Origin: Novosphingobium sp. 9
GTDB lineage: Bacteria > Pseudomonadota > Alphaproteobacteria > Sphingomonadales > Sphingomonadaceae
DNA length: 64,000 nucleotides
Assembly: GCF_025340265.1 (NCBI RefSeq)
Contig: NZ_CP022707.1
Location: forward strand, 434,001 to 498,000
Direction: 5' to 3'
Below the pieces are notes generated by a model. It was not told the DNA's origin and did not search any database. It was given only the letters and a program-made list of their open reading frames with translations. Positions 1-64,000 of this stretch are shown here, one piece after another. The translations under genes and the position numbers were made by a program. Numbering within the stretch: the first letter of the stretch is position 1; every line of letters begins with the position of its first letter.

Positions 1-468
1 CAGGCTGCCCTTGGGCTCGTTCGAGCGGAGCAGGCCGACAACCTCAACCTTATCGTTCGGCACGGCGAGCAACGCACTGTCCGGCTTGGTGCCGTCGGGG
101 ACGAACCCGCGATTGACGTAGATCTTGCGGTCGCCGTCGAGCAGCATCGGCGTCATCACCCAGTATCCGCGCCCCAGATCGGTGGAGGCAAGCGCCAGCG
201 CGGTTCCTGACGCGTCATAGATCCCGGAAAAGCGAACGCGAAGATAGTCGATGCTGTCGCTATCGTCGCTGGCTGCTGCCGCATCGAGGGCCGCGCTGGG
301 CGGCAGGGCGACGGGGGCTGCATGAACGCGGGCGTCGACCCGGGCGATCAGGGCTTCCTTCCAGGCGAGCCGGTGGACCTGCCAGATACCCAGGGCGACG
401 AAAACGCAGGCGGCCAGCAGCAAGAGGACTGTCAAAGCCCAGGGCCGCCTGCGTGTTGGAGTGGTCAT
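1..468 (-). CDS. SURF1-family cytochrome oxidase assembly protein (3' end beyond window)
   Basis: The first ~156 residues are visible on the minus strand; the gene runs off the left edge. It starts at an ATG (468) and reads MTTPTRRRPWALTVLLLL, a short basic N-terminus followed by one hydrophobic membrane segment. Next comes GIWQVHRLAWK, which matches the SURF1 signature G-x-W-Q-x-x-R-x-x-W-K. Further on are RGYWVMTPM and YVNRGFVP, both typical of SURF1. SURF1 proteins are inner-membrane factors that help insert haem into oxidase subunit I. The gene lies 33 bases downstream of cyoD in the same direction, so it is probably the last gene of the cyo operon. Family assignment is firm; the role in maturing this quinol oxidase is inferred from position. 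Confidence 0.88.
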   Translation of the reverse strand, partial: MTTPTRRRPWALTVLLLLAACVFVALGIWQVHRLAWKEALIARVDARVHAAPVALPPSAALDAAAASDDSDSIDYLRVRFSGIYDASGTALALASTDLGRGYWVMTPMLLDGDRKIYVNRGFVPDGTKPDSALLAVPNDKVEVVGLLRSNEPKGSL

Positions 469-501
469 TGGTGCGAACTTGGTCGGTAGGAACCCGCCCG
501 A

Positions 502-909
502 TCAGGGCAGGTTCTGGGCCTGCTTCGCCATGTCCGCCATCGACGGCATCATGTTGGTGTTCAGGTGCCACATGACCCACAGCGAACCCGACAGCGCAAT
601 CGCCACGATCACCACCGTGAAGATCATCGCCATGAACGTCCAGCCGCCTTCCGACTTAGTGTTCATGTGCAGGAAGTAGATCATGTGAACGACGATCTGC
701 ACCACGGCGAAGGCAGTGATGACCAGCGCCGTCGTGGTGTGGTTCGAGATCGCCCCGCTGCCCACCAGCCAGAACGGGATGGCCGTAAGGATCACCGAGA
801 GGACAAAGCCGATCATGTAGGACCCGAAAGTCCCGTGGCTGGCACCGCCGTGGTGATCGTCGTGACCATGGCCGTGGCCATGGTCGTGCGAGTCGTGGTG
901 CGCGCTCAT
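502..909 (-). CDS. cyoD: Cytochrome o ubiquinol oxidase subunit IV
   Basis: Encodes 135 residues. The N-terminus is very rich in histidine and aspartate ([20 protein letters not shown]), followed by three hydrophobic segments. The block [11 protein letters not shown] is the CyoD/COX4-like core. CyoD is a small membrane subunit that stabilises the CuB site of the bo3-type quinol oxidase. The ATG at 909 was chosen because it overlaps the cyoC stop as ATGA, the usual coupling in this operon; a longer in-frame extension upstream has no family support. The histidine-rich head may bind metal, but that is a guess. Confidence 0.95.
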
Positions 910-1555
910 CGCAGCATTCCCATCAGATAGACAAAGGTGAAGACGCCGATCCAGATGACGTCGAGGAAGTGCCAGAACATGCTGAGGCACATCAGGCGGC
1001 GCTTGTTCGCGGGATCAGGCCCTTCTTCACGACCTGGACCATCAGCGTGCACAGCCAGACGAGGCCGCAGGTGACGTGAAGGCCGTGGGTGCCCACCAGC
1101 GAGAAGAACGAGGTCAGGAAGGCCGAACGCTCGGGCGTGGCGCCTTCGTGGATCAGCCCTGCGAACTCGTGCAGCTCGATGCCGACGAACGAGGCACCGA
1201 ACAGGCCGGTGATCGCCAGCCAGGCCAGCGTCTGGCCCTGCTTGTCCTTCTCCATGGCGAGCATGGCGAAGCCGTAGGTGATCGACGAAAGCAGCAGCAT
1301 CGTGGTGTTGATCGCCACGAGCGGCAGCTCGAACAGATCGTGCGGGCCGGGCCCGGCGGCATAGTTGCCGCCGAGAACGCCGTAAGCTGCAAAGAGCATC
1401 GCGAAGATGAGACAGTCGCTCATCAGGTAGAGCCAGAAGCCGAGCGACGTGCTGGCGCCCTCTTCGTGGTGATGCTCTTCCAGCTCGTAGTAGGCAGCCG
1501 TCAGCTGCGCCGGATCGAGGCCCGCATGCGGGTTCATCTGGGTTGCAGTGCTCAT
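906..1555 (-). CDS. cyoC: Cytochrome o ubiquinol oxidase subunit III (frameshifted as read)
   Basis: Subunit III of the quinol oxidase, with five expected membrane segments. The N-terminal part reads through [20 protein letters not shown] and [11 protein letters not shown], both typical of COX3/CyoC. At 1011-1013 the frame breaks: the gene-sense run CCCC after ATC is only CCC, giving an early stop after GLIPRTSAA at 992. Adding one base restores [20 protein letters not shown] and a normal CyoC end at 906, so the repaired protein has 216 residues. The ATG at 1555 follows GGGAG at good spacing; a TTG at 1564 overlapping the cyoB stop is possible. The conserved sequence on both sides of the break argues for a base-call error. 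Confidence 0.9.
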
Positions 1556-1560
1556 GGTGC

Positions 1561-3567
1561 TCAAGCTCCCAGCGCCGCCAGCTGGCGGTCACGTGCCTGC
1601 TCGGTCTCTTCGACCTCGCTGGCCGGGATATGATAGTCCCGATTGTAGTTGAAGGTGTGGAAGATCGCGTAGCCGATGGTCGCCGCGAACGAGACCGCAG
1701 CCAGCCACCAGATGAACCAGATCATCGCGAAACCGAACACCGTAGCGAAACCGGCCAGAATGATCCCGGCGCCCGTGTTCTTGGGCATATGGATCGGCAG
1801 GTAGCCCGAGGTCGGACGTGCCACGCCGTTGCGCTTCATGTCGTCCCACGCGTCACGATCGTGAATGATCGGGGTGAACGCGAAGTTGTAGGCCGGCGGC
1901 GGCGAGCTGGTCGACCACTCGAGCGTGCGACCGCCCCAGGGATCGCCACTGACGTCCTTGAGTTCCTCGCGCTTCCAGATCGACACGGCGAACTGGATGA
2001 TCATCGCGGCGATGCCGGCAGCGATCACGAAGGCACCGATGGCGGCGACGACGAACCAGATCTGCAGCGACGGATCGTCGAACACGCGCATGCGGCGGGT
2101 GACGCCCATCAGGCCCAGGACGTAGAGCGGCATGAACGCCAGGTAGAAGCCGACAACCCAGCACCAGAAGCTGACAAGGCCCCAGAACTTGTTGAGCTTG
2201 AACCCGAAGGCCTTCGGCCACCAGAAGTTGATGCCGGCGAACACACCGAACACCACGCCGCCGATGATCACGTTATGGAAGTGCGCGATCAGGAACAGCG
2301 AGTTGTGGAGCACGAAGTCGGCAGGCGGAACGGCGAGCAGAACGCCGGTCATGCCACCGATGGTGAAGGTGATCATGAACGCCACGGTCCACAGCATCGG
2401 CAGCTCGAAACGGATGCGGCCACGATACATCGTGAACAGCCAGTTGAAGAGCTTCGCGCCGGTCGGGATCGAGATCACCATCGTGGTGATGCCAAAGAAC
2501 GAGTTGACGCTCGCGCCCGAACCCATGGTGAAGAAGTGGTGCAGCCACACGAGGTAGGACAGCAGCATGATGACGACGGTGGCGTAGACCATCGACGAGT
2601 AGCCGAACAGACGCTTGCCCGAGAACGTCGAGGTGACTTCCGAGAACACGCCGAACAGCGGCAGGATGAGGATGTAGACCTCGGGGTGGCCCCAGATCCA
2701 GATCAGGTTCACGTACATCATCGGGTTGCCGCCGAAGTCGTTCGTGAAGAAGTCGAAACCGACGTAGCGGTCGAGCGTGAGCATCGCCAGAACCGCGGTC
2801 AGGACCGGGAAGGCGGCGACGATCAGGATGTTGGTGCAAAGCGCGGTCCAGGTGAAGATCGGCATACGCATCAGGGTCATGCCCGGTGCGCGCATCTTCA
2901 CGATGGTTGCGATCAGGTTGACGCCGGACAGCAGCGTGCCGATGCCCGCGATCTGCAGCGACCAGATCCAGTAGTCCACGCCGACCCACGGGCTGTAGGC
3001 CAGGTTCGACAGCGGCGGATAGGCCAGCCAGCCGGTCATCGCGAATTCACCGATGAACAGCGAAGCCATCACCAGAACCGCACCGGCCGTCGTCATCCAG
3101 AAGCTGAAGTTGTTCAGGAACGGGAACGAGACGTCGCGCGCACCGATCTGGAGCGGCACCACATAGTTCATCAGACCCGTCACGAACGGCATCGCCGCGA
3201 AGAAGATCATGATGACGCCGTGCGCCGTGAAGACCTGATCGTAGTGGTAGGCCGGCAGATAGCCTTCCGAACCGTTGAACGCGATCGCCTGCTGGAGACG
3301 CATCATGATCGCATCGGAGAAGCCGCGCAGGAACATCACCAATCCGAGGATGATGTACATGATGCCGATCTTCTTGTGATCGATGCTGGTGAGCCACTCT
3401 TTCCAGAGATAGCCCCACAGCTTGAAATAGGTCACGGCCGCGACAAGCGCGATGCCGCCCAGTGCGACAACCATGAAGGTGACCTGGACAATCGCCTCGG
3501 TGGGAAGGGCATCCCACCATAGGCGGCCCAGTAACGGGCTCCAGTGATTATGTACTACGGTTTCCAT
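1561..3567 (-). CDS. cyoB: Cytochrome o ubiquinol oxidase subunit I
   Basis: Encodes 668 residues, close to the 663 of E. coli CyoB. This is the catalytic haem-copper subunit that oxidises ubiquinol, reduces oxygen to water and pumps protons across the inner membrane. Visible landmarks are FTAHGVIM (low-spin haem ligand), [12 protein letters not shown] (the CuB histidine with its cross-linked tyrosine), VWLHHFF (the paired CuB histidines) and HFHNVIIGG (haem ligands near the C-terminus). A first membrane segment precedes the oxidase core, as in CyoB but not in aa3-type subunit I. It sits between cyoA and cyoC on the same strand, 20 bases after cyoA, and is intact. Confidence 0.97.
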
Positions 3568-3587
3568 GAATACGGTCCTGGGTCAGG

Positions 3588-4841
3588 TCAGGAAGGATTG
3601 CGCGAGGCAGCCGCGGCGTCGGTCTTTGCAGACTCGGCCATGGCGGTCTCGGAACGGCGTTCGGCGGCAGCGCTACGCAGCGACTGGCCGGGCACCGAGA
3701 GACCGGCACCGGTAAGCGGGCGCAGGCTGGCAGGTGCGGCGACCGAATTGTCGGCCACTTCGCCCGGCTTGTCCTTGCACAGGGCGCGCACCCAGGCGAG
3801 CTCCTGCTGCGCCTTGGCGAGCGTGGCGGGATCGTTGGCACCGGCGCGCTCGTGGTTCAGCATCGCGACGTTATGAACGCCTGCCTTGCCGAGACCACCG
3901 CGCTGGTCGATCATCATCATCTCGCTCTCGCACATCTTGCCGGGCTCGACGCACCTGTTGACGATCGCGTTGTAGAGGTCGGCGTCGACCTTGCCGTAAT
4001 GGATCACGGGCACCTTCTCGCTCGGCTTGGCGAGATCGATATAGGCGGTGCGGTCAAGCGACTGCCCCTGCACGCCCTTGGCCCACGACTGGAAGTCCGC
4101 ATCCGAAACCGAGTGCGTCTTGAAGCGCATGTAGGGGAAGCCCGCGCCCGAGTAGTTGGCCGAGAAGCCCTCGAACGTGCCGGTGCGGTTGAACGCGCCG
4201 TGCAGCTGCGTCTCCATGCCCGGCATCGCGTAGATCTGGCCGGCAAGGGCAGGAATATAGAAGGAGTTCATCACGTTCGAAGCAGTGATGCGGAACGCGA
4301 TCTCGCGGCCTTCGGGAACGACCAGTTCGTTCACCGTGGCGATGCCCTGCTCGGGATAGATAAAGAGCCACTTCCAGTCGAGCGCGACGACATCCACCTC
4401 AAGCGGCTTGGCATTCGCGGCGACCGGGGTCGATGCGTCGATGCGGCCAAGCTTGCGGTAGGGGTCGAGCATGTGCGAGCCGACCCAGGTCAGCGCGCCA
4501 AGGCAGATGATGATGAGCAGCGGCGCGGCCCAGATCACCAGTTCGAGCTGGGTCGAGTGCTCCCAGTGGGGATCGTACTTGGCAGCCTTGTTCGAGGCGC
4601 GATAGCGCCAGGCGAACAGAACCGTCAGCGCGATCACCGGAAGAATGATGATCAACATCAACAGGGTGGAGATGACCACCATGTCGCCCTGCTGCTGGGC
4701 GACATCGCCCGCGGGATGCAGAACCACCGTGTTACATCCGCCCAGGGCGAGGGCGGACGTTGCGACCAGGGTCGCAAACAGCGGCTGCAGGCGGAAGGAT
4801 CGCAGGGCGCGACTGCCCCTGCTCGAGTCTGAAGTGCGCAT
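3588..4841 (-). CDS. cyoA: Cytochrome o ubiquinol oxidase subunit II
   Basis: Encodes 417 residues. A signal peptide ends in a lipobox LALGGC with the lipid-carrying cysteine at residue 36. Two membrane segments and a periplasmic cupredoxin-like domain follow (DVVALDWKWLFIYPEQGIATVNELV, shown here as the DWKWLFIYPEQ block). The CuA ligands of cytochrome c oxidases are absent, as expected for a quinol oxidase. The protein is about 100 residues longer than E. coli CyoA. The extra length is a C-terminal tail that starts with a cysteine-containing stretch and ends in low-complexity Ala/Ser/Glu sequence. It is the first gene of the cyoABCD operon, with an FNR-type site in the upstream gap. Confidence 0.95.
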   Translation of the reverse strand: MRTSDSSRGSRALRSFRLQPLFATLVATSALALGGCNTVVLHPAGDVAQQQGDMVVISTLLMLIIILPVIALTVLFAWRYRASNKAAKYDPHWEHSTQLELVIWAAPLLIIICLGALTWVGSHMLDPYRKLGRIDASTPVAANAKPLEVDVVALDWKWLFIYPEQGIATVNELVVPEGREIAFRITASNVMNSFYIPALAGQIYAMPGMETQLHGAFNRTGTFEGFSANYSGAGFPYMRFKTHSVSDADFQSWAKGVQGQSLDRTAYIDLAKPSEKVPVIHYGKVDADLYNAIVNRCVEPGKMCESEMMMIDQRGGLGKAGVHNVAMLNHERAGANDPATLAKAQQELAWVRALCKDKPGEVADNSVAAPASLRPLTGAGLSVPGQSLRSAAAERRSETAMAESAKTDAAAASRNPS

Positions 4842-4898
4842 GGCGGTCGGCTACGCCGGTGCTGCGGGTGCGAACATAGGACATTTTGTCCAATCCCC

Positions 4899-4912
4899 TT
4901 GACCTTCGTCAA
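4899..4912. promoter_or_regulatory. FNR/FnrL-type box upstream of cyoA
   Basis: The sequence TTGACCTTCGTCAA is a perfect dyad of TTGAC and GTCAA around four bases, matching the FNR-family pattern TTGAY-N4-RTCAA. It lies in the 165-base gap between the divergent cyoA and MFS genes, centred about 64 bases before the cyoA ATG and about 101 before the MFS start. An FnrL-type regulator gene is in this window (29634-30338). Control of the quinol oxidase by oxygen through this site is inferred from sequence alone. Confidence 0.65.
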
Positions 4913-5006
4913 TGCCGATAGGGCCACGCTGTCGGCGCTCGTCTTTTGACGATACGCGCCTCGATTCGTACCTTTCGATATTTGCCACTCAAGGTCCGCA
5001 ACAACG

Positions 5007-6323
5007 ATGACGACCACCGCCCAGACACCCCGCGAAGCCCTAGGGCTGGAGGAACACAAGTCGAGCCACGACATCTCGCCGGGAGAAATCTCGATCGGTG
5101 TCATCATCGGCCGCACCTCCGAGTTCTTCGACTTCTTCGTCTATGCCATCGCTTCGGTGCTGGTGTTCCCCTCGGTCATTTTCCCGAATGTGGACCCGCT
5201 GACCGGCACGCTCTATTCGTTTGGCATCTTCGCGCTGGCGTTCATCGCCCGCCCCTTCGGCTCGATCGCGTTCATGGCGCTGGATCGCGCTGCCGGTCGC
5301 GGCGTCAAGCTGACCGTCGCGCTGTTCCTGCTGGGCGGGTCGACCGCCGCGATCGCCTTCGTCCCGACTTATGAGACGATCGGCAGCAATGCCGCGGTTC
5401 TGCTGGCGATCTTCCGCCTGCTGCAGGGCTTCGCGCTCGGCGGCACCTGGGACGGCCTCGCCTCGCTGCTCGCGCTCAACGCGCCGGAAGGCAAGCGTGG
5501 CTGGTACGCGATGATCCCGCAGATCGGCGCGCCGTTCGGCCTGCTGATCGCCAGCCTGCTGTTCGCCTACATGATCGCCGAACTGCCGGCCGCCGACTTC
5601 CTCGACTGGGGCTGGCGCTATCCATTCTTCGTGGCGCTCGCGATCAACGTCGTCGCGCTGTTCGCGCGCCTGCGCATGGTCGTCACGCCCGAGTTCGAGA
5701 ACCTGTTCGAATCGCGTGACCTCCAGCCCGAGCCGGTTGCCGAAATGCTGTCGAACAACTGGCGCACGGTCGTTGCCGGTGCGCTGGCACCGCTCGCCAG
5801 CTTCGCGCTGTTCCACATGGTCTCGGTCTTCCCGCTTTCGTGGACGTTCCTGTTCACGCGCGAGGAGCCGACCCACTTCCTGCTGCTCGAATCGGCAGCG
5901 GCTGCCGTTGGCCTCGTCGCTGTCATTTTCTCGGGCGTTCTGGCCGACAAGCTGGGCCGCCGCACGCTGCTGGGCAGCTGCTCGGTGGCCATCGCGATCT
6001 TCGCGATTCTCGCGCCGCTGGCCCTGAATGCCGGTGCGGGCGGCGAGTCGCTGTTCCTGTTCATCGGCTTCGCGCTGCTCGGCCTCGCCTTCGGCCAGTC
6101 GTCGGGTGTCGTGGCCTCGGGCTTCACGCCCGAGCACCGCTACACCGGTTCGGCCCTGACGAGCGATCTGGCCTGGCTGGTCGGCGCCGGTTTCGCACCG
6201 CTGCTGGCGCTGGCGCTGGCGACCCATTTCGGCCTCTGGGCCTCGGGCGCCTACCTGCTCTCGGGCGCGGTCGCCACGCTGATCGCGCTGTGGTGGAACA
6301 AGACCCTCGCCAGCAAGAACTGA
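5007..6323 (+). CDS. MFS transporter, metabolite:H+ symporter-like
   Basis: Encodes 438 residues with about 12 hydrophobic segments. It resembles the metabolite:proton symporter branch of the major facilitator superfamily (ProP/KgtP type): EFFDFFVYAIAS in the first helix, RPFGSIAFM after helix 2, and a second copy of the loop motif at ADKLGRRTLLG. The conserved GxxxDRxGR loop after helix 2 is altered here to ALDRAAGRG. The substrate cannot be read from sequence. It is divergent from cyoA, sharing the upstream gap with its FNR-type box, which suggests joint control but not a shared function. A strong terminator follows. Confidence 0.85.
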   Translation: MTTTAQTPREALGLEEHKSSHDISPGEISIGVIIGRTSEFFDFFVYAIASVLVFPSVIFPNVDPLTGTLYSFGIFALAFIARPFGSIAFMALDRAAGRGVKLTVALFLLGGSTAAIAFVPTYETIGSNAAVLLAIFRLLQGFALGGTWDGLASLLALNAPEGKRGWYAMIPQIGAPFGLLIASLLFAYMIAELPAADFLDWGWRYPFFVALAINVVALFARLRMVVTPEFENLFESRDLQPEPVAEMLSNNWRTVVAGALAPLASFALFHMVSVFPLSWTFLFTREEPTHFLLLESAAAAVGLVAVIFSGVLADKLGRRTLLGSCSVAIAIFAILAPLALNAGAGGESLFLFIGFALLGLAFGQSSGVVASGFTPEHRYTGSALTSDLAWLVGAGFAPLLALALATHFGLWASGAYLLSGAVATLIALWWNKTLASKN

Positions 6324-6345
6324 GCGAGACGGTCCATCCCGACAC

Positions 6346-6380
6346 GAAAAAGGGGGAGCCCATCGGGCTCCCCCTTTTTC
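6346..6380 (+). terminator. Strong intrinsic terminator after the MFS gene
   Basis: A perfect 16-bp stem (GAAAAAGGGGGAGCCC at 6346-6361 against 6365-6380) closes on a three-base loop. The right arm ends in TTTTTC, and the left arm carries five A residues, so it could also act on the minus strand. It lies 23 bases after the MFS stop. Confidence 0.9.
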
Positions 6381-6387
6381 TTTGCCT

Positions 6388-6418
6388 GGCTCCGGTTCAC
6401 CAGAACCCGGAGCCGTTT
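6388..6418 (+). terminator. Second hairpin behind the MFS terminator
   Basis: GGCTCCGGTTC (6388-6398) pairs with GAACCCGGAGCC (6403-6414) with one bulged base, and is followed by GTTTTC. It stands directly behind the first terminator and probably backs it up before the convergent OmpW gene. The T-tract is short, so confidence is moderate. Confidence 0.5.
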
Positions 6419-6450
6419 TCACATAGGTCGCGCCAGAACCGGCCCTTCTC

Positions 6451-7152
6451 TCAGAACCGGTAGCTCACGCCCGCGCTGAGCACCCAGGGGTCCAGATCGT
6501 GGCGTGTGCGCAGTGCCAGCGTGCCATCCTCGTCATAGAAGGAGGCGGTTGGCTTCACCCAGTACTTCTTGGCATCGAGCGACAGGCCGAACCCGCTCTG
6601 CCCCAGCGCGACATCCACACCGCCCTGCAGCGCAAAGCCGACCTTGTTCGACATGCGCACCTTGTCGATACCCAGCGCCTGCGCCGTATCGCCGGGCTTT
6701 TCATCGAACACAAAGAACCAGGCGGGGCCGACGCCGACATAGGGCTTGAACGGCGTCTTGTTCACCAGATGCGCCTTCAGCGTCACCGTGGCGGGCAGGA
6801 TCAGCACGTGATCGACCAGATCGGTGCCCGCCAGCGCCTTGGTCCCGCTGACGTGGTGCTGGGTGAAGCAGCAGATCGTCTCGACCGAGATCGCGGGCGT
6901 GAAGAAGTACTCGATCGCGACGGTGGGTACGACATTGTTGTTCGCCTTGGTGCCGACCGAGCCCATGCCCGCCAGCGTGCTGCCCAGCGTCGTCGAGGTA
7001 TCGAGCGTCTCGATTTTCGAGATCCCGCCGTCCGGCAGCACCGCGCTGCCCAGCACCTTCACCTGGATCTTGCCATCCGGGCTGCCCGCATGGGCAGGGG
7101 CCGTCAAAGTCGTCGCGGCGGCAAGCGCGGCCAGCAGAGTGATCTTGCGCAT
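6451..7152 (-). CDS. OmpW-family outer membrane protein
   Basis: Encodes 233 residues. The signal peptide is MRKITLLAALAAATTLTAPAHA, cut before GSPDGK. The mature part reads like the eight-stranded OmpW barrel: IQVKVLGSAVLPDGG, then VVPTVAIEYFFTPAISVE, a typical PYVGVGPAWFF strand, and a C-terminal VLSAGVSYRF ending in phenylalanine as barrel proteins do. OmpW proteins are thought to let small hydrophobic molecules cross the outer membrane; the cargo here is unknown. The ATG at 7152 is the only start that gives a proper signal peptide. The gene is convergent with the MFS gene and divergent from hemN. Confidence 0.92.
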   Translation of the reverse strand: MRKITLLAALAAATTLTAPAHAGSPDGKIQVKVLGSAVLPDGGISKIETLDTSTTLGSTLAGMGSVGTKANNNVVPTVAIEYFFTPAISVETICCFTQHHVSGTKALAGTDLVDHVLILPATVTLKAHLVNKTPFKPYVGVGPAWFFVFDEKPGDTAQALGIDKVRMSNKVGFALQGGVDVALGQSGFGLSLDAKKYWVKPTASFYDEDGTLALRTRHDLDPWVLSAGVSYRF

Positions 7153-7303
7153 AATCCTTCTCTTTTCCGAACTGTCTGTGGCAGTCGCCGGGGCCGCACC
7201 GTGCGTCTCCCCCTGTAAAGCGGCTGTCCCGAAGGCCTTTGCGCCTTTTGCAACGCGCTGAAATTGATACGCCGCAAACTTGCGATGTTTTGGCGGCGCC
7301 CAC

Positions 7304-7317
7304 TTGATCGAGCGCAA
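7304..7317 (+). promoter_or_regulatory. Imperfect FNR/FnrL-type box upstream of hemN
   Basis: TTGATCGAGCGCAA has an ideal left half (TTGAT) and a degenerate right half (CGCAA instead of ATCAA), a form seen at FnrL/FixK-type sites in alphaproteobacteria. It ends 36 bases before the hemN ATG. Oxygen-independent coproporphyrinogen oxidase genes are classic FNR targets, which raises the prior. The site could still be chance. Confidence 0.5.
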
Positions 7318-7353
7318 TGCGAGCCAGGGCCTCGCCATGAGACACAATGCCGC

Positions 7354-8682
7354 ATGTGGACCTATCATCCCGATCTGCTCGCCGTGCCGGTGCCGCGCTA
7401 CACCAGCTTTCCCACCGCTGCCGAGTTCGCCGAGACCGACCTCTCGGCCCCGCTCGCCCAGGCCATCGAGAGCATCGACGGCGAGGTCTCGCTCTATGTC
7501 CATATTCCCTATTGCGAGGCGATCTGCTGGTACTGCGGCTGCAATACCGGCGCCGCGAACCGTGCCGAACGGGTCGCGCGCTATCTCGATGCGCTCCATC
7601 GCGAGATCGCGCTGGTCGCGGAACGGCTACCGTCAAAAGCACGGATAGGGAGAATCGCTTTCGGTGGCGGCAGTCCCAACGGCATTGCCCCGGTCGATTT
7701 CGTGCGGCTGATGGATGCGCTGCTGCTGCACTTCGCGATTCCCGCCAAGGCCGCCGAACGCCCGGTGCTCTCGATCGAACTGGACCCGCGCTCGCTGCGC
7801 CGGGAATGGGCCGCAGTCCTGGGCTCGATCGGTTTCACCAGAGCCAGCCTTGGCGTGCAGACGTTCTCTCCGCAGCTTCAGCGGGCGATCGGCCGCATTC
7901 AACCGGGCGAACTGATCGAGGCGTCCTGCGCCATGCTGCGGGCATCGGGCGTCACCTCGATCAACTTCGACCTGATGTACGGATTGCCCGGCCAGACCAT
8001 GGACGATCTGGAGGACAGCCTTGCCCGCAGCGTCGCGCTCGGGGCCGACCGGATCGCGCTGTTCGGCTATGCCCATGTCCCGCACATCGTGCCGCGCCAG
8101 CGCCGGATCGACGGCAGCGCCTTGCCCGATGCTGCCGCCCGGTTCGCCATGGCCGCGTTCGGCCACGAATACCTGACCGGCAAGGGCTATATCCCGGTGG
8201 GGTTCGACCATTTCGCAAGGCCCGGCGATGCCCTCGCGCAGGCGGCGCTTACCGGGCGGCTGCGGCGCAACTTCCAGGGCTTTACCGAGGACAGCGCGCC
8301 GGTGCTGATCGGCCTTGGCGCCTCGGCGATCTCCGGCTTTCCCGACCTGCTCGCCCAGAACGACAAGAACGCCGGTCGATACCGTGCGCTGCTGGCCGAG
8401 GATCGCCTTCCCGCCACGCGCGGCCTTCTTCGCAGCCCGCAGGACCGCGCGCGCGGCGAGGTGATAGAGGCGCTGCTCTGTCAGGGACGCAGCGCCATGC
8501 CGCAAGCCATCGCCCATGAAGCGGCAGCGCTGCTGGCGCCGTTCCTGCTGGCGGGTGTCTGCGAGATCGACCGGGGCGATCTGGTGATCCCGCCTGCCGG
8601 GCTGCCCTATGCCCGTGCCATCGCCGCCTGCTTCGATCCCTATCGCCGGGAATCGGCAAGGCGTTTCAGTTCAGCGGTTTGA
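7354..8682 (+). CDS. hemN: Oxygen-independent coproporphyrinogen III oxidase
   Basis: Encodes 442 residues. It catalyses decarboxylation of coproporphyrinogen III to protoporphyrinogen IX without oxygen, in the cytoplasm, using S-adenosylmethionine and a [4Fe-4S] cluster. The cluster motif is CEAICWYCGC (cysteines at about 54, 58, 61 and 63), the HemN form CxxxCxxCxC. The N-terminal VPRYTSFPTA block and the SINFDLMYGLPGQT block are also typical of true HemN, in contrast to the shorter HemW chaperone. The ATG at 7354 fits the family N-terminus (MWTYHPDLLA); an upstream in-frame start would add 30 unrelated residues. Anaerobic control is suggested by the site at 7304. Confidence 0.93.
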   Translation: MWTYHPDLLAVPVPRYTSFPTAAEFAETDLSAPLAQAIESIDGEVSLYVHIPYCEAICWYCGCNTGAANRAERVARYLDALHREIALVAERLPSKARIGRIAFGGGSPNGIAPVDFVRLMDALLLHFAIPAKAAERPVLSIELDPRSLRREWAAVLGSIGFTRASLGVQTFSPQLQRAIGRIQPGELIEASCAMLRASGVTSINFDLMYGLPGQTMDDLEDSLARSVALGADRIALFGYAHVPHIVPRQRRIDGSALPDAAARFAMAAFGHEYLTGKGYIPVGFDHFARPGDALAQAALTGRLRRNFQGFTEDSAPVLIGLGASAISGFPDLLAQNDKNAGRYRALLAEDRLPATRGLLRSPQDRARGEVIEALLCQGRSAMPQAIAHEAAALLAPFLLAGVCEIDRGDLVIPPAGLPYARAIAACFDPYRRESARRFSSAV

Positions 8683-8692
8683 CCGCGATCAA
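8679..8692. promoter_or_regulatory. Perfect FNR-type box overlapping the hemN stop codon
   Basis: TTGACCGCGATCAA fits TTGAY-N4-RTCAA exactly and overlaps the hemN stop. No gene starts on either strand within the following 240 bases, so its target is unclear. It may be chance, or may serve a non-coding transcript in 8693-8926. Confidence 0.4.
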
Positions 8693-8868
8693 TGCCCGCG
8701 CCTGCGGGCACGGGCACAAGCGGATCGCCGGCAGCGCAGGTGTTTCCTACCCGAGCGTCCTGCCTGTCCGCTTCTCCCTACCTTGGGCGGCATGGGCCAT
8801 CACCTGTGCCGCCCCGCTTTTCCCGCATCGAAGATAGGGAGCCACGCCAGCATCGGCGCGAGGCCCAC

Positions 8869-8893
8869 AAAGAAAAGGCGGCCAATGGCCGCC
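8869..8893 (-). terminator. Intrinsic terminator of the M23 peptidase gene
   Basis: On the minus strand GGCGGCC-ATT-GGCCGCC (8893-8877) is followed by TTTTCTTT. It lies 34 bases beyond the stop of the minus-strand peptidase gene. The rest of 8683-8926 holds no reading frame I can support. Confidence 0.75.
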
Positions 8894-8926
8894 CTTCCCC
8901 TCTCCTAACCGGAAAACTGGTGACGA

Positions 8927-9682
8927 TCAGCCGCCCTTGGCTTCACCTTCGCTCTTCTCGAACGAGGCAAGGCTGACCTGCATGTAAGGGGTCGGATCGA
9001 CAGCGACGCCATCGACGCGGACTTCGTAGTGCAGGTGCGGGCCGGTGGCATAGCCGGTCTGGCCGACGTAGCCGATCACATCGCCCTTGTGGACGAACTG
9101 GCCATCGGCGACGGCGATGCGCGACATGTGGCCGTAACGGGTTTCCAGATCGCCACCATGTTCAAGCTGGACAAGCAGACCATAGCCGCTGACCCACTGG
9201 GCGCGGCCGACAACGCCATCGGCGGTCGCATGGATCGGGGTGCCGGTGGGGGCAGCGAGATCGAGGCCCTTGTGCGCGCGAATGCCACCGAGGATCGGGT
9301 GGTCACGCAGACCGAAGCCGCTGCTTTCGCGAACGTAATCGACCGGAACCAGCGAGGGGATCGACACCTGCTGGAGCGAACCGATACCGGCGACCTCGGC
9401 CTTGGGCTTCACGGCCACGAAGCCGGTTTCCTCGTAGTTCTGCCAGGAACTGAAAAGGCGGCGGAACTGGGTGTCCTCGCCGCCGCTGGCCGACTGTGCT
9501 GCCTGCTGGCTGGCACGGATCGGCGCCGAAATGTCTGCTGCGCTGCTGTTCGCCAGAGCGGGATGCGCTGCCAGAAGCATGCCTGCCGCGCCGGTAATGG
9601 CCAACTTGCCCGAAACGGCCCTACCCGAAACTACTGGGCCCAAAACTGCGGAGAGCTTGGCGAAATTCTTCGTTACGACCAC
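8927..9682 (-). CDS. M23-family peptidase (LytM-type, peptidoglycan)
   Basis: About 251 residues. A hydrophobic signal (KLAITGAAGMLLAAHPALA) precedes a spacer and a C-terminal LytM domain. The zinc ligands are visible: the domain opens with SGFGLRDHPILGG, has HKGLDLA (His and Asp ligands) and closes with HLHYEVRV (the HxH motif). M23 enzymes cut peptide cross-bridges of peptidoglycan in the periplasm, or act as regulators when degenerate; here all ligands are kept. A GTG at 9682 with AAGG eight bases upstream is the best start, with a TTG at 9688 as the alternative. It is a single gene with its own terminator. Confidence 0.88.
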   Translation of the reverse strand: MVVTKNFAKLSAVLGPVVSGRAVSGKLAITGAAGMLLAAHPALANSSAADISAPIRASQQAAQSASGGEDTQFRRLFSSWQNYEETGFVAVKPKAEVAGIGSLQQVSIPSLVPVDYVRESSGFGLRDHPILGGIRAHKGLDLAAPTGTPIHATADGVVGRAQWVSGYGLLVQLEHGGDLETRYGHMSRIAVADGQFVHKGDVIGYVGQTGYATGPHLHYEVRVDGVAVDPTPYMQVSLASFEKSEGEAKGG

Positions 9683-9833
9683 TCGCAATACCTTGTTTCC
9701 CGGCGATCTGCGCGGAAGCGAATTCCGCAGCCGACCGGCGCGTGCTGTCTGCTGCGACGCCGTTTCGGCATCGCGAAAATATTTGAGATGGTCGGAACCC
9801 CCGCCGTCTCTCGATGTTGGAAGTTATGCGCTG

Positions 9834-10640
9834 TCAAAAATCAGGCGCAAGATCGCCATAAAATTCCAGCGACAAACCGGCTGCGGCCCGCGCCGAGTCG
9901 TTGAACGGCGGCTTAACCTTACCCCGGAAGTAATGATTTACGAGGGTTTTCCAGAGAATCGAAGGTGTTTCGCCGCGCTTCGTCGCCACTGCGGCGAAAT
10001 GATTTGCGCCGAAACGGACGTGCCGGATCTCATCGTCAAGGATTCGTTCGAGGATGCGCGCCCCGCGTTCGTCTCCGCCTGCCCGCACGCGTTCGAGCGT
10101 CGACGGCGTGACGTCGAGCGCCCGCGCCTCCAGCACCATCGGCACTACCGCCAGACGTCCGGCCACATCGGCGCGCGTGGCGCTCGCGGCCTCCCACAAG
10201 CCGCCATGCGCAGGCAAAGCGCCGTACTGGCTGCCCATCGTGCGCAGATGCCGGTCGATCAGCGCGAAATGCATCGCCTCGTCCGCCGCGACCGCCAGAA
10301 AATCGCTGACGAAAGCGCGATCCCCCATCTCCTCACCAAACCGCCCCGCCATATCCAGCGCCAGGTCGATCGCCACGAACTCGATATGCGCAAACGAATG
10401 CCACAGCGCGATGCGGCCGCCGCCTGCCTTGCCGCGCCGGGGCATCTGGCCGGGCGGGAGCAGTTCGGGGCGCTCGGGCCGCCCCGGCTCGTCCGGCATC
10501 GCCACATCGAAACGATGGGAAAGACGGCCCATGCGCCAGTCCCGCGCCACCGTTCGGGTCTTCATCACCTTGGCATGCGGATCGGTTTCGAGCAGCGCCG
10601 CGCGGATCGCGCCCGCAACACTGGGTAGGGCATCGCGCAT
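9834..10640 (-). CDS. DUF455 ferritin-like domain protein
   Basis: Encodes 268 residues. It matches the DUF455 family of ferritin-like four-helix proteins: WHSFAHIEFVAIDLALD and DEAMHFALIDRHL carry the E...H and E..xH pattern of a di-iron site, and a second pair lies in DDEIRHVRFGANHF near residue 205. The reaction is unknown for the family; a tRNA-modifying or oxidase-type di-iron role has been proposed for relatives, which I cannot confirm here. It stands seven bases downstream of bcp on the same strand and is likely co-transcribed with it and glnE. Confidence 0.82.
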   Translation of the reverse strand: MRDALPSVAGAIRAALLETDPHAKVMKTRTVARDWRMGRLSHRFDVAMPDEPGRPERPELLPPGQMPRRGKAGGGRIALWHSFAHIEFVAIDLALDMAGRFGEEMGDRAFVSDFLAVAADEAMHFALIDRHLRTMGSQYGALPAHGGLWEAASATRADVAGRLAVVPMVLEARALDVTPSTLERVRAGGDERGARILERILDDEIRHVRFGANHFAAVATKRGETPSILWKTLVNHYFRGKVKPPFNDSARAAAGLSLEFYGDLAPDF

Positions 10641-10647
10641 GCGGAGG

Positions 10648-11121
10648 TCAGAGCGCCTTTGCGGCTTCCAGCACTTGCGCGGCGTGGTCCTTGACCTTCA
10701 CTTTGTTCCAGACCTGCGCGATCTTCCCTTCGGCATCGACCAGATAGGTCGTGCGCACCATGCCCATGTAGGTGCGGCCATAGTTCTGCTTCTCGGTCCA
10801 GATGCCGAGTGCGTCGGACAACCCGCCTTCTTCCGCATCGGTCGCAAGCGGGGCCTTGAGATCGTTCTTGGCGATGAAGTTCAGGTGCTTCTTCGCCGAA
10901 TCCTTGCTGATGCCGAGCAAGGCCGTGTTCGCCGCCTCGAACGCACCCGCAAGCGCCGAGAAGTCGATGTTCTCGGTCGTGCAGCCCGGCGTCGAATCCT
11001 TGGGATAGAAGAACAGCACCAGCTTGCGGCCCTTGAAATCCGAAACGCGGACCTGCCCGCCATCGGTGGTTTCAAGTGCGATGTTGGGCATGGCGTCGCC
11101 GACGCCGGGGAAGCTGGTCAT
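10648..11121 (-). CDS. bcp: Peroxiredoxin, Bcp/PrxQ type
   Basis: Encodes 157 residues of a thioredoxin-fold thiol peroxidase that reduces hydroperoxides in the cytoplasm. The peroxidatic cysteine is in FYPKDSTPGCTTE (cysteine near residue 47). In many Bcp proteins a resolving cysteine sits five residues later; here that stretch is TTENIDF with no cysteine, and I see no other cysteine in the protein. It would therefore work as a 1-Cys enzyme with an external thiol. The stop-to-start gap to glnE is one base, pointing to an operon glnE-bcp-DUF455. Confidence 0.92.
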   Translation of the reverse strand: MTSFPGVGDAMPNIALETTDGGQVRVSDFKGRKLVLFFYPKDSTPGCTTENIDFSALAGAFEAANTALLGISKDSAKKHLNFIAKNDLKAPLATDAEEGGLSDALGIWTEKQNYGRTYMGMVRTTYLVDAEGKIAQVWNKVKVKDHAAQVLEAAKAL

Positions 11122-11122
11122 G

Positions 11123-13847
11123 TCAATCGATCTCCAAGGTCTCGCCGAAGGCTGCCTGCCAGGCCGCAGCGACCTGCCGGCGGGCCTGCCGCAGCGCGGC
11201 CGTCAGTTCTTCCCAGCCGCCATAGCCGCAGCTTCGCACAAGGGCCAGCCGCGCCGCCTCGGGCGGGTCGAGCGAATCGGGTGCCAGCAGCCTTGCCGCG
11301 ACAAGAAACCGCGCGAGCACGCCGTAAGCCTGCACCAGATCGGCAGGCAGCTGCCCCGCCTTCACCAGAGCCGCGATCGCCATGCCCATGCGCGGGTCCA
11401 GGCCTTTCCCGCTCGCCAGCTGGGCGTGGTGGACAAGGAACTCCAGATCGACCAGACCGCCGCGCGCCAGTTTCACGTCGAGAGCCCCCTTGCCCGGCTT
11501 GTGCTGCGCCATCCGCGCGCGCATCTCGATCACATCGGTGCGCAGTTTCGCCGGGTCGCGCGGACTGGTGAGCACCTCCTGCACGGCGGCATCGAGCGCG
11601 GCGCGCCCCTCCGGCGAACCGTAGAGCGGGCGCGCCCGGCACAGCGCCATGTGCTCCCAGGTCCACGCCTGTTCGGCCTGATAGCGCACGAAACTGTCGA
11701 GACTGGCGGCAGGCGGCCCCTGCTCTCCCGAGGGGCGCAGACGCGTGTCGACCTCATAGAGTGCGCCCTCCGCCGTCGGCACCGAAAGCGCCGCAATCGC
11801 GCGCTGCGCCAACCGGTTGAAGTAGAGCGTGGCCCCCAGCGGACGCTCGCCCTGCGATTCGCGCGTATGCTCGCCGGTAAACAGGAACACCACGTCGAGA
11901 TCGGAAGCATGGGTCAGGATACCCCCCCAGCCGCCCGAGGCCGAGCAGGATGAGCTCTCCCCCCGGCACGGCGCCGTGGCGCGCTTCGAACTCGGCGCGG
12001 GCGGCGTCGATCAGCACGCGGATCGCCGCCTCGGCAATGCGCGAGAGCGCCGCACCGACATCGAGCGGATCGTTGCGCCCTTCGATAAGCTGGACGCCGA
12101 GCACGAAGCGAAGCTCGCCCACCCGGCGACGGACGCGACCGAGCACCGCCTCGTAATCGTCCCCCGCCTCGCGCCGCGCAAAGTCGGCGACCAGTTGATC
12201 GACCTCACCGGGCAGCGCGAAGGCGCTGGCATCGATCAGCGGATCGAGCAGGTCGGCACGGCGCGCGAGGGCATCGGCCAGCGGCGGCGCGATCGAGAGG
12301 ATGTGCGCCAGCATATCGAGCAAGGCCGGGCGCGCTTCAAGCAGCCGGAACAGGTTGATCGCACTGGGCAGGTTGTCGAGCAGCCGCTCCCAGCGGGCGA
12401 GTGCGCGCTCGGGCTCGGGCGCAGCGGCGAGTGCAGCGATCAGCGCCGGGCGGATCGCCGCGAAGGCGCCCCGCGCGGCATCGCTGCGCAGCGCGCGCAT
12501 CTTGCCCGATTCCCAGCTTTGCAGCCGCTTCGCCAGCGCATCGGCATCGCTGAAGCCGAGCGCGGTGCTCGCCTCGTCAAGGTCGCTCTGATCGGGCATC
12601 GCCACCGGTACGGAAACACCGGGCGCTACCGGCGCACTCTGGGCGATCAGGGCATCGTAGCGCGTACCGACTTCGGAGGTGATCGCCTCCACTTCCCCCA
12701 GCAGCGCGGCGCCGTCTGCCAGACCATCGAGCCGGGCCACGGCATCGAGCGCTTCCGGCTTTTCGGGCAGCGCATGGGTCTGCTGATCATGGACCATCTG
12801 CAACCGGTGCTCGATCACCCGCAGCCGGTCGTAACTCTCGCCCAGAAGCTGCGCCTCGCGGACCGGGAGCAGCCCCGCATCGGCCAGCGCATCCAGAGTC
12901 TCGCGCGTACCACGCAGGCGCAGCGCCGGGTTGCGACCGCCATGGATCAGCTGATGAACTTGCGCGTAGAACTCGATCTCGCGGATGCCGCCGCGCCCTT
13001 TCTTGAGGTTGAAGCCGGGGCCGACCCGCTCCGGCCCGCGCGCACTGGCGCGGATCTGGCGGGTCAACCGCCCGATCTCGGCAATCGCGCCGAAATCGAG
13101 GCTGCGACGCCACACGAAAGGCCGGATCGCCGTCAGGAACGCCTCGCCCGCAGGCACGTCTCCGGCGCAGGCCCGCGCCCGGATGAACGCGGCACGCTCC
13201 CATGCCAGCGCCGAGCTTTCGTAATGGCTGAGCGCGCCTGCGACCGGGATCGCCAAGGGGCTGACTTCGGACGCCGGGCGCAAGCGCAGGTCGACGCGGA
13301 AGACATAGCCCTCCTCGGTCACGCGCGAGAGCGTCTCGACCACGCTGCGCGCCACGCGCTGCGCCGCCTCACCCGGATCGTCACGCTCGCGACGGGGCAG
13401 CAGCGCGGGATCGTAAAGCAGGATCGGGTCGATATCGGAGCTGAAGTTCAGCTCGCGCGCCCCATGCTTGCCCAGCGCCAGCGCGAGGAAACCCGCAGGC
13501 TCGCTATCGGGCGCGCGACGGCGGATGGCATCGGCGATGGCCATGTCGAGCGAACGGTCGGCCATGTCGGACAGCGCGCCTGTCACCTCCAGCAGCGGCA
13601 AGGCTCCGGCCAGATCGCCGATGGCCAGCGCCAGCGACAGCGCCCGCCGCTCCCGCCTCAGGGCAACGCCGACATCGGAGGCGCCTTCGCCTGCCGCACG
13701 GGCCAGCGCCAGCGCACCGTTCCAGTCTCCCTGCGCGAGCAATCCGGCCAGCGCGGGCAGGCGCTCCAGCCCGGTGGCAAGGTAGGGGGCATGGGCCTTC
13801 GCCCGCGCAATGGCTCCGGCCCAGTCGGCAGTATCAGCGGCAGTCAT
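11123..13847 (-). CDS. glnE: Bifunctional glutamine synthetase adenylyltransferase/deadenylase (frameshifted as read)
   Basis: The repaired protein has about 908 residues. GlnE adds AMP to and removes it from glutamine synthetase in response to nitrogen supply. It has two nucleotidyltransferase domains: the first is clear at GKHGARELNFSSDIDPILLYD, with KKGRGGIREIEFYAQ next; the second would start at LGLGRLGG..THASDLDVVFLF. The frame breaks inside that second motif, where seven C residues (11922-11928, plus strand) stand in place of a longer run; two extra G on the coding strand give RLGGGILTHASDLD. Both halves are otherwise intact and conserved, so this is almost surely a homopolymer error. 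The start at 13847 gives MTAADTADW; a long upstream in-frame extension is non-coding. Confidence 0.9.
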
Positions 13848-14004
13848 GACCGCAGTCCTGCCCGCTTCGCGCCGGTTTGGAAACGGGCTTGCGCAAACAC
13901 CTCCATTTCCTCCGCGAACGGGCCGGAATTTTTCGCGCGATAGCTTACGCTGATCCTTGATCAGGCGTAGCTTTTCGCTGTTCCCCGAACGCCCGGAGTC
14001 GATC

Positions 14005-14886
14005 ATGTCCGCATACCGCGTCGTCATGCCCCTTGCCCTGCTTGCAGCATCCGTCACCTTTGCGACGCCGCCAACAGCGCAAGTGCTCTGGCAGCACGGC
14101 AGCGATGCGCTGCTGACCACCCGCTGCCCGCCGGGCGGCGATATCGACGAGACCTGCAAGGCCATCGCGCTGCGCCATGCAGGGCAGGAAACGCTGATCG
14201 GCGCGGGTTATATGACCACCCGCGTGCTCTGGAGCCGGCCTCCCGGCGGGGCGGGACCGGATGTCATCGTGCTGGGTGACGACGGCGGCTCCGGAGGAGA
14301 TGGCGATCTGCTGGCCGTGACCTTCTCCGATAGCGCCGCGCCTGTCGTGAAGCGCCTGCGCGGCGAGCGCATCGATGCCGCGAAAGTCACGCCATCGCCT
14401 GACGGCCCCCGCATCTCGCTGGCCTTCGACATCGAATACTTCAACGGCGCACCCCATGCAGGCGCCGCGCTCGTCCCGCTGCCGCTGGTGTGGCGGGATG
14501 GCGACTTCGCGCTCGATCCCAAAGCGCTGACCACCCGCCCCATGCGCTCCGCCGACCTCGACCGGCGCGAACGGGCCGTCGCCCGCGAACTCACCCAGTG
14601 GACGCACGGCACGCCGGAAACGCAAAGCCTCTATCCCGGCCCCTCCTTCTCCGGCACGCCGGTTACCGTGCAAACGCTCGTCGAACTGATGCTGTCCGGC
14701 CACGCCAAGGAAGCCGATGCCCTGCTCCGCCGCGCGTGGCCGCAGCGAGCGGGACGTCAGGCGTTCTGGGCGGACCTGTGCCGCGCGGTCGTGACGCAGC
14801 CCTACTGGCAGCGCTTCGCTCTGGCCCGGCTTCCCGGTGCGGACCTGATCGCGGCCTCCGCCAGAGCCGCCACGCCTTCTACCTGA
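14005..14886 (+). CDS. Secreted protein of unknown function
   Basis: Encodes 293 residues. The N-terminus MSAYRVVMPLALLAASVTFATPPTAQ is a signal peptide. I do not recognise the mature domain. Visible features are two cysteines close together (RCPPGGDIDETCK) that could form a disulfide, an acidic glycine-rich loop GDDGGSGGDGD, and a C-terminal half with an alanine- and arginine-rich helical stretch (MLSGHAKEADALLRRAWPQRAGRQAFWADLC). It has no obvious partner; glnE is divergent, and the M28 peptidase starts 190 bases later. Codon use looks normal for the window, so it is probably a real gene. Confidence 0.65.
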   Translation: MSAYRVVMPLALLAASVTFATPPTAQVLWQHGSDALLTTRCPPGGDIDETCKAIALRHAGQETLIGAGYMTTRVLWSRPPGGAGPDVIVLGDDGGSGGDGDLLAVTFSDSAAPVVKRLRGERIDAAKVTPSPDGPRISLAFDIEYFNGAPHAGAALVPLPLVWRDGDFALDPKALTTRPMRSADLDRRERAVARELTQWTHGTPETQSLYPGPSFSGTPVTVQTLVELMLSGHAKEADALLRRAWPQRAGRQAFWADLCRAVVTQPYWQRFALARLPGADLIAASARAATPST

Positions 14887-15077
14887 CAACGCGCCTTCGG
14901 CCTGACAACGCCTTCGGCCTGACGCTACGCCGCGGCGGAAAAGCATGGCTCCTTGCGCACTCGACTCTTGTCGTCCCCTGCGTTGTGTGCTGCGGTCCCG
15001 CATCCGCTGCCCGTCCTGTCGACGGGCCGCATTCCAGTCTCGCGCCTGCCGGGCCTCAAGCACGGGTTCTTCTCACG

Positions 15078-16844
<1,767 letters not shown>

Positions 16845-16846
16845 GA

Positions 16847-17887
16847 ATGCCACAAGTGAGACGATCTGACGTGACGAATGATACCGTGAACTGGGTGCTG
16901 CCGCCCGAATGGCACCCGCAGGACTGGCTGTGGATCGGCTTCCCGCACGATCCGGTCGAATGGCCGGGCTTCCTGGAGGACGCGCAGGTGCAGATGGCGG
17001 CCTTCGCCAGCGCCGTAGCCGAAAGCGGCCAGCCGGTGCGATTGGTCGTGCGCGACGAAGCCAACCGGGCGCGCGCCGCCTCGCTGGTCTCCTCGAAGGT
17101 CTCGCTCGAAGTGCGCAGCTATGGCGATGTCTGGCTGCGCGATACCGGGCCGCTGGTGGTCACCGACACGCTCGGCAACCGTAAGGCCAAGCGTTTCGGC
17201 TTCAACGGCTGGGGCGGCAAGTACCTGATGGACGGCGATCAGGAGATCGGCGCTGAACTGGCGCGCGATGCCGGGCTCGACGTCGAAGTGGCGGACTGGA
17301 TTCTCGAAGGCGGCGCGATCGACGGCGATGGCACGGGCCTTGTCGCCGTGACCGAACAGGTCTTCCTCAACCCCAACCGCAACCCGCATCTGACCCGCAA
17401 CGATCTGGAGACCCGCCTCCAGCGCGATCTCGGCTACGACCGGGTGCTGTGGCTGGGCGACGGCCTGATCAACGACCATACCGACGGGCATGTCGACAAC
17501 CTCGCCCGGTTCGTGGCGCCCAACACGCTCGCCCTGCCGCGCGCGACCGGCACCGACGATCCCAACGCGGCGATCTATGCCGATGCCAAGGCCCGCGCCG
17601 AGGCCTATGGCGTGACGGTGCGCGAAGTCCTTTCCCCCGGTCGGGTCGAGAGTGCCAGTGAGAATGGGGGCCGGATCGAGCCTGCCAGCTACATGAACTT
17701 CGCGATCACCTCGAAGCTGGTGGTGGTGCCGGTCTATGGCACGAAGCACGATGCCGATGGCGTCGCCGCGATCGCAGAGCTGTTCCCCGATCGCGAGACG
17801 GTGGGCGTGCTGGCCGACGCGGTGCTGGCGGGCGGCGGCTCGTTCCACTGCTCCAGCCAGCAGATGCCCTCGCCAATCGAAGGCTGA
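16847..17887 (+). CDS. aguA: Agmatine deiminase family protein
   Basis: About 346 residues, a guanidine-group-modifying enzyme with the five-bladed propeller fold. The catalytic set is visible: RSYGDVWLRDTGPL (Asp), LEGGAIDGDG (Glu), NDHTDGHVDNLARF (His and Asp) and the nucleophile in FHCSSQQMPSP near the C-terminus. Agmatine deiminase makes N-carbamoylputrescine and ammonia from agmatine. No carbamoylputrescine amidase gene lies beside it, so agmatine as substrate is likely but not certain. The ATG at 16847 starts two bases after the M28 stop; a GTG at 16871 is an alternative. Confidence 0.88.
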   Translation: MPQVRRSDVTNDTVNWVLPPEWHPQDWLWIGFPHDPVEWPGFLEDAQVQMAAFASAVAESGQPVRLVVRDEANRARAASLVSSKVSLEVRSYGDVWLRDTGPLVVTDTLGNRKAKRFGFNGWGGKYLMDGDQEIGAELARDAGLDVEVADWILEGGAIDGDGTGLVAVTEQVFLNPNRNPHLTRNDLETRLQRDLGYDRVLWLGDGLINDHTDGHVDNLARFVAPNTLALPRATGTDDPNAAIYADAKARAEAYGVTVREVLSPGRVESASENGGRIEPASYMNFAITSKLVVVPVYGTKHDADGVAAIAELFPDRETVGVLADAVLAGGGSFHCSSQQMPSPIEG

Positions 17888-18009
17888 GGCATCAGGCGGG
17901 AGAGTCGCAAAAACGGCTCTCCCGTAATATGCGCCCTGCCGTTCCAGCGGCGCGGCGCAGTAGCCGATCTTAGCATTTTGGTAAGGTCTGGCAGCGCAGA
18001 ACGGCGGGC

Positions 18010-18150
18010 ATGGCAAAAGTCATCGCCCTAAGCCGCACATTGGTGCGCCCGCAACCGCTCTCGGCACCCGCCGATGCGCTGCGCTGTGCGCTGGTGGTGG
18101 CCTTCGCTGCGGTAGTGATCCTCGCCCGCGCGCCGCTGCCGTTTCTCTAA
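18010..18150 (+). CDS. Possible small membrane protein, 46 residues
   Basis: A short frame reads MAKVIALSRTLVRPQPLS then one hydrophobic stretch (CALVVAFAAVVILARAPLP). That is a basic head plus a single membrane helix. The ribosome-binding site is weak. Its stop overlaps the stop of the convergent HIT gene by four bases. I do not recognise it and give it low weight. Confidence 0.3.
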   Translation: MAKVIALSRTLVRPQPLSAPADALRCALVVAFAAVVILARAPLPFL

Positions 18151-18572
18151 AAACGCAGCTTCAGCCACGCGACCAGCGCGGCGAGATCCTCACCCTCCAG
18201 CGCAATCGCCTGCCCCAGATCGGGGACTTTCGGCCAGCCGGCATCGACGAACGCGCGTCCCTGCCATTCGCGCGCGCCTTCGTAGCGCGGGATGACGTGG
18301 AAGTGGACATGCGGGTCCACCATCATCAGCATCAGGTAGTTGAGCTTCGCGTAGTCGACAGCCTCGCGCAGCGCGGCCTCGATCGCTGTCGTGACCGTCT
18401 TCAGTTCGGCGTGGGCTTCGAGCGGCAGATCACCGAAGGCCGTGACGTCCGACTTTGCCGCCAGCACCAGCGCGCCCAGCGTGGGCTGCGCAGGGCGGGC
18501 CAGCACCACCCAGTGATCGAACTCGGCCACCAGCGTGTGTGGATAGCCGAACTTTTCGAGCGTCGCGTTCAT
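18147..18572 (-). CDS. HIT-family nucleotide hydrolase/transferase
   Basis: Encodes 141 residues with the histidine triad near the C-terminal third: VDPHVHFHVIPRY fits H-x-H-x-H. HIT proteins hydrolyse nucleoside phosphoramidates, dinucleoside polyphosphates or nucleotide-linked headgroups through a histidine-AMP intermediate. The gene overlaps the start of the upstream CDP-alcohol phosphatidyltransferase by four bases on the same strand (the ATG of this gene overlaps its stop), so the two are translationally coupled. A role in clearing or recycling a CDP-linked headgroup would fit the context but is inference. Confidence 0.88.
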   Translation of the reverse strand: MNATLEKFGYPHTLVAEFDHWVVLARPAQPTLGALVLAAKSDVTAFGDLPLEAHAELKTVTTAIEAALREAVDYAKLNYLMLMMVDPHVHFHVIPRYEGAREWQGRAFVDAGWPKVPDLGQAIALEGEDLAALVAWLKLRF

Positions 18573-19744
18573 GCCGCCTTCTCCATCTTCTCGCCTTCAT
18601 CGGACAGCCACGAGACGATCCTGCCGCCCCGCGCGCGCAAGGCCCAGGCCTGCACCAGCCGCACCGCGTGGATCGCGCAGGACAGCACCGTCCACCACGC
18701 CACCACGATCAGGCCGATGTCGGGGCGCTGGAGCGCGGTCGCGACGAACAGGATCACCATGTTCGGATTGCGCCGCGCGGTGATAAGCCGGAACCGGCTG
18801 TCGAAACGGCGCCAGACATGGATATGCATCCCGCCGTTCTGGCGCATGAACACGCCCTCGATCGCGCGCTGGACCCAATAGCCCAGCTGGATCGCGGCCT
18901 GCACCCACCAGAACGTCGCACTGTCGAAGGACAGGTTCCACGCGGCAAGGCCCGTCGCCCAGAACCACCACCAGAACGGCGGATGGACCAGATCCATGCC
19001 ATGGTCGAACACATTGCCCCAGGCCGAGGACGTGATCGTGCAGCGCGCCAGCTTGCCGTCCACGGTATCGAGCACCATGAACACCAGGCCGGTCGCCATG
19101 CCCCACCAGTAGTGCCCCTGCGCGAACAGCACCGTGGCGATCACGCAGAACACCGCGCCGACGCTCGTCACCATGTTCGGCGTGATCCGCAGCGCGGCAC
19201 AGATCCGGGTCAGCACCAGCGCCCATTCCGGCCAGAGGTACTTGGTGAGAATATCGGTGACGCCCTTGTAGGCGCCGAAATAGCTCGCCCGCTCGATCTG
19301 GCGCACGGTATCGGCCCGCAGCGGCAGGACGAACGGCGTCTCGCGCTTGCGCAACGACTTGTTCTCGATGGTCGGGCCATCCTCGTAGCGCAGCAGGGTG
19401 AAGGCGCCCTCGCCATCGAGCGCCAGCGGCCCCATCGGCGAGGCGCTTTCCATCGCCTTGGCGATTCGCTGCGCCTCGTCGGGCGTCCGGGCATGGGCGA
19501 GCACCGGCACGCCGCCCAGACACAGCACCATGCCGGGGTTCGCCAGCACATGCCGCCACCACGCCGGATCGAAGGCATAGGCCGCGTTCGAGAGCACGGT
19601 GGCGCCCGGCCCCGCCTCGCGACCGACCGCGATGCCGCTCGCCCGTGCGATTCGCGCATTGCGCTCCTCGATCGTCATGCCCCAGAGCCGGACGGTGTTG
19701 TCGCCTACCGTCCATGCCGCGATTTCGCCAAATTCCTGCGTCAT
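18569..19744 (-). CDS. CDP-alcohol phosphatidyltransferase family protein with N-terminal extra domain
   Basis: Encodes 391 residues. The C-terminal half carries the full signature D-x2-D-G-x2-A-R-x8-G-x3-D-x3-D as LDTVDGKLARC...GNVFDHGMD (about residues 215-240), inside a set of about six membrane helices. This family moves a phospho-alcohol from a CDP-linked donor onto an acceptor alcohol in the inner membrane. The first ~140 residues are soluble. Their placement recalls the nucleotidyltransferase half of bifunctional IPCT-DIPP synthases, but the usual nucleotide-binding LAGGxGxR loop is missing. The gene is divergent from the lipid kinase (234-base gap) and coupled to the HIT gene. Substrates are unknown; ceramide- or glycerolipid-headgroup synthesis is inferred from neighbours. 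Confidence 0.85.
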   Translation of the reverse strand: MTQEFGEIAAWTVGDNTVRLWGMTIEERNARIARASGIAVGREAGPGATVLSNAAYAFDPAWWRHVLANPGMVLCLGGVPVLAHARTPDEAQRIAKAMESASPMGPLALDGEGAFTLLRYEDGPTIENKSLRKRETPFVLPLRADTVRQIERASYFGAYKGVTDILTKYLWPEWALVLTRICAALRITPNMVTSVGAVFCVIATVLFAQGHYWWGMATGLVFMVLDTVDGKLARCTITSSAWGNVFDHGMDLVHPPFWWWFWATGLAAWNLSFDSATFWWVQAAIQLGYWVQRAIEGVFMRQNGGMHIHVWRRFDSRFRLITARRNPNMVILFVATALQRPDIGLIVVAWWTVLSCAIHAVRLVQAWALRARGGRIVSWLSDEGEKMEKAA

Positions 19745-19978
19745 TCCCCGGCCCTAATCCACGGACTGGCGCGAGGCAATCGCGAGCGCCCGACGGTGAA
19801 GAGGTGCAAATTATGCAATCACGGTCGCGCCGGGAGTCACGGAAAAAAATTGCAACCAACGATTTCCGCCACTTGGCCTACGATCCCCTCCGCATTTCCC
19901 CTTGTCCAAAAGCCACAAGGCTGTAACAAATGTTCGCTACGGGCAAATTTGGGTGGTTTTCGGCGAAAAGCGTACTAC

Positions 19979-21031
19979 ATGGTACGCATGCACGGGAACA
20001 TTTACGAGTTCGAAGCGCTGCCGTCCTTCGGTGAGCCGCTGCTGCGCAGCCTGCCCGGAACCGTCCGGCGGCCTCTGCGCGGACGTGCCGTGCCGCTCGT
20101 CGGCATCATCCGCAATCCCCGCAGTCACCGCAACAAGGGCCTCGCGCCCGAGATGGAAGACTGCTCGAACATCCTCACCGAGACTCCGCGTGAGCGTGAG
20201 GACCTGCGTGACAGCCTCACCCGCTTCGCGCGTCGCGGTATCGACTATCTGGTGGTCGATGGCGGCGACGGCACCGTTCGCGACGTGCTGACCTGCGGCG
20301 CCAGCGTCTATGGCGACGACTGGCCGACGCTGATCATCCTGCCCAAGGGCAAGACCAACGCACTGGCGGTCGACCTCGGCCTGCCCACGCACTGGTCGCT
20401 GGCCGAAGCCATGGCTGCCGCACACAAGGGCAACACGCTTACCCGTCGCCCGCTGCGCATGACCACGCGTGACGGTCGTCCAGCCTGCGTGCAGGGCTTC
20501 TTCATGGGCACCGGCGCGATCGCCGTGGGCACCGAAGCCGGACAGGAAGCGCATCGTCGCGGTATGTTCAACAGCTTTGCGGTGGGCCTGACGATCCTGT
20601 GGGGCATCGTCCAGGCACTGTTCGGCGGTGCCGGCAACCCCTGGCGTTCCAGCGTGCGCACCCGCATGGTCGATCGCGACACCGGTCGCGACGTGTCCTA
20701 TCGCGGCAATGGCCGCTGGACCGATCGCTACATGACGGTTGCCACCACCTTCGAGCGCTTCCCGATGAAGGTGCGCCCGTTCGGTCCGAACCCGGCACCC
20801 GGCCTGAAGATGGCGGTGATGGATTCGCCGCGCCGCTGGATCATGGCGCTGCTGCCGCTGCTGCTGACCGGCTTCTTTGCCAAGGCTTTCGAGAAGGCTG
20901 GCCTGCACCGTTTCAGCACGCGCGGCATGGACATGGATCTTGGCGGCAGCTTCATCCTCGATGGCGAGGCGTTCCCCGCCGGGCGCTATGCGCTGGAGGA
21001 AGGCCCGCAGCTGACGTTCGTCGTGCCCTGA
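19979..21031 (+). CDS. Diacylglycerol-kinase-type lipid kinase, possible ceramide kinase
   Basis: Encodes 350 residues. The catalytic domain of the DAGK/sphingosine-kinase superfamily is clear: the first loop is IRNPRSHRNKG, a variant of NPxSG, and the nucleotide loop is VDGGDGTVRDVL. A downstream ILPKGKTNALAVDLGLP is the family's 'PxGTxNxxA' block with lysine in place of glycine. A hydrophobic stretch near residues 278-292 (WIMALLPLLLTGFFAK) may dip into the membrane. The enzyme should phosphorylate a membrane lipid alcohol. In Caulobacter a related bacterial ceramide kinase (CerK) works in anionic sphingolipid synthesis; equivalence here is a hypothesis. An ATG at 19988 is an alternative start. 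The next two genes follow on the same strand. Confidence 0.83.
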   Translation: MVRMHGNIYEFEALPSFGEPLLRSLPGTVRRPLRGRAVPLVGIIRNPRSHRNKGLAPEMEDCSNILTETPREREDLRDSLTRFARRGIDYLVVDGGDGTVRDVLTCGASVYGDDWPTLIILPKGKTNALAVDLGLPTHWSLAEAMAAAHKGNTLTRRPLRMTTRDGRPACVQGFFMGTGAIAVGTEAGQEAHRRGMFNSFAVGLTILWGIVQALFGGAGNPWRSSVRTRMVDRDTGRDVSYRGNGRWTDRYMTVATTFERFPMKVRPFGPNPAPGLKMAVMDSPRRWIMALLPLLLTGFFAKAFEKAGLHRFSTRGMDMDLGGSFILDGEAFPAGRYALEEGPQLTFVVP

Positions 21032-21078
21032 GCACGCGGGCGGCGCACGGACAACGGTTCTTACGGGGCATTACCATC

Positions 21079-22002
21079 ATGAGCGAGGATCTCGTCGAGC
21101 GCATCGCGATCGGCCTGAACCGGTCGATCCTGCCTGACGTGCGCGCCTTCGCGGGCCGACTGGCAGGCCAGACTGCAACCGAAGGCCCGGCCGCAGGCGT
21201 GCTGTTCTACGGCTCGAACCTGCGCACCGGCTCGCTCGAAGGTGTGCTCGATTTCTACGTGCTCACCGATGGGCCGGTGGAAAGCGGCATCTGGCCGCGT
21301 GTCAGCTATCACGAATGGAACATCGGCGCGCAGACCCTGCGCGCCAAGGTCGCGACGATGACGCTGGCCACTTTCCGCGAGGCGGCGGGCGGCAACCTGC
21401 TCGACACCACGATCTGGGCGCGCTTCGTCCAGCCTTCGGGCCTTGCCTGGGCACGCAGCGAGCGCGACGGCGCCGAGATCGCCCAGGCCGTGGCCGGCGC
21501 GGCCCGCACTGCCGGTCGTCTGGCGGTGGCCCTCGGCCCCGAAGTCGGCACGCCCGAGGATTACTGGCGCGCGCTGTTCCGCGCGACCTATGCCGCGGAA
21601 TTCCGCGTCGAGAAGCCGGGGCGCGAGGATTCGATCCTCTCGGTCAACCGCGAGCATTTCGACGGCCTGCTGCGCGTCGCCCTGCTCGATGCCGGGATCG
21701 GTGTCGCCGATGCCGGTGAGGATGGCCATCACGATGCCCTGATGCGCCCGCTGATGGGCACGCCCGAGCGCGTCGCCACGCTGCGCTGGTGGCGCAAGCG
21801 CCGCCGTATCGGCAAGGGCTACAACGCCGTCCGGCTGGTCCGCGCCTCGACCACGTTCGAGGGCGCCGCGCGCTATGCCGCCTGGAAAATCGAGCGCCAT
21901 ACCGGCGTGCCGATCCACATCACCCCATGGCGCGAAAAGCATCCCGTCCTTGCAGCCCCCGGTGTGCTCTGGCAGGTGTGGCGCGCCCGGCATCGCGGGT
22001 GA
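21079..22002 (+). CDS. Tam41/Mmp37-like nucleotidyltransferase-fold protein, function unproven
   Basis: Encodes 307 residues. It starts at the ATG 47 bases after the kinase stop. The block LFYGSNLRTGSLEGVLDFYVL looks like a polymerase-beta-type nucleotide pocket with one acidic residue after a G-S pair (the first part is LFYGSNLRTG, the second VLDFYVLTD). A second block, LRAKVATMTLATF...DTTIWARFVQPSGLAW, resembles the 'KYG...W...YLAGRLQKP' region of mitochondrial Tam41, which makes CDP-diacylglycerol from phosphatidate and CTP. I see this by eye only. If true, it would turn the phospholipid made by the upstream kinase into a CDP-lipid. Without that match it is an unknown cytoplasmic protein in a lipid operon. 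Confidence 0.6.
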   Translation: MSEDLVERIAIGLNRSILPDVRAFAGRLAGQTATEGPAAGVLFYGSNLRTGSLEGVLDFYVLTDGPVESGIWPRVSYHEWNIGAQTLRAKVATMTLATFREAAGGNLLDTTIWARFVQPSGLAWARSERDGAEIAQAVAGAARTAGRLAVALGPEVGTPEDYWRALFRATYAAEFRVEKPGREDSILSVNREHFDGLLRVALLDAGIGVADAGEDGHHDALMRPLMGTPERVATLRWWRKRRRIGKGYNAVRLVRASTTFEGAARYAAWKIERHTGVPIHITPWREKHPVLAAPGVLWQVWRARHRG

Positions 22003-22018
22003 CTTTCCCGTGCCCGAG

Positions 22019-22858
22019 ATGACCCCCGACCAGATGCCTTCCGAGATTGACACTGACGCCGAAACCGCAGCGGCATCGCAATCGCTTCCCGGCGCGCTGA
22101 TTCTGGCCGGGCAGCGCCCCGGCAAGCCCGACCCCGTGGCCGTGGCCGAAGGCATTTCCAGCAAGGCGCTGGCGCTGCTCGAAGGGCGCCCGATGCTCTC
22201 GCACGTCGTCACCGCGCTGCGCGAGGCGGGGATCGCGCGTATCGCCGTGGCCGCCAACGATCCCGGCGTACGCCTGATGGCCGAGCGCCTCGGCTGCGAA
22301 CTGCTCGCTGCCGAAGCCGGGCCGAGCGCCAGCGTGGCCTCCGCTTTCGCGACGATGGGCGCGCCCCTGCTTGTCACCACCGCCGATCACGCGCTGCTGC
22401 GCCCGGAATGGGTACTCGATTTTCTGGCCGACGCACCCGAAGATGCCGATGTCGCCGTGCTGCTGGCCCGCAAGGACGCGGTCGAGGAGGCCATGCCCGG
22501 CGCCAAGCGCACCTACCTCAAGTTCGCCGATGGCGACTGGTCGGGCTGCAACCTGTTCCTGCTGAACTCCGATGCCGCGCAGCACGCGATCGACACCTGG
22601 CAGCAGGTGGAAGCCGACCGCAAGCGCCCCTGGCGGATCGCCTTCCGGCTCGGGCTGGGCACGCTTTTCAGCTACAAGGCAGGTCGCCTGACGCTGGCGG
22701 CGATGCTGGAGCGACTGGGCCACCGCGTCGGCGTGGAAGCGCATCTGGTGGCTGCGCGCGATGGCCTTGCCGCCGTCGACGTCGACAAGCCTTCCGACCT
22801 CGTCGATGCCCGCGCGATCATGGCCGCCCGCGCGGCACGGGCCCGCAAGCGCCTGTAA
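22019..22858 (+). CDS. Nucleotidyltransferase family protein (NTP-transferase/MobA-like fold)
   Basis: Encodes 279 residues. After a short polar head comes GALILAGQRPGKPDP, then SSKALALLEGRPMLSHVV, the sugar-nucleotidyltransferase pattern LAGxRxG ... K-A-L-x-x-L-x-G-x-P-M-L-x-H. LLVTTADHALLRPE stands where the metal-binding aspartate motif is found in the family, and AVDVDKPSDLVDAR near the end is also typical. These enzymes activate a phospho-compound with CTP, GTP or UTP. The gene lies 16 bases after the Tam41-like gene. Making a CDP-activated headgroup for the CDP-alcohol phosphatidyltransferase is the simplest role, and a phosphoglycerate cytidylyltransferase (Caulobacter CpgD) is one known precedent. 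Confidence 0.8.
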   Translation: MTPDQMPSEIDTDAETAAASQSLPGALILAGQRPGKPDPVAVAEGISSKALALLEGRPMLSHVVTALREAGIARIAVAANDPGVRLMAERLGCELLAAEAGPSASVASAFATMGAPLLVTTADHALLRPEWVLDFLADAPEDADVAVLLARKDAVEEAMPGAKRTYLKFADGDWSGCNLFLLNSDAAQHAIDTWQQVEADRKRPWRIAFRLGLGTLFSYKAGRLTLAAMLERLGHRVGVEAHLVAARDGLAAVDVDKPSDLVDARAIMAARAARARKRL

Positions 22859-22884
22859 GGGAACGAGCCTTTCGATCAGACTGG

Positions 22885-22905
22885 CCGATCCGGTCAACCG
22901 ATCGG
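22885..22905. terminator. Hairpin between convergent genes, possible terminator
   Basis: CCGATC (22885-22890) pairs with GATCGG (22900-22905), and an inner GGT/ACC extends the stem with one bulge. It lies in the 62-base gap between the nucleotidyltransferase and the convergent DUF2141 gene. There is no T-tract on either side, so it may be only a weak or factor-assisted terminator. Confidence 0.3.
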
Positions 22906-22920
22906 ACTGGCTCATTCTCC

Positions 22921-23427
22921 TCACATATACTTCATCGTCACCCGGATCGACTTCACGCCCGGCCCTACCGGCACGCCGACCTTGGTGTAGCTCGGCTTGC
23001 CGAGGTTGAAGATGTTGATCGAGGGGTTGTTCGACATCGCCCCGCCATCGGTAGAGATATCGGTCTTGCCGTTGCCGTTCACGTCATGGCGCACGGCGAC
23101 GGCATAGGTCCCCGGCCCCGGCATCGGCAGGCAGAAGGTCATCGTCCCGGCATGCGCGGGCACCTCGATACGGTTGATCCACTTGCCGGTCTTGAGCCAG
23201 TCATCCGCCGTATCGCGATAGCTCTGAATGCGCAGCTTGCCTTCGGACGACTTCACACCGTCCACCGTCACCATCAGCGCGGGGCCGGACCCCGCATTGC
23301 AGCGGCTCATCTCGTTGCGGATTTCCTGATGGTCGCCCGCCGCCTCGGCGGTGGCGGCAAAGCCGCCCGCAAGGCCAAGCGTGGTCACGCCGCACACCAG
23401 CGCGGTCTTGTACATCGTTCGCGTCAT
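22921..23427 (-). CDS. DUF2141 periplasmic protein
   Basis: Encodes 168 residues. A signal peptide (TALVCGVTTLGLAGGFAATAEA) precedes a beta-sandwich domain of the DUF2141 family. The block GTYAVAVRHDVNGNGKTD is the family hallmark and also resembles a calcium-binding loop (D-x-N-x-N-G-K-x-D). Function is unknown for the family. The start at 23427 gives the signal peptide. Three cysteines are present, one in MSRCNAGSG just after the signal. It has no operon partner in the window; rpe is divergent 241 bases away, and that gap shows nothing I can name. Confidence 0.85.
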   Translation of the reverse strand: MTRTMYKTALVCGVTTLGLAGGFAATAEAAGDHQEIRNEMSRCNAGSGPALMVTVDGVKSSEGKLRIQSYRDTADDWLKTGKWINRIEVPAHAGTMTFCLPMPGPGTYAVAVRHDVNGNGKTDISTDGGAMSNNPSINIFNLGKPSYTKVGVPVGPGVKSIRVTMKYM

Positions 23428-23668
23428 CGCAGCCTTTTTGGTCTCGTGCTTTGACCGGGCGCCTGCCCGGCTCTCCATAGGGGCCGCCTTGTGCCCGAAA
23501 GGCGGTGAATAGGCACTGAATTTTGCCGCAAGGTGTCCGACAGGTGTCCCATAGCGGATCGCAAGGCCGCCCGCGACACTACATGGCGTGTGGAAAACGG
23601 CGCTTCGACCGCTTGCCGCCCCCAGATGTTGCGGCCTATCGTCGATCTTCGAGGAGACTGCCTTTTCC

Positions 23669-24331
23669 ATGTCCGTACCCCTGATTTCCCCGTCGATCCT
23701 GTCCGCCGATTTCGCCAAACTGGGCGAGGAAGTCCGTGCCATCGACGAGGCCGGGGCAGACTGGGTCCACATCGACGTGATGGACGGCCACTTCGTGCCC
23801 AACATCACCATCGGCCCTGCCGTGGTGAAGGCGCTGCGCCCGCACTCGGCCAAGCCCTTCGACGTCCACCTGATGATCTCGCCGGTGGACACCTACCTTG
23901 AGGCCTTCGCCGAGGCCGGGGCCGACTACATCACGGTTCACCCCGAGGCCGGTCCGCATATCCACCGCACGGTGCAGACGATCCGCAATCTGGGCAAGAA
24001 GGCCGGCGTCTCGCTGAACCCCGGCACGCCTGCCAAAATGCTCGACTACCTGATCGACGATATCGATCTGGTGCTGATCATGAGCGTGAACCCCGGCTTC
24101 GGCGGGCAGAGCTTCATCTCCAGCCAGCTTCGCAAGATCGAGGCGGTGCGCAAGATGATCGACAAGTCGGGCCGCGATATCCGCCTCGAAGTCGATGGCG
24201 GCGTCGATGCGAGGACCGCGCCGCTGTGCGTCGATGCGGGCGCCGACGTGCTGGTCGCAGGCTCGGCCACCTTCAAGGGCGGGCCGGACTGCTACGCCGG
24301 CAACATCCGCACGCTTAAAGGCCTCGCGTAA
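23669..24331 (+). CDS. rpe: Ribulose-phosphate 3-epimerase
   Basis: Encodes 220 residues, a TIM barrel of normal family length. It interconverts ribulose-5-phosphate and xylulose-5-phosphate in the pentose phosphate cycle. The N-terminal [16 protein letters not shown], the metal motif [26 protein letters not shown] and the phosphate-binding LEVDGGV and VAGSATF are all present. The start at 23669 is the family start. The heparinase-like gene begins two bases after the stop, so the two are co-transcribed. Confidence 0.96.
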
Positions 24332-24333
24332 GC

Positions 24334-26226
24334 GTGGCCTCGGGCATCCTCTCGCGCGCTGTCAGGCGGAACCAGGAGGCAAGTTCGCCGGTTCCGCCCC
24401 TCGACGTGACTGCGGAGGATGACCTGACCCGTAACCCGGCGGACCCGCGCCTCACCAAGCTGCCCCCGGTCGAACCGGTCGCGCTCGACGGACTGGAGCC
24501 CGGCCGCGCGCTGGCGCTTGCCGATTTCGGCCCGCCGATGGTCGCACCGGGCGAACGGCTGCTGCGCATGGCCTATCGCCTCGGCCTGCCCGCCGCGCTG
24601 CTGAGCAATCCGCTGGGGCGTAGCAAGAAGCCGCGCGTCACGGCTACCGTGATCAACGCCGTTCCGGGCAATGCCGCCGCAGGCACGGCCCTTCGCGCCG
24701 GGCACTTCGTGATCCACGGCGCGCGAACCGCGATTGCCCAGATCGACTTCGCGGGCGCCCAGCGCGTCGCCCCGCCGCTGGAACGCTGCGTCCACAGCTT
24801 CGCCTGGCTCGCCGATCTCGACGCCTGCGGCGCGCGCGAACAGACCGCGCCGGTGGCAGAGCGCATTCTCGGCGCCTGGCTTCAGGCCAACCCCAAGGCA
24901 CCGGGCCGCCCCGGCAAAGGCCCCGCGTGGAGTGTGGGCAATACCGGCATGCGCCTGCTCAACTGGCTGAGCTTCGCGCCGCTGATCCTCTCGGGCGACA
25001 AGGCCTTCCGCTCGCGCGCGCTCGCCGCCATTGCCGAGACCGCACGCTGGCTCGATCGCAATGTCGGCAAGGCCGAGGATTCGCTCGCCGAAGTGGCGGG
25101 TTGGTGCGGCATCGTCGCCGCAGGGCTCCTGCTGCCAGAAGGCACCCCGCGCCGCCTCTATGGCGAGGCCGGGCTGATGAAGGCGCTGGGCGAGACCATC
25201 GGCGACGATGGCGGCGTGCTTTCGCGCAGTCCGCTGGCGCAGATGGAGGCGATCGCGCTGCTGGTGCGCCTGCGCAACTGCTATCAGGCGACCCGGCGCG
25301 ATCCGCCCGAGGCGATGGAGAACGTCATCGCCCTGCTGGTGCCGCCGCTGCTGGCGCTGTGCCACGGCGACGGTTCGCTGGGCAGCTGGCACGGCGGCTG
25401 GGCCGTCAGCGGCGCCGAGGTGGACGCGCTGGTCAAGGCCAGCGGCGTGCGAACCCGTCCCTTACGCGAAGTGCGCCAGTGGGGCTACCAGCGCGTCGCG
25501 GCACACCGCACAATCCTCCAGTTCGACACCGCCCCGCCGCCGATGCCGGGGCAGGCCCGCTCGGGCTGTGCCTCCACCCTCGCCTTCGAGCTGTCGCACA
25601 GCGGCGAGCGGATCATCGTCAACTGCGGCGGCGCAGCCAGCGGCGGCGGGCTCGTTCCCGTGCGGCTGGAGCAGGGCCTACGCGCCACCGCCGCGCACTC
25701 GACGCTGACGCTAGACGATGCCAACTCCACCGCCGTCCTGATCAACGGCGTGATCGGCCAGGGCGTCAGCATGGTCGATATCGACCGCAAGACGCTGCAG
25801 GCCGAGAGTGGCGGCAACGCCACCCGGTTGGAGGCCAGCCACAACGGCTATGCCGCGCGCTATGGCCTCACCCACAAGCGCATCCTGATCCTGCGCGACG
25901 ACGGCAGCGAGCTGCGCGGCGAAGACCTGCTGGTGCCCGCCGCGCGCAAGGGCAAGCGCGGCCGCATCGGCTTCGCCATCCGCTTTCACCTCGGCGCAGG
26001 CGTCACCGTGGCCCCGGTCGAGGACAAGCAGGGTGCCAGCCTGCAGCTGCCCGACGGCAGCCTGTGGATGTTCCGCATCGGCAGCGGCGTGGGCGAAGTC
26101 GCCATCGAGGATTCGCTGTGGGTCGACGGGCAGGGCCGCCCGCAGGCCACGCAGCAACTGGTGATCGAAGGCATGGTCTCGCGCGGCGGCGGCTCGTTCG
26201 GCTGGCTGTTCAAGAAGGTGGGTTGA
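24334..26226 (+). CDS. Heparinase II/III family protein
   Basis: Encodes 630 residues, starting at a GTG two bases after rpe. The N-terminal half is an alpha/alpha toroid (NTGMRLLNWLSF, WCGIVAAGLLLPEG). The C-terminal half is the heparinase II/III beta-sandwich: SGCASTLAFELSHSGERIIVNCG and HSTLTLDDANSTAVLI match the family core, and HNGYAARYGLTHKR carries the usual tyrosine and histidine. Some members are polysaccharide lyases, but this form has no signal peptide and is found next to rpe and purH in sphingomonads, so its true substrate is unknown. Intact, with strong GC codon bias. Confidence 0.85.
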   Translation: MASGILSRAVRRNQEASSPVPPLDVTAEDDLTRNPADPRLTKLPPVEPVALDGLEPGRALALADFGPPMVAPGERLLRMAYRLGLPAALLSNPLGRSKKPRVTATVINAVPGNAAAGTALRAGHFVIHGARTAIAQIDFAGAQRVAPPLERCVHSFAWLADLDACGAREQTAPVAERILGAWLQANPKAPGRPGKGPAWSVGNTGMRLLNWLSFAPLILSGDKAFRSRALAAIAETARWLDRNVGKAEDSLAEVAGWCGIVAAGLLLPEGTPRRLYGEAGLMKALGETIGDDGGVLSRSPLAQMEAIALLVRLRNCYQATRRDPPEAMENVIALLVPPLLALCHGDGSLGSWHGGWAVSGAEVDALVKASGVRTRPLREVRQWGYQRVAAHRTILQFDTAPPPMPGQARSGCASTLAFELSHSGERIIVNCGGAASGGGLVPVRLEQGLRATAAHSTLTLDDANSTAVLINGVIGQGVSMVDIDRKTLQAESGGNATRLEASHNGYAARYGLTHKRILILRDDGSELRGEDLLVPAARKGKRGRIGFAIRFHLGAGVTVAPVEDKQGASLQLPDGSLWMFRIGSGVGEVAIEDSLWVDGQGRPQATQQLVIEGMVSRGGGSFGWLFKKVG

Positions 26227-26232
26227 GGGGGC

Positions 26233-26502
26233 ATGCCCTCGATGCATGTCCTCTACATCGGAATACTGGTTGTGGCCGCAATCGCGTGGCTGGTTCAGGG
26301 CAGAATTGCCCCGAAAAAGCTGCTCGCGACCGGCACATGCTGCTTCATACTGTCGCTGACGATGGCGGCCCTCGCCTATCCTTACGCGACGGTTCTAAGC
26401 GACGCCGCGATAATGGTCTACGTTCTGGTCTGTGGATGGCTCGGTATGCTTGGCGTGTTGCTTGCGGTGCCCGCAGCGTCGCTTCTATTCTTCAAGCGAT
26501 AG
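26233..26502 (+). CDS. Small membrane protein, three predicted helices
   Basis: Encodes 89 residues with three hydrophobic segments (LYIGILVVAAIAWLV, ATGTCCFILSLTMAALAYPYA, MVYVLVCGWLGMLGVLLAV). It has a short basic linker QGRIAPKK after the first. It starts seven bases after the heparinase-like stop. Base composition is clearly less GC-rich than both flanks, and the segment ends beside a palindromic repeat, so it may have been inserted between the heparinase-like gene and purH. I do not recognise a family. Confidence 0.5.
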   Translation: MPSMHVLYIGILVVAAIAWLVQGRIAPKKLLATGTCCFILSLTMAALAYPYATVLSDAAIMVYVLVCGWLGMLGVLLAVPAASLLFFKR

Positions 26503-26529
26503 AAGCCGCAAAATCGCCCCTCCCACATC

Positions 26530-26607
26530 CGTCTTCCCGGCGCAGGCCGGGATCGTCGTAAGCGCAGTACAACCTTTCGAGCGATCCTCGCCTGCGCCGG
26601 GATGACG
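26530..26607. repeat. REP-like extragenic palindrome
   Basis: Two arms of about 28 bases face each other: CGTCTTCCCGGCGCAGGCCG (from 26530) and, read on the minus strand from 26607, CGTCATCCCGGCGCAGGCGA. About 20 bases separate them. The pattern is that of the dispersed 'CGTCATCCCGGCGCAGGC' palindromes common between genes in sphingomonads. This is the only copy I see here. The rest of the 312-base gap 26503-26814 upstream of purH holds no gene I can support. Confidence 0.7.
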
Positions 26608-26814
26608 CCTTATTGCGATCTCCCGTTGCCCGATGCATCGCATCGCGCCACAACCGCCACGGTGGGACGCTTTTGCGCGCGACTCGGGGTTGCCCGAATG
26701 TGGCCCACCGCATAAAGCGCCCAAAAAAGCCCGTTCCGTCGTTCCCAGAGGTTTCGTCGTGCAGGACGATCCCGGTGGACCGCGCCCTTCGCATTCGAAA
26801 AGGCCTCTTCCCGC

Positions 26815-28405
26815 ATGACCGATACCGTCCAGATCCGCCGCGCCCTGCTTTCGGTTTCCGACAAGACCGGGCTTGCCACGCTCGGCAAGGCGCTCAGCGA
26901 TCGCGGGGTTGAGCTGGTCTCGACCGGCGGCACCGCCAAGGCGCTGCGCGATGCCGGACTGACGGTGAAGGACATCTCCGAAATCACCGACTTCCCGAGA
27001 TGATGGACGGTCGCGTCAAGACGCTGCACCCCAAGGTCCACGGCGGACTGCTGGCGGTGCGCGACAATCCCGAGCACGCCAAGGCCATGGCCGACCACGA
27101 GATCGGCGCGATCGATCTGGTGATCGTCAACCTCTACCCCTTCGAGGCGACCGTCGCCAAGGGGGCTGACCGCGACACCATTATCGAGAACATCGACATC
27201 GGCGGCCCCTCGATGGTGCGTTCGGCGGCGAAGAACCACGCCTATGTCACCATCGTCACCGACCCGGTTGATTACGAGGGCCTGCTGGTCGAACTGGAAG
27301 CCACGGACGGCGGCACCACGCTGGCCTTCCGCAAGCTGATGGCCGCGCGCGCCTTCGCGCAGACCGCCGCCTACGATTCGATGATCTCGCAGTGGTTCGC
27401 CTTCGCCGATCAGGGGCTTGAGTTCCCCGAGATGCTCAGCGTCAACGGTCGCCTCTCGACCACGCTGCGCTATGGCGAAAACCCGCACCAGAAGGCCGCG
27501 CTCTACACCCCCGTCGGCCCCTTCACCAAGGGTCTCGCACAAGGCGAGCAGATCCAGGGCAAGGAGCTGTCCTACAACAACTACAACGATGCCGACGCCG
27601 CCTTCGAGCTGGCTGCCGAGTTCCGCGGCCAGAAGCCTGCGGTGGTCATCGTCAAGCACGCCAACCCTGCGGCGTGGCGCAGGGCGACAGCCTGCTGGAC
27701 GCTTGGGAAGGCGCGCTGGCCTGTGACGACGTTTCGGCCTTCGGCGGCATCGTCGCGGTGAACCAGACGCTCGATGGCCCCACCGCCGAAGCGATCTGCA
27801 AGATCTTCACCGAAGTCGTCGTCGCGCCCGATGCCGACGAGGAAGCACGCAAATTCTTCGCCAAAAAGAAGAACCTGCGCCTACTGCTGACCGGCGAACT
27901 GCCCGATCCGCGTCGTGGCGGCCTGACCGTCAAGCCGATCACCGGCGGGCTGCTGGTGCAGGGCCGCGACAACGGCGCCATCGGCTTCGACGATCTCAAG
28001 GTCGTGACCAAGCGCGCGCCGACCGACGCCGAACTGCGCGACTGTCTGTTCGCCTGGACCGTGGCCCGCCATGTCAAGTCGAACGCGATCGTCTATGCCA
28101 AGGATGGCGTCACCGCCGGGATCGGCGCGGGCCAGATGAACCGCCGCGACAGCTCGCGCATCGCCGCGATGAAGGCCGCCGAAGCGGCCGAGAAGTTCGG
28201 CTGGGCACAGGCGCGCACGGTCGGCTCGGCGGTCGCCTCGGACGCGTTCTTCCCCTTCGCCGATGGCCTGCTGGCCGCTGCCGAAGCGGGCGCCACCGCC
28301 GTGATCCAGCCGGGCGGCTCGATCCGCGACGACGAAGTGATCGCCGCTGCCGACGAGGCGGGTCTGGCGATGGTCTTCACCGGCATGCGCCACTTCAAGC
28401 ACTGA
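26815..28405 (+). CDS. purH: Bifunctional AICAR transformylase/IMP cyclohydrolase (two frameshifts as read)
   Basis: Last two steps of IMP synthesis: formyl transfer to AICAR, then ring closure. Repaired length is 530 residues, normal for PurH. The cyclohydrolase (MGS) domain starts with [13 protein letters not shown] and [10 protein letters not shown]. The frame breaks at 26994-26996, where one C is missing from TTCCCCGAG ([14 protein letters not shown] is restored), and at 27665-27667, where one C is missing from AACCCCTGC ([13 protein letters not shown] is restored). The transformylase domain with [13 protein letters not shown] and the C-terminal GMRHFKH are intact. Both breaks sit in runs of four C in strongly conserved blocks, so an assembly error is much more likely than loss of the gene. 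Confidence 0.93.
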
Positions 28406-28453
28406 TCGGACAGCGCAGGGCCGAAATCGCCTGACAGGAATTCAGGGGACACC

Positions 28454-28663
28454 ATGGACGTATCGGGACTCGGCGGACTGCTCGCACTGGCCTTTCTGGC
28501 CGGGCTGATGAGCGCCGCCGTGCTCCTGCGTTCGGGCCGCCTGCGTTCGCGCCGCCGCATGATCGCGGCGGCGGCGCTGCCGTTTATCTGCCTCGGCGTG
28601 CCGCTGGCATTGCTGGTCGTGGCCGCTGTATTTGGCGGCCTGATGCGCTGGATTTCGGCGTAA
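28454..28663 (+). CDS. Small membrane protein, two helices
   Basis: Encodes 69 residues: a first helix [19 protein letters not shown], a highly basic loop ([10 protein letters not shown]) and a second helix [21 protein letters not shown]. It starts 48 bases after purH, on the same strand, and has window-typical codon use. The basic loop between two helices suggests both ends face the periplasm. No family recognised. Confidence 0.6.
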
Positions 28664-28866
28664 GAGTCAAAAAGGGCGGGTTCTCTAGGACTTGTTCATG
28701 ACGGTTCGCCGACAGGTTCCCTCAGCCTGCCGCAGTGCACAAACATTTCGACGCAAGCGCAACTCCACGTGCCGATAATTCACTGGACTGAAAGGGTCGA
28801 AAGTCCAAATGGGCCGCGAGCGCACCGCAGTGCACGCTCGCACATGCAACCATCTGGACACGAATA

Positions 28867-29022
28867 ATGGGACTCTTCAAGGCCGACTTCTACCGCTTCC
28901 TCGCGCTCGGCTTCGCCGGCGGCGCGCTGCTGGTGCTGGGCGGACTGGGTCTCGAGCGCGCCACCTCGCTGTCGGACGGGATCGTCCCCGCCGCCGAAGC
29001 CGCGCCCGCCATCCAGCACTGA
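28867..29022 (+). CDS. Small single-helix membrane protein, 51 residues
   Basis: The frame reads MGLFKADFYRFLALGF then a glycine- and leucine-rich hydrophobic helix (AGGALLVLGGLGL), ending in an alanine-rich tail. It is 58 bases upstream of the Fur-family gene on the same strand, so the two may share a transcript. Short length limits confidence. The 203-base gap before it (28664-28866) has no gene but carries an 11-base direct repeat CCGCAGTGCAC at 28730 and 28825. Confidence 0.5.
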   Translation: MGLFKADFYRFLALGFAGGALLVLGGLGLERATSLSDGIVPAAEAAPAIQH

Positions 29023-29080
29023 TTTCCCGGCAGAACCAGCCCTCAAGCCAGCCATTGCGGCAACAGCGGACAGGGGCCAT

Positions 29081-29560
29081 ATGGGGTCCATGTCCGCGAC
29101 CCAGCACAGCCACCACGAACACTCCGGCGACAGCCTGACCAAGGCCGCCCACACCGCGCTCGTCGAAGCCGGCGAGCAGTGGACCGACATGCGCGCCGAC
29201 GTGTTCGCCGCCCTTGCCGAGCGCCAGGTTCCCGCCTCTGCCTACGATCTTGCCGAAAGCGTCTCGGCGCTGCGTGGCAAGCGGGTGGCGCCCAACTCGG
29301 TCTACCGCATCCTCGACCTGTTCGTGCGCACCAACCTCGCGCGCCGGGTAGAGAGCGCGAACGCCTACCTCGCGAACAGCCACCCCGGTTGCCGGCATGA
29401 CTGCATTTTCCTGATCTGCGATGCCTGCGGGCGCGCCGTCCATATCGACGACGACAAGCTCACCGGATCGCTGATCGCGGCGGCGAAGAACGCGGGGTTT
29501 GCCGATGTGCGCCCGGTGGTCGAACTGCGCGGCACCTGCGCGGAATGCAGCGACGGCTGA
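29081..29560 (+). CDS. Fur-family transcriptional regulator, Zur-like
   Basis: Encodes 159 residues. The winged-helix part contains VFAALAERQVPASAYDLAESV and VAPNSVYRILDLFV, the recognition-helix region of Fur proteins. The dimer part has SHPGCRHDCIFLICDACGRAV and ends with ELRGTCAECSDG; the CDAC and CAEC pairs form the structural zinc site. The N-terminus QHSHHEHSG is histidine-rich. The lack of the Fur iron-site pattern HHDH, together with this shape, favours a zinc regulator (Zur) over Fur, but the target is not shown. No zinc-transport genes are next to it. An ATG at 29090 is possible. Confidence 0.85.
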   Translation: MGSMSATQHSHHEHSGDSLTKAAHTALVEAGEQWTDMRADVFAALAERQVPASAYDLAESVSALRGKRVAPNSVYRILDLFVRTNLARRVESANAYLANSHPGCRHDCIFLICDACGRAVHIDDDKLTGSLIAAAKNAGFADVRPVVELRGTCAECSDG

Positions 29561-29633
29561 AAGGGTCGTCTGAAAACGCCTGAAGCGTTCTTTGCCCCCT
29601 TTAGACCCGGTCTATCCCCCTTCTCGGTGCCTT

Positions 29634-30338
29634 TTAGCCCGCCTCAGCGGTGAGCGCGTCGAGATCGACCACGCGCACTTCGCGGCGCGAAGGCAGATCG
29701 ATAATTCCCTCGTTTTTCAGGCGCGTAAACTGGCGACTGACGGTCTCGATGGTGAGGCCCAGCACATCGGCGATCTGCTGACGCGAAAACGGCAGGTCCA
29801 CCAGCGGCCCGCTGCCGCCGGGTCCTGCATGGGCCGCGCAGCCCTTCGGCCCGAGCCGCTCCACCATCTCCAGCAGGAAGCTTGCCAGCTTCTCCGAGGC
29901 GGATTTGCGGCCCAGAAGCAGCATCCAGCGGCGTGTGCGGTCCAGTTCGCCCAGCGTGCGCTCCAGCAGGCGGTGCTCCAGCGCAGGATGCTGGCGCGCA
30001 AAGGCATCGAAATCGCGCCGTGCGAACACGCAGACAGTGGCGTCGGTCAGCGCGGTCACACCGTGGCCGGTCGTCCCACCGAAAGGTCTGCCAATAAAGT
30101 CAGAGGGATAGACGACGCCGACGATCTGCTCGCGGCCATCCTCGGTATTGGTCGAAAGCTTGAGCACACCGTCGATGACATTGGCGACGAGGACCGAATC
30201 CTCGCCCTCCCACATCAGCGACTCGCCCGCCTCCAGCCGCCGCGTGCGCCCGATGGTGTTGAGCGCCTCAAGTTCGACGGGATGAAGTGCGGCGCAGATC
30301 GCCCGGTTACGGACAACGCAGAGGTCACAGGAGGACAT
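29634..30338 (-). CDS. fnrL: Crp/Fnr-family oxygen regulator, FnrL type
   Basis: Encodes 234 residues. The N-terminal cysteines at 4, 7 and 15 (CDLCVVRNRAIC, CX2CX7C) and a fourth at about 103 (DATVCVF) are the ligands for an oxygen-sensitive [4Fe-4S] cluster, as in FnrL. The cyclic-nucleotide-like barrel follows (VIDGVLKLSTNTEDGREQIV in part), and the C-terminal helix-turn-helix is FSRQQIADVLGLTIETVSRQF; the E-T-V-S-R stretch contacts TTGAT half-sites in this family. FNR-type boxes at cyoA and hemN in this window are likely targets. It is a single gene, tail-to-tail with the Fur-family gene. Confidence 0.9.
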   Translation of the reverse strand: MSSCDLCVVRNRAICAALHPVELEALNTIGRTRRLEAGESLMWEGEDSVLVANVIDGVLKLSTNTEDGREQIVGVVYPSDFIGRPFGGTTGHGVTALTDATVCVFARRDFDAFARQHPALEHRLLERTLGELDRTRRWMLLLGRKSASEKLASFLLEMVERLGPKGCAAHAGPGGSGPLVDLPFSRQQIADVLGLTIETVSRQFTRLKNEGIIDLPSRREVRVVDLDALTAEAG

Positions 30339-30419
30339 GACAAAGGATTACCAGCGCCGCAAGTCCCGCTCAAGTAACATCGGCTCAAGGACTTGCGGCG
30401 TTTTGTCCTACCTCGCGGG

Positions 30420-31272
30420 TTAACCTTTATAGGTGCCCGCCGGAAGCCCCCGAACCCCGCAATCAACCTCGAACAGCGCACCGTCGTACTCGGTTTCGGG
30501 CAAGCCGATGGCGCGCTGGTGACGAACAGACGGTCATGATCGGGGCCGCAGAACGCCATATTGGTGATCTGCTGCGCGGGCAGTTCGATCGAGCGCATGT
30601 GTTTGCCTTCGGCATCGAACCGGCTGATCCGCGCGCCGCCCCAATGGGCGATCCACAGGCAGCCCTCGGCATCGACGGTCATCCCATCGGGGTAGCCATC
30701 GGCATCGGAAAAGCGAATGAACTCCTGACGATCGACGGCGCCGTCGGCCTCCAGCCGAAAGCGGAACACGGTGCGGCGCGCGGTATCGCTGTGGTAGAGC
30801 CAGTCCCCGCAGAGCGAGAATGCAGGGCCATTGGGCACGCGATAACCGCTGTCGATCACCTGCCATTCGCCCGAGGGCGAAAGGCGGTAGAGCGCGCCCG
30901 AATCGGCCTCTTCCGCCATGTCCATGGTGCCGAACCAGACCGCGCCGTGGCGATCCGCCTTGCCATCGTTCATGCGATTGCCGGGCAGGTGCGGTTCGGG
31001 ATCGCGGCGATCCGCCACGCTGACCGGATCGAGCGCGATCTCGGCCACGCCATCGCGGAAACCGCCGATAAGACCGCCTGCCTCGCGCGAGGCCACCCAG
31101 CCGAGCGGCGCAGGCATATCCCAGCGCGCGATGCTGTCATCCGCCAACGACAGGCGGTTCAGTGCAGGGGCAAGAATATCCACCCAGTAGAAGGCGTTAT
31201 CGCGGGCGGACCACATGGCGCCCTCCCCAAGGTATCGCGGACATCGCGGTCGATCTTGCGCCATAGCGTCAT
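30420..31272 (-). CDS. SMP-30/gluconolactonase-family sugar lactonase, probable L-arabinolactonase (two frameshifts as read)
   Basis: Repaired length is 284 residues. It hydrolyses an aldonolactone to the aldonic acid in the cytoplasm. The six-bladed propeller has the metal residues in LGEGAMW (Glu), GNRMNDGK (Asn) and DGYPDGMTVD (Asp). Two breaks are seen: at 31225-31228 one base is missing from a G run on the coding strand (LWRKIDRDVRDTLGEG restored, start ATG at 31272), and near 30510-30516 one base is missing (LFVTSARIGLPETEYDGALF restored, stop at 30420). In context it acts on L-arabinono- and D-galactono-lactone. It is downstream of the dehydratase and galM on the same strand. Confidence 0.88.
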
Positions 31273-31397
31273 CGTTTCAAACCCTTCCTCTCCAACATGC
31301 GTCCGGCCCGCCCTTCGGTCCAGCCTCATACCCGCAAGGGCAAAGGCTGAAGGAAGAAGCGGGCCGGCGCTTACTCACAGTCCTGAGACTGCATGTC

Positions 31398-33188
31398 CTA
31401 GTGGTTGTCGCGCGGAAGCCCCATGGTCTGGGCAATGCGCTGGTACTTCTCGGCCCCTTCCAGGATCGCGCCGGTGTCCATCTGGCCGACGACCGAACGC
31501 TGGATCTCCTGCCACGGCGTCTGCGAGGCCGGGTAGGCATAGCCACCACTGGCTTCGAGAGCCGCGCGGCGCTCGGCCAGAACTTCGTCCGAGACCAGCA
31601 CGTTCACGACGCCCTTCTTCAGGTCCATGCGCACGCGATCGCCGGTTTCCAGCAGGGCCAGACCACCCATCGCCGCCGCTTCGGGCGAGGCGTTGAGGAT
31701 CGAGGGACTGCCCGAGGTGCCCGACTGACGCCCGTCACCGATGCACGGCAGCGCCGTCACGCCTTCGGTGATGAGGTAGGCCGGCGGACGCATGTTCACG
31801 ACTCGGCCGCCCGGGATAGCCGATCGGACCGGCACCGCGCATGAACATCAGCGTTTCGGGCGTGATGCCGACGGCGGGGTCGTCGATCCGGTGATGGTAG
31901 TCCTCGGGACCGTCGAACACCACGGCAGGGCCTTCGAAAGCCTCCGGATCTTCCGGGTTCGACAGATAACGGTCGCGGAACTCCTTGGAGATCACGCTGG
32001 TCTTCATGATCGCGGCGTCGAACAGATTGCCAGACAGCACCAGGAAGCCCGCTTCCTCGACCAGCGGCTGGTCGAAGGTCTTGATAACGCGGTCGTCCTC
32101 GATCGTGGCATCGCGGCAGTTGTCGCCCATGGTCTTACCGTTGACGGTCAACGCGCCCTCGTTGATCAGCCCCTGCTTGATGAGCTGTGCGACCACGGCG
32201 GGAACACCGCCAGCGCGGTAGTAATCCTCGCCGAGGTACTCGCCCGCAGGCTGCAGGTTCACCAGCAGCGGGATCTTGTGCCCGAGGCGTTCCCAGTCCT
32301 TGAGCGGCAGTTCCACGCCGATATGGCGGGCGATAGCGGCAAGGTGGATCGGCGCGTTGGTCGATCCGCCGATCGCGGCGTTGATGACGATGGCGTTGTG
32401 GAACGCCTCCAGCGTCATGATGTCCGAGGGCTTCAGGTCCTCATGCACCATGTCGACGATGCGCTTGCCGGTATAATAAGCGCATTCCTGACGATCGCGA
32501 TACGGCGCCGGAATCGCGGCCGAGCCGGGCAGCATCATGCCCAGCGCTTCGGCCAGCGAGTTCATCGTCGTCGCCGTGCCCATCGTGTTGCAGTAGCCGG
32601 TCGAGGGCCGAGGACGCGACGAGCTTGATGAAGCCGTCCGCGTCCAGTTCGCCCGCCGCCATCATCTGGCGGCCCTTCCACACGATGGTGCCCGAACCGG
32701 TACGCTCGCCCTTATGCCAGCCGTTGAGCATCGGACCGACCGACAGCGCGATTGCCGGGATGTTCACCGTCGCCGCCGCCATCAGCATCGCAGGCGTGGT
32801 TTTGTCGCAACCCGTGGTCAGCACCACGCCATCGAGCGGGTAGCCGTAGAGCGCTTCGACCAGACCGAGGTACGAAAGGTTGCGATCAAGCCCGCTGTCG
32901 GACGCTTGCCGGTTTCCTGGATCGGGTGGACCGGGAACTCGATGGCGATACCGCCTGCCTCGCGGATACCCTCGCGGATGCGCTCCGCCAGCACCAGGTG
33001 GTGGCGGTTGCAGGGCGAGAGATCGCTGCCGGACTGGCGATGCCGATGATCGGCTTGCCCGAGCGCAGTTCCTCCAGACTGAGGCCGAAATTCAGATACC
33101 GCTCCAGATAGAGCGAGGTCATGTCGATATTGTCGGGGTTGTCGAACCAGGCGCGTGAGCGCAGCTTGGGCTTGGCAGTTTCGGTCAC
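31398..33188 (-). CDS. IlvD/Edd-family sugar-acid dehydratase, probable L-arabonate (D-galactonate) dehydratase (frameshifted as read)
   Basis: Repaired length is 598 residues. It closely resembles xylonate/arabonate dehydratases: [41 protein letters not shown], then [19 protein letters not shown]; the three cysteines bind an Fe-S cluster. It removes water from L-arabonate to give 2-keto-3-deoxy-L-arabonate. At least six bases are missing: near 33036, 32887, 32605-32607 (two), and two between about 31797 and 31810. Each repair rebuilds a conserved block, and most gaps fall in G or C runs. Such damage in one gene is unusual in the window, but the ends of all blocks match, so it reads as one gene. 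Lies between galM (upstream) and the lactonase. Confidence 0.87.
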
Positions 33189-33203
33189 AGAAGGGGCCTC
33201 AGG

Positions 33204-34352
33204 TCAACGGTCAATGGAAACGCGGTAGATCATGACATGCCGATAGGGCTTGCCGGGATCGACGCGGGCCGAGACGAAGTTGGGATGGTTGGGAGAATCG
33301 GGGAACTTCTGCGGCTCAAGCGCGATGCCGTCCCCATGCGATAGAGGTGGCCATGCTTACCCAGATACGTCCCGTCGAGGAAGTTGCCGGTGTAGACCTG
33401 CACGCCGGGCTCGGTGGTCAGCACTTCGAGCACGCGGCCCGAAGCGGGATCTTCCAGCTTGGCGGCCAGCTCGGGCGTCTTGGTCAGGCCCTTGTCGAGC
33501 GCGAAGTTGTGGTCGTAACCGTGGCCCTTGATGATCTGCTCGTCGTTGCCATCGCGAATGCCGTCATTGAAACGACGGCCCTTGCGGAAATCGAACACGG
33601 TGCCGGTGACATCACGCAGCTCGCCAGTCGGGATCAGGTGATCGTTGACCGGCGTGTAGTGGCCGGCGGGAACGGTCAGGACTTCGTCCATCGCACCCTC
33701 GGGGGAACCCTCACCGCCCATGTTGAAGATCGGTGGTTGGTCATGTTGATGACCGTGGGCTTGTCGGTGTGGCATCGAACTGGATGGTCAGCGCGCCCTT
33801 CTCGTCAAGCGTGTACGTGACCTTGGCCTTCACCGTGCCGGGATAACCCGAATCACCATCCGGGCTGACGTGCGAAAGCACGACGCTGGCCGTCGGGCCG
33901 GACTTCACCTGCTCGACCTTCCAGTTCTGCATGTCGAAACCCTTGCCGCCGCCGTGCAGCGACTGGCCATGGTCGTTCTGCGGCAGCTGATAGGTCTTGC
34001 CGTCGAGCGTGAACTGGCCATTGGCGATGCGGTTGGCATAGCGGCCGATGGTCGAGCCCCAGAAGTTGGGCTTGGTCTCGTAGCTGTGAAGATCGTCGTA
34101 GCCGAGCAGGATATCTGCGGTCTTGCCGTTGCGATCGGGCGCCATCATCTTCCACAGCGTAGCGCCGAAGGTCAGGATCGTCGCCGAAACGCCGTTGTCC
34201 GCCTTGAGCGTGATCGCCTGCACATCGGTGCCGTCGGAGAGCTTGCCCGCGCTCGTCTGCGTGGCCTCGGCCGCCTGCGCGCCCGGCGCCGCAGCCAATA
34301 CCAGAGCCAGCGCGACGGCCGTTGCCGCCGTTCCCTGAAGCATCCTCTTCAT
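33204..34352 (-). CDS. galM: Secreted aldose 1-epimerase (frameshifted as read)
   Basis: Repaired length is 383 residues. A signal peptide (VALALVLAAAPGAQAAEA) directs it to the periplasm, where it would interconvert alpha and beta anomers of arabinose or galactose before uptake and oxidation. Core motifs are FGATLWKMMAPD, GRYANRIANGQF, HGGGKGFDMQNW and DHNFALDK, with the catalytic glutamate in VYTGNFLDG... region and histidines in the NDHGQSLHGG block. Three bases are missing: near 33768, near 33732 and at 33332-33335 (a G run). Repair gives VINMTNHPIFNMGGEG and a C-terminus ending YRHVMIYRVSIDR. It starts a minus-strand operon galM-dehydratase-lactonase, divergent from the sugar permease. 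Confidence 0.88.
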
Positions 34353-34415
34353 CCCGCCCAGTCCTTTTCGTTCGTCCATTTCGTTCGCGAAGCATTGACG
34401 TGTCCGCGTCGCCCA

Positions 34416-34430
34416 TATAGTCCGACAAAT
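34416..34430. promoter_or_regulatory. Putative GntR operator A (galM / permease promoter region)
   Basis: TATAGTCCGACAAAT; on the minus strand this is ATTTGTCGGACTATA. It matches the repeated motif W-T-W-T-G-T-C-G-G-A-[GC]-T found at four other sites in this locus. It lies in the 152-base gap between divergent galM and the sugar permease, so one site could control both. Confidence 0.6.
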
Positions 34431-34504
34431 AGAAAGAGCGCAAGCCGGTTCGCCCGATTTCGGGCCATACGAAGCCGGGGCAGCGCGAATGCGAGAGGAT
34501 CGAC

Positions 34505-35833
34505 ATGCCGCCAGTGATCTCGTCGTCTGACGTCCAGAGCCAGGCCACCTCGGGCACCGCGCCCGGCGTACGCTATGGCCCGGCGCTGACATTGCTTGCC
34601 AGCCTGTTCTTCATGTGGGGCTTCATCACCGTCATCAACAATACGCTGCTGCCGCACCTGCGCAGCGTGTTCGAACTGAGCTATTTCCAGGCGGCGCTGA
34701 TCGAATCGGTGTGGTTCATCGCCTACTTCTTCGCCTCGATTCCCTCGGCGCTGCTGATCGAGCGGATCGGCTACAAGAAGTCGCTGGTGACGGGCCTGCT
34801 GATCATGGCGGGTGGTGCGGTCGGCATGATGGTCGCCGCCAGCATCCCTTCCTATGGCGTCACGCTGGTCATGCTGTTCGTGATCGCCAGCGGCATCACG
34901 TTGCTGCAGGTTGCGGCGAACCCTTATGTCGCCGTTGTCGGCAAGCCCGAGACCGCATCTTCGCGCCTCAATCTGGTGCAGGCGATGAACTCGGCTGGTA
35001 CGATGCTCGCACCTGCTTTCGGCGCCTACCTGATCCTCGGTCGCTCCAAGAGCGGCACCGCTGCTGCCGATGCCGTGCTGAGCAAGGCCGACCGACTTGC
35101 CGACGCCCATGCGGTGATCCTGCCTTATGCCCTGGTCGCAATCGTGCTCGTCGTGCTCGCCATCGTGATCGCACGCTTCCCGCTGCCCGCGATGGTCTCA
35201 AGCAAGGCGCATGGCGAGAAGAAGAAGGGTCTGCTGAACCCTGAACTGTTCAAGCACCGCAATCTGGTGTTCGGCATCCCCGCGATCTTCATCTACCTGA
35301 TCGCCGAGATCGGCGTCGCCAACCTGTTCATCAACTTCGTCAGCCGCCCCGACATCGGCAACATGACGCATGAGATGGCAGGCAAGTACCTCTCGCTGCT
35401 GTGGGGCGGCATGATGGTGGGCCGTTTCGCCGGCTCGGCAATCATGCAGCGCATCGACGCGGGCAAGGTGCTGGCGTTCTTCTCGATCGGCGCCTTCGTG
35501 GTGATGCTGGTCACGGTCTTCGCGCATGGCCCGGTGGCGATGTGGTCGCTGATCCTCGTCGGCCTGTTCCACTCGATCATGTTCCCGACGATCTTCACGC
35601 TGGGCATCAAGGGCCTCGGCCCGCTGACCGAGGAAGCCTCGGGCCTGCTGGTCATGGCCATTGCCGGTGGCGCGCTGGTGGCCGTGCAGGGCTGGATCGC
35701 CGATGCCTATGGCCTGCAGACCTCGTTCCTCCTGACGGCGGCTTGCGAACTCTACGTCCTGTTCTATGCCTTGTGGGGTTCGAAGACCACGCATGCGCTG
35801 CCAGAACAGCAGGCCGTGGAAGCTGCGGAGTAA
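34505..35833 (+). CDS. FHS-family (FucP/GluP-like) sugar:H+ symporter
   Basis: Encodes 442 residues with about 12 membrane helices. The first helix motif LFFMWGFITVINNTLLPHL is the hallmark of the fucose-galactose-glucose symporter family of the MFS. ANPYVAVVG and SRLNLVQAMNSAGTMLAP, also conserved in the family, line the sugar path. Members carry L-fucose, D-galactose, D-glucose and L-arabinose. Given the cluster, L-arabinose and/or D-galactose is expected. It is divergent from galM with an operator-like site between, and ends at a strong terminator. Confidence 0.9.
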   Translation: MPPVISSSDVQSQATSGTAPGVRYGPALTLLASLFFMWGFITVINNTLLPHLRSVFELSYFQAALIESVWFIAYFFASIPSALLIERIGYKKSLVTGLLIMAGGAVGMMVAASIPSYGVTLVMLFVIASGITLLQVAANPYVAVVGKPETASSRLNLVQAMNSAGTMLAPAFGAYLILGRSKSGTAAADAVLSKADRLADAHAVILPYALVAIVLVVLAIVIARFPLPAMVSSKAHGEKKKGLLNPELFKHRNLVFGIPAIFIYLIAEIGVANLFINFVSRPDIGNMTHEMAGKYLSLLWGGMMVGRFAGSAIMQRIDAGKVLAFFSIGAFVVMLVTVFAHGPVAMWSLILVGLFHSIMFPTIFTLGIKGLGPLTEEASGLLVMAIAGGALVAVQGWIADAYGLQTSFLLTAACELYVLFYALWGSKTTHALPEQQAVEAAE

Positions 35834-35860
35834 GCACGCGGCACGCCCCACAAGGACACG

Positions 35861-35900
35861 AAAAGGCCCGGAAAGTCACCTCGACTTCCGGGCCTTTTTT
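35861..35900. terminator. Bidirectional intrinsic terminator between permease and GntR gene
   Basis: AAAAGGCCCGGA (35861-35872) pairs with TCCGGGCCTTTT, and an inner AGTC/GACT lengthens the stem. Six T residues follow on the plus strand and four A residues precede it. It lies between the stop of the permease and that of the convergent GntR gene. Confidence 0.9.
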
Positions 35901-35921
35901 CATGCCTGCGACGGCGGAAGA

Positions 35922-36683
35922 TCAGTCGCTGACGATCATCGAACTGCGGGTATCTTCCAGCGCCAGATCGACCAGCACATTCATCGCCTCGGCCGCCGCA
36001 TCGGCGTCGCCTTCGGCAATGGCATCGTAGACCTTGACGTGATCGGGGATCGGATTGCGCGGCAGCGCGCGGGCGCGCTGCTTGAACTGGGTGGTCCAGT
36101 TGACCGCCGCGCCGATGCTGGCACTCAGCACGATCAGCGCCGGATTGCGGGTGGCCTGAAGGATAGCGTTGTGGAAGTCACGGTCGGCGGCACGCCCTGC
36201 CTCGGTGGTCAGCGTGTGGCGACGCATCGCCGCCAGTGCATCCTTCATCACCTTGAGATCGGCCTTGTCACGCCGTTGCGCGGCAAAGCGCGCGGCGGCA
36301 GGCTCCACCACGGCGCGCAGTTCGAACAGGCTGCGCACGAACTCCACGTCCGGCTCGCCCGCGAAGGCCCAGCCCAGCACATCGGGATCGAGCAGGTTCC
36401 AGCGCTCACGCGGAAGTACCCGCGTCCCCGCCTTGGGACGGCTGGCAACCAGCCCCTTGGCGGCAAGCACCTGGATCGCCTCGCGATAGGCGCTGCGCGA
36501 AACCTGCAACTCCTCGGCGAAGGCAACCTCGCCCGAAAGAATGTCACCCGGAGCATATTTGCCCGACAAGATTTCGGTTCCCAGCTTATGGGCAATCGCG
36601 CCATGGAGGCGCCGACCAGGGCCGCGCTGCTCCTCATTGGATCGCCCCGTCTCGATACCGGTCTTCAACTTCGCCGTTGTCAC
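35922..36683 (-). CDS. FadR-type GntR transcriptional regulator of the arabinose/galactose locus
   Basis: About 253 residues. The N-terminal winged helix has LHGAIAHKLGTEILSG, then GEVAFAEELQVSRSAYREAIQVLAAKGLV with the recognition helix SRSAYREAI, then SRPKAGTRVLPR. The C-terminal all-helical FCD domain has the metal or ligand histidine pattern (AADRDFHNAIL, NPIPDHVKVYDAI). FadR-type regulators commonly respond to sugar acids. GTG at 36683 is preferred because AGAGGTG stands at the right distance; a GTG at 36695 is possible. It is divergent from the semialdehyde dehydrogenase, and five copies of an operator-like motif surround the locus. Ligand unknown; a keto-deoxy acid or aldonate is plausible. 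Confidence 0.88.
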   Translation of the reverse strand: MTTAKLKTGIETGRSNEEQRGPGRRLHGAIAHKLGTEILSGKYAPGDILSGEVAFAEELQVSRSAYREAIQVLAAKGLVASRPKAGTRVLPRERWNLLDPDVLGWAFAGEPDVEFVRSLFELRAVVEPAAARFAAQRRDKADLKVMKDALAAMRRHTLTTEAGRAADRDFHNAILQATRNPALIVLSASIGAAVNWTTQFKQRARALPRNPIPDHVKVYDAIAEGDADAAAEAMNVLVDLALEDTRSSMIVSD

Positions 36684-36765
36684 GTTAATGTTCACCTCTG
36701 AGGCTACCGTACCAGTGCCTTGCGCATGAAGGAACGACAAACATTGCGTTTCCCGCGCGACCCGA

Positions 36766-36781
36766 ATATGTCGGAGTAAAT
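36766..36781. promoter_or_regulatory. Putative GntR operator B (before the semialdehyde dehydrogenase)
   Basis: ATATGTCGGAGTAAAT lies 12 bases before the ATG of the aldehyde dehydrogenase gene, overlapping the expected ribosome-binding region, and about 83 bases from the GntR start. A likely half-site TTTGTCG occurs on the minus strand near 36734-36741. Position so near the start fits repression by roadblock. Confidence 0.6.
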
Positions 36782-36793
36782 AGGAGAGTCCCG

Positions 36794-38320
36794 ATGACTG
36801 AATTTCGTTCCGTAGTGGCTGCAACCGGCGAGCCGCAGGGCGACGCCTTTGCCGTCCACGGACCGGCCGATGTGGCAGAAGCCTGCGCCAAGGCCGATGC
36901 TGCATTCGACGTATACCGCGCCACGGACCGCGAAACCCGCGCCGCTTTCCTTGAGCGAATCGCGGATGAGATCATGGCGATCGGCGATCCGCTGATCGAA
37001 GCCTACATCGCCGAGAGCGGCCTGCCCCGCGGTCGCGGCGAAGGTGAGCGTGGCCGTACCTGCGGCCAGCTCAAGATGTTTGCCGACTACGTCCGCAAGG
37101 GCCTGTGGCAGCAGCTGCGCATCGACCCCGCGCTGCCCGACCGTGCCCCGCTGCCCCGCCCGGACCTGCGCCTGCGCATGATCCCGGTCGGTCCGGTCGC
37201 GGTGTTTGGCGCCTCGAACTTCCCGCTTGCCTTCTCGACCGCTGGCGGCGACACCGCCTCGGCGCTCGCCGCCGGTTGCCCGGTCGTCGTCAAGGGCCAC
37301 CCGGCCCACCCGATCACCGGCGCGCTCGTGGCACAGGCGATCAGCAAGGCCGTGGCCGATGCAGGGCTTCCCGAAGGCGTGTTCCAGCACCTCGTCGGTC
37401 CCTCGAACGAGCTGGGTTCGGCGCTGGTGCAGGACCCGCGCATCATGGCCGTAGGCTTCACCGGCTCGCGCGGCGGCGGCCTCGCCCTTGCCAAGCTGGC
37501 AGCGGCCCGCGACGTGCCGATCCCGGTCTATGCCGAAATGTCGAGCATCAACCCCGTCCTGCTGCTTCCCGAAGCGCTCAAGGCACGCGGTGAGGCCCTC
37601 GGCACCGCCTATATCGGTTCGCTGACGATGGGCGCAGGCCAGTTCTGCACCAACCCCGGCCTGATCCTCGCGATCGAGGGTGAAGGTCTCGACGCCTTCG
37701 TCACCGCTGCCGAGGCTGGCGTCACGCAGGCACAGCCGCAGACCATGCTGACCACCGGCATCGCTGCTGCCTATGCCAAGGGTGTCGAAGCACTGGAAGG
37801 CAACCCCGGCGTCGATCTTGTCGGCAAGGGCGCCGACGGTTCGACCACCACGGGTGGCGCCATCGTGTTCCGCACCACCGCCGCCAAGTTCCTGGCGGAC
37901 AAGGCGATGGGGCACGAAGTGTTCGGCGCCTCTTCGATCCTCGTCGTCTGTCAGGACGAGGCCGAGATGGTCGAACTGCTCAAGGGTCTGGAAGGCCAGC
38001 TGACCGCCACGCTCCACATGGACGCAGCCGACGAGGCGATTGCCGCCCGCGTCCTGCCGGTGCTGGAGCGCAAGGTGGGCCGTATCCTCGCCAACGGCTG
38101 GCCGACCGGCGTCGAAGTGAGCCACGCGATGGTTCACGGCGGCCCCTTCCCGTCGACCTCCGATCCGCGCACGACCTCGGTCGGCAGCATGGCGATCGAC
38201 CGCTACCTGCGCCCCGTCAGCTACCAGAATCTGAGCGACGGTGTGCTTCCGCCCGAACTGCGAGACGGCGCCAAGGGTGACGGCGCCCCGCGCCTCATCG
38301 ACGGCGTGCTGACCCTGTAA
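36794..38320 (+). CDS. Aldehyde dehydrogenase, probable 2-oxoglutarate semialdehyde dehydrogenase
   Basis: Encodes 508 residues. It oxidises 2,5-dioxopentanoate to 2-oxoglutarate with NAD(P)+, the last step of the non-phosphorylating pentose route. The nucleotide-fold block GPVAVFGASNFPLAFS, the general-base glutamate in YAEMSSINPVL, and the nucleophile cysteine in MGAGQFCTNPGL are visible. The E-M-S-S-x-N-P-V and Q-F-C-T-N-P-G forms are those of the NADP-type ketoglutarate-semialdehyde dehydrogenases. It is the first gene of the long plus-strand operon and is divergent from gntR. AraD1 follows 70 bases later. Confidence 0.92.
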   Translation: MTEFRSVVAATGEPQGDAFAVHGPADVAEACAKADAAFDVYRATDRETRAAFLERIADEIMAIGDPLIEAYIAESGLPRGRGEGERGRTCGQLKMFADYVRKGLWQQLRIDPALPDRAPLPRPDLRLRMIPVGPVAVFGASNFPLAFSTAGGDTASALAAGCPVVVKGHPAHPITGALVAQAISKAVADAGLPEGVFQHLVGPSNELGSALVQDPRIMAVGFTGSRGGGLALAKLAAARDVPIPVYAEMSSINPVLLLPEALKARGEALGTAYIGSLTMGAGQFCTNPGLILAIEGEGLDAFVTAAEAGVTQAQPQTMLTTGIAAAYAKGVEALEGNPGVDLVGKGADGSTTTGGAIVFRTTAAKFLADKAMGHEVFGASSILVVCQDEAEMVELLKGLEGQLTATLHMDAADEAIAARVLPVLERKVGRILANGWPTGVEVSHAMVHGGPFPSTSDPRTTSVGSMAIDRYLRPVSYQNLSDGVLPPELRDGAKGDGAPRLIDGVLTL

Positions 38321-38390
38321 CCCTTAACTTCGTAAAATCCCGCGGCGCGCTCCCATCAAAACAGAAGCGCGCCGCGTCCGGGAGAGATTG

Positions 38391-39398
38391 ATGACTGACC
38401 TTCGCCTGCTGCAGCATCGCGCGCCGGATGGCTCGCGTTCCGTGATCTTCGCACAAGGGCCGAGCGCCCGCTTCCTCAAGGGCCCTGCCTCGATCCGCGA
38501 ACTGGCGCTGGCCGCCATCGCTGCCGGGCAGACCCTGGCCGAAGCGGCTGCGGCTTGCGAAGCAGGCGAGGCGGTCGACATCGCCGCCGAACTGGCGGCA
38601 GGCAACCTGCTTGCCCCCATCGACCATGCCGACGCGGCCCACGTCCTGCTGACCGGCACCGGCCTGACCCACCTCGGCTCGGCCGAAGGTCGCGACAAGA
38701 TGCACAAGGCCGCTGCTTCGGCTGCCGAAACCGGCGCGCATGTCACCGATTCGATGCGCATGTTCCTCGAGGGTCTCGAAGGCGGCAAGCCCGCAGCCGG
38801 CGAAGTCGGCCAGCAGCCCGAATGGTTCTACAAGGGCGACGGATCGCAGCTCGTCGGCCCCGGCGAAACGCTGACCATGCCTGCATTCGCCAAGGACGGC
38901 GGCGAGGAGCCGGAACTGGCCGGTATCTACCTGATCGGCGAAGACGGCACTCCCTACCGCCTCGGTCTCGCGCTTGCCAACGAGTTCTCGGACCATGTGA
39001 CCGAGCGCCACAACTACCTCTGGCTCGCGCACTCGAAGCTGCGTCAGGCTGCGCTTGGCCCCGAGCTGCTGATCGGCACGCCGCCCGCCGCCATCGAGGG
39101 CACCAGCAAGATCGTCCGCAACGGCGAGACGCTGTGGGAAAAGCCGTTCCTGTCGGGCGAGGCGAACATGTCGCACACCTTCGCCAACCTGGAACATCAC
39201 CACTTCAAGTACGACCTGTTCCGCCGCGCCGGCGACGTGCATGTCCACTTCTTCGGCACGGCAACGCTTTCGTTCAGCGACGGCATCGAGACGCTGGAAG
39301 GCGACGTGTTCGAGATTTCAGCCGCGCCCTTCACCCTGCCGCTCGCCAGCCCGCTGGCCCGTGCCGCAGAGCACACCGTTGTCGTGAAGGCGCTCTGA
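38391..39398 (+). CDS. AraD1-family protein, probable 2-keto-3-deoxy-L-arabonate dehydratase
   Basis: Encodes 335 residues of the FAH-type fold known as AraD1/GguC/XylX. It converts 2-keto-3-deoxy-L-arabonate to 2,5-dioxopentanoate. Landmarks are TGTGLTHLGSAEGRDKMHK, PEWFYKGDGSQLVGPGE, VTERHNYLWLAHSKLRQ and MSHTFANLEHHHFKYDLF, all strongly conserved in this family. The ATG at 38391 has GGGAGAG upstream. It is placed between the semialdehyde dehydrogenase and the sugar dehydrogenase, that is, the pathway step sits beside the next one. Confidence 0.88.
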   Translation: MTDLRLLQHRAPDGSRSVIFAQGPSARFLKGPASIRELALAAIAAGQTLAEAAAACEAGEAVDIAAELAAGNLLAPIDHADAAHVLLTGTGLTHLGSAEGRDKMHKAAASAAETGAHVTDSMRMFLEGLEGGKPAAGEVGQQPEWFYKGDGSQLVGPGETLTMPAFAKDGGEEPELAGIYLIGEDGTPYRLGLALANEFSDHVTERHNYLWLAHSKLRQAALGPELLIGTPPAAIEGTSKIVRNGETLWEKPFLSGEANMSHTFANLEHHHFKYDLFRRAGDVHVHFFGTATLSFSDGIETLEGDVFEISAAPFTLPLASPLARAAEHTVVVKAL

Positions 39399-39401
39399 GC
39401 C

Positions 39402-40328
39402 ATGGACCCGATCCGCATCGCCGTCGTTGGCATCGGCAAGATCGCGCGCGACCAGCACCTGCCCGCGATCGCCGGTAATTCGGCCTTCTCGCTGGCGGCT
39501 ACGGTCAGCCCGCGCGATCCGGGGCCGGGCACGGTCGCGCACTTCAAGGACTTCGACACGCTGCTGGCCGAAGGCCCGGCGTTCGACGCGGTGGCGCTCT
39601 GCACGCCGCCGCAGGTCCGCTACGACCTGGCCGCGCAGGCCCTGCGCGCAGGCGTCCACACCTTCCTTGAGAAGCCGCCGGGCGCCACGCTCTCCGAAGT
39701 GATGGCCCTGAATGCGCTCGCCGAGAAGACCGGCGTCACGCTGTTCGCCTCGTGGCACTCGCGCTTTGCCGCCGGTGTCGCGCCCGCCAAGGCCTGGCTG
39801 GCCGAACGCCGCATCGACGCGGTGCGGATCGCCTGGCGCGAGGACGTGCGCGTGTGGCATCCGGGGCAGGACTGGATCTGGGAGCCGGGTGGCCTCGGCG
39901 TCTTCGATCCGGGCATCAACGCGCTCTCGATCCTCACGCATATCATGCCGCGCCCGGTATTCCTGCAGTCGGCAACGCTCAGCCTGCCCGCCAACCGCGC
40001 CGCACCGATCGCTGCCGACATCCACTTCCGCGACACCGCCGGCGCACCGATCCACATGGACCTCGACTGGCGCCAGACCGGCCCGCAATCGTGGGACATT
40101 GAGGTGGAGACCGACGCGGGCCTGCTCAAGCTCGCCAATGGCGGCGCCGTGCTGACCCTGCCTTCGGGCGTGCAGCATGCCGAAGATCTGGAATATCCGG
40201 GCCTCTACGCACGCTTCGCCAACCTGATCCGGGGTGGCCGCAGCGATGTCGATCTCGACCCGTTCCGCCTCGTCGCTGATGCGTTCCTGCGCGGCAAGCG
40301 GATCGCGGTGGAAGAATTCCACGACTGA
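39402..40328 (+). CDS. Gfo/Idh/MocA-family sugar dehydrogenase, probable L-arabinose/D-galactose 1-dehydrogenase
   Basis: Encodes 308 residues, the length of the Azospirillum L-arabinose 1-dehydrogenase. The Rossmann start is PIRIAVVGIGKIARDQHLPAI. The catalytic lysine block is FLEKPPGATLSE. WEPGGLGVFDPGINALSI holds the catalytic aspartate and asparagine. It oxidises the C1 of L-arabinose or D-galactose to the lactone with NAD(P)+. These two sugars share C2-C4 stereochemistry, and known members use both. It begins three bases after the AraD1 stop. Confidence 0.88.
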   Translation: MDPIRIAVVGIGKIARDQHLPAIAGNSAFSLAATVSPRDPGPGTVAHFKDFDTLLAEGPAFDAVALCTPPQVRYDLAAQALRAGVHTFLEKPPGATLSEVMALNALAEKTGVTLFASWHSRFAAGVAPAKAWLAERRIDAVRIAWREDVRVWHPGQDWIWEPGGLGVFDPGINALSILTHIMPRPVFLQSATLSLPANRAAPIAADIHFRDTAGAPIHMDLDWRQTGPQSWDIEVETDAGLLKLANGGAVLTLPSGVQHAEDLEYPGLYARFANLIRGGRSDVDLDPFRLVADAFLRGKRIAVEEFHD

Positions 40329-40372
40329 ACACGACGTACCCCAGCACACAATTCCCTGGGAGGGGGCAGACA

Positions 40373-41947
40373 ATGACGACAATCACCCGCAACCTGCGCC
40401 GCGCTGGCCTCGCGCTGCTCATGGCCGGATCGGCGCTGGCGGCGCCGATTCAGGCTGACACCGGCGGCACGCCGACCACCGCGACGCTCGACGCCGCGCA
40501 TCCGGGGCCGGAGTACCACAAGGAAATCTTCACGCAGTTCGCCGAGCATCTCGGCAACGGCATCTATGGGGGCCTGTGGGTCGGCAAGGGCAGCAAGATC
40601 CCCAATACCAACGGCTTCCGCAACGATGTCGTCTCGGCGCTGCGCGAGTTGCAGGTGCCCGTCATCCGCTGGCCGGGCGGCTGCTTCGCCGACGAGTACC
40701 ACTGGCGTGAAGGCGTCGGCCCGCAGAACACCCGCCCGGTCAAGGTCAACACCCACTGGGGCGGCGTGACCGAGCCAAATACCGTGGGCACCGACGAATA
40801 TTTCGAGCTGCTGCGTCAGGTCGGCGCCGAGGCCTATGTTTCGGGCAATGTCGGCGATGCCGCACCGCGCGAAATGGCCGAGTGGGTCGAATACATGACT
40901 GCCCCTGCCGGTTCGCTGGCGGACGAGCGCGGCAAGAACGGCCACAAGGCGCCGTACAAGCTCGCCTACTTCGGCATCGGCAACGAACTGTGGGGTTGCG
41001 GCGGCAGCATGCGGCCCGAATTCGCCGCCGACGAAACGCGCCGCTACGCAACGTTCGTCAAGGTGCCGGACGGCACCAAGACGCTCAAGATCGCGTCCGG
41101 CGCCAATGTCGACGACTATAACTGGACCGACACGATGATGCGGATCGCCGGCGACAAGGTCGACGGTCTCTCGCTCCACTACTACACGCTGCCCGGTGGC
41201 GGCTGGCCGCCGCATGCCGACCCGATCAACTTCACCGAAGCGGACTGGGCCGACACGCTGTGGAACGCCGAGCACATCGACGAGCTGATCACCAAGCACT
41301 CGGCGATCATGGACAAGTACGATCCCGCCAAGCGCGTGATGCTGGCCGTGGACGAATGGGGCACCTGGTTCGCACAGGATCCGGGCACGCATCCTGGTTT
41401 CCTGCGCCAGCAGAACACCCTGCGTGACGCGCTGGTCGCCTCCACCACGCTCGACATCTTCGCCAAGCACGCCGACCGCGTGCGCATGAGCGCCATCGCC
41501 CAGATGGTGAACGTGCTGCAGGCGATGATCCTGACCGACGGCTCGAAGATGGTGAAGACCCCGACCTATTGGGTCTACGACATGTACAAGCCGTGGCAGG
41601 ACGCAACCGTGCTGCCGATCAAGATCGACGGGCCGAACTATGCCGCCGGCAAGTTCACGATGCCTGCCGTCAGCGGCTCGACGGTGAAGGCCAAGGACGG
41701 CCTGATCCATGTAGCGCTGTCGAACCTCGATCCCAACCAGCCCAACACCGTGACGATCGCGCTTGATGGCGTGAACGCCAGCAGTGTCGACGGCACGATC
41801 CTGACCGCCGCCGCGATGAACGCGCACAATACCTTCGAGGCCCCCGAGGCGATCAAGCCCGCCGCGTTCTCGGCTGCGCGTCTTGAGGGCGGCAAGCTGG
41901 TGGTGACGCTGCCCGCGAAGTCGGTCGTGGTGCTGACGCTGCGATGA
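40373..41947 (+). CDS. Secreted GH51 alpha-L-arabinofuranosidase
   Basis: Encodes 524 residues. A signal peptide (RRAGLALLMAGSALAAPIQA) precedes a GH51 barrel. The acid/base glutamate is in FGIGNELWGCGG and the nucleophile glutamate in AVDEWGTWF. RWPGGCFADEYHWREGVGP is the family signature. GH51 enzymes release arabinofuranose from arabinan, arabinoxylan and short oligomers. Most bacterial GH51 enzymes are cytoplasmic, so the export signal is notable: the sugar would be released in the periplasm, matching a permease for monosaccharide. The gene overlaps dgoK by four bases (ATGA). Confidence 0.95.
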   Translation: MTTITRNLRRAGLALLMAGSALAAPIQADTGGTPTTATLDAAHPGPEYHKEIFTQFAEHLGNGIYGGLWVGKGSKIPNTNGFRNDVVSALRELQVPVIRWPGGCFADEYHWREGVGPQNTRPVKVNTHWGGVTEPNTVGTDEYFELLRQVGAEAYVSGNVGDAAPREMAEWVEYMTAPAGSLADERGKNGHKAPYKLAYFGIGNELWGCGGSMRPEFAADETRRYATFVKVPDGTKTLKIASGANVDDYNWTDTMMRIAGDKVDGLSLHYYTLPGGGWPPHADPINFTEADWADTLWNAEHIDELITKHSAIMDKYDPAKRVMLAVDEWGTWFAQDPGTHPGFLRQQNTLRDALVASTTLDIFAKHADRVRMSAIAQMVNVLQAMILTDGSKMVKTPTYWVYDMYKPWQDATVLPIKIDGPNYAAGKFTMPAVSGSTVKAKDGLIHVALSNLDPNQPNTVTIALDGVNASSVDGTILTAAAMNAHNTFEAPEAIKPAAFSAARLEGGKLVVTLPAKSVVVLTLR

Positions 41948-42882
41948 GCACCTCGGGCGCCACTGCTGTCGTCGGCGATTGGGGCACTACCCGCCTGCGC
42001 CTCTTCCGCCTCGATACGGCGGGAGAGGTGGTGGCGCGGGTGGACGGCCCCGGCGTCGGGACGCTCGATCCGGCCAGTGCGCGCGCCGCACTGGCCGAGC
42101 GGCTCTCCGCATGGGTAGCCGAGGCGCCAATCTCGGACGTGCTGATCTGCGGCATGGCAGGCACCCCGCGCGCGCTCGTCGCGGCGGGCTATGCGCCCTG
42201 CCCGGTGGATCTGGACGGCTGGCTGGCCTCGCGCACCGAAACCGATGTGGCAGGCATTCCGGTGGCCGTTTTGCCCGGCCTTTCATGGCGTTCGGCAGAG
42301 GGCGTGCCCGAAGTCATGCGCGGCGAGGAGACCCAGGTCTTCGGCGCCATCGCGCTGAACCCCGAACTCGGCAAGGGCCGCCACCTGATCGTGCTGCCGG
42401 GCACCCATACCAAGTGGGTGGAACTGATCGACGGCACGATCACCGGCTACCGCACCTGCCCCACGGGCGAGACCTTCGCGCTGCTCTGTGGCCATTCGAC
42501 GATGGGCGGTGACGATGCGGGCAATGGCTCGTTCGACGAAGGCTTTGCGCGCGGGCTGGAACGCGCCGCCGAACCTGCGATCGGCGCGCTGTTCGAGGCG
42601 CGTGCTGCGCGCATGCTCGATGGCCGCTCAAGCGAATGGTCACGCGGCTATCTTTCGGGCGTGCTGATCGGCGGAGAGATCGCCAGCCAGACCGAAAGCG
42701 CTGCCGATGTGGTGCTGATCGGTGATCCGAAACTCACCGGGCTTTACGAGCGCGCGCTGGCGGCGCAGGGACTGGGCGCAACGACTATCGAAGGCGATGC
42801 CGCCGTCCTCGCGGGCCTTCGCATCGCGCAGGCGCATGCGGCTCAAAACGTGGCCCGTAACACCTCTGGAGATTCCCAATGA
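41944..42882 (+). CDS. dgoK: 2-dehydro-3-deoxygalactonokinase
   Basis: Encodes 312 residues. It phosphorylates 2-keto-3-deoxygalactonate with ATP, a step of the De Ley-Doudoroff galactose route. The ATP site starts at VGDWGTTRLRLFRLD. MRGEETQVFGAI, VLPGTHTKWVELIDG and GYRTCPTGETFALLCGHS are conserved blocks of DgoK. It is translationally coupled to the GH51 gene before it and overlaps dgoA by four bases after it. Confidence 0.93.
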   Translation: MSTSGATAVVGDWGTTRLRLFRLDTAGEVVARVDGPGVGTLDPASARAALAERLSAWVAEAPISDVLICGMAGTPRALVAAGYAPCPVDLDGWLASRTETDVAGIPVAVLPGLSWRSAEGVPEVMRGEETQVFGAIALNPELGKGRHLIVLPGTHTKWVELIDGTITGYRTCPTGETFALLCGHSTMGGDDAGNGSFDEGFARGLERAAEPAIGALFEARAARMLDGRSSEWSRGYLSGVLIGGEIASQTESAADVVLIGDPKLTGLYERALAAQGLGATTIEGDAAVLAGLRIAQAHAAQNVARNTSGDSQ

Positions 42883-43517
42883 CCAAGGCCCTGACCGTCA
42901 ACGAGGTTCTGGCACAAGGCGCCGTTCCCGTGGTCGCCATCCTGCGTGGCGTGCGTACCGAAGAGGCCGTTGCCATCGGCGAGGCGCTCGTCGCCGCAGG
43001 CGTGCGGCTGATCGAGGTGCCGTTCAATTCGCCCGATCCAGCGGGCTCGATCGCCGCGATGGTCGCCGCGATGGGAGACCGCGCGGCGATCGGCGGCGGC
43101 ACCGTGACCAGCCCGGCACTGGCCGACGAACTCGCCGATGCAGGCGGCACGTTCATGGTTTCGCCCAATACCGATCCTACCGTCATCGCCCGCTCGCTGG
43201 AGCGCGGCATGGACGTGCTGCCCGGCTTTCTCACTCCGACCGAAGCCTTCGCGGCTGTCGGCGCGGGCGCGCGCGATCTCAAGCTGTTCCCCGGCTCTGT
43301 GCTGGGCAGCGGCTATGTGAAGGCGGTGCGCGAAGTGCTGCCGCGTGACTGCCGCGTCTGGGCGGTCGGCGGCGTCGGCCCGGCCAATGTCGCCGAGTTC
43401 CGCGCCGCAGGCGTGTTCGGCATCGGCGTGGGCGGGAGCCTCTACAAGCCGGGTGACAGCGCCGAGGTGGTCGGAGAACGCGCCGCCGCGCTGGTCGCGG
43501 CCTGGTCGGCCTGCTGA
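42879..43517 (+). CDS. dgoA: 2-dehydro-3-deoxy-6-phosphogalactonate aldolase
   Basis: Encodes 212 residues of a class I KDPG/KDPGal aldolase. The glutamate is in VRLIEVPFNSPDP, and the Schiff-base lysine is in ARDLKLFPGSVLG. IGGGTV and FMVSPNTDPTVI match the family core. It splits 2-keto-3-deoxy-6-phosphogalactonate into pyruvate and glyceraldehyde-3-phosphate. The S-P-N-T loop and the adjacent DgoK favour the galactose enzyme over the Entner-Doudoroff Eda. Confidence 0.9.
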   Translation: MTKALTVNEVLAQGAVPVVAILRGVRTEEAVAIGEALVAAGVRLIEVPFNSPDPAGSIAAMVAAMGDRAAIGGGTVTSPALADELADAGGTFMVSPNTDPTVIARSLERGMDVLPGFLTPTEAFAAVGAGARDLKLFPGSVLGSGYVKAVREVLPRDCRVWAVGGVGPANVAEFRAAGVFGIGVGGSLYKPGDSAEVVGERAAALVAAWSAC

Positions 43518-43540
43518 CGAAGCCACGCTTCAGGGAGAGA

Positions 43541-44578
43541 ATGATCATGATCGGTAGGAACACACTGCGGGCAGTCTGCACCGCAGCCCTGATCGCGTTG
43601 GCGCTTCCCGCGTCGGGCGGCGCGCAGGCTCCGGAAGGCACAAACACGCTGAACGACCGGCTGACCGGCGCGATCACCCCGGTCCACGATCCGGTGATCA
43701 TCCGCGAAGGCCAGACCTACCACGTCTACAACACCATCGGGCGCTACATCGGCGAGAAAACCTCGACCGATCTCGTCCACTGGGTCAATGCGGGGCCGGT
43801 GTTCGACACCCTGCCCGCATGGGCGACCAAGGCCGTGCCCGGCACCGAAGGCATCTGGGCGCCCGACATCTCCTACGAGAACGGCGAGTACCGGCTGTAT
43901 TACGCGGTCTCGACCTTCGGCTCGAACCGCTCTGCGGTGGGGCTTGCCACCAGCCCGACACTGGATCGGTCTTCCGCGAACTATCACTGGACCGACCACG
44001 GCCTTGTCGTGATGTCGACCGAAGCGGACGATTTCAACGCCATCGACCCGAACTTCGTCAAGGACGCGCAGGGCGGCCAATGGCTGACGCTGGGCAGCTT
44101 CTGGACCGGGATCAAGCTGTTCAGGCTCGATCCGAAAACCGGCAAGCCCGCGTCGGGCACCAAGCCGATCTCGCTGGCCCGCCGTCCTGTTCCGGCAGGC
44201 GCGCCCGACGCGATCGAGGCGCCGTTCATCCTCCCGCACGGCGGCTGGTACTACCTGCTGACCTCGTTCGATTACTGCTGCAAGGGCGTGAACAGCACTT
44301 ATTACACAGTGATCTCGCGCTCGCGTAGCGTCACCGGGCCGTACCTTGGCAAGGATGGCAGCAAGGCGCTGGAAGGCGGCGGCAGCGTGCTGGTCCGCGC
44401 CGACCTGAAGGAGAAGGGACGCTTCCGCGGCCCCGGCCATCCCGGCGCTTTCACCGATACCGACGGCACGACCTACCTCGTCTATCACGCTTACGACAAG
44501 CAGCACGAGGGCGCACCCACGCTGCGCATCGCGCCGCTGATCTGGGGCGCGGACGGCTGGCCCGTCGCCCGATACTGA
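43541..44578 (+). CDS. Secreted GH43 endo-arabinanase-like enzyme
   Basis: Encodes 345 residues with a signal peptide (TAALIALALPASGGAQA). The five-bladed GH43 propeller has the base aspartate in TPVHDPVII, the transition-state aspartate in NAIDPNFVKD and the acid glutamate in DAIEAPFILPH. IWAPDISYENGEYRLYYA and GPGHPGAFTDTDG are typical of arabinan endo-1,5-alpha-L-arabinosidases (GH43 subfamily 4/5-like). It should cut the alpha-1,5 arabinan backbone. It starts 23 bases after dgoA and ends at an intrinsic terminator. Confidence 0.9.
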   Translation: MIMIGRNTLRAVCTAALIALALPASGGAQAPEGTNTLNDRLTGAITPVHDPVIIREGQTYHVYNTIGRYIGEKTSTDLVHWVNAGPVFDTLPAWATKAVPGTEGIWAPDISYENGEYRLYYAVSTFGSNRSAVGLATSPTLDRSSANYHWTDHGLVVMSTEADDFNAIDPNFVKDAQGGQWLTLGSFWTGIKLFRLDPKTGKPASGTKPISLARRPVPAGAPDAIEAPFILPHGGWYYLLTSFDYCCKGVNSTYYTVISRSRSVTGPYLGKDGSKALEGGGSVLVRADLKEKGRFRGPGHPGAFTDTDGTTYLVYHAYDKQHEGAPTLRIAPLIWGADGWPVARY

Positions 44579-44601
44579 CCTGATTACCGAACCCACCTGA
44601 C

Positions 44602-44645
44602 GGCGCATCGCCCGGTTCCCCGAAGCGGGTGATGCGTCCTTTTTG
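44602..44645 (+). terminator. Intrinsic terminator between the two GH43 genes
   Basis: GCGCATC-GCCCG pairs with CGGGT-GATGCG around a loop GTTCCCCGAAG, followed by TCCTTTTTGG. It lies 24 bases after the first GH43 stop, so the second GH43 gene needs either read-through or its own promoter in 44646-44701. Confidence 0.75.
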
Positions 44646-44701
44646 GCTTACGACCTGCCCCCAAGCATCGGCAGGCACCCCGACATGGAAGAGGACGAAA
44701 C

Positions 44702-46150
44702 ATGGCATTCACCCTGACGCGCCGCCATTTCGCCGCCGGCACCGCGCTGCTGCCCATCGCCTGCACGGGAAACGGCAAGACCATCATTGGTGACACCGGA
44801 CCGGTCCACCAGCCCGCACTGGCTGCCCCCGACATCGACAACCCAGTGGTCAAGAACCGCGCCGACGCGCAGGTCTTCCGCCATACCGACGGCTGGTATT
44901 ACCTCACTGGCTCTGTGCCCGAATACGACCGTCTCGTGCTGCGCCGCGCCCGCACGCTGGAAGGCCTGCATGACGCCGAGGAGCGCGTGCTGTGGCGCCA
45001 TGCCGCCAGCGGTCCGATGTCCGGCTTCATCTGGGCGCCCGAACTCCACCTCGTCGATGGGCACTGGACGATGTATTTCGCGGCAGGCCCCAGCGGCGGC
45101 GGCGAGGACGTGTTCCGCATCCGCACCTATGCCGTAATCTGCGACGGGCCGGACCCGATGACCGGCAACTGGTCGGTTCTGGGCGAGTTCAAGGCGCCGT
45201 GGGACAGCTTCAACCTCGATTCGACCAGCTTCGTCCATCGCGGCATCCGCTATTTCTGCTGGGCGCAGCGCGAACCGGGGATCGAGACGAACTCCAACCT
45301 CTATCTTGCGCCCATGGCCTCTGCCCTGACGCTGGCAGCAAAGCCGGTGCGCCTGACCGTGCCGACGCTGCCTTGGGAAATCCGGGGGTACAAGGTGAAC
45401 GAGGCACCCTCATTCCTCGAACATCAGGGCCGGGTGTTCATCAGCTATTCCGCCTCCGCCACCGATGCCCGCTATTGCTTGGGCCTGCTGTGGGCCAAAG
45501 CGGACGCAAACCTGATGGATGCGGCCAGCTGGACCAAATCGCCCGAGCCGGTCTTCGTCACCTGCCCGGAAACCGGCGTCTACGGCCCCGGTCACAACAG
45601 CTTCACCACCGATCTCGAAGGCCACACCATGCTCGTCTACCACGGGCGTGACTATGAAAAAATCGAAGGCGATCCGCTGTTCGATCCCAACCGCCACACC
45701 CGCGTCCAGCGGCTCTATTTCAAGCCCGATGGCATGCCCGATTTCGGCGTGCCGGTCGGCAATGGACCGATGCCCGAACGCTTCCTTTCGGCCAATGGAA
45801 ACGATGCCTACCTGGCGCATCAGAGCACCGATCTGATCGTGGGCGCCGCACCGTTGCCCAACACCCAGTTCCGCAGCCTCGATGCAGGGGACGGCACCGT
45901 CCATCTCTCGCCGATCCTGCTGCGCGACCATGTTCTGGCCGCAGACGTCAGCGGCGCGGTGAAACTCGTCCCGCTCGCCAGCGTCGCCGCCAATCCCGCA
46001 GCCGGGCGCTTCCGTCGGGTTGCCGGGAGCGGCAGAAACGCAGTGCGATTCGTCTGTGAAGGGCATGAGGGACTCGCGCTGGCGGCGGGCAAAACCGGCG
46101 TCACACTGGCGGCGGCGAGCAGCCCGGCAGCGCAGTGGCAGGCCGATTGA
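44702..46150 (+). CDS. Secreted GH43 enzyme with C-terminal AbfB-like domain
   Basis: Encodes 482 residues. The N-terminus MAFTLTRRHFAAGTALLPIAC has twin arginines and a possible lipobox cysteine at about 21, so it may be a Tat-exported lipoprotein. The GH43 propeller reads NRADAQVFRHTDGWYYLTG (base Asp), FIWAPELHLVDGHWTMYF, and YKVNEAPSFLEHQGRVFISYS with the acid glutamate. From about residue 375 a separate module begins (FRSLDAGDGTVHLSP, VRFVCEGHEGLALA) that resembles the beta-trefoil AbfB/CBM42 arabinose-binding domain. It probably removes arabinofuranosyl side chains. Intact. Confidence 0.85.
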   Translation: MAFTLTRRHFAAGTALLPIACTGNGKTIIGDTGPVHQPALAAPDIDNPVVKNRADAQVFRHTDGWYYLTGSVPEYDRLVLRRARTLEGLHDAEERVLWRHAASGPMSGFIWAPELHLVDGHWTMYFAAGPSGGGEDVFRIRTYAVICDGPDPMTGNWSVLGEFKAPWDSFNLDSTSFVHRGIRYFCWAQREPGIETNSNLYLAPMASALTLAAKPVRLTVPTLPWEIRGYKVNEAPSFLEHQGRVFISYSASATDARYCLGLLWAKADANLMDAASWTKSPEPVFVTCPETGVYGPGHNSFTTDLEGHTMLVYHGRDYEKIEGDPLFDPNRHTRVQRLYFKPDGMPDFGVPVGNGPMPERFLSANGNDAYLAHQSTDLIVGAAPLPNTQFRSLDAGDGTVHLSPILLRDHVLAADVSGAVKLVPLASVAANPAAGRFRRVAGSGRNAVRFVCEGHEGLALAAGKTGVTLAAASSPAAQWQAD

Positions 46151-46156
46151 TCGCGA

Positions 46157-46172
46157 ATATGTCTGACAATTG
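46157..46172. promoter_or_regulatory. Putative GntR operator C
   Basis: ATATGTCTGACAATTG; the core TGTC-T-GACA is the most symmetrical copy of the motif. It lies six bases after the second GH43 stop and overlaps the first arm of the long hairpin that follows. Confidence 0.5.
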
Positions 46173-46228
46173 TTGCAGGAAATCGCGGTTTGCGACTTTC
46201 CTGCAACAAAGCTGAGAGCTTTTTGCAG
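46170..46228 (+). promoter_or_regulatory. Two mutually exclusive hairpins in the TonB-receptor leader (possible attenuator)
   Basis: Arm 1 TTGTTGCAGGAAA (46170-46182) pairs perfectly over 13 bases with arm 2 TTTCCTGCAACAA (46197-46209), with an inner TCGC/GCGA stem. Arm 2 plus the next bases, CTGCAACAAAGCT, can instead pair with arm 3 AGCTTTTTGCAG (46217-46228) with one bulge. Only one of the two structures can form, as in attenuators. Alternatively the first hairpin simply ends the GH43 transcript or protects its 3' end. Confidence 0.5.
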
Positions 46229-46255
46229 TCCAGCGTACATTTCCTCTTGCGTGAA

Positions 46256-46274
46256 ATAACTCCGACAAATAATT
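46256..46274. promoter_or_regulatory. Putative GntR operator D (before the TonB receptor)
   Basis: ATAACTCCGACAAATAATT; the minus strand reads AATTATTTGTCGGAGTTAT. A partial inverted copy, CCGGAGTAAT, starts at 46278, giving ACTCCG and CGGAGT arms 13 bases apart. It is 62 bases upstream of the receptor ATG. Confidence 0.6.
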
Positions 46275-46335
46275 AGCCGGAGTAATCACGAGGGGCATGG
46301 TATCGGCCAGCCCCAAAACTTGGGAGGGTTGGACC

Positions 46336-49242
46336 ATGGCGCTCAAGCCATTTGCATTCTGCACCGCATCGGTCATTGCACTCAGCCTCGCGGGCGTTGC
46401 GCACGCGCAGGACACCGCCGCCGCACCGGCCAGTTCCGACACCGACGCTGCCGCCACCGGCAACGTTCAGGCGACCTCGGCACAGGCCGAACAGGCTGGC
46501 GAGATCATCGTCACCGGTGTGCGCGCCTCGATCGTCGGCGCGCTCAACGTGCGCAAGAACTCGATCCAGATCGTCGATTCGGTCGTTGCCGAGGACGTCG
46601 GCAAGCTGCCCGACAACAACGTCGTCGAAGCGCTCCAACGCGTGACCGGCATCCAGATCACCGACCGCGCCAGCGGCGAAGCGGCGACCGTCACCATCCG
46701 CGGCCTGCCCGATGCGGTGACGACGATGAACGGCCGCAACATCTTCACCTCGACCGGTCAGAGCTTCGCACTGCAGGACATCTCGGCGAACCTCGTCAAG
46801 CAGGTCGACGTCTACAAGACCCGCTCGGCAGACCAGCTCGAAACCGGCCTTGCCGGACAGATCGACGTCAAGACCCGCCGCCCGTTCGATTTCAAGGGCC
46901 TCGCCATCTCGGGTCTCGTGCGCGGCATCTATGACGAGGTGGCCGACACCTACAACCCGAACGTCGCGCTGCTCGTCTCGGATCGCTGGGAAACCCCCAT
47001 CGGCGATATCGGACTGCTGGTGAACGGCAGCTATGCCAAGACCAAGTACCGCACCGAAAGCGCCACGGCTGGCGCACTGGTGCCGTTCCTGACCGATGGC
47101 TCATTGCCCAGCTTCACGCCCAGCGCAAACTGTCAGAGCGCCCAGTGGGTAGCCTATGAGCGCATCCAGCCCACCGACTGCCGCGCCGTCACGGCCAGCA
47201 ATCCGGGTGGCAGCATCTGGACGCCGGGTCTCGACGCGGGCCTTTCAACCGCGCCGGGCTCCACGCTCAATATCAACGGCCAGGACGTTCCCTACGTCCT
47301 GTCGCGCGACGCCGTGTTCCTCAACGATCTCTACGGCGAGCGCAAGCGGCCCTCGTTCAACGCAGCACTGCAGTGGGCCCCCAATTCCAGTTCGGTCTAT
47401 ACCGCCGAGGTGTTCTACACCGGCTTCCGGGGCAAGACCTACAACGACATGAGCTTCAGCTTCGTCGACTGGTGGGGCAACCCCGGCGCGATCGAGCTCT
47501 ATCCGGACTCCAACATCGTCAAGTCGCGCACGGTTGGCGACGTCTACGGCTTCAATTCGGCCGACGTCACCAAGACCAAGACCGACAGCTGGGTCTACGG
47601 TTTGAACGGCCAGTGGGACGTGGGCGGCGGCCAGGGCAAGATCACCGCCGATCTCGCCTACCAGACCAGCACGGTCAGCTCCACGTTCATCGCCATGCGC
47701 ACCGACCGCGTGGCGGACGAGATCAACGTCGATTTCAATGCTGGCGGCGGCATCCCCTCGTGGCACTTCAACGACGATTCGCTGCTGACTCAGGCCAGCA
47801 CCTGGAACGTGGCGCAACTTTACGACAACGCCAACCGCGACAAGGGCAGCGCGCTGACCGGCACGCTTGACGGCTATTATGGCTGGGACGAGGGCTTCCT
47901 GCGTCGCATCAAGGCAGGCCTGCGCGTCGATGACCGTAAGGCCGCCAGCTACATGCGTACCGGCGATGCCAACGCTCCGCTGACCGCCACCAACCTGTCG
48001 GGCCTGCCCGAAGAGGCCTATTTCACCAACTCGGGCTTCTACAAGGGCGAAGGCGATGTGCCGCGCAGCTGGATCAACGTGGACAGCAACTGGCTCTACA
48101 AGAACGCCGACATGGTGCGTGGTCTCTATGGCCTGCCCACCTCGGACAGCCTTGTCCTGAACAAGACCTTCAACATCGAGGAAATCACGATGTCGGCTTA
48201 CCTGCTGGCCGACGCGCAGCTGACGATCTTCGGTCGTCCGCTCGATCTCGAAGCCGGTGTACGCTACGTCGATATCGATACCGACTACGACTTCTACGAC
48301 CGTTACAACGGCTATGCCCACACCGGCGTGTCGCGCGGGTCGAGCAAGTTCCTGCCCAGCTTCACGGCGCGCTATGAGATCATGCCGAACCTGCGCCTGC
48401 GCTTCAATTACGGCGAGACGCTGCGTCGTCCGAACTTCGGCGACGTGAACCCGACCTATTCGCTCACCGGCGACCTCACCAACGTAGGCTACGGCAGCGG
48501 TTCGGCAGGTACGGCAAACCTGCAGCCCACGCATTCGAAGAACTACGACGTGGCGCTGGAATGGTACTTCGGCCGCAACAGCGCGCTTACCGTCACCGGC
48601 TTCAAGCGTGACATCTCCGGGCTGGTGGTGCCGATCGTCTCCTACGAGTACATCCCGAACAACGGCATCGAGGCCGGCGCGACGGACTACTTCTCGATCA
48701 CCCGTCCGGCCAACGCGTCGAGCGGCTGGCTCAAGGGTGTTGAAGTGGGTCTCACCTACTTCCCGACCTATCTGCCCGGCCTGCTCAATGGTCTTGGTTT
48801 CCAGGGCAGCGCCACGGTTCTCGATTCGGATCAGACGATTCCGGAAAGCTTCGACGAGAACGGCAACGTGACGGCCTACACGCACTCGCAGTTCTTCAAC
48901 GTCTCGAAGTTCTCGTACAACGCGACGCTGGCCTACGATCACGGTCCGATCAGCGCCCGCCTTTCGTATGTCTGGCGCAAGGGCTTCCTGCACAACAACG
49001 AGGCGCGCCTGTTCGCGAACCCGATCGGCGTGTGGTATCGCTCGACCGGCAACCTTGACTTCCAGCTGACGTATAATGTCATCAAGGACGTCGCGATCAC
49101 CTTCGATGCGGTGAACCTGACCAAGACCAAGCAGCAGAGCTACTACAAGTTTGGCGATGCGGGCAGCCAGGACACCACCAACCTCGGCAACACGCTGGTC
49201 CCGCGCACCTTCGCCATCGGCGCCCGCTTCACGTTCCAGTGA
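46336..49242 (+). CDS. TonB-dependent outer-membrane receptor (arabino-oligosaccharide type by context)
   Basis: Encodes 968 residues. A signal peptide ends at SLAGVAHAQ, followed by a low-complexity linker and the TonB box EIIVTGVRASI. The plug has SVVAEDVGKLPDNNVVEALQRVTG, VTIRGLPDAVTTMNGR and a DISANLVKQVDVYKT stretch. The large barrel ends GARFTFQ, with a terminal aromatic strand as outer-membrane proteins require. TonB receptors of this 'SVVAEDVGKLPD' type in Caulobacter and sphingomonads take up plant oligosaccharides. Arabinan fragments are likely because the flanking genes are GH43 enzymes and the operators match. Start ATG 46336 has GGGAGGG upstream. Confidence 0.92.
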   Translation: MALKPFAFCTASVIALSLAGVAHAQDTAAAPASSDTDAAATGNVQATSAQAEQAGEIIVTGVRASIVGALNVRKNSIQIVDSVVAEDVGKLPDNNVVEALQRVTGIQITDRASGEAATVTIRGLPDAVTTMNGRNIFTSTGQSFALQDISANLVKQVDVYKTRSADQLETGLAGQIDVKTRRPFDFKGLAISGLVRGIYDEVADTYNPNVALLVSDRWETPIGDIGLLVNGSYAKTKYRTESATAGALVPFLTDGSLPSFTPSANCQSAQWVAYERIQPTDCRAVTASNPGGSIWTPGLDAGLSTAPGSTLNINGQDVPYVLSRDAVFLNDLYGERKRPSFNAALQWAPNSSSVYTAEVFYTGFRGKTYNDMSFSFVDWWGNPGAIELYPDSNIVKSRTVGDVYGFNSADVTKTKTDSWVYGLNGQWDVGGGQGKITADLAYQTSTVSSTFIAMRTDRVADEINVDFNAGGGIPSWHFNDDSLLTQASTWNVAQLYDNANRDKGSALTGTLDGYYGWDEGFLRRIKAGLRVDDRKAASYMRTGDANAPLTATNLSGLPEEAYFTNSGFYKGEGDVPRSWINVDSNWLYKNADMVRGLYGLPTSDSLVLNKTFNIEEITMSAYLLADAQLTIFGRPLDLEAGVRYVDIDTDYDFYDRYNGYAHTGVSRGSSKFLPSFTARYEIMPNLRLRFNYGETLRRPNFGDVNPTYSLTGDLTNVGYGSGSAGTANLQPTHSKNYDVALEWYFGRNSALTVTGFKRDISGLVVPIVSYEYIPNNGIEAGATDYFSITRPANASSGWLKGVEVGLTYFPTYLPGLLNGLGFQGSATVLDSDQTIPESFDENGNVTAYTHSQFFNVSKFSYNATLAYDHGPISARLSYVWRKGFLHNNEARLFANPIGVWYRSTGNLDFQLTYNVIKDVAITFDAVNLTKTKQQSYYKFGDAGSQDTTNLGNTLVPRTFAIGARFTFQ

Positions 49243-49280
49243 TGGACTGGCCAGCAGCCGGCCACACTTGAAAACGACAG

Positions 49281-49301
49281 TTTATTTGTCGGAGTGAAAT
49301 A
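49281..49301. promoter_or_regulatory. Putative GntR operator E (before the MGH1-like hydrolase)
   Basis: The site starts TTTATTTGTCGGAGTGAAAT and is the copy nearest the consensus. It is in the 270-base gap between the TonB receptor and the next gene, about 210 bases before its ATG, which implies a long leader or a nearer unseen promoter. The remainder of the gap has no gene I can support. Confidence 0.6.
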
Positions 49302-49512
49302 CAATCAGGCACTTGATCGCCTAGACATGACCCCGCCGCCTCCCCACCGTAAGGATGGGATGGTGGCACCGGCGGCCGCTCTCGCTTCGGGTATCGACTG
49401 TGTCGACCTGGGGCCCGGACGAGAGCGGCCGCTGCCCTGTTTTAAGATGCCCTGTTCGAGAGAGAGGAGGCGCGGCCTCGCCAGCGCGCTCCGCCTGCAA
49501 GGAGAGACGCCG

Positions 49513-51576
49513 ATGATCCGCCCTACCCTGGCCCTGCTGCTGGCCGGTTCCGCGCTGATCGGCGCATTCTCCTCGCTTCCTGCCGATGCCGCAAAGACGG
49601 TGGCAGCGCGCGCGACTACCACGGCGCCCGGTCTCGATATCCCGCAGATTGCTCGCGAGCGCTTCGGCAACGACGCCGCCTGGTACGTGAACCGTATCCC
49701 CTTCTTCGAATCCGCCGACCCGAAAATCGACGCGGTCTATTACTATCGCTGGCAGATCTATCGCGCCCATCAGCGCGATCTGGGCGAGAAGGGCTACGTC
49801 ACCACCGAGTTCGCCGACGATGTGCCCTGGCAGCGCGATCCTTACGCCAGCCTCAACGATGCCAGCGGCTTCCACATCACCGAAGGCCGTTGGCTGCGCG
49901 ACCGCCGCTTCGTGAGCAACTACGTCGATTTCATGTACGAGGGCGGCAACGACCGGCACTTCTCGGATTATATGGCCGATTCGGTCTGGCAGAAGTACCT
50001 CGTCGATGGCGACAAGGCGGCTGTCACGCAGCACCTTGCCGTGATGCGCCACATTCAAGGGCTCTGGGAGGATCACTACGACTGGTCCAAGCGGCTCTAC
50101 TGGGTCGAGCCACTGCTTGATGCGACCGAATATACCGTCTCCTCGATCGATGCCTCGGGCGGCAAGGACGGCTTTACCGGTGGGCAGGCGTTCCGCCCCT
50201 CGATCAACAGCTACATGGCCGCCAATGCCCGCGCGATCGCCCATATCGCGGCACTCGCGGGAAAGCCTGCGCTGGAGCAGCAATACGACGCCGAGGCCAA
50301 GGGCCTTGCCGCGCGCATGAATGCAGACCTGTGGAACCCACGGCTTGGCCACTACACCGACCGGTTTCAGGTGGACAACGCACACGTCCATTACTGGGAC
50401 TTCATCCGTAACCGCGAACTGGTCGGCTATCTGCCGTGGATGTTCGACCTCGCGCCCGACGATGCTACCCACGCCGCCGCCTGGAGCCATCTGCTCGACG
50501 CGAAATCGCTGGCGGGCGAACACGGCATGCGCACGGCAGAAGCCAGTTACGAATACTACATGCGCCAGTACCGCTATGAAGGCACCGCGCGTGAGTGCCA
50601 GTGGAACGGCCCGGTCTGGCCCTATCAGACGACGCAGGTTCTGGAGGGCATGATCAATCTGCTCGACCACTATCATGACCATGGCCCGGTCACGCGCAGC
50701 ACGTTCATGGACCTGCTGCGTCAGTACACTGCGCTCCACTATCAGGGCGACCGGCTGGATCTGGAGGAGGACTATGATCCGGCCACCGGCAAGCCCATCG
50801 TCGGCCTCGCGCGCAGCCATCACTACTTCCACTCCGGCTACAACGACCTGATCCTGTCCGGCCTTGTCGGCATCCGCCCGCGCGCCGACAATGTGCTGGA
50901 GGTGAACCCGCTGCTGCCCGATGCCACTGATCCGCAGGCCCTCGGCTGGTTCCGGGTGGTCGATGTACCCTATCACGGCCATCTGGTGGGCGTGACCTGG
51001 GATGCCGACGGCAGGCGCTATGGCCGCAAGGGGCTGACCGTGACCGTGGATGGGCGCGAGGTCGCGCACCGCGATGCACTGGCCCGAATCGAAGTCCCGC
51101 TCGCCCGCAAGGCCGCGCCGCCGGTGACGGGCGAGATCGACCGCGCCGTGCAACTGGTGCGCGGCCAGTATCCTCTCGCCAGCGCATCGAGCGGCACCGA
51201 GCCTGAGAACCTGCACGATGCCATCGACGGGCGACTCTGGTTCTTCCCCGAACTGCCCAATGGCTGGAACTCCGCCCCCGGCACCGCGCCACAGTGGTAC
51301 GCGGTGGACTTCGGCAAGCCGGTCACGCTTTCGGCTGCCGAACTCGCCTTCTTCGACGATGGCAAGGGCTATGCCGTGCCTGCCGATGCGTCGCTGGAGT
51401 ATCGCGATGCCAGGGACGGCGCCTGGCACCCGCTCGGCAAAGCGAACCCGCTGGCGAACGGCGTCACGCGCGTGACTTTCCCGGCCCGCACCGTCACCCA
51501 GATCCGCGTGACGATGACCCCGACGAACGGCAAGGCCATCCGCCTCGCCGAGTTCAAGGCACTGTCCGAACGCTGA
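49513..51576 (+). CDS. Secreted MGH1-like (clan GH-G type) glycoside hydrolase with discoidin-like domain
   Basis: Encodes 687 residues. Signal peptide ALLLAGSALIGAFSSLPADA. The central (alpha/alpha)6 barrel contains DAVYYYRWQIYRAHQRDL, GFHITEGRWLRD and ECQWNGPVWPYQTTQVLEG; the W-N-G-P-V-W-P-Y block is shared by GH37, GH63 and MGH1-like enzymes, which use paired acidic residues. From about residue 555 a C-terminal F5/8-type C (CBM32-like) domain follows (QYPLASASSGTEPENLHDAIDG, APQWYAVDFGKPV). The substrate is not evident. Position and operator E suggest a role in the arabinan/galactan locus, perhaps on a side-chain sugar. Confidence 0.8.
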   Translation: MIRPTLALLLAGSALIGAFSSLPADAAKTVAARATTTAPGLDIPQIARERFGNDAAWYVNRIPFFESADPKIDAVYYYRWQIYRAHQRDLGEKGYVTTEFADDVPWQRDPYASLNDASGFHITEGRWLRDRRFVSNYVDFMYEGGNDRHFSDYMADSVWQKYLVDGDKAAVTQHLAVMRHIQGLWEDHYDWSKRLYWVEPLLDATEYTVSSIDASGGKDGFTGGQAFRPSINSYMAANARAIAHIAALAGKPALEQQYDAEAKGLAARMNADLWNPRLGHYTDRFQVDNAHVHYWDFIRNRELVGYLPWMFDLAPDDATHAAAWSHLLDAKSLAGEHGMRTAEASYEYYMRQYRYEGTARECQWNGPVWPYQTTQVLEGMINLLDHYHDHGPVTRSTFMDLLRQYTALHYQGDRLDLEEDYDPATGKPIVGLARSHHYFHSGYNDLILSGLVGIRPRADNVLEVNPLLPDATDPQALGWFRVVDVPYHGHLVGVTWDADGRRYGRKGLTVTVDGREVAHRDALARIEVPLARKAAPPVTGEIDRAVQLVRGQYPLASASSGTEPENLHDAIDGRLWFFPELPNGWNSAPGTAPQWYAVDFGKPVTLSAAELAFFDDGKGYAVPADASLEYRDARDGAWHPLGKANPLANGVTRVTFPARTVTQIRVTMTPTNGKAIRLAEFKALSER

Positions 51577-51628
51577 CGCCTGAAATCTTCATATCCCGCT
51601 GCCCGCTTCGCCTGTAAGCGGGGCGGCA

Positions 51629-52507
51629 ATGACTGACCCGGCCTGCCCTGATATCTCCCATACCCGTGCCACGATGATCGGGGCGGGCGCGATCATGCTC
51701 TCGCTGACCGCGCAGAATGCCGGGGCGGCCTTTGCCAAGCATCTGTTCCCGACCATCGGTGCTTTCGGTGCGACCGGCCTTCGCGCTCTGCTCGCCCTGA
51801 TCGTGCTGATGGCGCTACGCCGTCCCTGGCGACGCCCGCCACCACGCGCGATCCTGCCTGCGCTGCTCGGCTACGGCGTGATGCTGGGCGGCATGAACGT
51901 GCTGATCTATCAGGCTATCGCCCGGCTTCCCATCGGCATCGCCGTGGGGCTCGAAGTGCTCGGCCCGCTCGCCGTGGTTCTGAGCCGCTCGCGTTCGATC
52001 CGTGACGTGCTGTGGCTGATCGCGGCGGGCGGCGGCCTTATATTGCTGCTGCCCCTGCGCACCGATGCCCGTCTCGATCCTCTGGGCGTCCTGTTCGCGC
52101 TGGGCGCGGCGACCTCGTGGGCGCTCTACATCGTCTTCGGCAAGCGCGTATCGAGCACGTTGCGCGGCGATGCTGTGGCTTGGGGCATGGTGGTCGCCAC
52201 GCTGATGGCCATGCCCCCCGCGCTGGCGACCGCAGGCCCGCTGCTGTTCACGCCGTGGATTCTCACCGTCGCGCTCGGCGTTGCCGTACTGTCGAGCGCC
52301 GTGCCCTATTCGCTGGAGATCGAGGCGCTGCACCGCCTGCCCGCGCATGTCGTGGGCATTCTGCTGTCGACCGCGCCTGCCGTTGCCGCGCTGGTCGGCT
52401 TCGTCGTGCTGGGCGAAGTGCTGCGCCCCCTGCAATGGCTGGCAATCGCGCTCATCATGGCGGGCTCGGCAGGCAGCGCCATCACCAGCGCGCGCCGCAG
52501 CGGCTGA
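51629..52507 (+). CDS. EamA-family exporter, RhtA-like
   Basis: Encodes 292 residues with ten membrane helices, arranged as two EamA repeats. The first repeat has AGAAFAKHLFPTIGAFGATGLRALLAL and the second GVLFALGAATSWALYIVFGKRVS. The sequence SSAVPYSLEIEALHRLPAHVVGILLS is close to the threonine/homoserine exporter RhtA. It probably exports amino acids or similar small metabolites. It stands 52 bases after the hydrolase gene but has no clear tie to arabinose use; the next gene is convergent with a one-base gap. Confidence 0.85.
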   Translation: MTDPACPDISHTRATMIGAGAIMLSLTAQNAGAAFAKHLFPTIGAFGATGLRALLALIVLMALRRPWRRPPPRAILPALLGYGVMLGGMNVLIYQAIARLPIGIAVGLEVLGPLAVVLSRSRSIRDVLWLIAAGGGLILLLPLRTDARLDPLGVLFALGAATSWALYIVFGKRVSSTLRGDAVAWGMVVATLMAMPPALATAGPLLFTPWILTVALGVAVLSSAVPYSLEIEALHRLPAHVVGILLSTAPAVAALVGFVVLGEVLRPLQWLAIALIMAGSAGSAITSARRSG

Positions 52508-52508
52508 A

Positions 52509-53554
52509 TCAGACCACCCACTCGCGCATATCGGCATAGAGCGCGCAGGCACGGGCCAACCGCGCCGGATCAAACAGCAGATCGACCGGCACCGTGCTCG
52601 CCGAGAAATCAGGCCGTCCCGTTTCGAGTCCCAGCCGCTGCGCAATGCCCTGCCACACCGCCGGATCGCTGCAGAGATCCTCATAGCAGACGAAGACCAT
52701 CTGCCCGCTCGCCTGTTCGACCAGGGCCGTGTGGACTCTCATCCATATCTCCAGCCAATAGTCGGGCTGATCGGGCGTCAGATCTTCGGGCAGTCGATCC
52801 CCAAAGCGGAAAGGACGGTGCCCACTGCCGAACTCGCGGTGGACCAGCCAGTCCATGTAACGACGCACGAAAGGATTCTCGGCCTGCATCGCGGTAAAGT
52901 GCCGGTGCTGGCGCCACAGCGAGGCGGCGTGGCTGGCGGGATCGCGGAAAGGAATGACCACACTGGCGCGCGGAAACGCCTCTATCAGGACCGGCAGTCG
53001 CAGGACATTGTTGTTGTTCTTCGACAGGTAGCGGTGCTGCCCCTCGCCGCCCGAAGCGATCACGGCCGCGACGTAAGCCCGGAACCGTTCGATCGTGCGC
53101 TGCTCAACCCGGTGGGGGACCAGCGCATCGCGGCGAATGTAGTCGCTGCCGCACTCCATGCGCCAGAACACCTCATCCAGCGCTTCAGGGCTGTCCACAC
53201 CAGTCAGGATACGGTCGCCGTGGGCCCGCTCGCGCGGCGCTGCATCGACCTGCTCCTGCCGCCAGCGCGCCGATACTTTCGCCCACAGATTGGGCGCCAG
53301 CGGGAACGGCATATCGCGATAGGTCAGCGACCGGAAAGCGCCGCCCTGATGGATCGCGCGCATCAGCACCGTCGTCCCGCGCGGGCAAGGCCAGTCACGA
53401 AGACATGTTCGCCCAGTTGCGCGCGCTTCGCCTTTTCCGCACCGCCCGACAGCTTCTGGTCAAGATCGAAGGTCAGTTCGGCCAGCGCCGGAACGCCCAG
53501 CGCCATGCGGTGAAGCAGGCGATCGGCAAGGCTGTAATCGGCACCGGGGTTCAC
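52509..53554 (-). CDS. Sulfotransferase-family protein (frameshifted as read)
   Basis: Repaired length is 348 residues. Sulfotransferases move sulfate from PAPS to a hydroxyl or amine. The PAPS loop is near residue 57: HVFVTGLARAGTTVLMRAIH. This is where the frame breaks; one G is missing on the coding strand (CCC at 53376-53378). The second PAPS region is SVVIPFRDPASHAASLW. Further on, VFVCYEDLCSDPAVWQGIAQRLGL is typical of family members. Downstream frames are open to 52509. The acceptor is unknown. It is in line with two small membrane-protein genes and an arylsulfotransferase-like gene, suggesting one sulfation unit. Confidence 0.82.
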
Positions 53555-53567
53555 GCAGCGCTATCCT

Positions 53568-53963
53568 TCATCGCGAGACGTACTTGCGGACAAGCAGGTA
53601 GAGACTGGAGACGGCGAGCGCGAAAAGCAGCCCGATGCCGCTCTCCAGCCGCATGGTCAGGCCGGGATGCAACCGCTCGCCTGCCAGCAGCAGCAGCGAG
53701 ATGAGCGCTGCGAACAACACGAACCAGCCCGCCAGAACCAGCGTGGAGGCGCCCATCCGGCGCGCGTAGACCGGCGCCATGCGCTCTTTCCAGTGCTCGG
53801 AAATCCGACGCGAGAGCAGCATCTTTCCGGCCGCGCGCCCGTGCCCGGCCATACCCATCGTCACCGACAGGATCGGCAGGCGGGAGAACACCTCGCTCGC
53901 CACGCAGCACAACCCTGCCGCGATCAGCCAGGCCGTTGCATCAATCGCCGCCAACGCGCTCAC
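53568..53963 (-). CDS. Membrane protein of unknown function
   Basis: Encodes 131 residues with three or four hydrophobic segments (AIDATAWLIAAGLCCVASEVF, ASTLVLAGWFVLFAALISLLLL, SGIGLLFALAVSSLYLLV) around a basic loop (MLLSRRISEHWKERMAPVYARRM, shown in part). The start is a GTG at 53963 that overlaps the stop of the upstream small gene as GTGA. That coupling is the main reason to trust it. It ends 13 bases before the sulfotransferase start. No family recognised. Confidence 0.65.
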   Translation of the reverse strand: MSALAAIDATAWLIAAGLCCVASEVFSRLPILSVTMGMAGHGRAAGKMLLSRRISEHWKERMAPVYARRMGASTLVLAGWFVLFAALISLLLLAGERLHPGLTMRLESGIGLLFALAVSSLYLLVRKYVSR

Positions 53964-54196
53964 TCGGCCGCGCCGCGAATCCGCGAAAGCGCGCCGCGCA
54001 CCCGGCGATAACCGCGCTTGAGCGGATACCACACCAGCGAGACGAGACTAAGGAACACCGTGCCGATCACACCGAACACCACGCCGATGGCGCCCAGCCC
54101 CGATCCCGGTCCGACGTAGGCCTGCGCCGGGCTGGCCATCAGCGACGCTGCGAGAACGCCGAGAACTACGAAGCGGAAGAAGATTTCGCGGGACAT
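53960..54196 (-). CDS. Small membrane protein with signal-like head and one further helix
   Basis: Encodes 78 residues: a signal peptide or first helix (FVVLGVLAASLMASPAQA), then YVGPGSGLGAIGVVFGVIGTVFLSLVSLVWYP and a very basic tail (LKRGYRRVRGALSRIRG). The YVGPGxGLGAIG start of the mature part is a recurring feature of small membrane proteins beside polysaccharide and sulfotransferase genes. It overlaps the end of the arylsulfotransferase-like gene by 31 bases and the next gene by four, so all three are co-transcribed. Confidence 0.65.
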   Translation of the reverse strand: MSREIFFRFVVLGVLAASLMASPAQAYVGPGSGLGAIGVVFGVIGTVFLSLVSLVWYPLKRGYRRVRGALSRIRGAAE

Positions 54197-55542
54197 GACA
54201 GCACCTTGTGCAAAGTGGGAGAATCGGTCGGGAACCAGCGGGCTTCGGAGACCACGAAGTTCTGGCCCGGCTGTTCGGGATCGTGGACCAGCATCTCCAT
54301 CGCGATGCGGCCTTGCGCATCGGTCTCGAAGATGCGGCCCTGCTCGGAGCTGGTGATCAGCATCCCGCCATCGGGCAGGCTCTGGTGCTTGCCGCGAATG
54401 CGCGAATAGAAATCGAGCGGTCCCCCCGCCAGCGCCACCGCATAGTTGTGATCGCTGTCGGGATTACGCGGATCGAAGCGGACGATGCGGGTCGACTGGC
54501 GACCGTTCTGGTTGTCGAACACGGTGATCGTGCCATCGGGCTCCCAGTCCGGATCGTGCTGGCGCAAGGTCACGTCATTGGCGTGCCATTTCACTTTCAG
54601 CGTCGCCGGATCGACCACCATCACCAGATTGAGCGAGCGCATGCTGACCAGCAGATCGCCCGCGCGGAACTCGGGGAAAGCCTTGGCATAGGCAGCGGGC
54701 AACGGCTCGGCATCGTTGGTGTGAAACGCATCGTGATAATAGCGACCGGCATCGCCGCGCGGGTTCTGTCCCAGCGCGTTATCGTCGACCCGGCGCATCT
54801 CGAGCACGGTGAGATCGGGGTTAGCCTTGCGGATCGCATCCACCGTGATGTCGCGCACGGTATGCCCGGAGGCGAGATCGATCTTGCGAATATCGTCCTC
54901 CGCGCCGATGCTCCAGGCAAAGCGGTTGTCATCGGTCGGGTTGATCGCGTGGGTCAGGCGCTCGTCTCCGATCCACATGGACTGGCCGCAGGCATTGAAA
55001 CGCACTGGCAGCAACTGGCTATCGAAGCCGAGCACCATCGAACCGTCGGGCAAAACCGCAAAGCCGTGCGGGAACGGTGCCTGTCCTACCGAAAGATGGC
55101 GCTCGACCAGCATCGCACCCTCGATCGGCCAAACCCGCTCGATCGCCATCTGCGGCGAGATCGCCAACACGGCGTAGCCCGGCCTGCCCTGCATCTCGAA
55201 AATCCCCACTAGCAGTCGCCAGCCGGGCAACGGCGTGGGTCCGGCAAGATCGCGGCGCATGACCAAACCATCGATCCCGTGGCCCGTATGGTCTGGCACG
55301 GGCAGGTAGTCATGCTTGCCGGCGAAGGCATCGGGCGTCAGCGATTCATCGAAGGGGTTGCGAACCAGATCTCCGATCGTGTCGGCGGCGAAGCCCGGCG
55401 CCTTGGCCAGAACCTTGAGCGCTGGCGCGCCCATGCCATCGGGGTTCTCCACCGCCCAGCGACCGCCTGCGGCGCACAAGCTGGCACAGCACAAGGCAAG
55501 CAGACCGGTACGGGCATGCAATAGTAAACGCGATGCGCTCAT
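54166..55542 (-). CDS. Arylsulfotransferase (ASST)-like secreted protein
   Basis: Encodes 458 residues. The N-terminus has a hydrophobic signal (TGLLALCCASLCAAG). The rest resembles PAPS-independent arylsulfate sulfotransferases with a beta-propeller: WHANDVTLRQHDPDWEPDGTITVFDNQNGR is the most telling part (the H-D-P and DNQNGR segments), and an earlier FHTNDAEPLP block may hold a second histidine. These enzymes transfer sulfate between phenolic compounds in the periplasm through a sulfohistidine. Some relatives are not catalytic, so activity is not assured. First gene of the minus-strand unit. Confidence 0.75.
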   Translation of the reverse strand: MSASRLLLHARTGLLALCCASLCAAGGRWAVENPDGMGAPALKVLAKAPGFAADTIGDLVRNPFDESLTPDAFAGKHDYLPVPDHTGHGIDGLVMRRDLAGPTPLPGWRLLVGIFEMQGRPGYAVLAISPQMAIERVWPIEGAMLVERHLSVGQAPFPHGFAVLPDGSMVLGFDSQLLPVRFNACGQSMWIGDERLTHAINPTDDNRFAWSIGAEDDIRKIDLASGHTVRDITVDAIRKANPDLTVLEMRRVDDNALGQNPRGDAGRYYHDAFHTNDAEPLPAAYAKAFPEFRAGDLLVSMRSLNLVMVVDPATLKVKWHANDVTLRQHDPDWEPDGTITVFDNQNGRQSTRIVRFDPRNPDSDHNYAVALAGGPLDFYSRIRGKHQSLPDGGMLITSSEQGRIFETDAQGRIAMEMLVHDPEQPGQNFVVSEARWFPTDSPTLHKVLSCPAKSSSAS

Positions 55543-55583
55543 CGCTGGGATGCCTGCATCGGCAGAATAAAATCGTTGAAAAT

Positions 55584-55605
55584 ATTACTTCCATACGGAA
55601 GTAAT
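55584..55605. promoter_or_regulatory. Perfect 9-bp palindrome upstream of the arylsulfotransferase-like gene
   Basis: ATTACTTCC-ATAC-GGAAGTAAT, in an AT-rich island 42 bases before the 55542 start. It could be an operator, or a hairpin in the leader. The whole gap 55543-55888 (346 bases, between this gene and treZ) shows no coding frame I can support and must hold both divergent promoters. Confidence 0.5.
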
Positions 55606-55888
55606 TCCTCCGGTGATTGTAAATACCGGGGGGCAAGCCCATCGATGCACTTCCATCGGGGCGAGGAAAATCCTGAGTTCTGGCACACCATCTTCGCCAA
55701 GCTGGCGCAGGGGTGTAGCCCTCGGATTTCGAGCTTGTAGCAAATTGTCACGCAATCCACGCGTTTCGTCACACATGCGGCGCCCGTTTGTCCATTCGCC
55801 CGCGGCACCGGGAACGGCAGAGCATTTCGCGCATTCCGGCGACATCGGGATTCGATGATCCGCACCGAATTCAAGCGAGGCCGCCATC

Positions 55889-57708
55889 ATGACCGTCTCC
55901 ATTGCCCCTGCCGATTTTACGATTGCTGCGGTTGGCGCCCGGTGGGGTGCTCATCCCGTCGACGCTCTCGCTACTACCGAGAGCCGCTGGCGCTTTGGCC
56001 TGTGGGCACCGGATATCGCCGAAGCGGCGCTTCTCCTCGGAGGCGCGACCATCCCGGCGGAACCGGCAGGCGACGGGTGGTGGCAGGTGGAAACCCAAGC
56101 CGATCCCGGCATGTCCTATCTCTGGCGCCTCGATGGACGTGATCGGCCCGATCCCGCCGCGCGCGTACAGGCAGGCGACGTTCACGGCCCAAGTCTTCTG
56201 ACAGACTTTCGCGCCTTGTCAGCCGCGTCAGCCGCGTCAGCCGCCGATCGCGACTGGCAGGGCATCGCCTGGGGCAATGCCGTAATCTACGAGCTTCATC
56301 TCGGCACGTTCACCCCCACTGGTACGCTGGCTGCTGCGATCCGTGAGCTTCCGCGCCTGAAATCGCTGGGGTGACGCTGATAGAACTCATGCCGCTGGCC
56401 CAGTTCGACGGAACGCGAGGCTGGGGCTACGACGGGGTGCTGCCCTGGTGCCTGCACAATGTCTATGGTACGCCGCAGGACTTGCGCGATTTTGTCGCCA
56501 CCGCCCATGCGCTGGGCATCGGCGTGCTGCTCGACGTGGTACACAACCACCTTGGTCCGTCCGGCAATTACCTCGCCGAATGGTGCCCCTCGTTCTTCCA
56601 CACCGGACGCCGATCGGCTTGGGGCGAAGGGATCGCCTGGGAAGTGCCCGCCGTGCGCGAATACTTCCTTGGCAGTGCGCTGGCCTGGCTGGAAGACTAC
56701 CTGCTCGACGGCCTGCGGCTCGATGCCGTCCACGCCATCGACGATCGCAGCGAGGTGCATTTCCTCGATGAACTGGGCACCCGCATCAAGGCACGCGACT
56801 GGGGCCGCCCCATCCACCTCGTCACCGAAGACGAGCGCAACAAGGCACGCTATTTCACGCCCGAGGCGCCGTTCGACGGCACCTGGAACGATGACTGGCA
56901 TCACGCCGTCCATTGCCTGCTGACGGGCGAGGCCGAAAGCTACTACGCCCCCTTCGCCGTCGATCCGCTCGCCGATATCGAGACGGCCCTACGCGACGGC
57001 TATGTCGAGCAGGGCCAGCCCCGCACCGCCTCGCCTGCCTCCCATGCTCGCGGCGAGCCGAGCGCGCATCTGCCACGCACCGCCTTCGTCAATTTCCTCG
57101 GCAATCACGATCAGGTCGGCAACCGCGCGAAAGGCGAACGCCTGCACCATCTGGTAACGGACCGACATGCCCTGCGCGTGATGACCGCGCTGACACTGCT
57201 CGCCCCCTTCACGCCGATGCTGTTCATGGGCGACGAGTTTCTCACCGATGCGCCTTTCCAGTTCTTCTGCGATTTCTCCGGCGACCTGGCCGAAGCGGTG
57301 CGCAAGGGCCGCGCGGAAGAGTTCGCGCTGTTCGCCTCGTTCGGCGGCGACGTGCCGGACCCGCTCGATCCGGCGACGTTCGCCGCATCGCGCATCGGCT
57401 TTCCGCGCAGCGACGCCCAGCACGCGCACGAAGCGTTCGTAACGCGCCTGCTCGCCTTGCGTGCCGCGCACGTGGCGCCGTTGCTCCATGCAAATCCTAT
57501 GCCCGCCTGCGATGTCGACCGGGAAGGCACGGTAATCGATGCCTTGTGGGATTTTGTCCCCGGTCGCCTCGCACTGCGCGCCCGACTGGGCGAAGCCAGC
57601 GCGAACGATGCCTTCGCACCACACGACCATGCCCTGCTCGTTCTCGAAAGCGCCGACAGTCCCTTCGCGCTCTCCTTCACCGCGATCTCGCGCCCGTTAG
57701 CGGAGTGA
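55889..57708 (+). CDS. treZ: Malto-oligosyltrehalose trehalohydrolase (frameshifted as read)
   Basis: Repaired length is 606 residues, normal for TreZ. It cleaves trehalose from the end of maltooligosyl-trehalose. An N-terminal beta-sandwich (WRFGLWAPDIAEAALLL) leads to a GH13 barrel with YELHLGTFTPTGTL, WGYDGVLPW, DVVHNHLGPSGNY, GLRLDAVHAI (nucleophile Asp), VTEDERN (acid Glu) and FLGNHDQVGNRAKGERL, the last being specific to TreZ. One G is missing from the run at 56368-56371, splitting the gene after PRLKSLG; adding it restores GVTLIELMPLAQF. treY follows five bases later. Confidence 0.93.
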
Positions 57709-57713
57709 TACCG

Positions 57714-60070
57714 ATGCCCGACAGTTCATCGCCCGAGGTCCCACCAATTCCCACGCCTGTTGCCACCTATCGCCTGCAATTGCGCAATGGCGTGGATCTT
57801 TCCGCCGCGCGCGATCTTCTGCCCTGGCTGAAGACGCTGCGGATCAGCCACCTCTACCTCTCCCCACTGCTCACCGCCGCGCGAGGATCGACCCATGGCT
57901 ACGATGTGGCGAACCCTGCCGAAGTAGATCGGGCACTGGGGGGGCAAGCCGCTTTCGAGGCTCTGGCAGATACGGCCCGCAACGCCGGGATCGGCCTGGT
58001 TCTCGACATCGTGCCCAACCACATGGCCTTCACCCCGCAGAACCCGCTGCTTGCCGACGTACTGCGCCACGGAGAGGAAAGCGAACACGCCGCGATATTC
58101 GATATCGACTGGTCTCGCGGTCGCCTGCACGCCCCGGTGCTGGATCGCCCGGCCACCGACCTGCTCGATGCTCGAGCGATCGCCATGGCCGGGACCGCCG
58201 AGGACCCGCGCCTCAGAATCTACGACGAAGACTGGCCACTCAATCCCACCCCGCTCGCCATCGCGCTGGTGTCAGGCGAGCGCCCTCTCGATGGCCCCGC
58301 GCTCGACGATCTGCTGGCCCAACAGCACTGGAGCCTCGGTCACTGGCGCGACACGGCAGATCGGATCATCCACCGCCGCTTCTTCAACGTGACGGGGCTG
58401 ATCGGAGTCCGGCAGGAAGACCCTGCCGTGTTCGAGGCCACGCATCGCTGGCTACTCAATCAGGTTGCCGCGGGCCGCATACAGGGCATTCGGGTCGATC
58501 ATGTCGATGGCCTTGCGCGGCCCGGCGGCTATCTCCACCGCCTGCGCACGGCACTGGACGCCGTATCGTCCGAACCGATCCCGATCTGGATCGAGAAGAT
58601 CGTCAAGGCGGACGAAACGCTGCCGCCCTGGCCGGTCGCGGGAATGAGCGGGTACGAATTCATTGCCCCGCTCACCCGCCTGCTGCTTCCCGAAGCAGGC
58701 CTTGCCGCTCTGCGCGAAGCCGCCGAGGGTGCGATCCCCGAACGCTATGCCGAGGCCATGCAGACGGTGCGCCGCGAACTGCTGGCGGATATGTTCGCAC
58801 CGGAACGCGCCCGCGTGCTCGCAGCAGCCCGCGAAGCGCTTGCGGCGGACGGCGACGATGGCGCAGGTCTCGCTGCCCGTCACGACGATGCACTGCTGGC
58901 CGATGCGCTCGATGCACTGGCCTGCGACTGGCCGGTCTATCGCTCCTATACAGCCGACGGTTGCCCACCGGCTGCACAGGCGCAGGCAGCGCTGGCACGT
59001 CATGCCGATCATGGCGCGATGCTGCTCGCCGATCTGCTCCACGCGCCCGACGATCCTCCGGCCCGTGCCTTCGCGGCCCGCTTCGAACAACTGACCGGCG
59101 CGCTTACCGCCAAGTCCGAAGAAGACACGCTGTTCTATCGCGATGTCGCCTGTCTGGCGCTATGCGAAGTGGGGCCGAGCCCGATCTCGGCACGCTGGAT
59201 ACAGAGGCGTTCGCCGCGCTGATGCAAGCCCGTGCGACACGAACCCCGCTGGCCCTCTCCACCCTTTCCACCCACGATACCAAGCGCAGCGTCGATGCCC
59301 GTGCTGCGCTGATCGCGCTGGCCTGGCGACCGGTACTGGCCACGCGGCTCTATGCCGAGGCCCGCAAACGCGCCGCCATGGCCCGGCTGCCCGAAGCGCT
59401 GGGGCTCTATGCCTTGCAGACCGCGCTCGTGATGCGCGGCGCCGCAGAAGCGCAAGCGCGTATTACCGCGCATCTCGCCAAGGCCCTGCGCGAAGGCAAG
59501 GCGCTGTCCTCGCACGAAGCCCCGGACGAAGCCGTGGAAGCACAAACGGCCAAGCTCTGTCTCGGGATGCTCTCTGACCTTGAGCGGCACCGCCTGTGGT
59601 CGGCAGCGGAGGCGGCGGATTTCGATACGGTACGCGAAGCGCTGGTGCTGGCGCAGGTTGCCTTCCAGCTGACCGCCCCCGGTATTCCCGACATCTATCG
59701 CGGCAGCGAGATCGAGCATGTTGCCCTGACCGATCCCGACAACCGCCGCCCCGTCGATCACGCTGCCATTGCCGCACTGACGGGAGACGAGGCCTCGCTT
59801 TCGGGGCGCAAGCTGGCGCTCACCCGGCACCTGTTCGCCCGCCGCGCCCACGATCCCGATCTCTACGCCCGCGGCGATTACGTGCTGGAGGAGAACGCAC
59901 GCCGCTGGATCGTGACACGCCGATACGATGGCCGCGAGGAAACGCTGCGGATTCCCAAACCCGGCAGCGAGCGCCTCGAACATGCGGACATCGACGACGG
60001 CTGGCTCGCAATCGATGCCGGAGACGTGATCAGCGGCGCGGCCGGGCCAGCAACAGTTCCAGGTCCTTGA
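57714..60070 (+). CDS. treY: Malto-oligosyltrehalose synthase (frameshifted as read)
   Basis: Repaired length is 785 residues. It isomerises the reducing-end maltose of glucan to a trehalose unit, supplying TreZ. N-terminal TYRLQLRNGVDL and ISHLYLSPLLTAARGSTHGYDV, LVLDIVPNHMAF, GIRVDHVDGLARP (nucleophile) and IWIEKIVKADETLP (acid) are all TreY blocks. One G is missing at 59171-59174 (CEVGAEPDLGTLD restored), after which ALSTLSTHDTKRSVDARA and PGIPDIYRGSE follow in the other frame. The 3' end overlaps the convergent hom gene by 41 bases. With treZ it forms the glycogen-to-trehalose route; glycogen genes are not in the window. Confidence 0.93.
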
Positions 60071-61027
60071 GCGCGGCACTGGCGGTCGCCATCGGTTCGG
60101 CCCCGCCTCCCATGGTGACGATCTCGCCCATCGCATCGGTGGTGACGCGCAGCGCCTTGGTTTTTCCGGCGATATGCGCGAACGGATCGTCATTGGCGTA
60201 GGTTCTGACGCCTACAGTCGCCTTGTACCCCGTCTCTGTCGTCTTCAACATGCCCACAAGACGCGGAACGAGTCCGGACTCGCGCCACTCTCGTACCTGC
60301 GCCGCCGTCACGTGCTGGATACCGGAAACGTCGATATCGCGCATCGCAAGCTCTGCCCCGAGGCCGAAGTTGGCCAGAATCAGCAGCTTGCAGGCCGTAT
60401 CCCACCCCTCGACATCGCGGGCGGGATCGGCCTCGGCAAAGCCCCCGCCTGTGCCTCCGCCAGAGCCTCGGCATACTCGATTCCCCGCGAAATCATGGCG
60501 TTGAGCAGATAGTTCGTGGTCGCGTTCAGCACCCCCTCCAGTGCCAGAACCCGGCAGCCGAGCAGCCCGGTCTCGATCAGATCGATCGTCGGCAAGGCCG
60601 CCGCCGTCGCCCCGCTGATCTTCAGGCGTGCCCCGGAACCTTCTGAAATCGCCCGTAATTGCACACCGGAATGAACCAGTGCGCCTTTCGAGACGACCAC
60701 CGCATCGATCCCCGCCGTCAGTGCCGCCGTAAGGTATTCCAGCGCCGGACCGCCCATCACGAAATCGCTCGGCCCAGCCTCGATCAGCACATCGGGACCT
60801 GCGGACAGGAGGAAATCGGATCCGTGCCGCCCAGCCTCGAAACGTCCGAAATCTGCCACTTCCAACCCCTCTGAAGAGGCCAGACCCGCTCTCGATCCGC
60901 AGGCTGCGACCAGCCGGACATCCGTGCCATACACCGCCCGATAGCGTTCGCGACGGGCCAGCAGCAGTTCGCCGATCTGCCGTCCGACCCGCCCGAAACC
61001 GGCAATGGCCACTGAAATCTCGCGCAT
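60030..61027 (-). CDS. Homoserine dehydrogenase-like protein without ACT domain (frameshifted as read)
   Basis: Repaired length is 332 residues, about 100 shorter than usual monofunctional Hom because the C-terminal ACT regulatory domain is missing. The NAD(P) fold starts ISVAIAGFGRVGRQIGELLL. VVVSKGALVHS holds the lysine of the active site, and LEGVLNATTNYLLNAMISRG matches the 'G-x-x-N-G/A-T-T-N' block of homoserine dehydrogenases. One G is missing at 60442-60446 (EAQAGGFAEADPARDVEG restored). Without ACT, feedback by threonine is not expected. It may act on a related 4-semialdehyde instead of aspartate semialdehyde. Convergent with treY. Confidence 0.85.
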
Positions 61028-61131
61028 GTCTAACCCACCTCTAACTGCTGGATAGAGGCCCCTAACCCACCCCTGCCAGACTGGGCAAACCGGCCGATTG
61101 GCGCATGCCTCACGAAGTGCTAGCCGGAACC

Positions 61132-62077
61132 ATGCTGACGATCCGACAGATCGAAATCTTCCGCGCGGTGATGATCGCCAAGACCATCAGCGGCGCCGCC
61201 AAGATGCTGGGCACCTCGCAGCCCGGCCTCAGCCGCATGCTCGCGCATATGGAAGACCGCCTCCAGTTCCGCCTGTTCGACCGCACCCGTGGCCGCATCG
61301 TCCCGACCCGCGAGGCGAGCGTACTGTTCGAGGAAATCGAGCATGTCTACAAGGGCATAAGCGATCTCGACCATGTGATTTCTCGGCTGGGCAAAGGCGC
61401 GGACCGCACGTTCCGGGTGGGCGCCTCGCCCTCGCTGGGGCACTCGGTGCTCCCACGCATGCTGGCGCGCCTGACCGCGAACTACCCCGCGCTGCAGATC
61501 CAGTTCGACATCCTCTCGGTAGAGCAGGCGCACGACTGGCTGGTGCTCCAGCGCGGCGACTATGCGCTGACGGTGTTTCCCATCGATCACCCCAGCATCC
61601 TGTCGAGCCGGATCGGCCATGGCCGCATGGTCTGCACCGTGCCTGCCGATCACCGGCTGGCGGATCGACAGTTCGTCGAACTCGCAGACTTGCGTGGTGA
61701 GCGTATCCAGTCATTCCGGCAGGACACCCCACGGCCAGATCATCGCCGCGATGTACGAGGCGGCAGGCGAGACTCTCGATGTGGCGACATATGTGCGCTT
61801 TGCCGAAACGGCGGTCGCCTTCGTCGCCAATGGCATGGGCATCGCGCTGGTGGACAGTTTCACCGCAATGCAGGGCCATGCCGCCGATGTGCGCTTCCTC
61901 GAAATCGCCCAGCCGCACCAGCAGGCACAAGCCCGGTCCCTGCCCGTCTACATCTCGCGCAATCTCGACGCCGCACGCCCGATGATCGGCGAGACCTTCG
62001 AGGAAATTGCGCGTACAATCTTGCTCAACGTGCCACGTCCACGCACCGAAATGCGGTCCGGAACAGGGTTGCCATAA
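61132..62077 (+). CDS. LysR-family transcriptional regulator (frameshifted as read)
   Basis: Repaired length is 315 residues. The N-terminal helix-turn-helix is TIRQIEIFRAVMIAKTISGAAKMLGTSQPGLSRMLAHME; its recognition part is SQPGLSRML. The effector domain has two alpha/beta lobes (FRVGASPSLGHSVLPRML; VAFVANGMGIALVDSF). Two C are missing from the run at 61727-61730, where SFRQDTPHGQIIAAMYEAAG is expected. The regulator lies 126 bases upstream of an aromatic-acid type MFS gene on the same strand. ATG at 61132 is the family start; 61105 is possible. The likely effector is an aromatic or hydroaromatic acid, inferred from its neighbours. Confidence 0.88.
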
Positions 62078-62202
62078 CTTAACGGTATGCATAAGCGTGC
62101 CGGGAGGGCTGGAAATGAACCATCCGGTACGGAACCTTACAGCATTCCCGGAGGGTCCCGGGCGGACGGACGCGAACACGCGCGATACTGGAGAGGCGTG
62201 AC

Positions 62203-63552
62203 ATGGCCACTTATTCCCCAGCCGGCACCGTATCGGTGCGGCCTTATGTGACGGTCGACGAGGCCGCGCAGCAACGCACCGACGGCTGGTCGCGCCTCCA
62301 GATCCTGGTCGTGGCGATCTGCTTCATTCTCAACATGCTGGACGGCATGGACGTGCTGATCCTGTCCTATATCGCGCCCGCGCTGTCCAAGGACTGGCAG
62401 GTCACGCCCGATCGACTCGGCGTGGTGTTCAGCGCCAGCCTCGCCGGGATGGCCGCAGGCGGGTTGCTGATCGCACCGCTGGCCGACAAGTTCGGCCGCC
62501 GCCGCCTGATCCTTGCCGCAATGCTGACGATGACCGTCGCGATGTTCGGCTCCGCAATCGCCGGATCGATCACCGAACTGATCGTCTCGCGCTTCGTGGT
62601 GGGCGTCGGCATCGGCACGGTTCTGGCGAGCATGGCTGCGCTGACGGCCGAATATGCGCCTGCCAAGCACCGCACGTTTGCGGTCGGCTTCCTGCAGGCG
62701 GGCTATCCCATCGGCGCGACGCTCACCGGGTTCATCGTTGCCGGACAACTGGCCACGCACGGCTGGCAGGCGATGCTGCTGGGCGCCGCTGCCCTATGCC
62801 TGTGCTCGCTGCCGCTGGTGATCTTCTTCCTGCCCGAATCGCTCGACTTCCTGCTCGCTCGCCAGCCCAAGGGCGCGCTGGAGCAGGCCAACGCGATCCT
62901 GGCCCGCATCGGCGGCGCGCCGCTGGACGCCCTGCCCGAGCGCAAGACTGCCGCCAAGGGCAGCGCGGGCCTGCGCGGCGTTGTGGGTGAAGGCCGCATG
63001 CTCGGTACCTCGCTGCTGTGGGCGGCAACGATCTTCGGCTTCATGACGCTCTATTTCGTCATCAGCTGGATTCCCAAGCTGGCGATCGAGGCGGGCCTGC
63101 CCGAAACGCAGGCGATCTATGCCGGTGCGATCTACAACGTCGGCGCGTTCCTGGGCATCACCTCGATCGGCCTCGTCGGCTCGAAGCTGGACCTTGGCCG
63201 CTCGATCTTCGGCTATCTGCTGTGCTCCGCAGGCGCGCTGGTGGTGTTCGGCGCCTATTCGATGCCGCTGGCCGAGACGCTCCTCGTCGCCTTCCTGATC
63301 GGCGTGTTCGTGCAGGGCGGCTTCAACGGCGTCTACCCGCTCGCTGCCCAGTTCTACCCCGCACAGGTCCGCAGCACCGGTCTTGGCTGGGCGATGGGCA
63401 TCGGTCGCATCGGCGCCGTAATCGGCCCGATGCTGGGCGGCTACATGCTGGCCGAGAAAGTGCCTCTCGCGACGATCTTCGCGGTCTTTGCCGTCCCTGC
63501 GATAGCGTCCGGCATCTGCTGCGCGCTGGTGACAGCAACCAAGCGCGACTGA
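62203..63552 (+). CDS. AAHS-family MFS transporter (aromatic/hydroaromatic acid:H+ symporter)
   Basis: Encodes 449 residues with 12 helices. The first helix LNMLDGMDVLILSYIAPAL is the D-G-x-D signature of the aromatic acid:proton symporter family (PcaK, BenK, MhpT). The loop after helix 2 is PLADKFGRRRLIL, and FLPESLDFLLARQP ends the first half. It should import an aromatic or hydroaromatic acid such as protocatechuate, 4-hydroxybenzoate, quinate or shikimate. The convergent gene downstream looks like a dehydroshikimate dehydratase, so quinate/shikimate is the best guess. A strong terminator follows. Confidence 0.9.
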   Translation: MATYSPAGTVSVRPYVTVDEAAQQRTDGWSRLQILVVAICFILNMLDGMDVLILSYIAPALSKDWQVTPDRLGVVFSASLAGMAAGGLLIAPLADKFGRRRLILAAMLTMTVAMFGSAIAGSITELIVSRFVVGVGIGTVLASMAALTAEYAPAKHRTFAVGFLQAGYPIGATLTGFIVAGQLATHGWQAMLLGAAALCLCSLPLVIFFLPESLDFLLARQPKGALEQANAILARIGGAPLDALPERKTAAKGSAGLRGVVGEGRMLGTSLLWAATIFGFMTLYFVISWIPKLAIEAGLPETQAIYAGAIYNVGAFLGITSIGLVGSKLDLGRSIFGYLLCSAGALVVFGAYSMPLAETLLVAFLIGVFVQGGFNGVYPLAAQFYPAQVRSTGLGWAMGIGRIGAVIGPMLGGYMLAEKVPLATIFAVFAVPAIASGICCALVTATKRD

Positions 63553-63575
63553 CACGCGAGCCATCTTTCCAGCCC

Positions 63576-63619
63576 AACGAAAAAGGGCCCGACGCGGTGG
63601 CGTCGGGCCCTTTTTCGTT
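63576..63619. terminator. Strong bidirectional intrinsic terminator
   Basis: A perfect 20-bp stem (63576-63595 with 63600-63619) around loop GGTG; each arm has GGGCCC next to a run of five A or T. It lies between the MFS stop and the convergent gene at the right edge and can serve both. Confidence 0.95.
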
Positions 63620-63637
63620 GCTCGGCGGAGACGCCGC

Positions 63638-64000
63638 TCAGTCCTTTATCAACTCCGGGTCGCGATGCCGGGTCTGCGCCGCCAGACGAATCCCCGCATT
63701 GGGTGCGCCATAGCCGCCATAGCCGTTCTCGCGCTCAACGAACTCGAAGAAGAACAGCTTGTCGAAGGCACGGCTGTAGAACTGGCGATAGGGCGCTCCC
63801 GCTGCATCCTCGTCATAGAGGAGATTGCCCTCGGCCATGGCCGCGATCTTCGCCTCATCGAAGCCGAAGCGCGCCACCAGATCGTCATAGTAGTTCGCCG
63901 GAATTTCCAGCAGCGACGCCGCCTTGTCCCGCATCGCCGTCGATGCCGCCGCAATGTCTTCGCACGCGAAGGCGACGTGCTGGAAGCCGCCGCCCATGCC
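63638..64000 (-). CDS. C-terminal part of an HPPD-like dioxygenase-fold protein, probable 3-dehydroshikimate dehydratase (5' end beyond window)
   Basis: The last ~120 residues are visible. GGGFQHVAFACEDIAAA is the second vicinal-oxygen-chelate module of the 4-hydroxyphenylpyruvate dioxygenase family, with a metal histidine, and KLFFFEFVERENGYGGYGAPNAG carries the metal glutamate. The form 'FEFVER..GY.GYGA.N...RLAAQ.R' is that of two-domain 3-dehydroshikimate dehydratases (QuiC type: isomerase-like domain plus HPPD-like domain), rather than of HPPD itself. The N-terminal half would settle this, and it lies outside the window. With the LysR and AAHS transporter genes it suggests quinate/shikimate breakdown through protocatechuate. 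Confidence 0.72.
   Translation of the reverse strand, partial: GMGGGFQHVAFACEDIAAASTAMRDKAASLLEIPANYYDDLVARFGFDEAKIAAMAEGNLLYDEDAAGAPYRQFYSRAFDKLFFFEFVERENGYGGYGAPNAGIRLAAQTRHRDPELIKD

Follow-up and report, generated by a model that had tools for sequence, protein, structure and literature searches.

Counterparts of the Caulobacter ceramide-phosphoglycerate genes in Novosphingobium sp. 9, and a HIT-domain enzyme that may belong to the same pathway

Introduction

Which lipid is served by a group of genes in which a HIT-domain protein and a CDP-alcohol phosphotransferase diverge from a lipid kinase and two nucleotidyltransferases, and is the HIT protein part of the pathway or only a neighbour? 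The group lies in a stretch of 64,000 nucleotides from Novosphingobium sp. 9 (hereafter, the window), for which a preliminary description had proposed the same type of chemistry as that of the cpg genes of Caulobacter. The type of system is already known: according to the accessible part of PMC11324152, Sphingomonas wittichii carries orthologues of 16 of 17 genes, spread over six regions, and is predicted to make both CPG and CPG2. The new element is the grouping of these genes across genomes.

Results and Discussion

Layout of the locus

The open reading frames and the Pfam assignments agree with the five genes and the divergent arrangement of the preliminary description (Table 1); the CDP-alcohol transferase and HIT frames overlap by 4 bases. 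A sixth gene was assigned to DUF2141 (PF09912, E 2.3e-21, Pfam, on the longer ORF) and is found near the cluster in 30 of the 80 named loci and in 10 of the 12 loci from the order. A scan of positions 17800-23500 for promoters and terminators gave sites no more numerous than in shuffled sequences, and a tRNA search of the window found none.

Table 1. Features of the locus, with positions in the window
Feature	Position	Strand	Length (aa)	Caulobacter counterpart	Remarks
HIT-domain protein	18147-18572	-	141	CC_1157	ORF and Pfam HIT
CDP-alcohol phosphotransferase	18569-19744	-	391	CpgA (CC_1159)	N-terminal extension of ~165 residues
Lipid kinase	19979-21031	+	350	CpgB (CC_1160)	ATG chosen; mechanical ORF longer
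Tam41-like nucleotidyltransferase	21079-22002	+	307	CpgC (CC_1161)	ATG chosen
MobA/CofC-like nucleotidyltransferase	22019-22858	+	279	CC_1153	ATG chosen
DUF2141 protein	22921-23427	-	168		ATG chosen; signal-peptide-like N-terminus; recurrent neighbour of the cluster

Around Tam41-like matches elsewhere in the order, all 12 neighbourhoods examined contained the kinase gene as well as the Tam41-like gene, and in other families the genes recur next to genes for ceramide synthesis; the arrangement is, thus, not due to chance. The neighbours in relatives include genes for serine palmitoyltransferase (SPT), ceramide synthase, CerR, AasR and LptF/LptG-like proteins.

Match to the Caulobacter cluster

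As a reference, we used the cluster of Caulobacter vibrioides DSM 9893, which was located because the published primer for the start of cpgD matches it exactly, and compared the window proteins with 13 proteins taken from this single 21-kb locus. As judged from these alignments, all five genes are clearly counterparts of genes of the ceramide-phosphoglycerate cluster: the HIT protein shares 55% identity with CC_1157, the CDP-alcohol transferase 42% with CpgA (E 9e-84), the kinase 41% over 315 positions with CpgB (E 3e-71), the Tam41-like protein 49% with CpgC (E 6e-88), and the MobA/CofC-like nucleotidyltransferase 51% with CC_1153 (E 1.6e-73). The cpg-type reading of the preliminary description is, in outline, borne out by these matches of 41-55% and by the relatives of CpgD and SPT found in the genome. 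One correction concerns the stand-alone nucleotidyltransferase, which is of the CC_1153 type and has no significant match to CpgD, an identity that we rejected. Of the reciprocal protein searches that it had proposed, the comparison covered that with the 13 locus proteins, in which each gene matched one gene of the cluster.

No relatives of LptF2/LptG2, SPT, ceramide synthase or CC_1158 were found in positions 8001-32000 of the window; CC_1158, a phosphoesterase, is described in the accessible text of PMC11324152 as non-essential and absent from S. wittichii. A CpgD relative (50%, E 3.8e-69) lies at G000:C1:411632-412375, about 40 kb away and outside the window. The lack of spt genes in the genome had been named beforehand as a finding that would speak against the cpg-type reading; we found instead an intact-looking serine palmitoyltransferase relative (E 2.1e-132, an open frame of 430 aa). 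The ceramide synthase (cerS) relative reads as two pieces in different frames; glnE and purH, both in the window, are also read in pieces, so the split cerS frame may be an assembly error. A second, weaker CC_1153 relative (34%) is located at C1:922946-923719.

In comparison with the Caulobacter crescentus cluster (cpgABCD, CC_1152-CC_1161), the counterparts of cpgA, cpgB, cpgC, CC_1153 and CC_1157 are, thus, present in the window and those of cpgD and spt at other sites of the genome, whereas here the genes are split into pieces on the chromosome, the HIT and CpgA genes form one unit divergent from the kinase, Tam41-like and nucleotidyltransferase genes, and a DUF2141 gene adjoins them. On these comparisons, the genes probably encode part of the pathway for ceramide phosphoglycerate (CPG/CPG2).

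The enzymes and their proposed steps

The kinase carries a DAGK_cat domain (Pfam, E 2.1e-11), has a GGDGT motif at residue 95 and is devoid of the eukaryotic CxxxCxxC motif, which are traits of the CpgB type by the criteria (GGDG motif, no CxxxCxxC) given in the accessible part of PMC10331486. Kinase activity of CpgB has been shown in Caulobacter, and the window protein would, likewise, convert ceramide to ceramide-1-phosphate.

The Tam41-like protein itself matched no Pfam family, and its name is distant but supported by profile comparison: a profile built from 22 relatives had as its best PDB match 6ig2, a mitochondrial phosphatidate cytidylyltransferase (E 0.0023), and one of the 22 relatives matched the Tam41_Mmp37 model (E 5.5e-5). 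With the mitochondrial CDP-diacylglycerol synthase Tam41 it shares this distant match and the G-S...D nucleotidyltransferase pattern, present here as an invariant YGS...D; it differs in having no Pfam match and in that its clear relatives adjoin ceramide genes, so that its lipid substrate is more likely to be ceramide phosphate. Its most likely step would, then, be the formation of CDP-ceramide from ceramide-1-phosphate and a nucleotide, a role already suggested for CpgC (PMC11324152, accessible part).

The CDP-alcohol transferase (Pfam CDP-OH_P_transf, E 4.6e-9) shows the motif D226xxDGxxARx8Gx3Dx3D and falls with C. vibrioides CpgA in a clade of 95 rows, outside the paralogous clade, in a FastTree tree of 112 rows that was rooted at the midpoint and raised long-branch warnings. 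It has the catalytic domain and motif of the CDP-alcohol phosphotransferases in common with phosphatidylinositol-phosphate synthases and with the bifunctional inositol-phosphate cytidylyltransferase/transferase, and differs from them in that its N-terminal extension has no family match and its partner cytidylyltransferase is a separate gene. The CpgD relative of this genome would synthesize CDP-glycerate, an activity shown for CpgD in Caulobacter; the transferase would then move phosphoglycerate from CDP-glycerate onto CPG to give CPG2, the corresponding CpgA step resting on genetics in Caulobacter. Finally, the MobA/CofC-like nucleotidyltransferase belongs to NTP_transf_3 (Pfam, E 6.5e-16) and scores 32 bits with the CofC model, under the cut-off of 105.

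Two other readings of the lipid have to be weighed against this one. The genes could form a glycerolipid module, in which a diacylglycerol kinase yields phosphatidate, the Tam41-like protein CDP-diacylglycerol and the transferase a phosphatidyl-inositol- or phosphatidylglycerol-type lipid; the DAGK_cat domain, the distant resemblance to a CDP-diacylglycerol synthase and the transferase profile matches, which are phosphatidylinositol-phosphate synthases, all point that way. We nevertheless regard it as very improbable, because, once the Pfam, NCBIfam and PDB profile matches are weighed, no relatives are closer than the Caulobacter proteins: the NCBIfam matches all lie far below their cut-offs (53 against 170 bits for PIPSynth, 33 against 119 for the YegS-type kinase), CpgB and CpgC are the nearest characterised relatives, and ceramide genes are the neighbours of the relatives. 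It is less far-fetched, although still unlikely, that the ceramide logic is kept and the headgroup is not phosphoglycerate but some other phospho-acid or phospho-alcohol, for instance. At identities of 41-55% the substrate could have changed, and variants do exist, as G353, G445 and G469, all from the order, have CpgA beside a CpgD relative of only 35-38% and no HIT gene; the genome of the window, however, has a CpgD relative of the ordinary kind, at 50%, and the full set of CpgA, CpgD and HIT.

Grouping of the genes across genomes

Counts were made at E-value limits chosen after the gaps in the match lists were seen (CpgA and CpgD, E < 1e-40; HIT, < 1e-30; CC_1153-like, < 1e-15; CpgC as listed at 0.001), which led, in the order, to the dropping of weaker CpgA-type matches in 56 of 91 genomes, of HIT in 3 of 31, of CpgD in 158 of 188 and of CC_1153-like genes in 3 of 135. 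The gap is narrow for CpgD, from 2.3e-42 (a match cut by a contig end) to 7.9e-39, with identity dropping from about 46-54% to 36-38%. At these limits, the HIT gene was found in 28 of the 196 genomes of the order, all 28 with both CpgA and CpgD and nowhere else; CpgA and CpgD occur together in 29 genomes, only one of which lacks HIT, and HIT is missing from 7 of the 35 genomes with CpgA. CpgC and the CC_1153-like gene were each found in 132 genomes, 131 of them in common, and 99 of the 196 genomes, relatives within the Sphingomonadales that keep the core alone, have CpgC but not CpgA. The CC_1153-like gene, thus, tracks CpgC and not CpgA in the order, contrary to the report that CC_1153 is necessary for CPG2 and not for CPG.

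Kinship between genomes was handled by a within-genus shuffle alone, in six genera that we picked ourselves: all 17 HIT genomes fell within those having CpgA and CpgD, which was equalled in none of 100000 shuffles. Physical linkage alone does not explain the association, since it also holds when the genes are far apart: in six genomes (G400, G409, G438, G450, G451 and G491), HIT and CpgA share a contig but are hundreds of kb apart. One locus (L184, genome G402) groups CpgA, HIT and CpgD without CpgB/C. Among the named loci found through CpgA, HIT is present in 54 of the 55 whose flanks extend for 8 kb or more in each direction, and in 74 of the full set of 80.

These co-occurrences would divide the pathway into two parts, a core formed by CpgC and the CC_1153-like nucleotidyltransferase with the kinase alongside, and a second-glycerate part (CpgA, CpgD and HIT) nested on it.

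The HIT protein

The window protein matches Pfam HIT above the cut-off (E 4.7e-6) and, from its motif P-H88-V-H90-F-H92, is predicted to be a nucleotidyl hydrolase or transferase. The middle histidine of the HxHxH motif of HIT proteins is the nucleophile. His90 and His92 are invariant in 21 of 21 HIT sequences, and the first histidine, His88, is replaced in several, including that of C. vibrioides. In mycobacteria, a HIT gene presumably lies beside the phosphatidylinositol-phosphate synthase gene, a pairing for which our literature search found no discussion; we did not use this parallel as evidence, as that mycobacterial protein is not named among the PDB entries matched by the HIT protein of the window.

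The cross-genome comparison suggests that the HIT enzyme belongs to the ceramide-phosphoglycerate pathway. PMC11324152, in its accessible part, holds a different view, in which CC_1157 is “probably unrelated” and its mutants are without high cofitness with the cluster; this speaks against an essential role. The HIT protein could, indeed, be a passenger, a general nucleotide hydrolase kept near these genes by chance. The class sample, looser than the order, offers this view some ground: a clear CpgA accompanies a clear HIT in 15 of 19 genomes and is lacking in 4 of 19, or in 8 of 23 when weaker matches are counted, both counts being given as the HIT matches are not cleanly separated there (1.1e-36, then 1.2e-30); in addition, 5 of 20 genomes with CpgA have no HIT. 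The four genomes with a clear HIT and no clear CpgA (G204, G251, G045, G177) are unexplained counter-examples, and ten ORFs from the neighbourhoods of their HIT genes contained no lipid gene by Pfam. Against chance stand the strict association with CpgA and CpgD in the order, which persists in unlinked genes and within genera, and the near-constant presence at CpgA loci with full flanks, and we consider the passenger view rather doubtful, though to be taken seriously.

A bolder, combined proposal, to which we give a little less than even odds, is that HIT is an enzyme devoted to the second-glycerate branch, with CDP-glycerate or a nucleotide-capped ceramide intermediate as its substrate, and that the pathway consists of two units in evolution, a core of CpgB, CpgC and CC_1153 and an added CpgA/CpgD/HIT set. 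The role of HIT would most likely be a house-keeping clean-up, the hydrolysis of excess CDP-glycerate or of a lipid intermediate capped with a nucleotide, which would account both for its tie to CpgD and for the absence of a strong phenotype in the mutants.

Implications

Anionic sphingolipids allow Caulobacter to live without lipopolysaccharide, as stated in the accessible part of PMC12275187. For the bacteria that carry these genes, the grouping predicts that the substrate of HIT would be something made by the CpgD/CpgA branch, that CC_1153 would serve the CpgC branch, contrary to the current genetic reading, and that core-only genomes would be limited to the lipid with one glycerate or to some other simple lipid of the ceramide phosphate type.

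The Probable Headgroup Genes and Their Caulobacter Counterparts

Reading of the open frames bore out the five genes of the preliminary description at their claimed position (Table), and its protein names are in line with domain searches, the Tam41 label being backed as a distant relationship. The genes for the HIT-domain protein (HIT) and the CDP-alcohol transferase overlap by 4 bases on the minus strand; the plus strand carries the lipid kinase, the Tam41-like protein and the nucleotidyltransferase, in that order, with spacings of 47 and 16 bases that rest on the chosen start codons. The kinase (GGDGT), the transferase (complete CDP-alcohol motif) and HIT (H-V-H-F-H) all carry the motifs to be looked for in functional enzymes.

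A scan of the named genomes, seeded with an alignment of CDP-alcohol transferases, confirmed at least 561 relatives, the best 80 of which were kept, and yielded a Caulobacter vibrioides DSM 9893 locus, L110, where the published cpgD start primer matches exactly; this match is absent from the 162 other loci compared. Against 13 proteins read from L110, with gene names assigned by position after the gene order in the available part of PMC11324152, the window set pairs with CC_1157 (HIT), CpgA (transferase), CpgB (kinase), CpgC (Tam41-like) and CC_1153 (nucleotidyltransferase), in support of the Caulobacter-type headgroup genes proposed earlier. CpgD was rejected as the identity of the window nucleotidyltransferase, which pairs with CC_1153 instead.

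The remaining pathway genes are dispersed over the genome, outside the window. The split glnE-type and purH-type frames within the window suggest base errors in the assembly, and since these genes are also in pieces, the split ceramide synthase frame is likely an assembly error as well.

Table. Coordinates of the headgroup genes, their neighbours and the dispersed pathway genes (window positions, or positions on C1, the window's contig).
Feature	Position	Strand	Remark
Five headgroup genes	window 18147-22858		
DUF2141 protein	window 22921-23427	-	signal-peptide-like N-terminus; adjoins the set
glnE-type protein	window 11123-14165	-	two pieces in different frames
purH-type protein	window 27000-28405	+	two pieces in different frames
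CpgD relative	C1:411632-412375		21.6 kb left of window
Serine palmitoyltransferase relative	C1:824507-825637		open frame of 430 aa
Ceramide synthase relative	C1:2888021-2889180		two overlapping pieces, different frames

Distribution and Possible Role of HIT

Presence was counted in 196 genomes, all from the same order: CpgA in 35, HIT in 28, CpgD in 30, and CpgC and CC_1153-like genes in 132 each, 131 of them in common. HIT follows CpgD (phi 0.96) and CpgC follows the CC_1153-like gene (0.98), while phi between HIT and CpgC is low (0.28). All HIT genomes (28/28) carry both CpgA and CpgD, a combination found in 29 genomes, only one of which (G473, the exception in genus g241) has no HIT. In six hand-picked genera, 17/17 HIT genomes have both CpgA and CpgD, matched by 0/100000 within-genus shuffles, and the two sets coincide exactly in g1, g234, g235 and g248, where both states are present. 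In six genomes HIT and CpgA lie hundreds of kb apart on the same contig. As a ceramide synthase relative occurs in 190/196 genomes, HIT is more than a plain marker of ceramide makers.

In the class sample (289 genomes), clear CpgA was found in 20 genomes, clear HIT in 19 and both in 15; HIT stands without clear CpgA in 4 (8 if weaker HIT matches are counted) and CpgA without HIT in five (G047, G057, G185, G206, G283), all but G047 having extra CpgA-type genes. HIT is present in 74/80 named loci, and in 54/55 where both flanks reach 8 kb or more; the 80 loci (the best of at least 561 relatives) were selected via CpgA and are not independent. In three further loci (L181, L182, L183; genomes G353, G445, G469), CpgA adjoins a CpgD relative of only 35–36% identity; these genomes have CpgB, CpgC and CC_1153-like genes and no HIT, possibly a variant with another activated headgroup.

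In the HIT superfamily, the nucleotide is carried by the middle histidine; across 21 HIT sequences, the motif keeps its second and third histidines without exception, but not its first. Its link with CpgD suggests CDP-glycerate, or a product derived from it, as the substrate. The available part of PMC11324152 gives no high cofitness of CC_1157 mutants with the cluster, which argues against HIT as an essential step, a clean-up role fitting better. The same observation is also compatible with HIT being a mere passenger, a reading we hold to be quite possible, if less likely than not. In open-licence publications (print elsewhere is possible), we found none treating HIT and CDP-alcohol phosphotransferase jointly, or sphingolipid, HIT family, Alphaproteobacteria and ceramide jointly, and only PMC11324152, among the matches listed, for CC_1157 in this sense.

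CC_1153, Paralogues and Neighbours

According to the part of PMC11324152 available, the CC_1153 mutant retains CPG and loses CPG2, so CC_1153 would belong to the second-glycerate branch. Its grouping with CpgC across the 196 genomes conflicts with this result: either its role varies between groups, or a second copy compensates. The window's genome has a second, weaker CC_1153-like copy.

Some CpgA-type transferases (17/112 tree rows; L078, L079, L082, L115, L120, L131, L132, L136, L142, L143, L148, L149, L151, L152 and others) form a second clade, set deeply apart in the tree. This clade lies mostly between an LptG-like gene and ceramide synthase, accompanies CpgA in 11 of the best 80 loci of at least 561 relatives, and is a candidate for a further headgroup transfer step. 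DUF2141 occurs in 10/12 order neighbourhoods and 30 of the same best 80 (L064-L073, L094-L157), always (30/30) between HIT and a CC_1158-like phosphoesterase. Since DUF2141 genes are also noted next to a gene of carotenoid metabolism within this order (PMC5989583, seen in part), the family has no sphingolipid specificity.

Relation to the Known Pathway

CpgD was shown to make CDP-glycerate (PMC12275187), and PMC11324152 had already proposed nucleotide activation of ceramide phosphate by CC_1161 and reported S. wittichii orthologues of 16/17 genes, spread over six regions. The window set is therefore one more example of a described type. In the window's genus, 8/11 sampled genomes (G407, G414, G433, G442, G447, G453, G011, G475) retain a ceramide synthase relative, and in these eight no CpgC, CC_1153-like gene, CpgD, HIT or clear CpgA match was found. 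The phosphosphingolipid set is, in this genus, there or missing as one whole.
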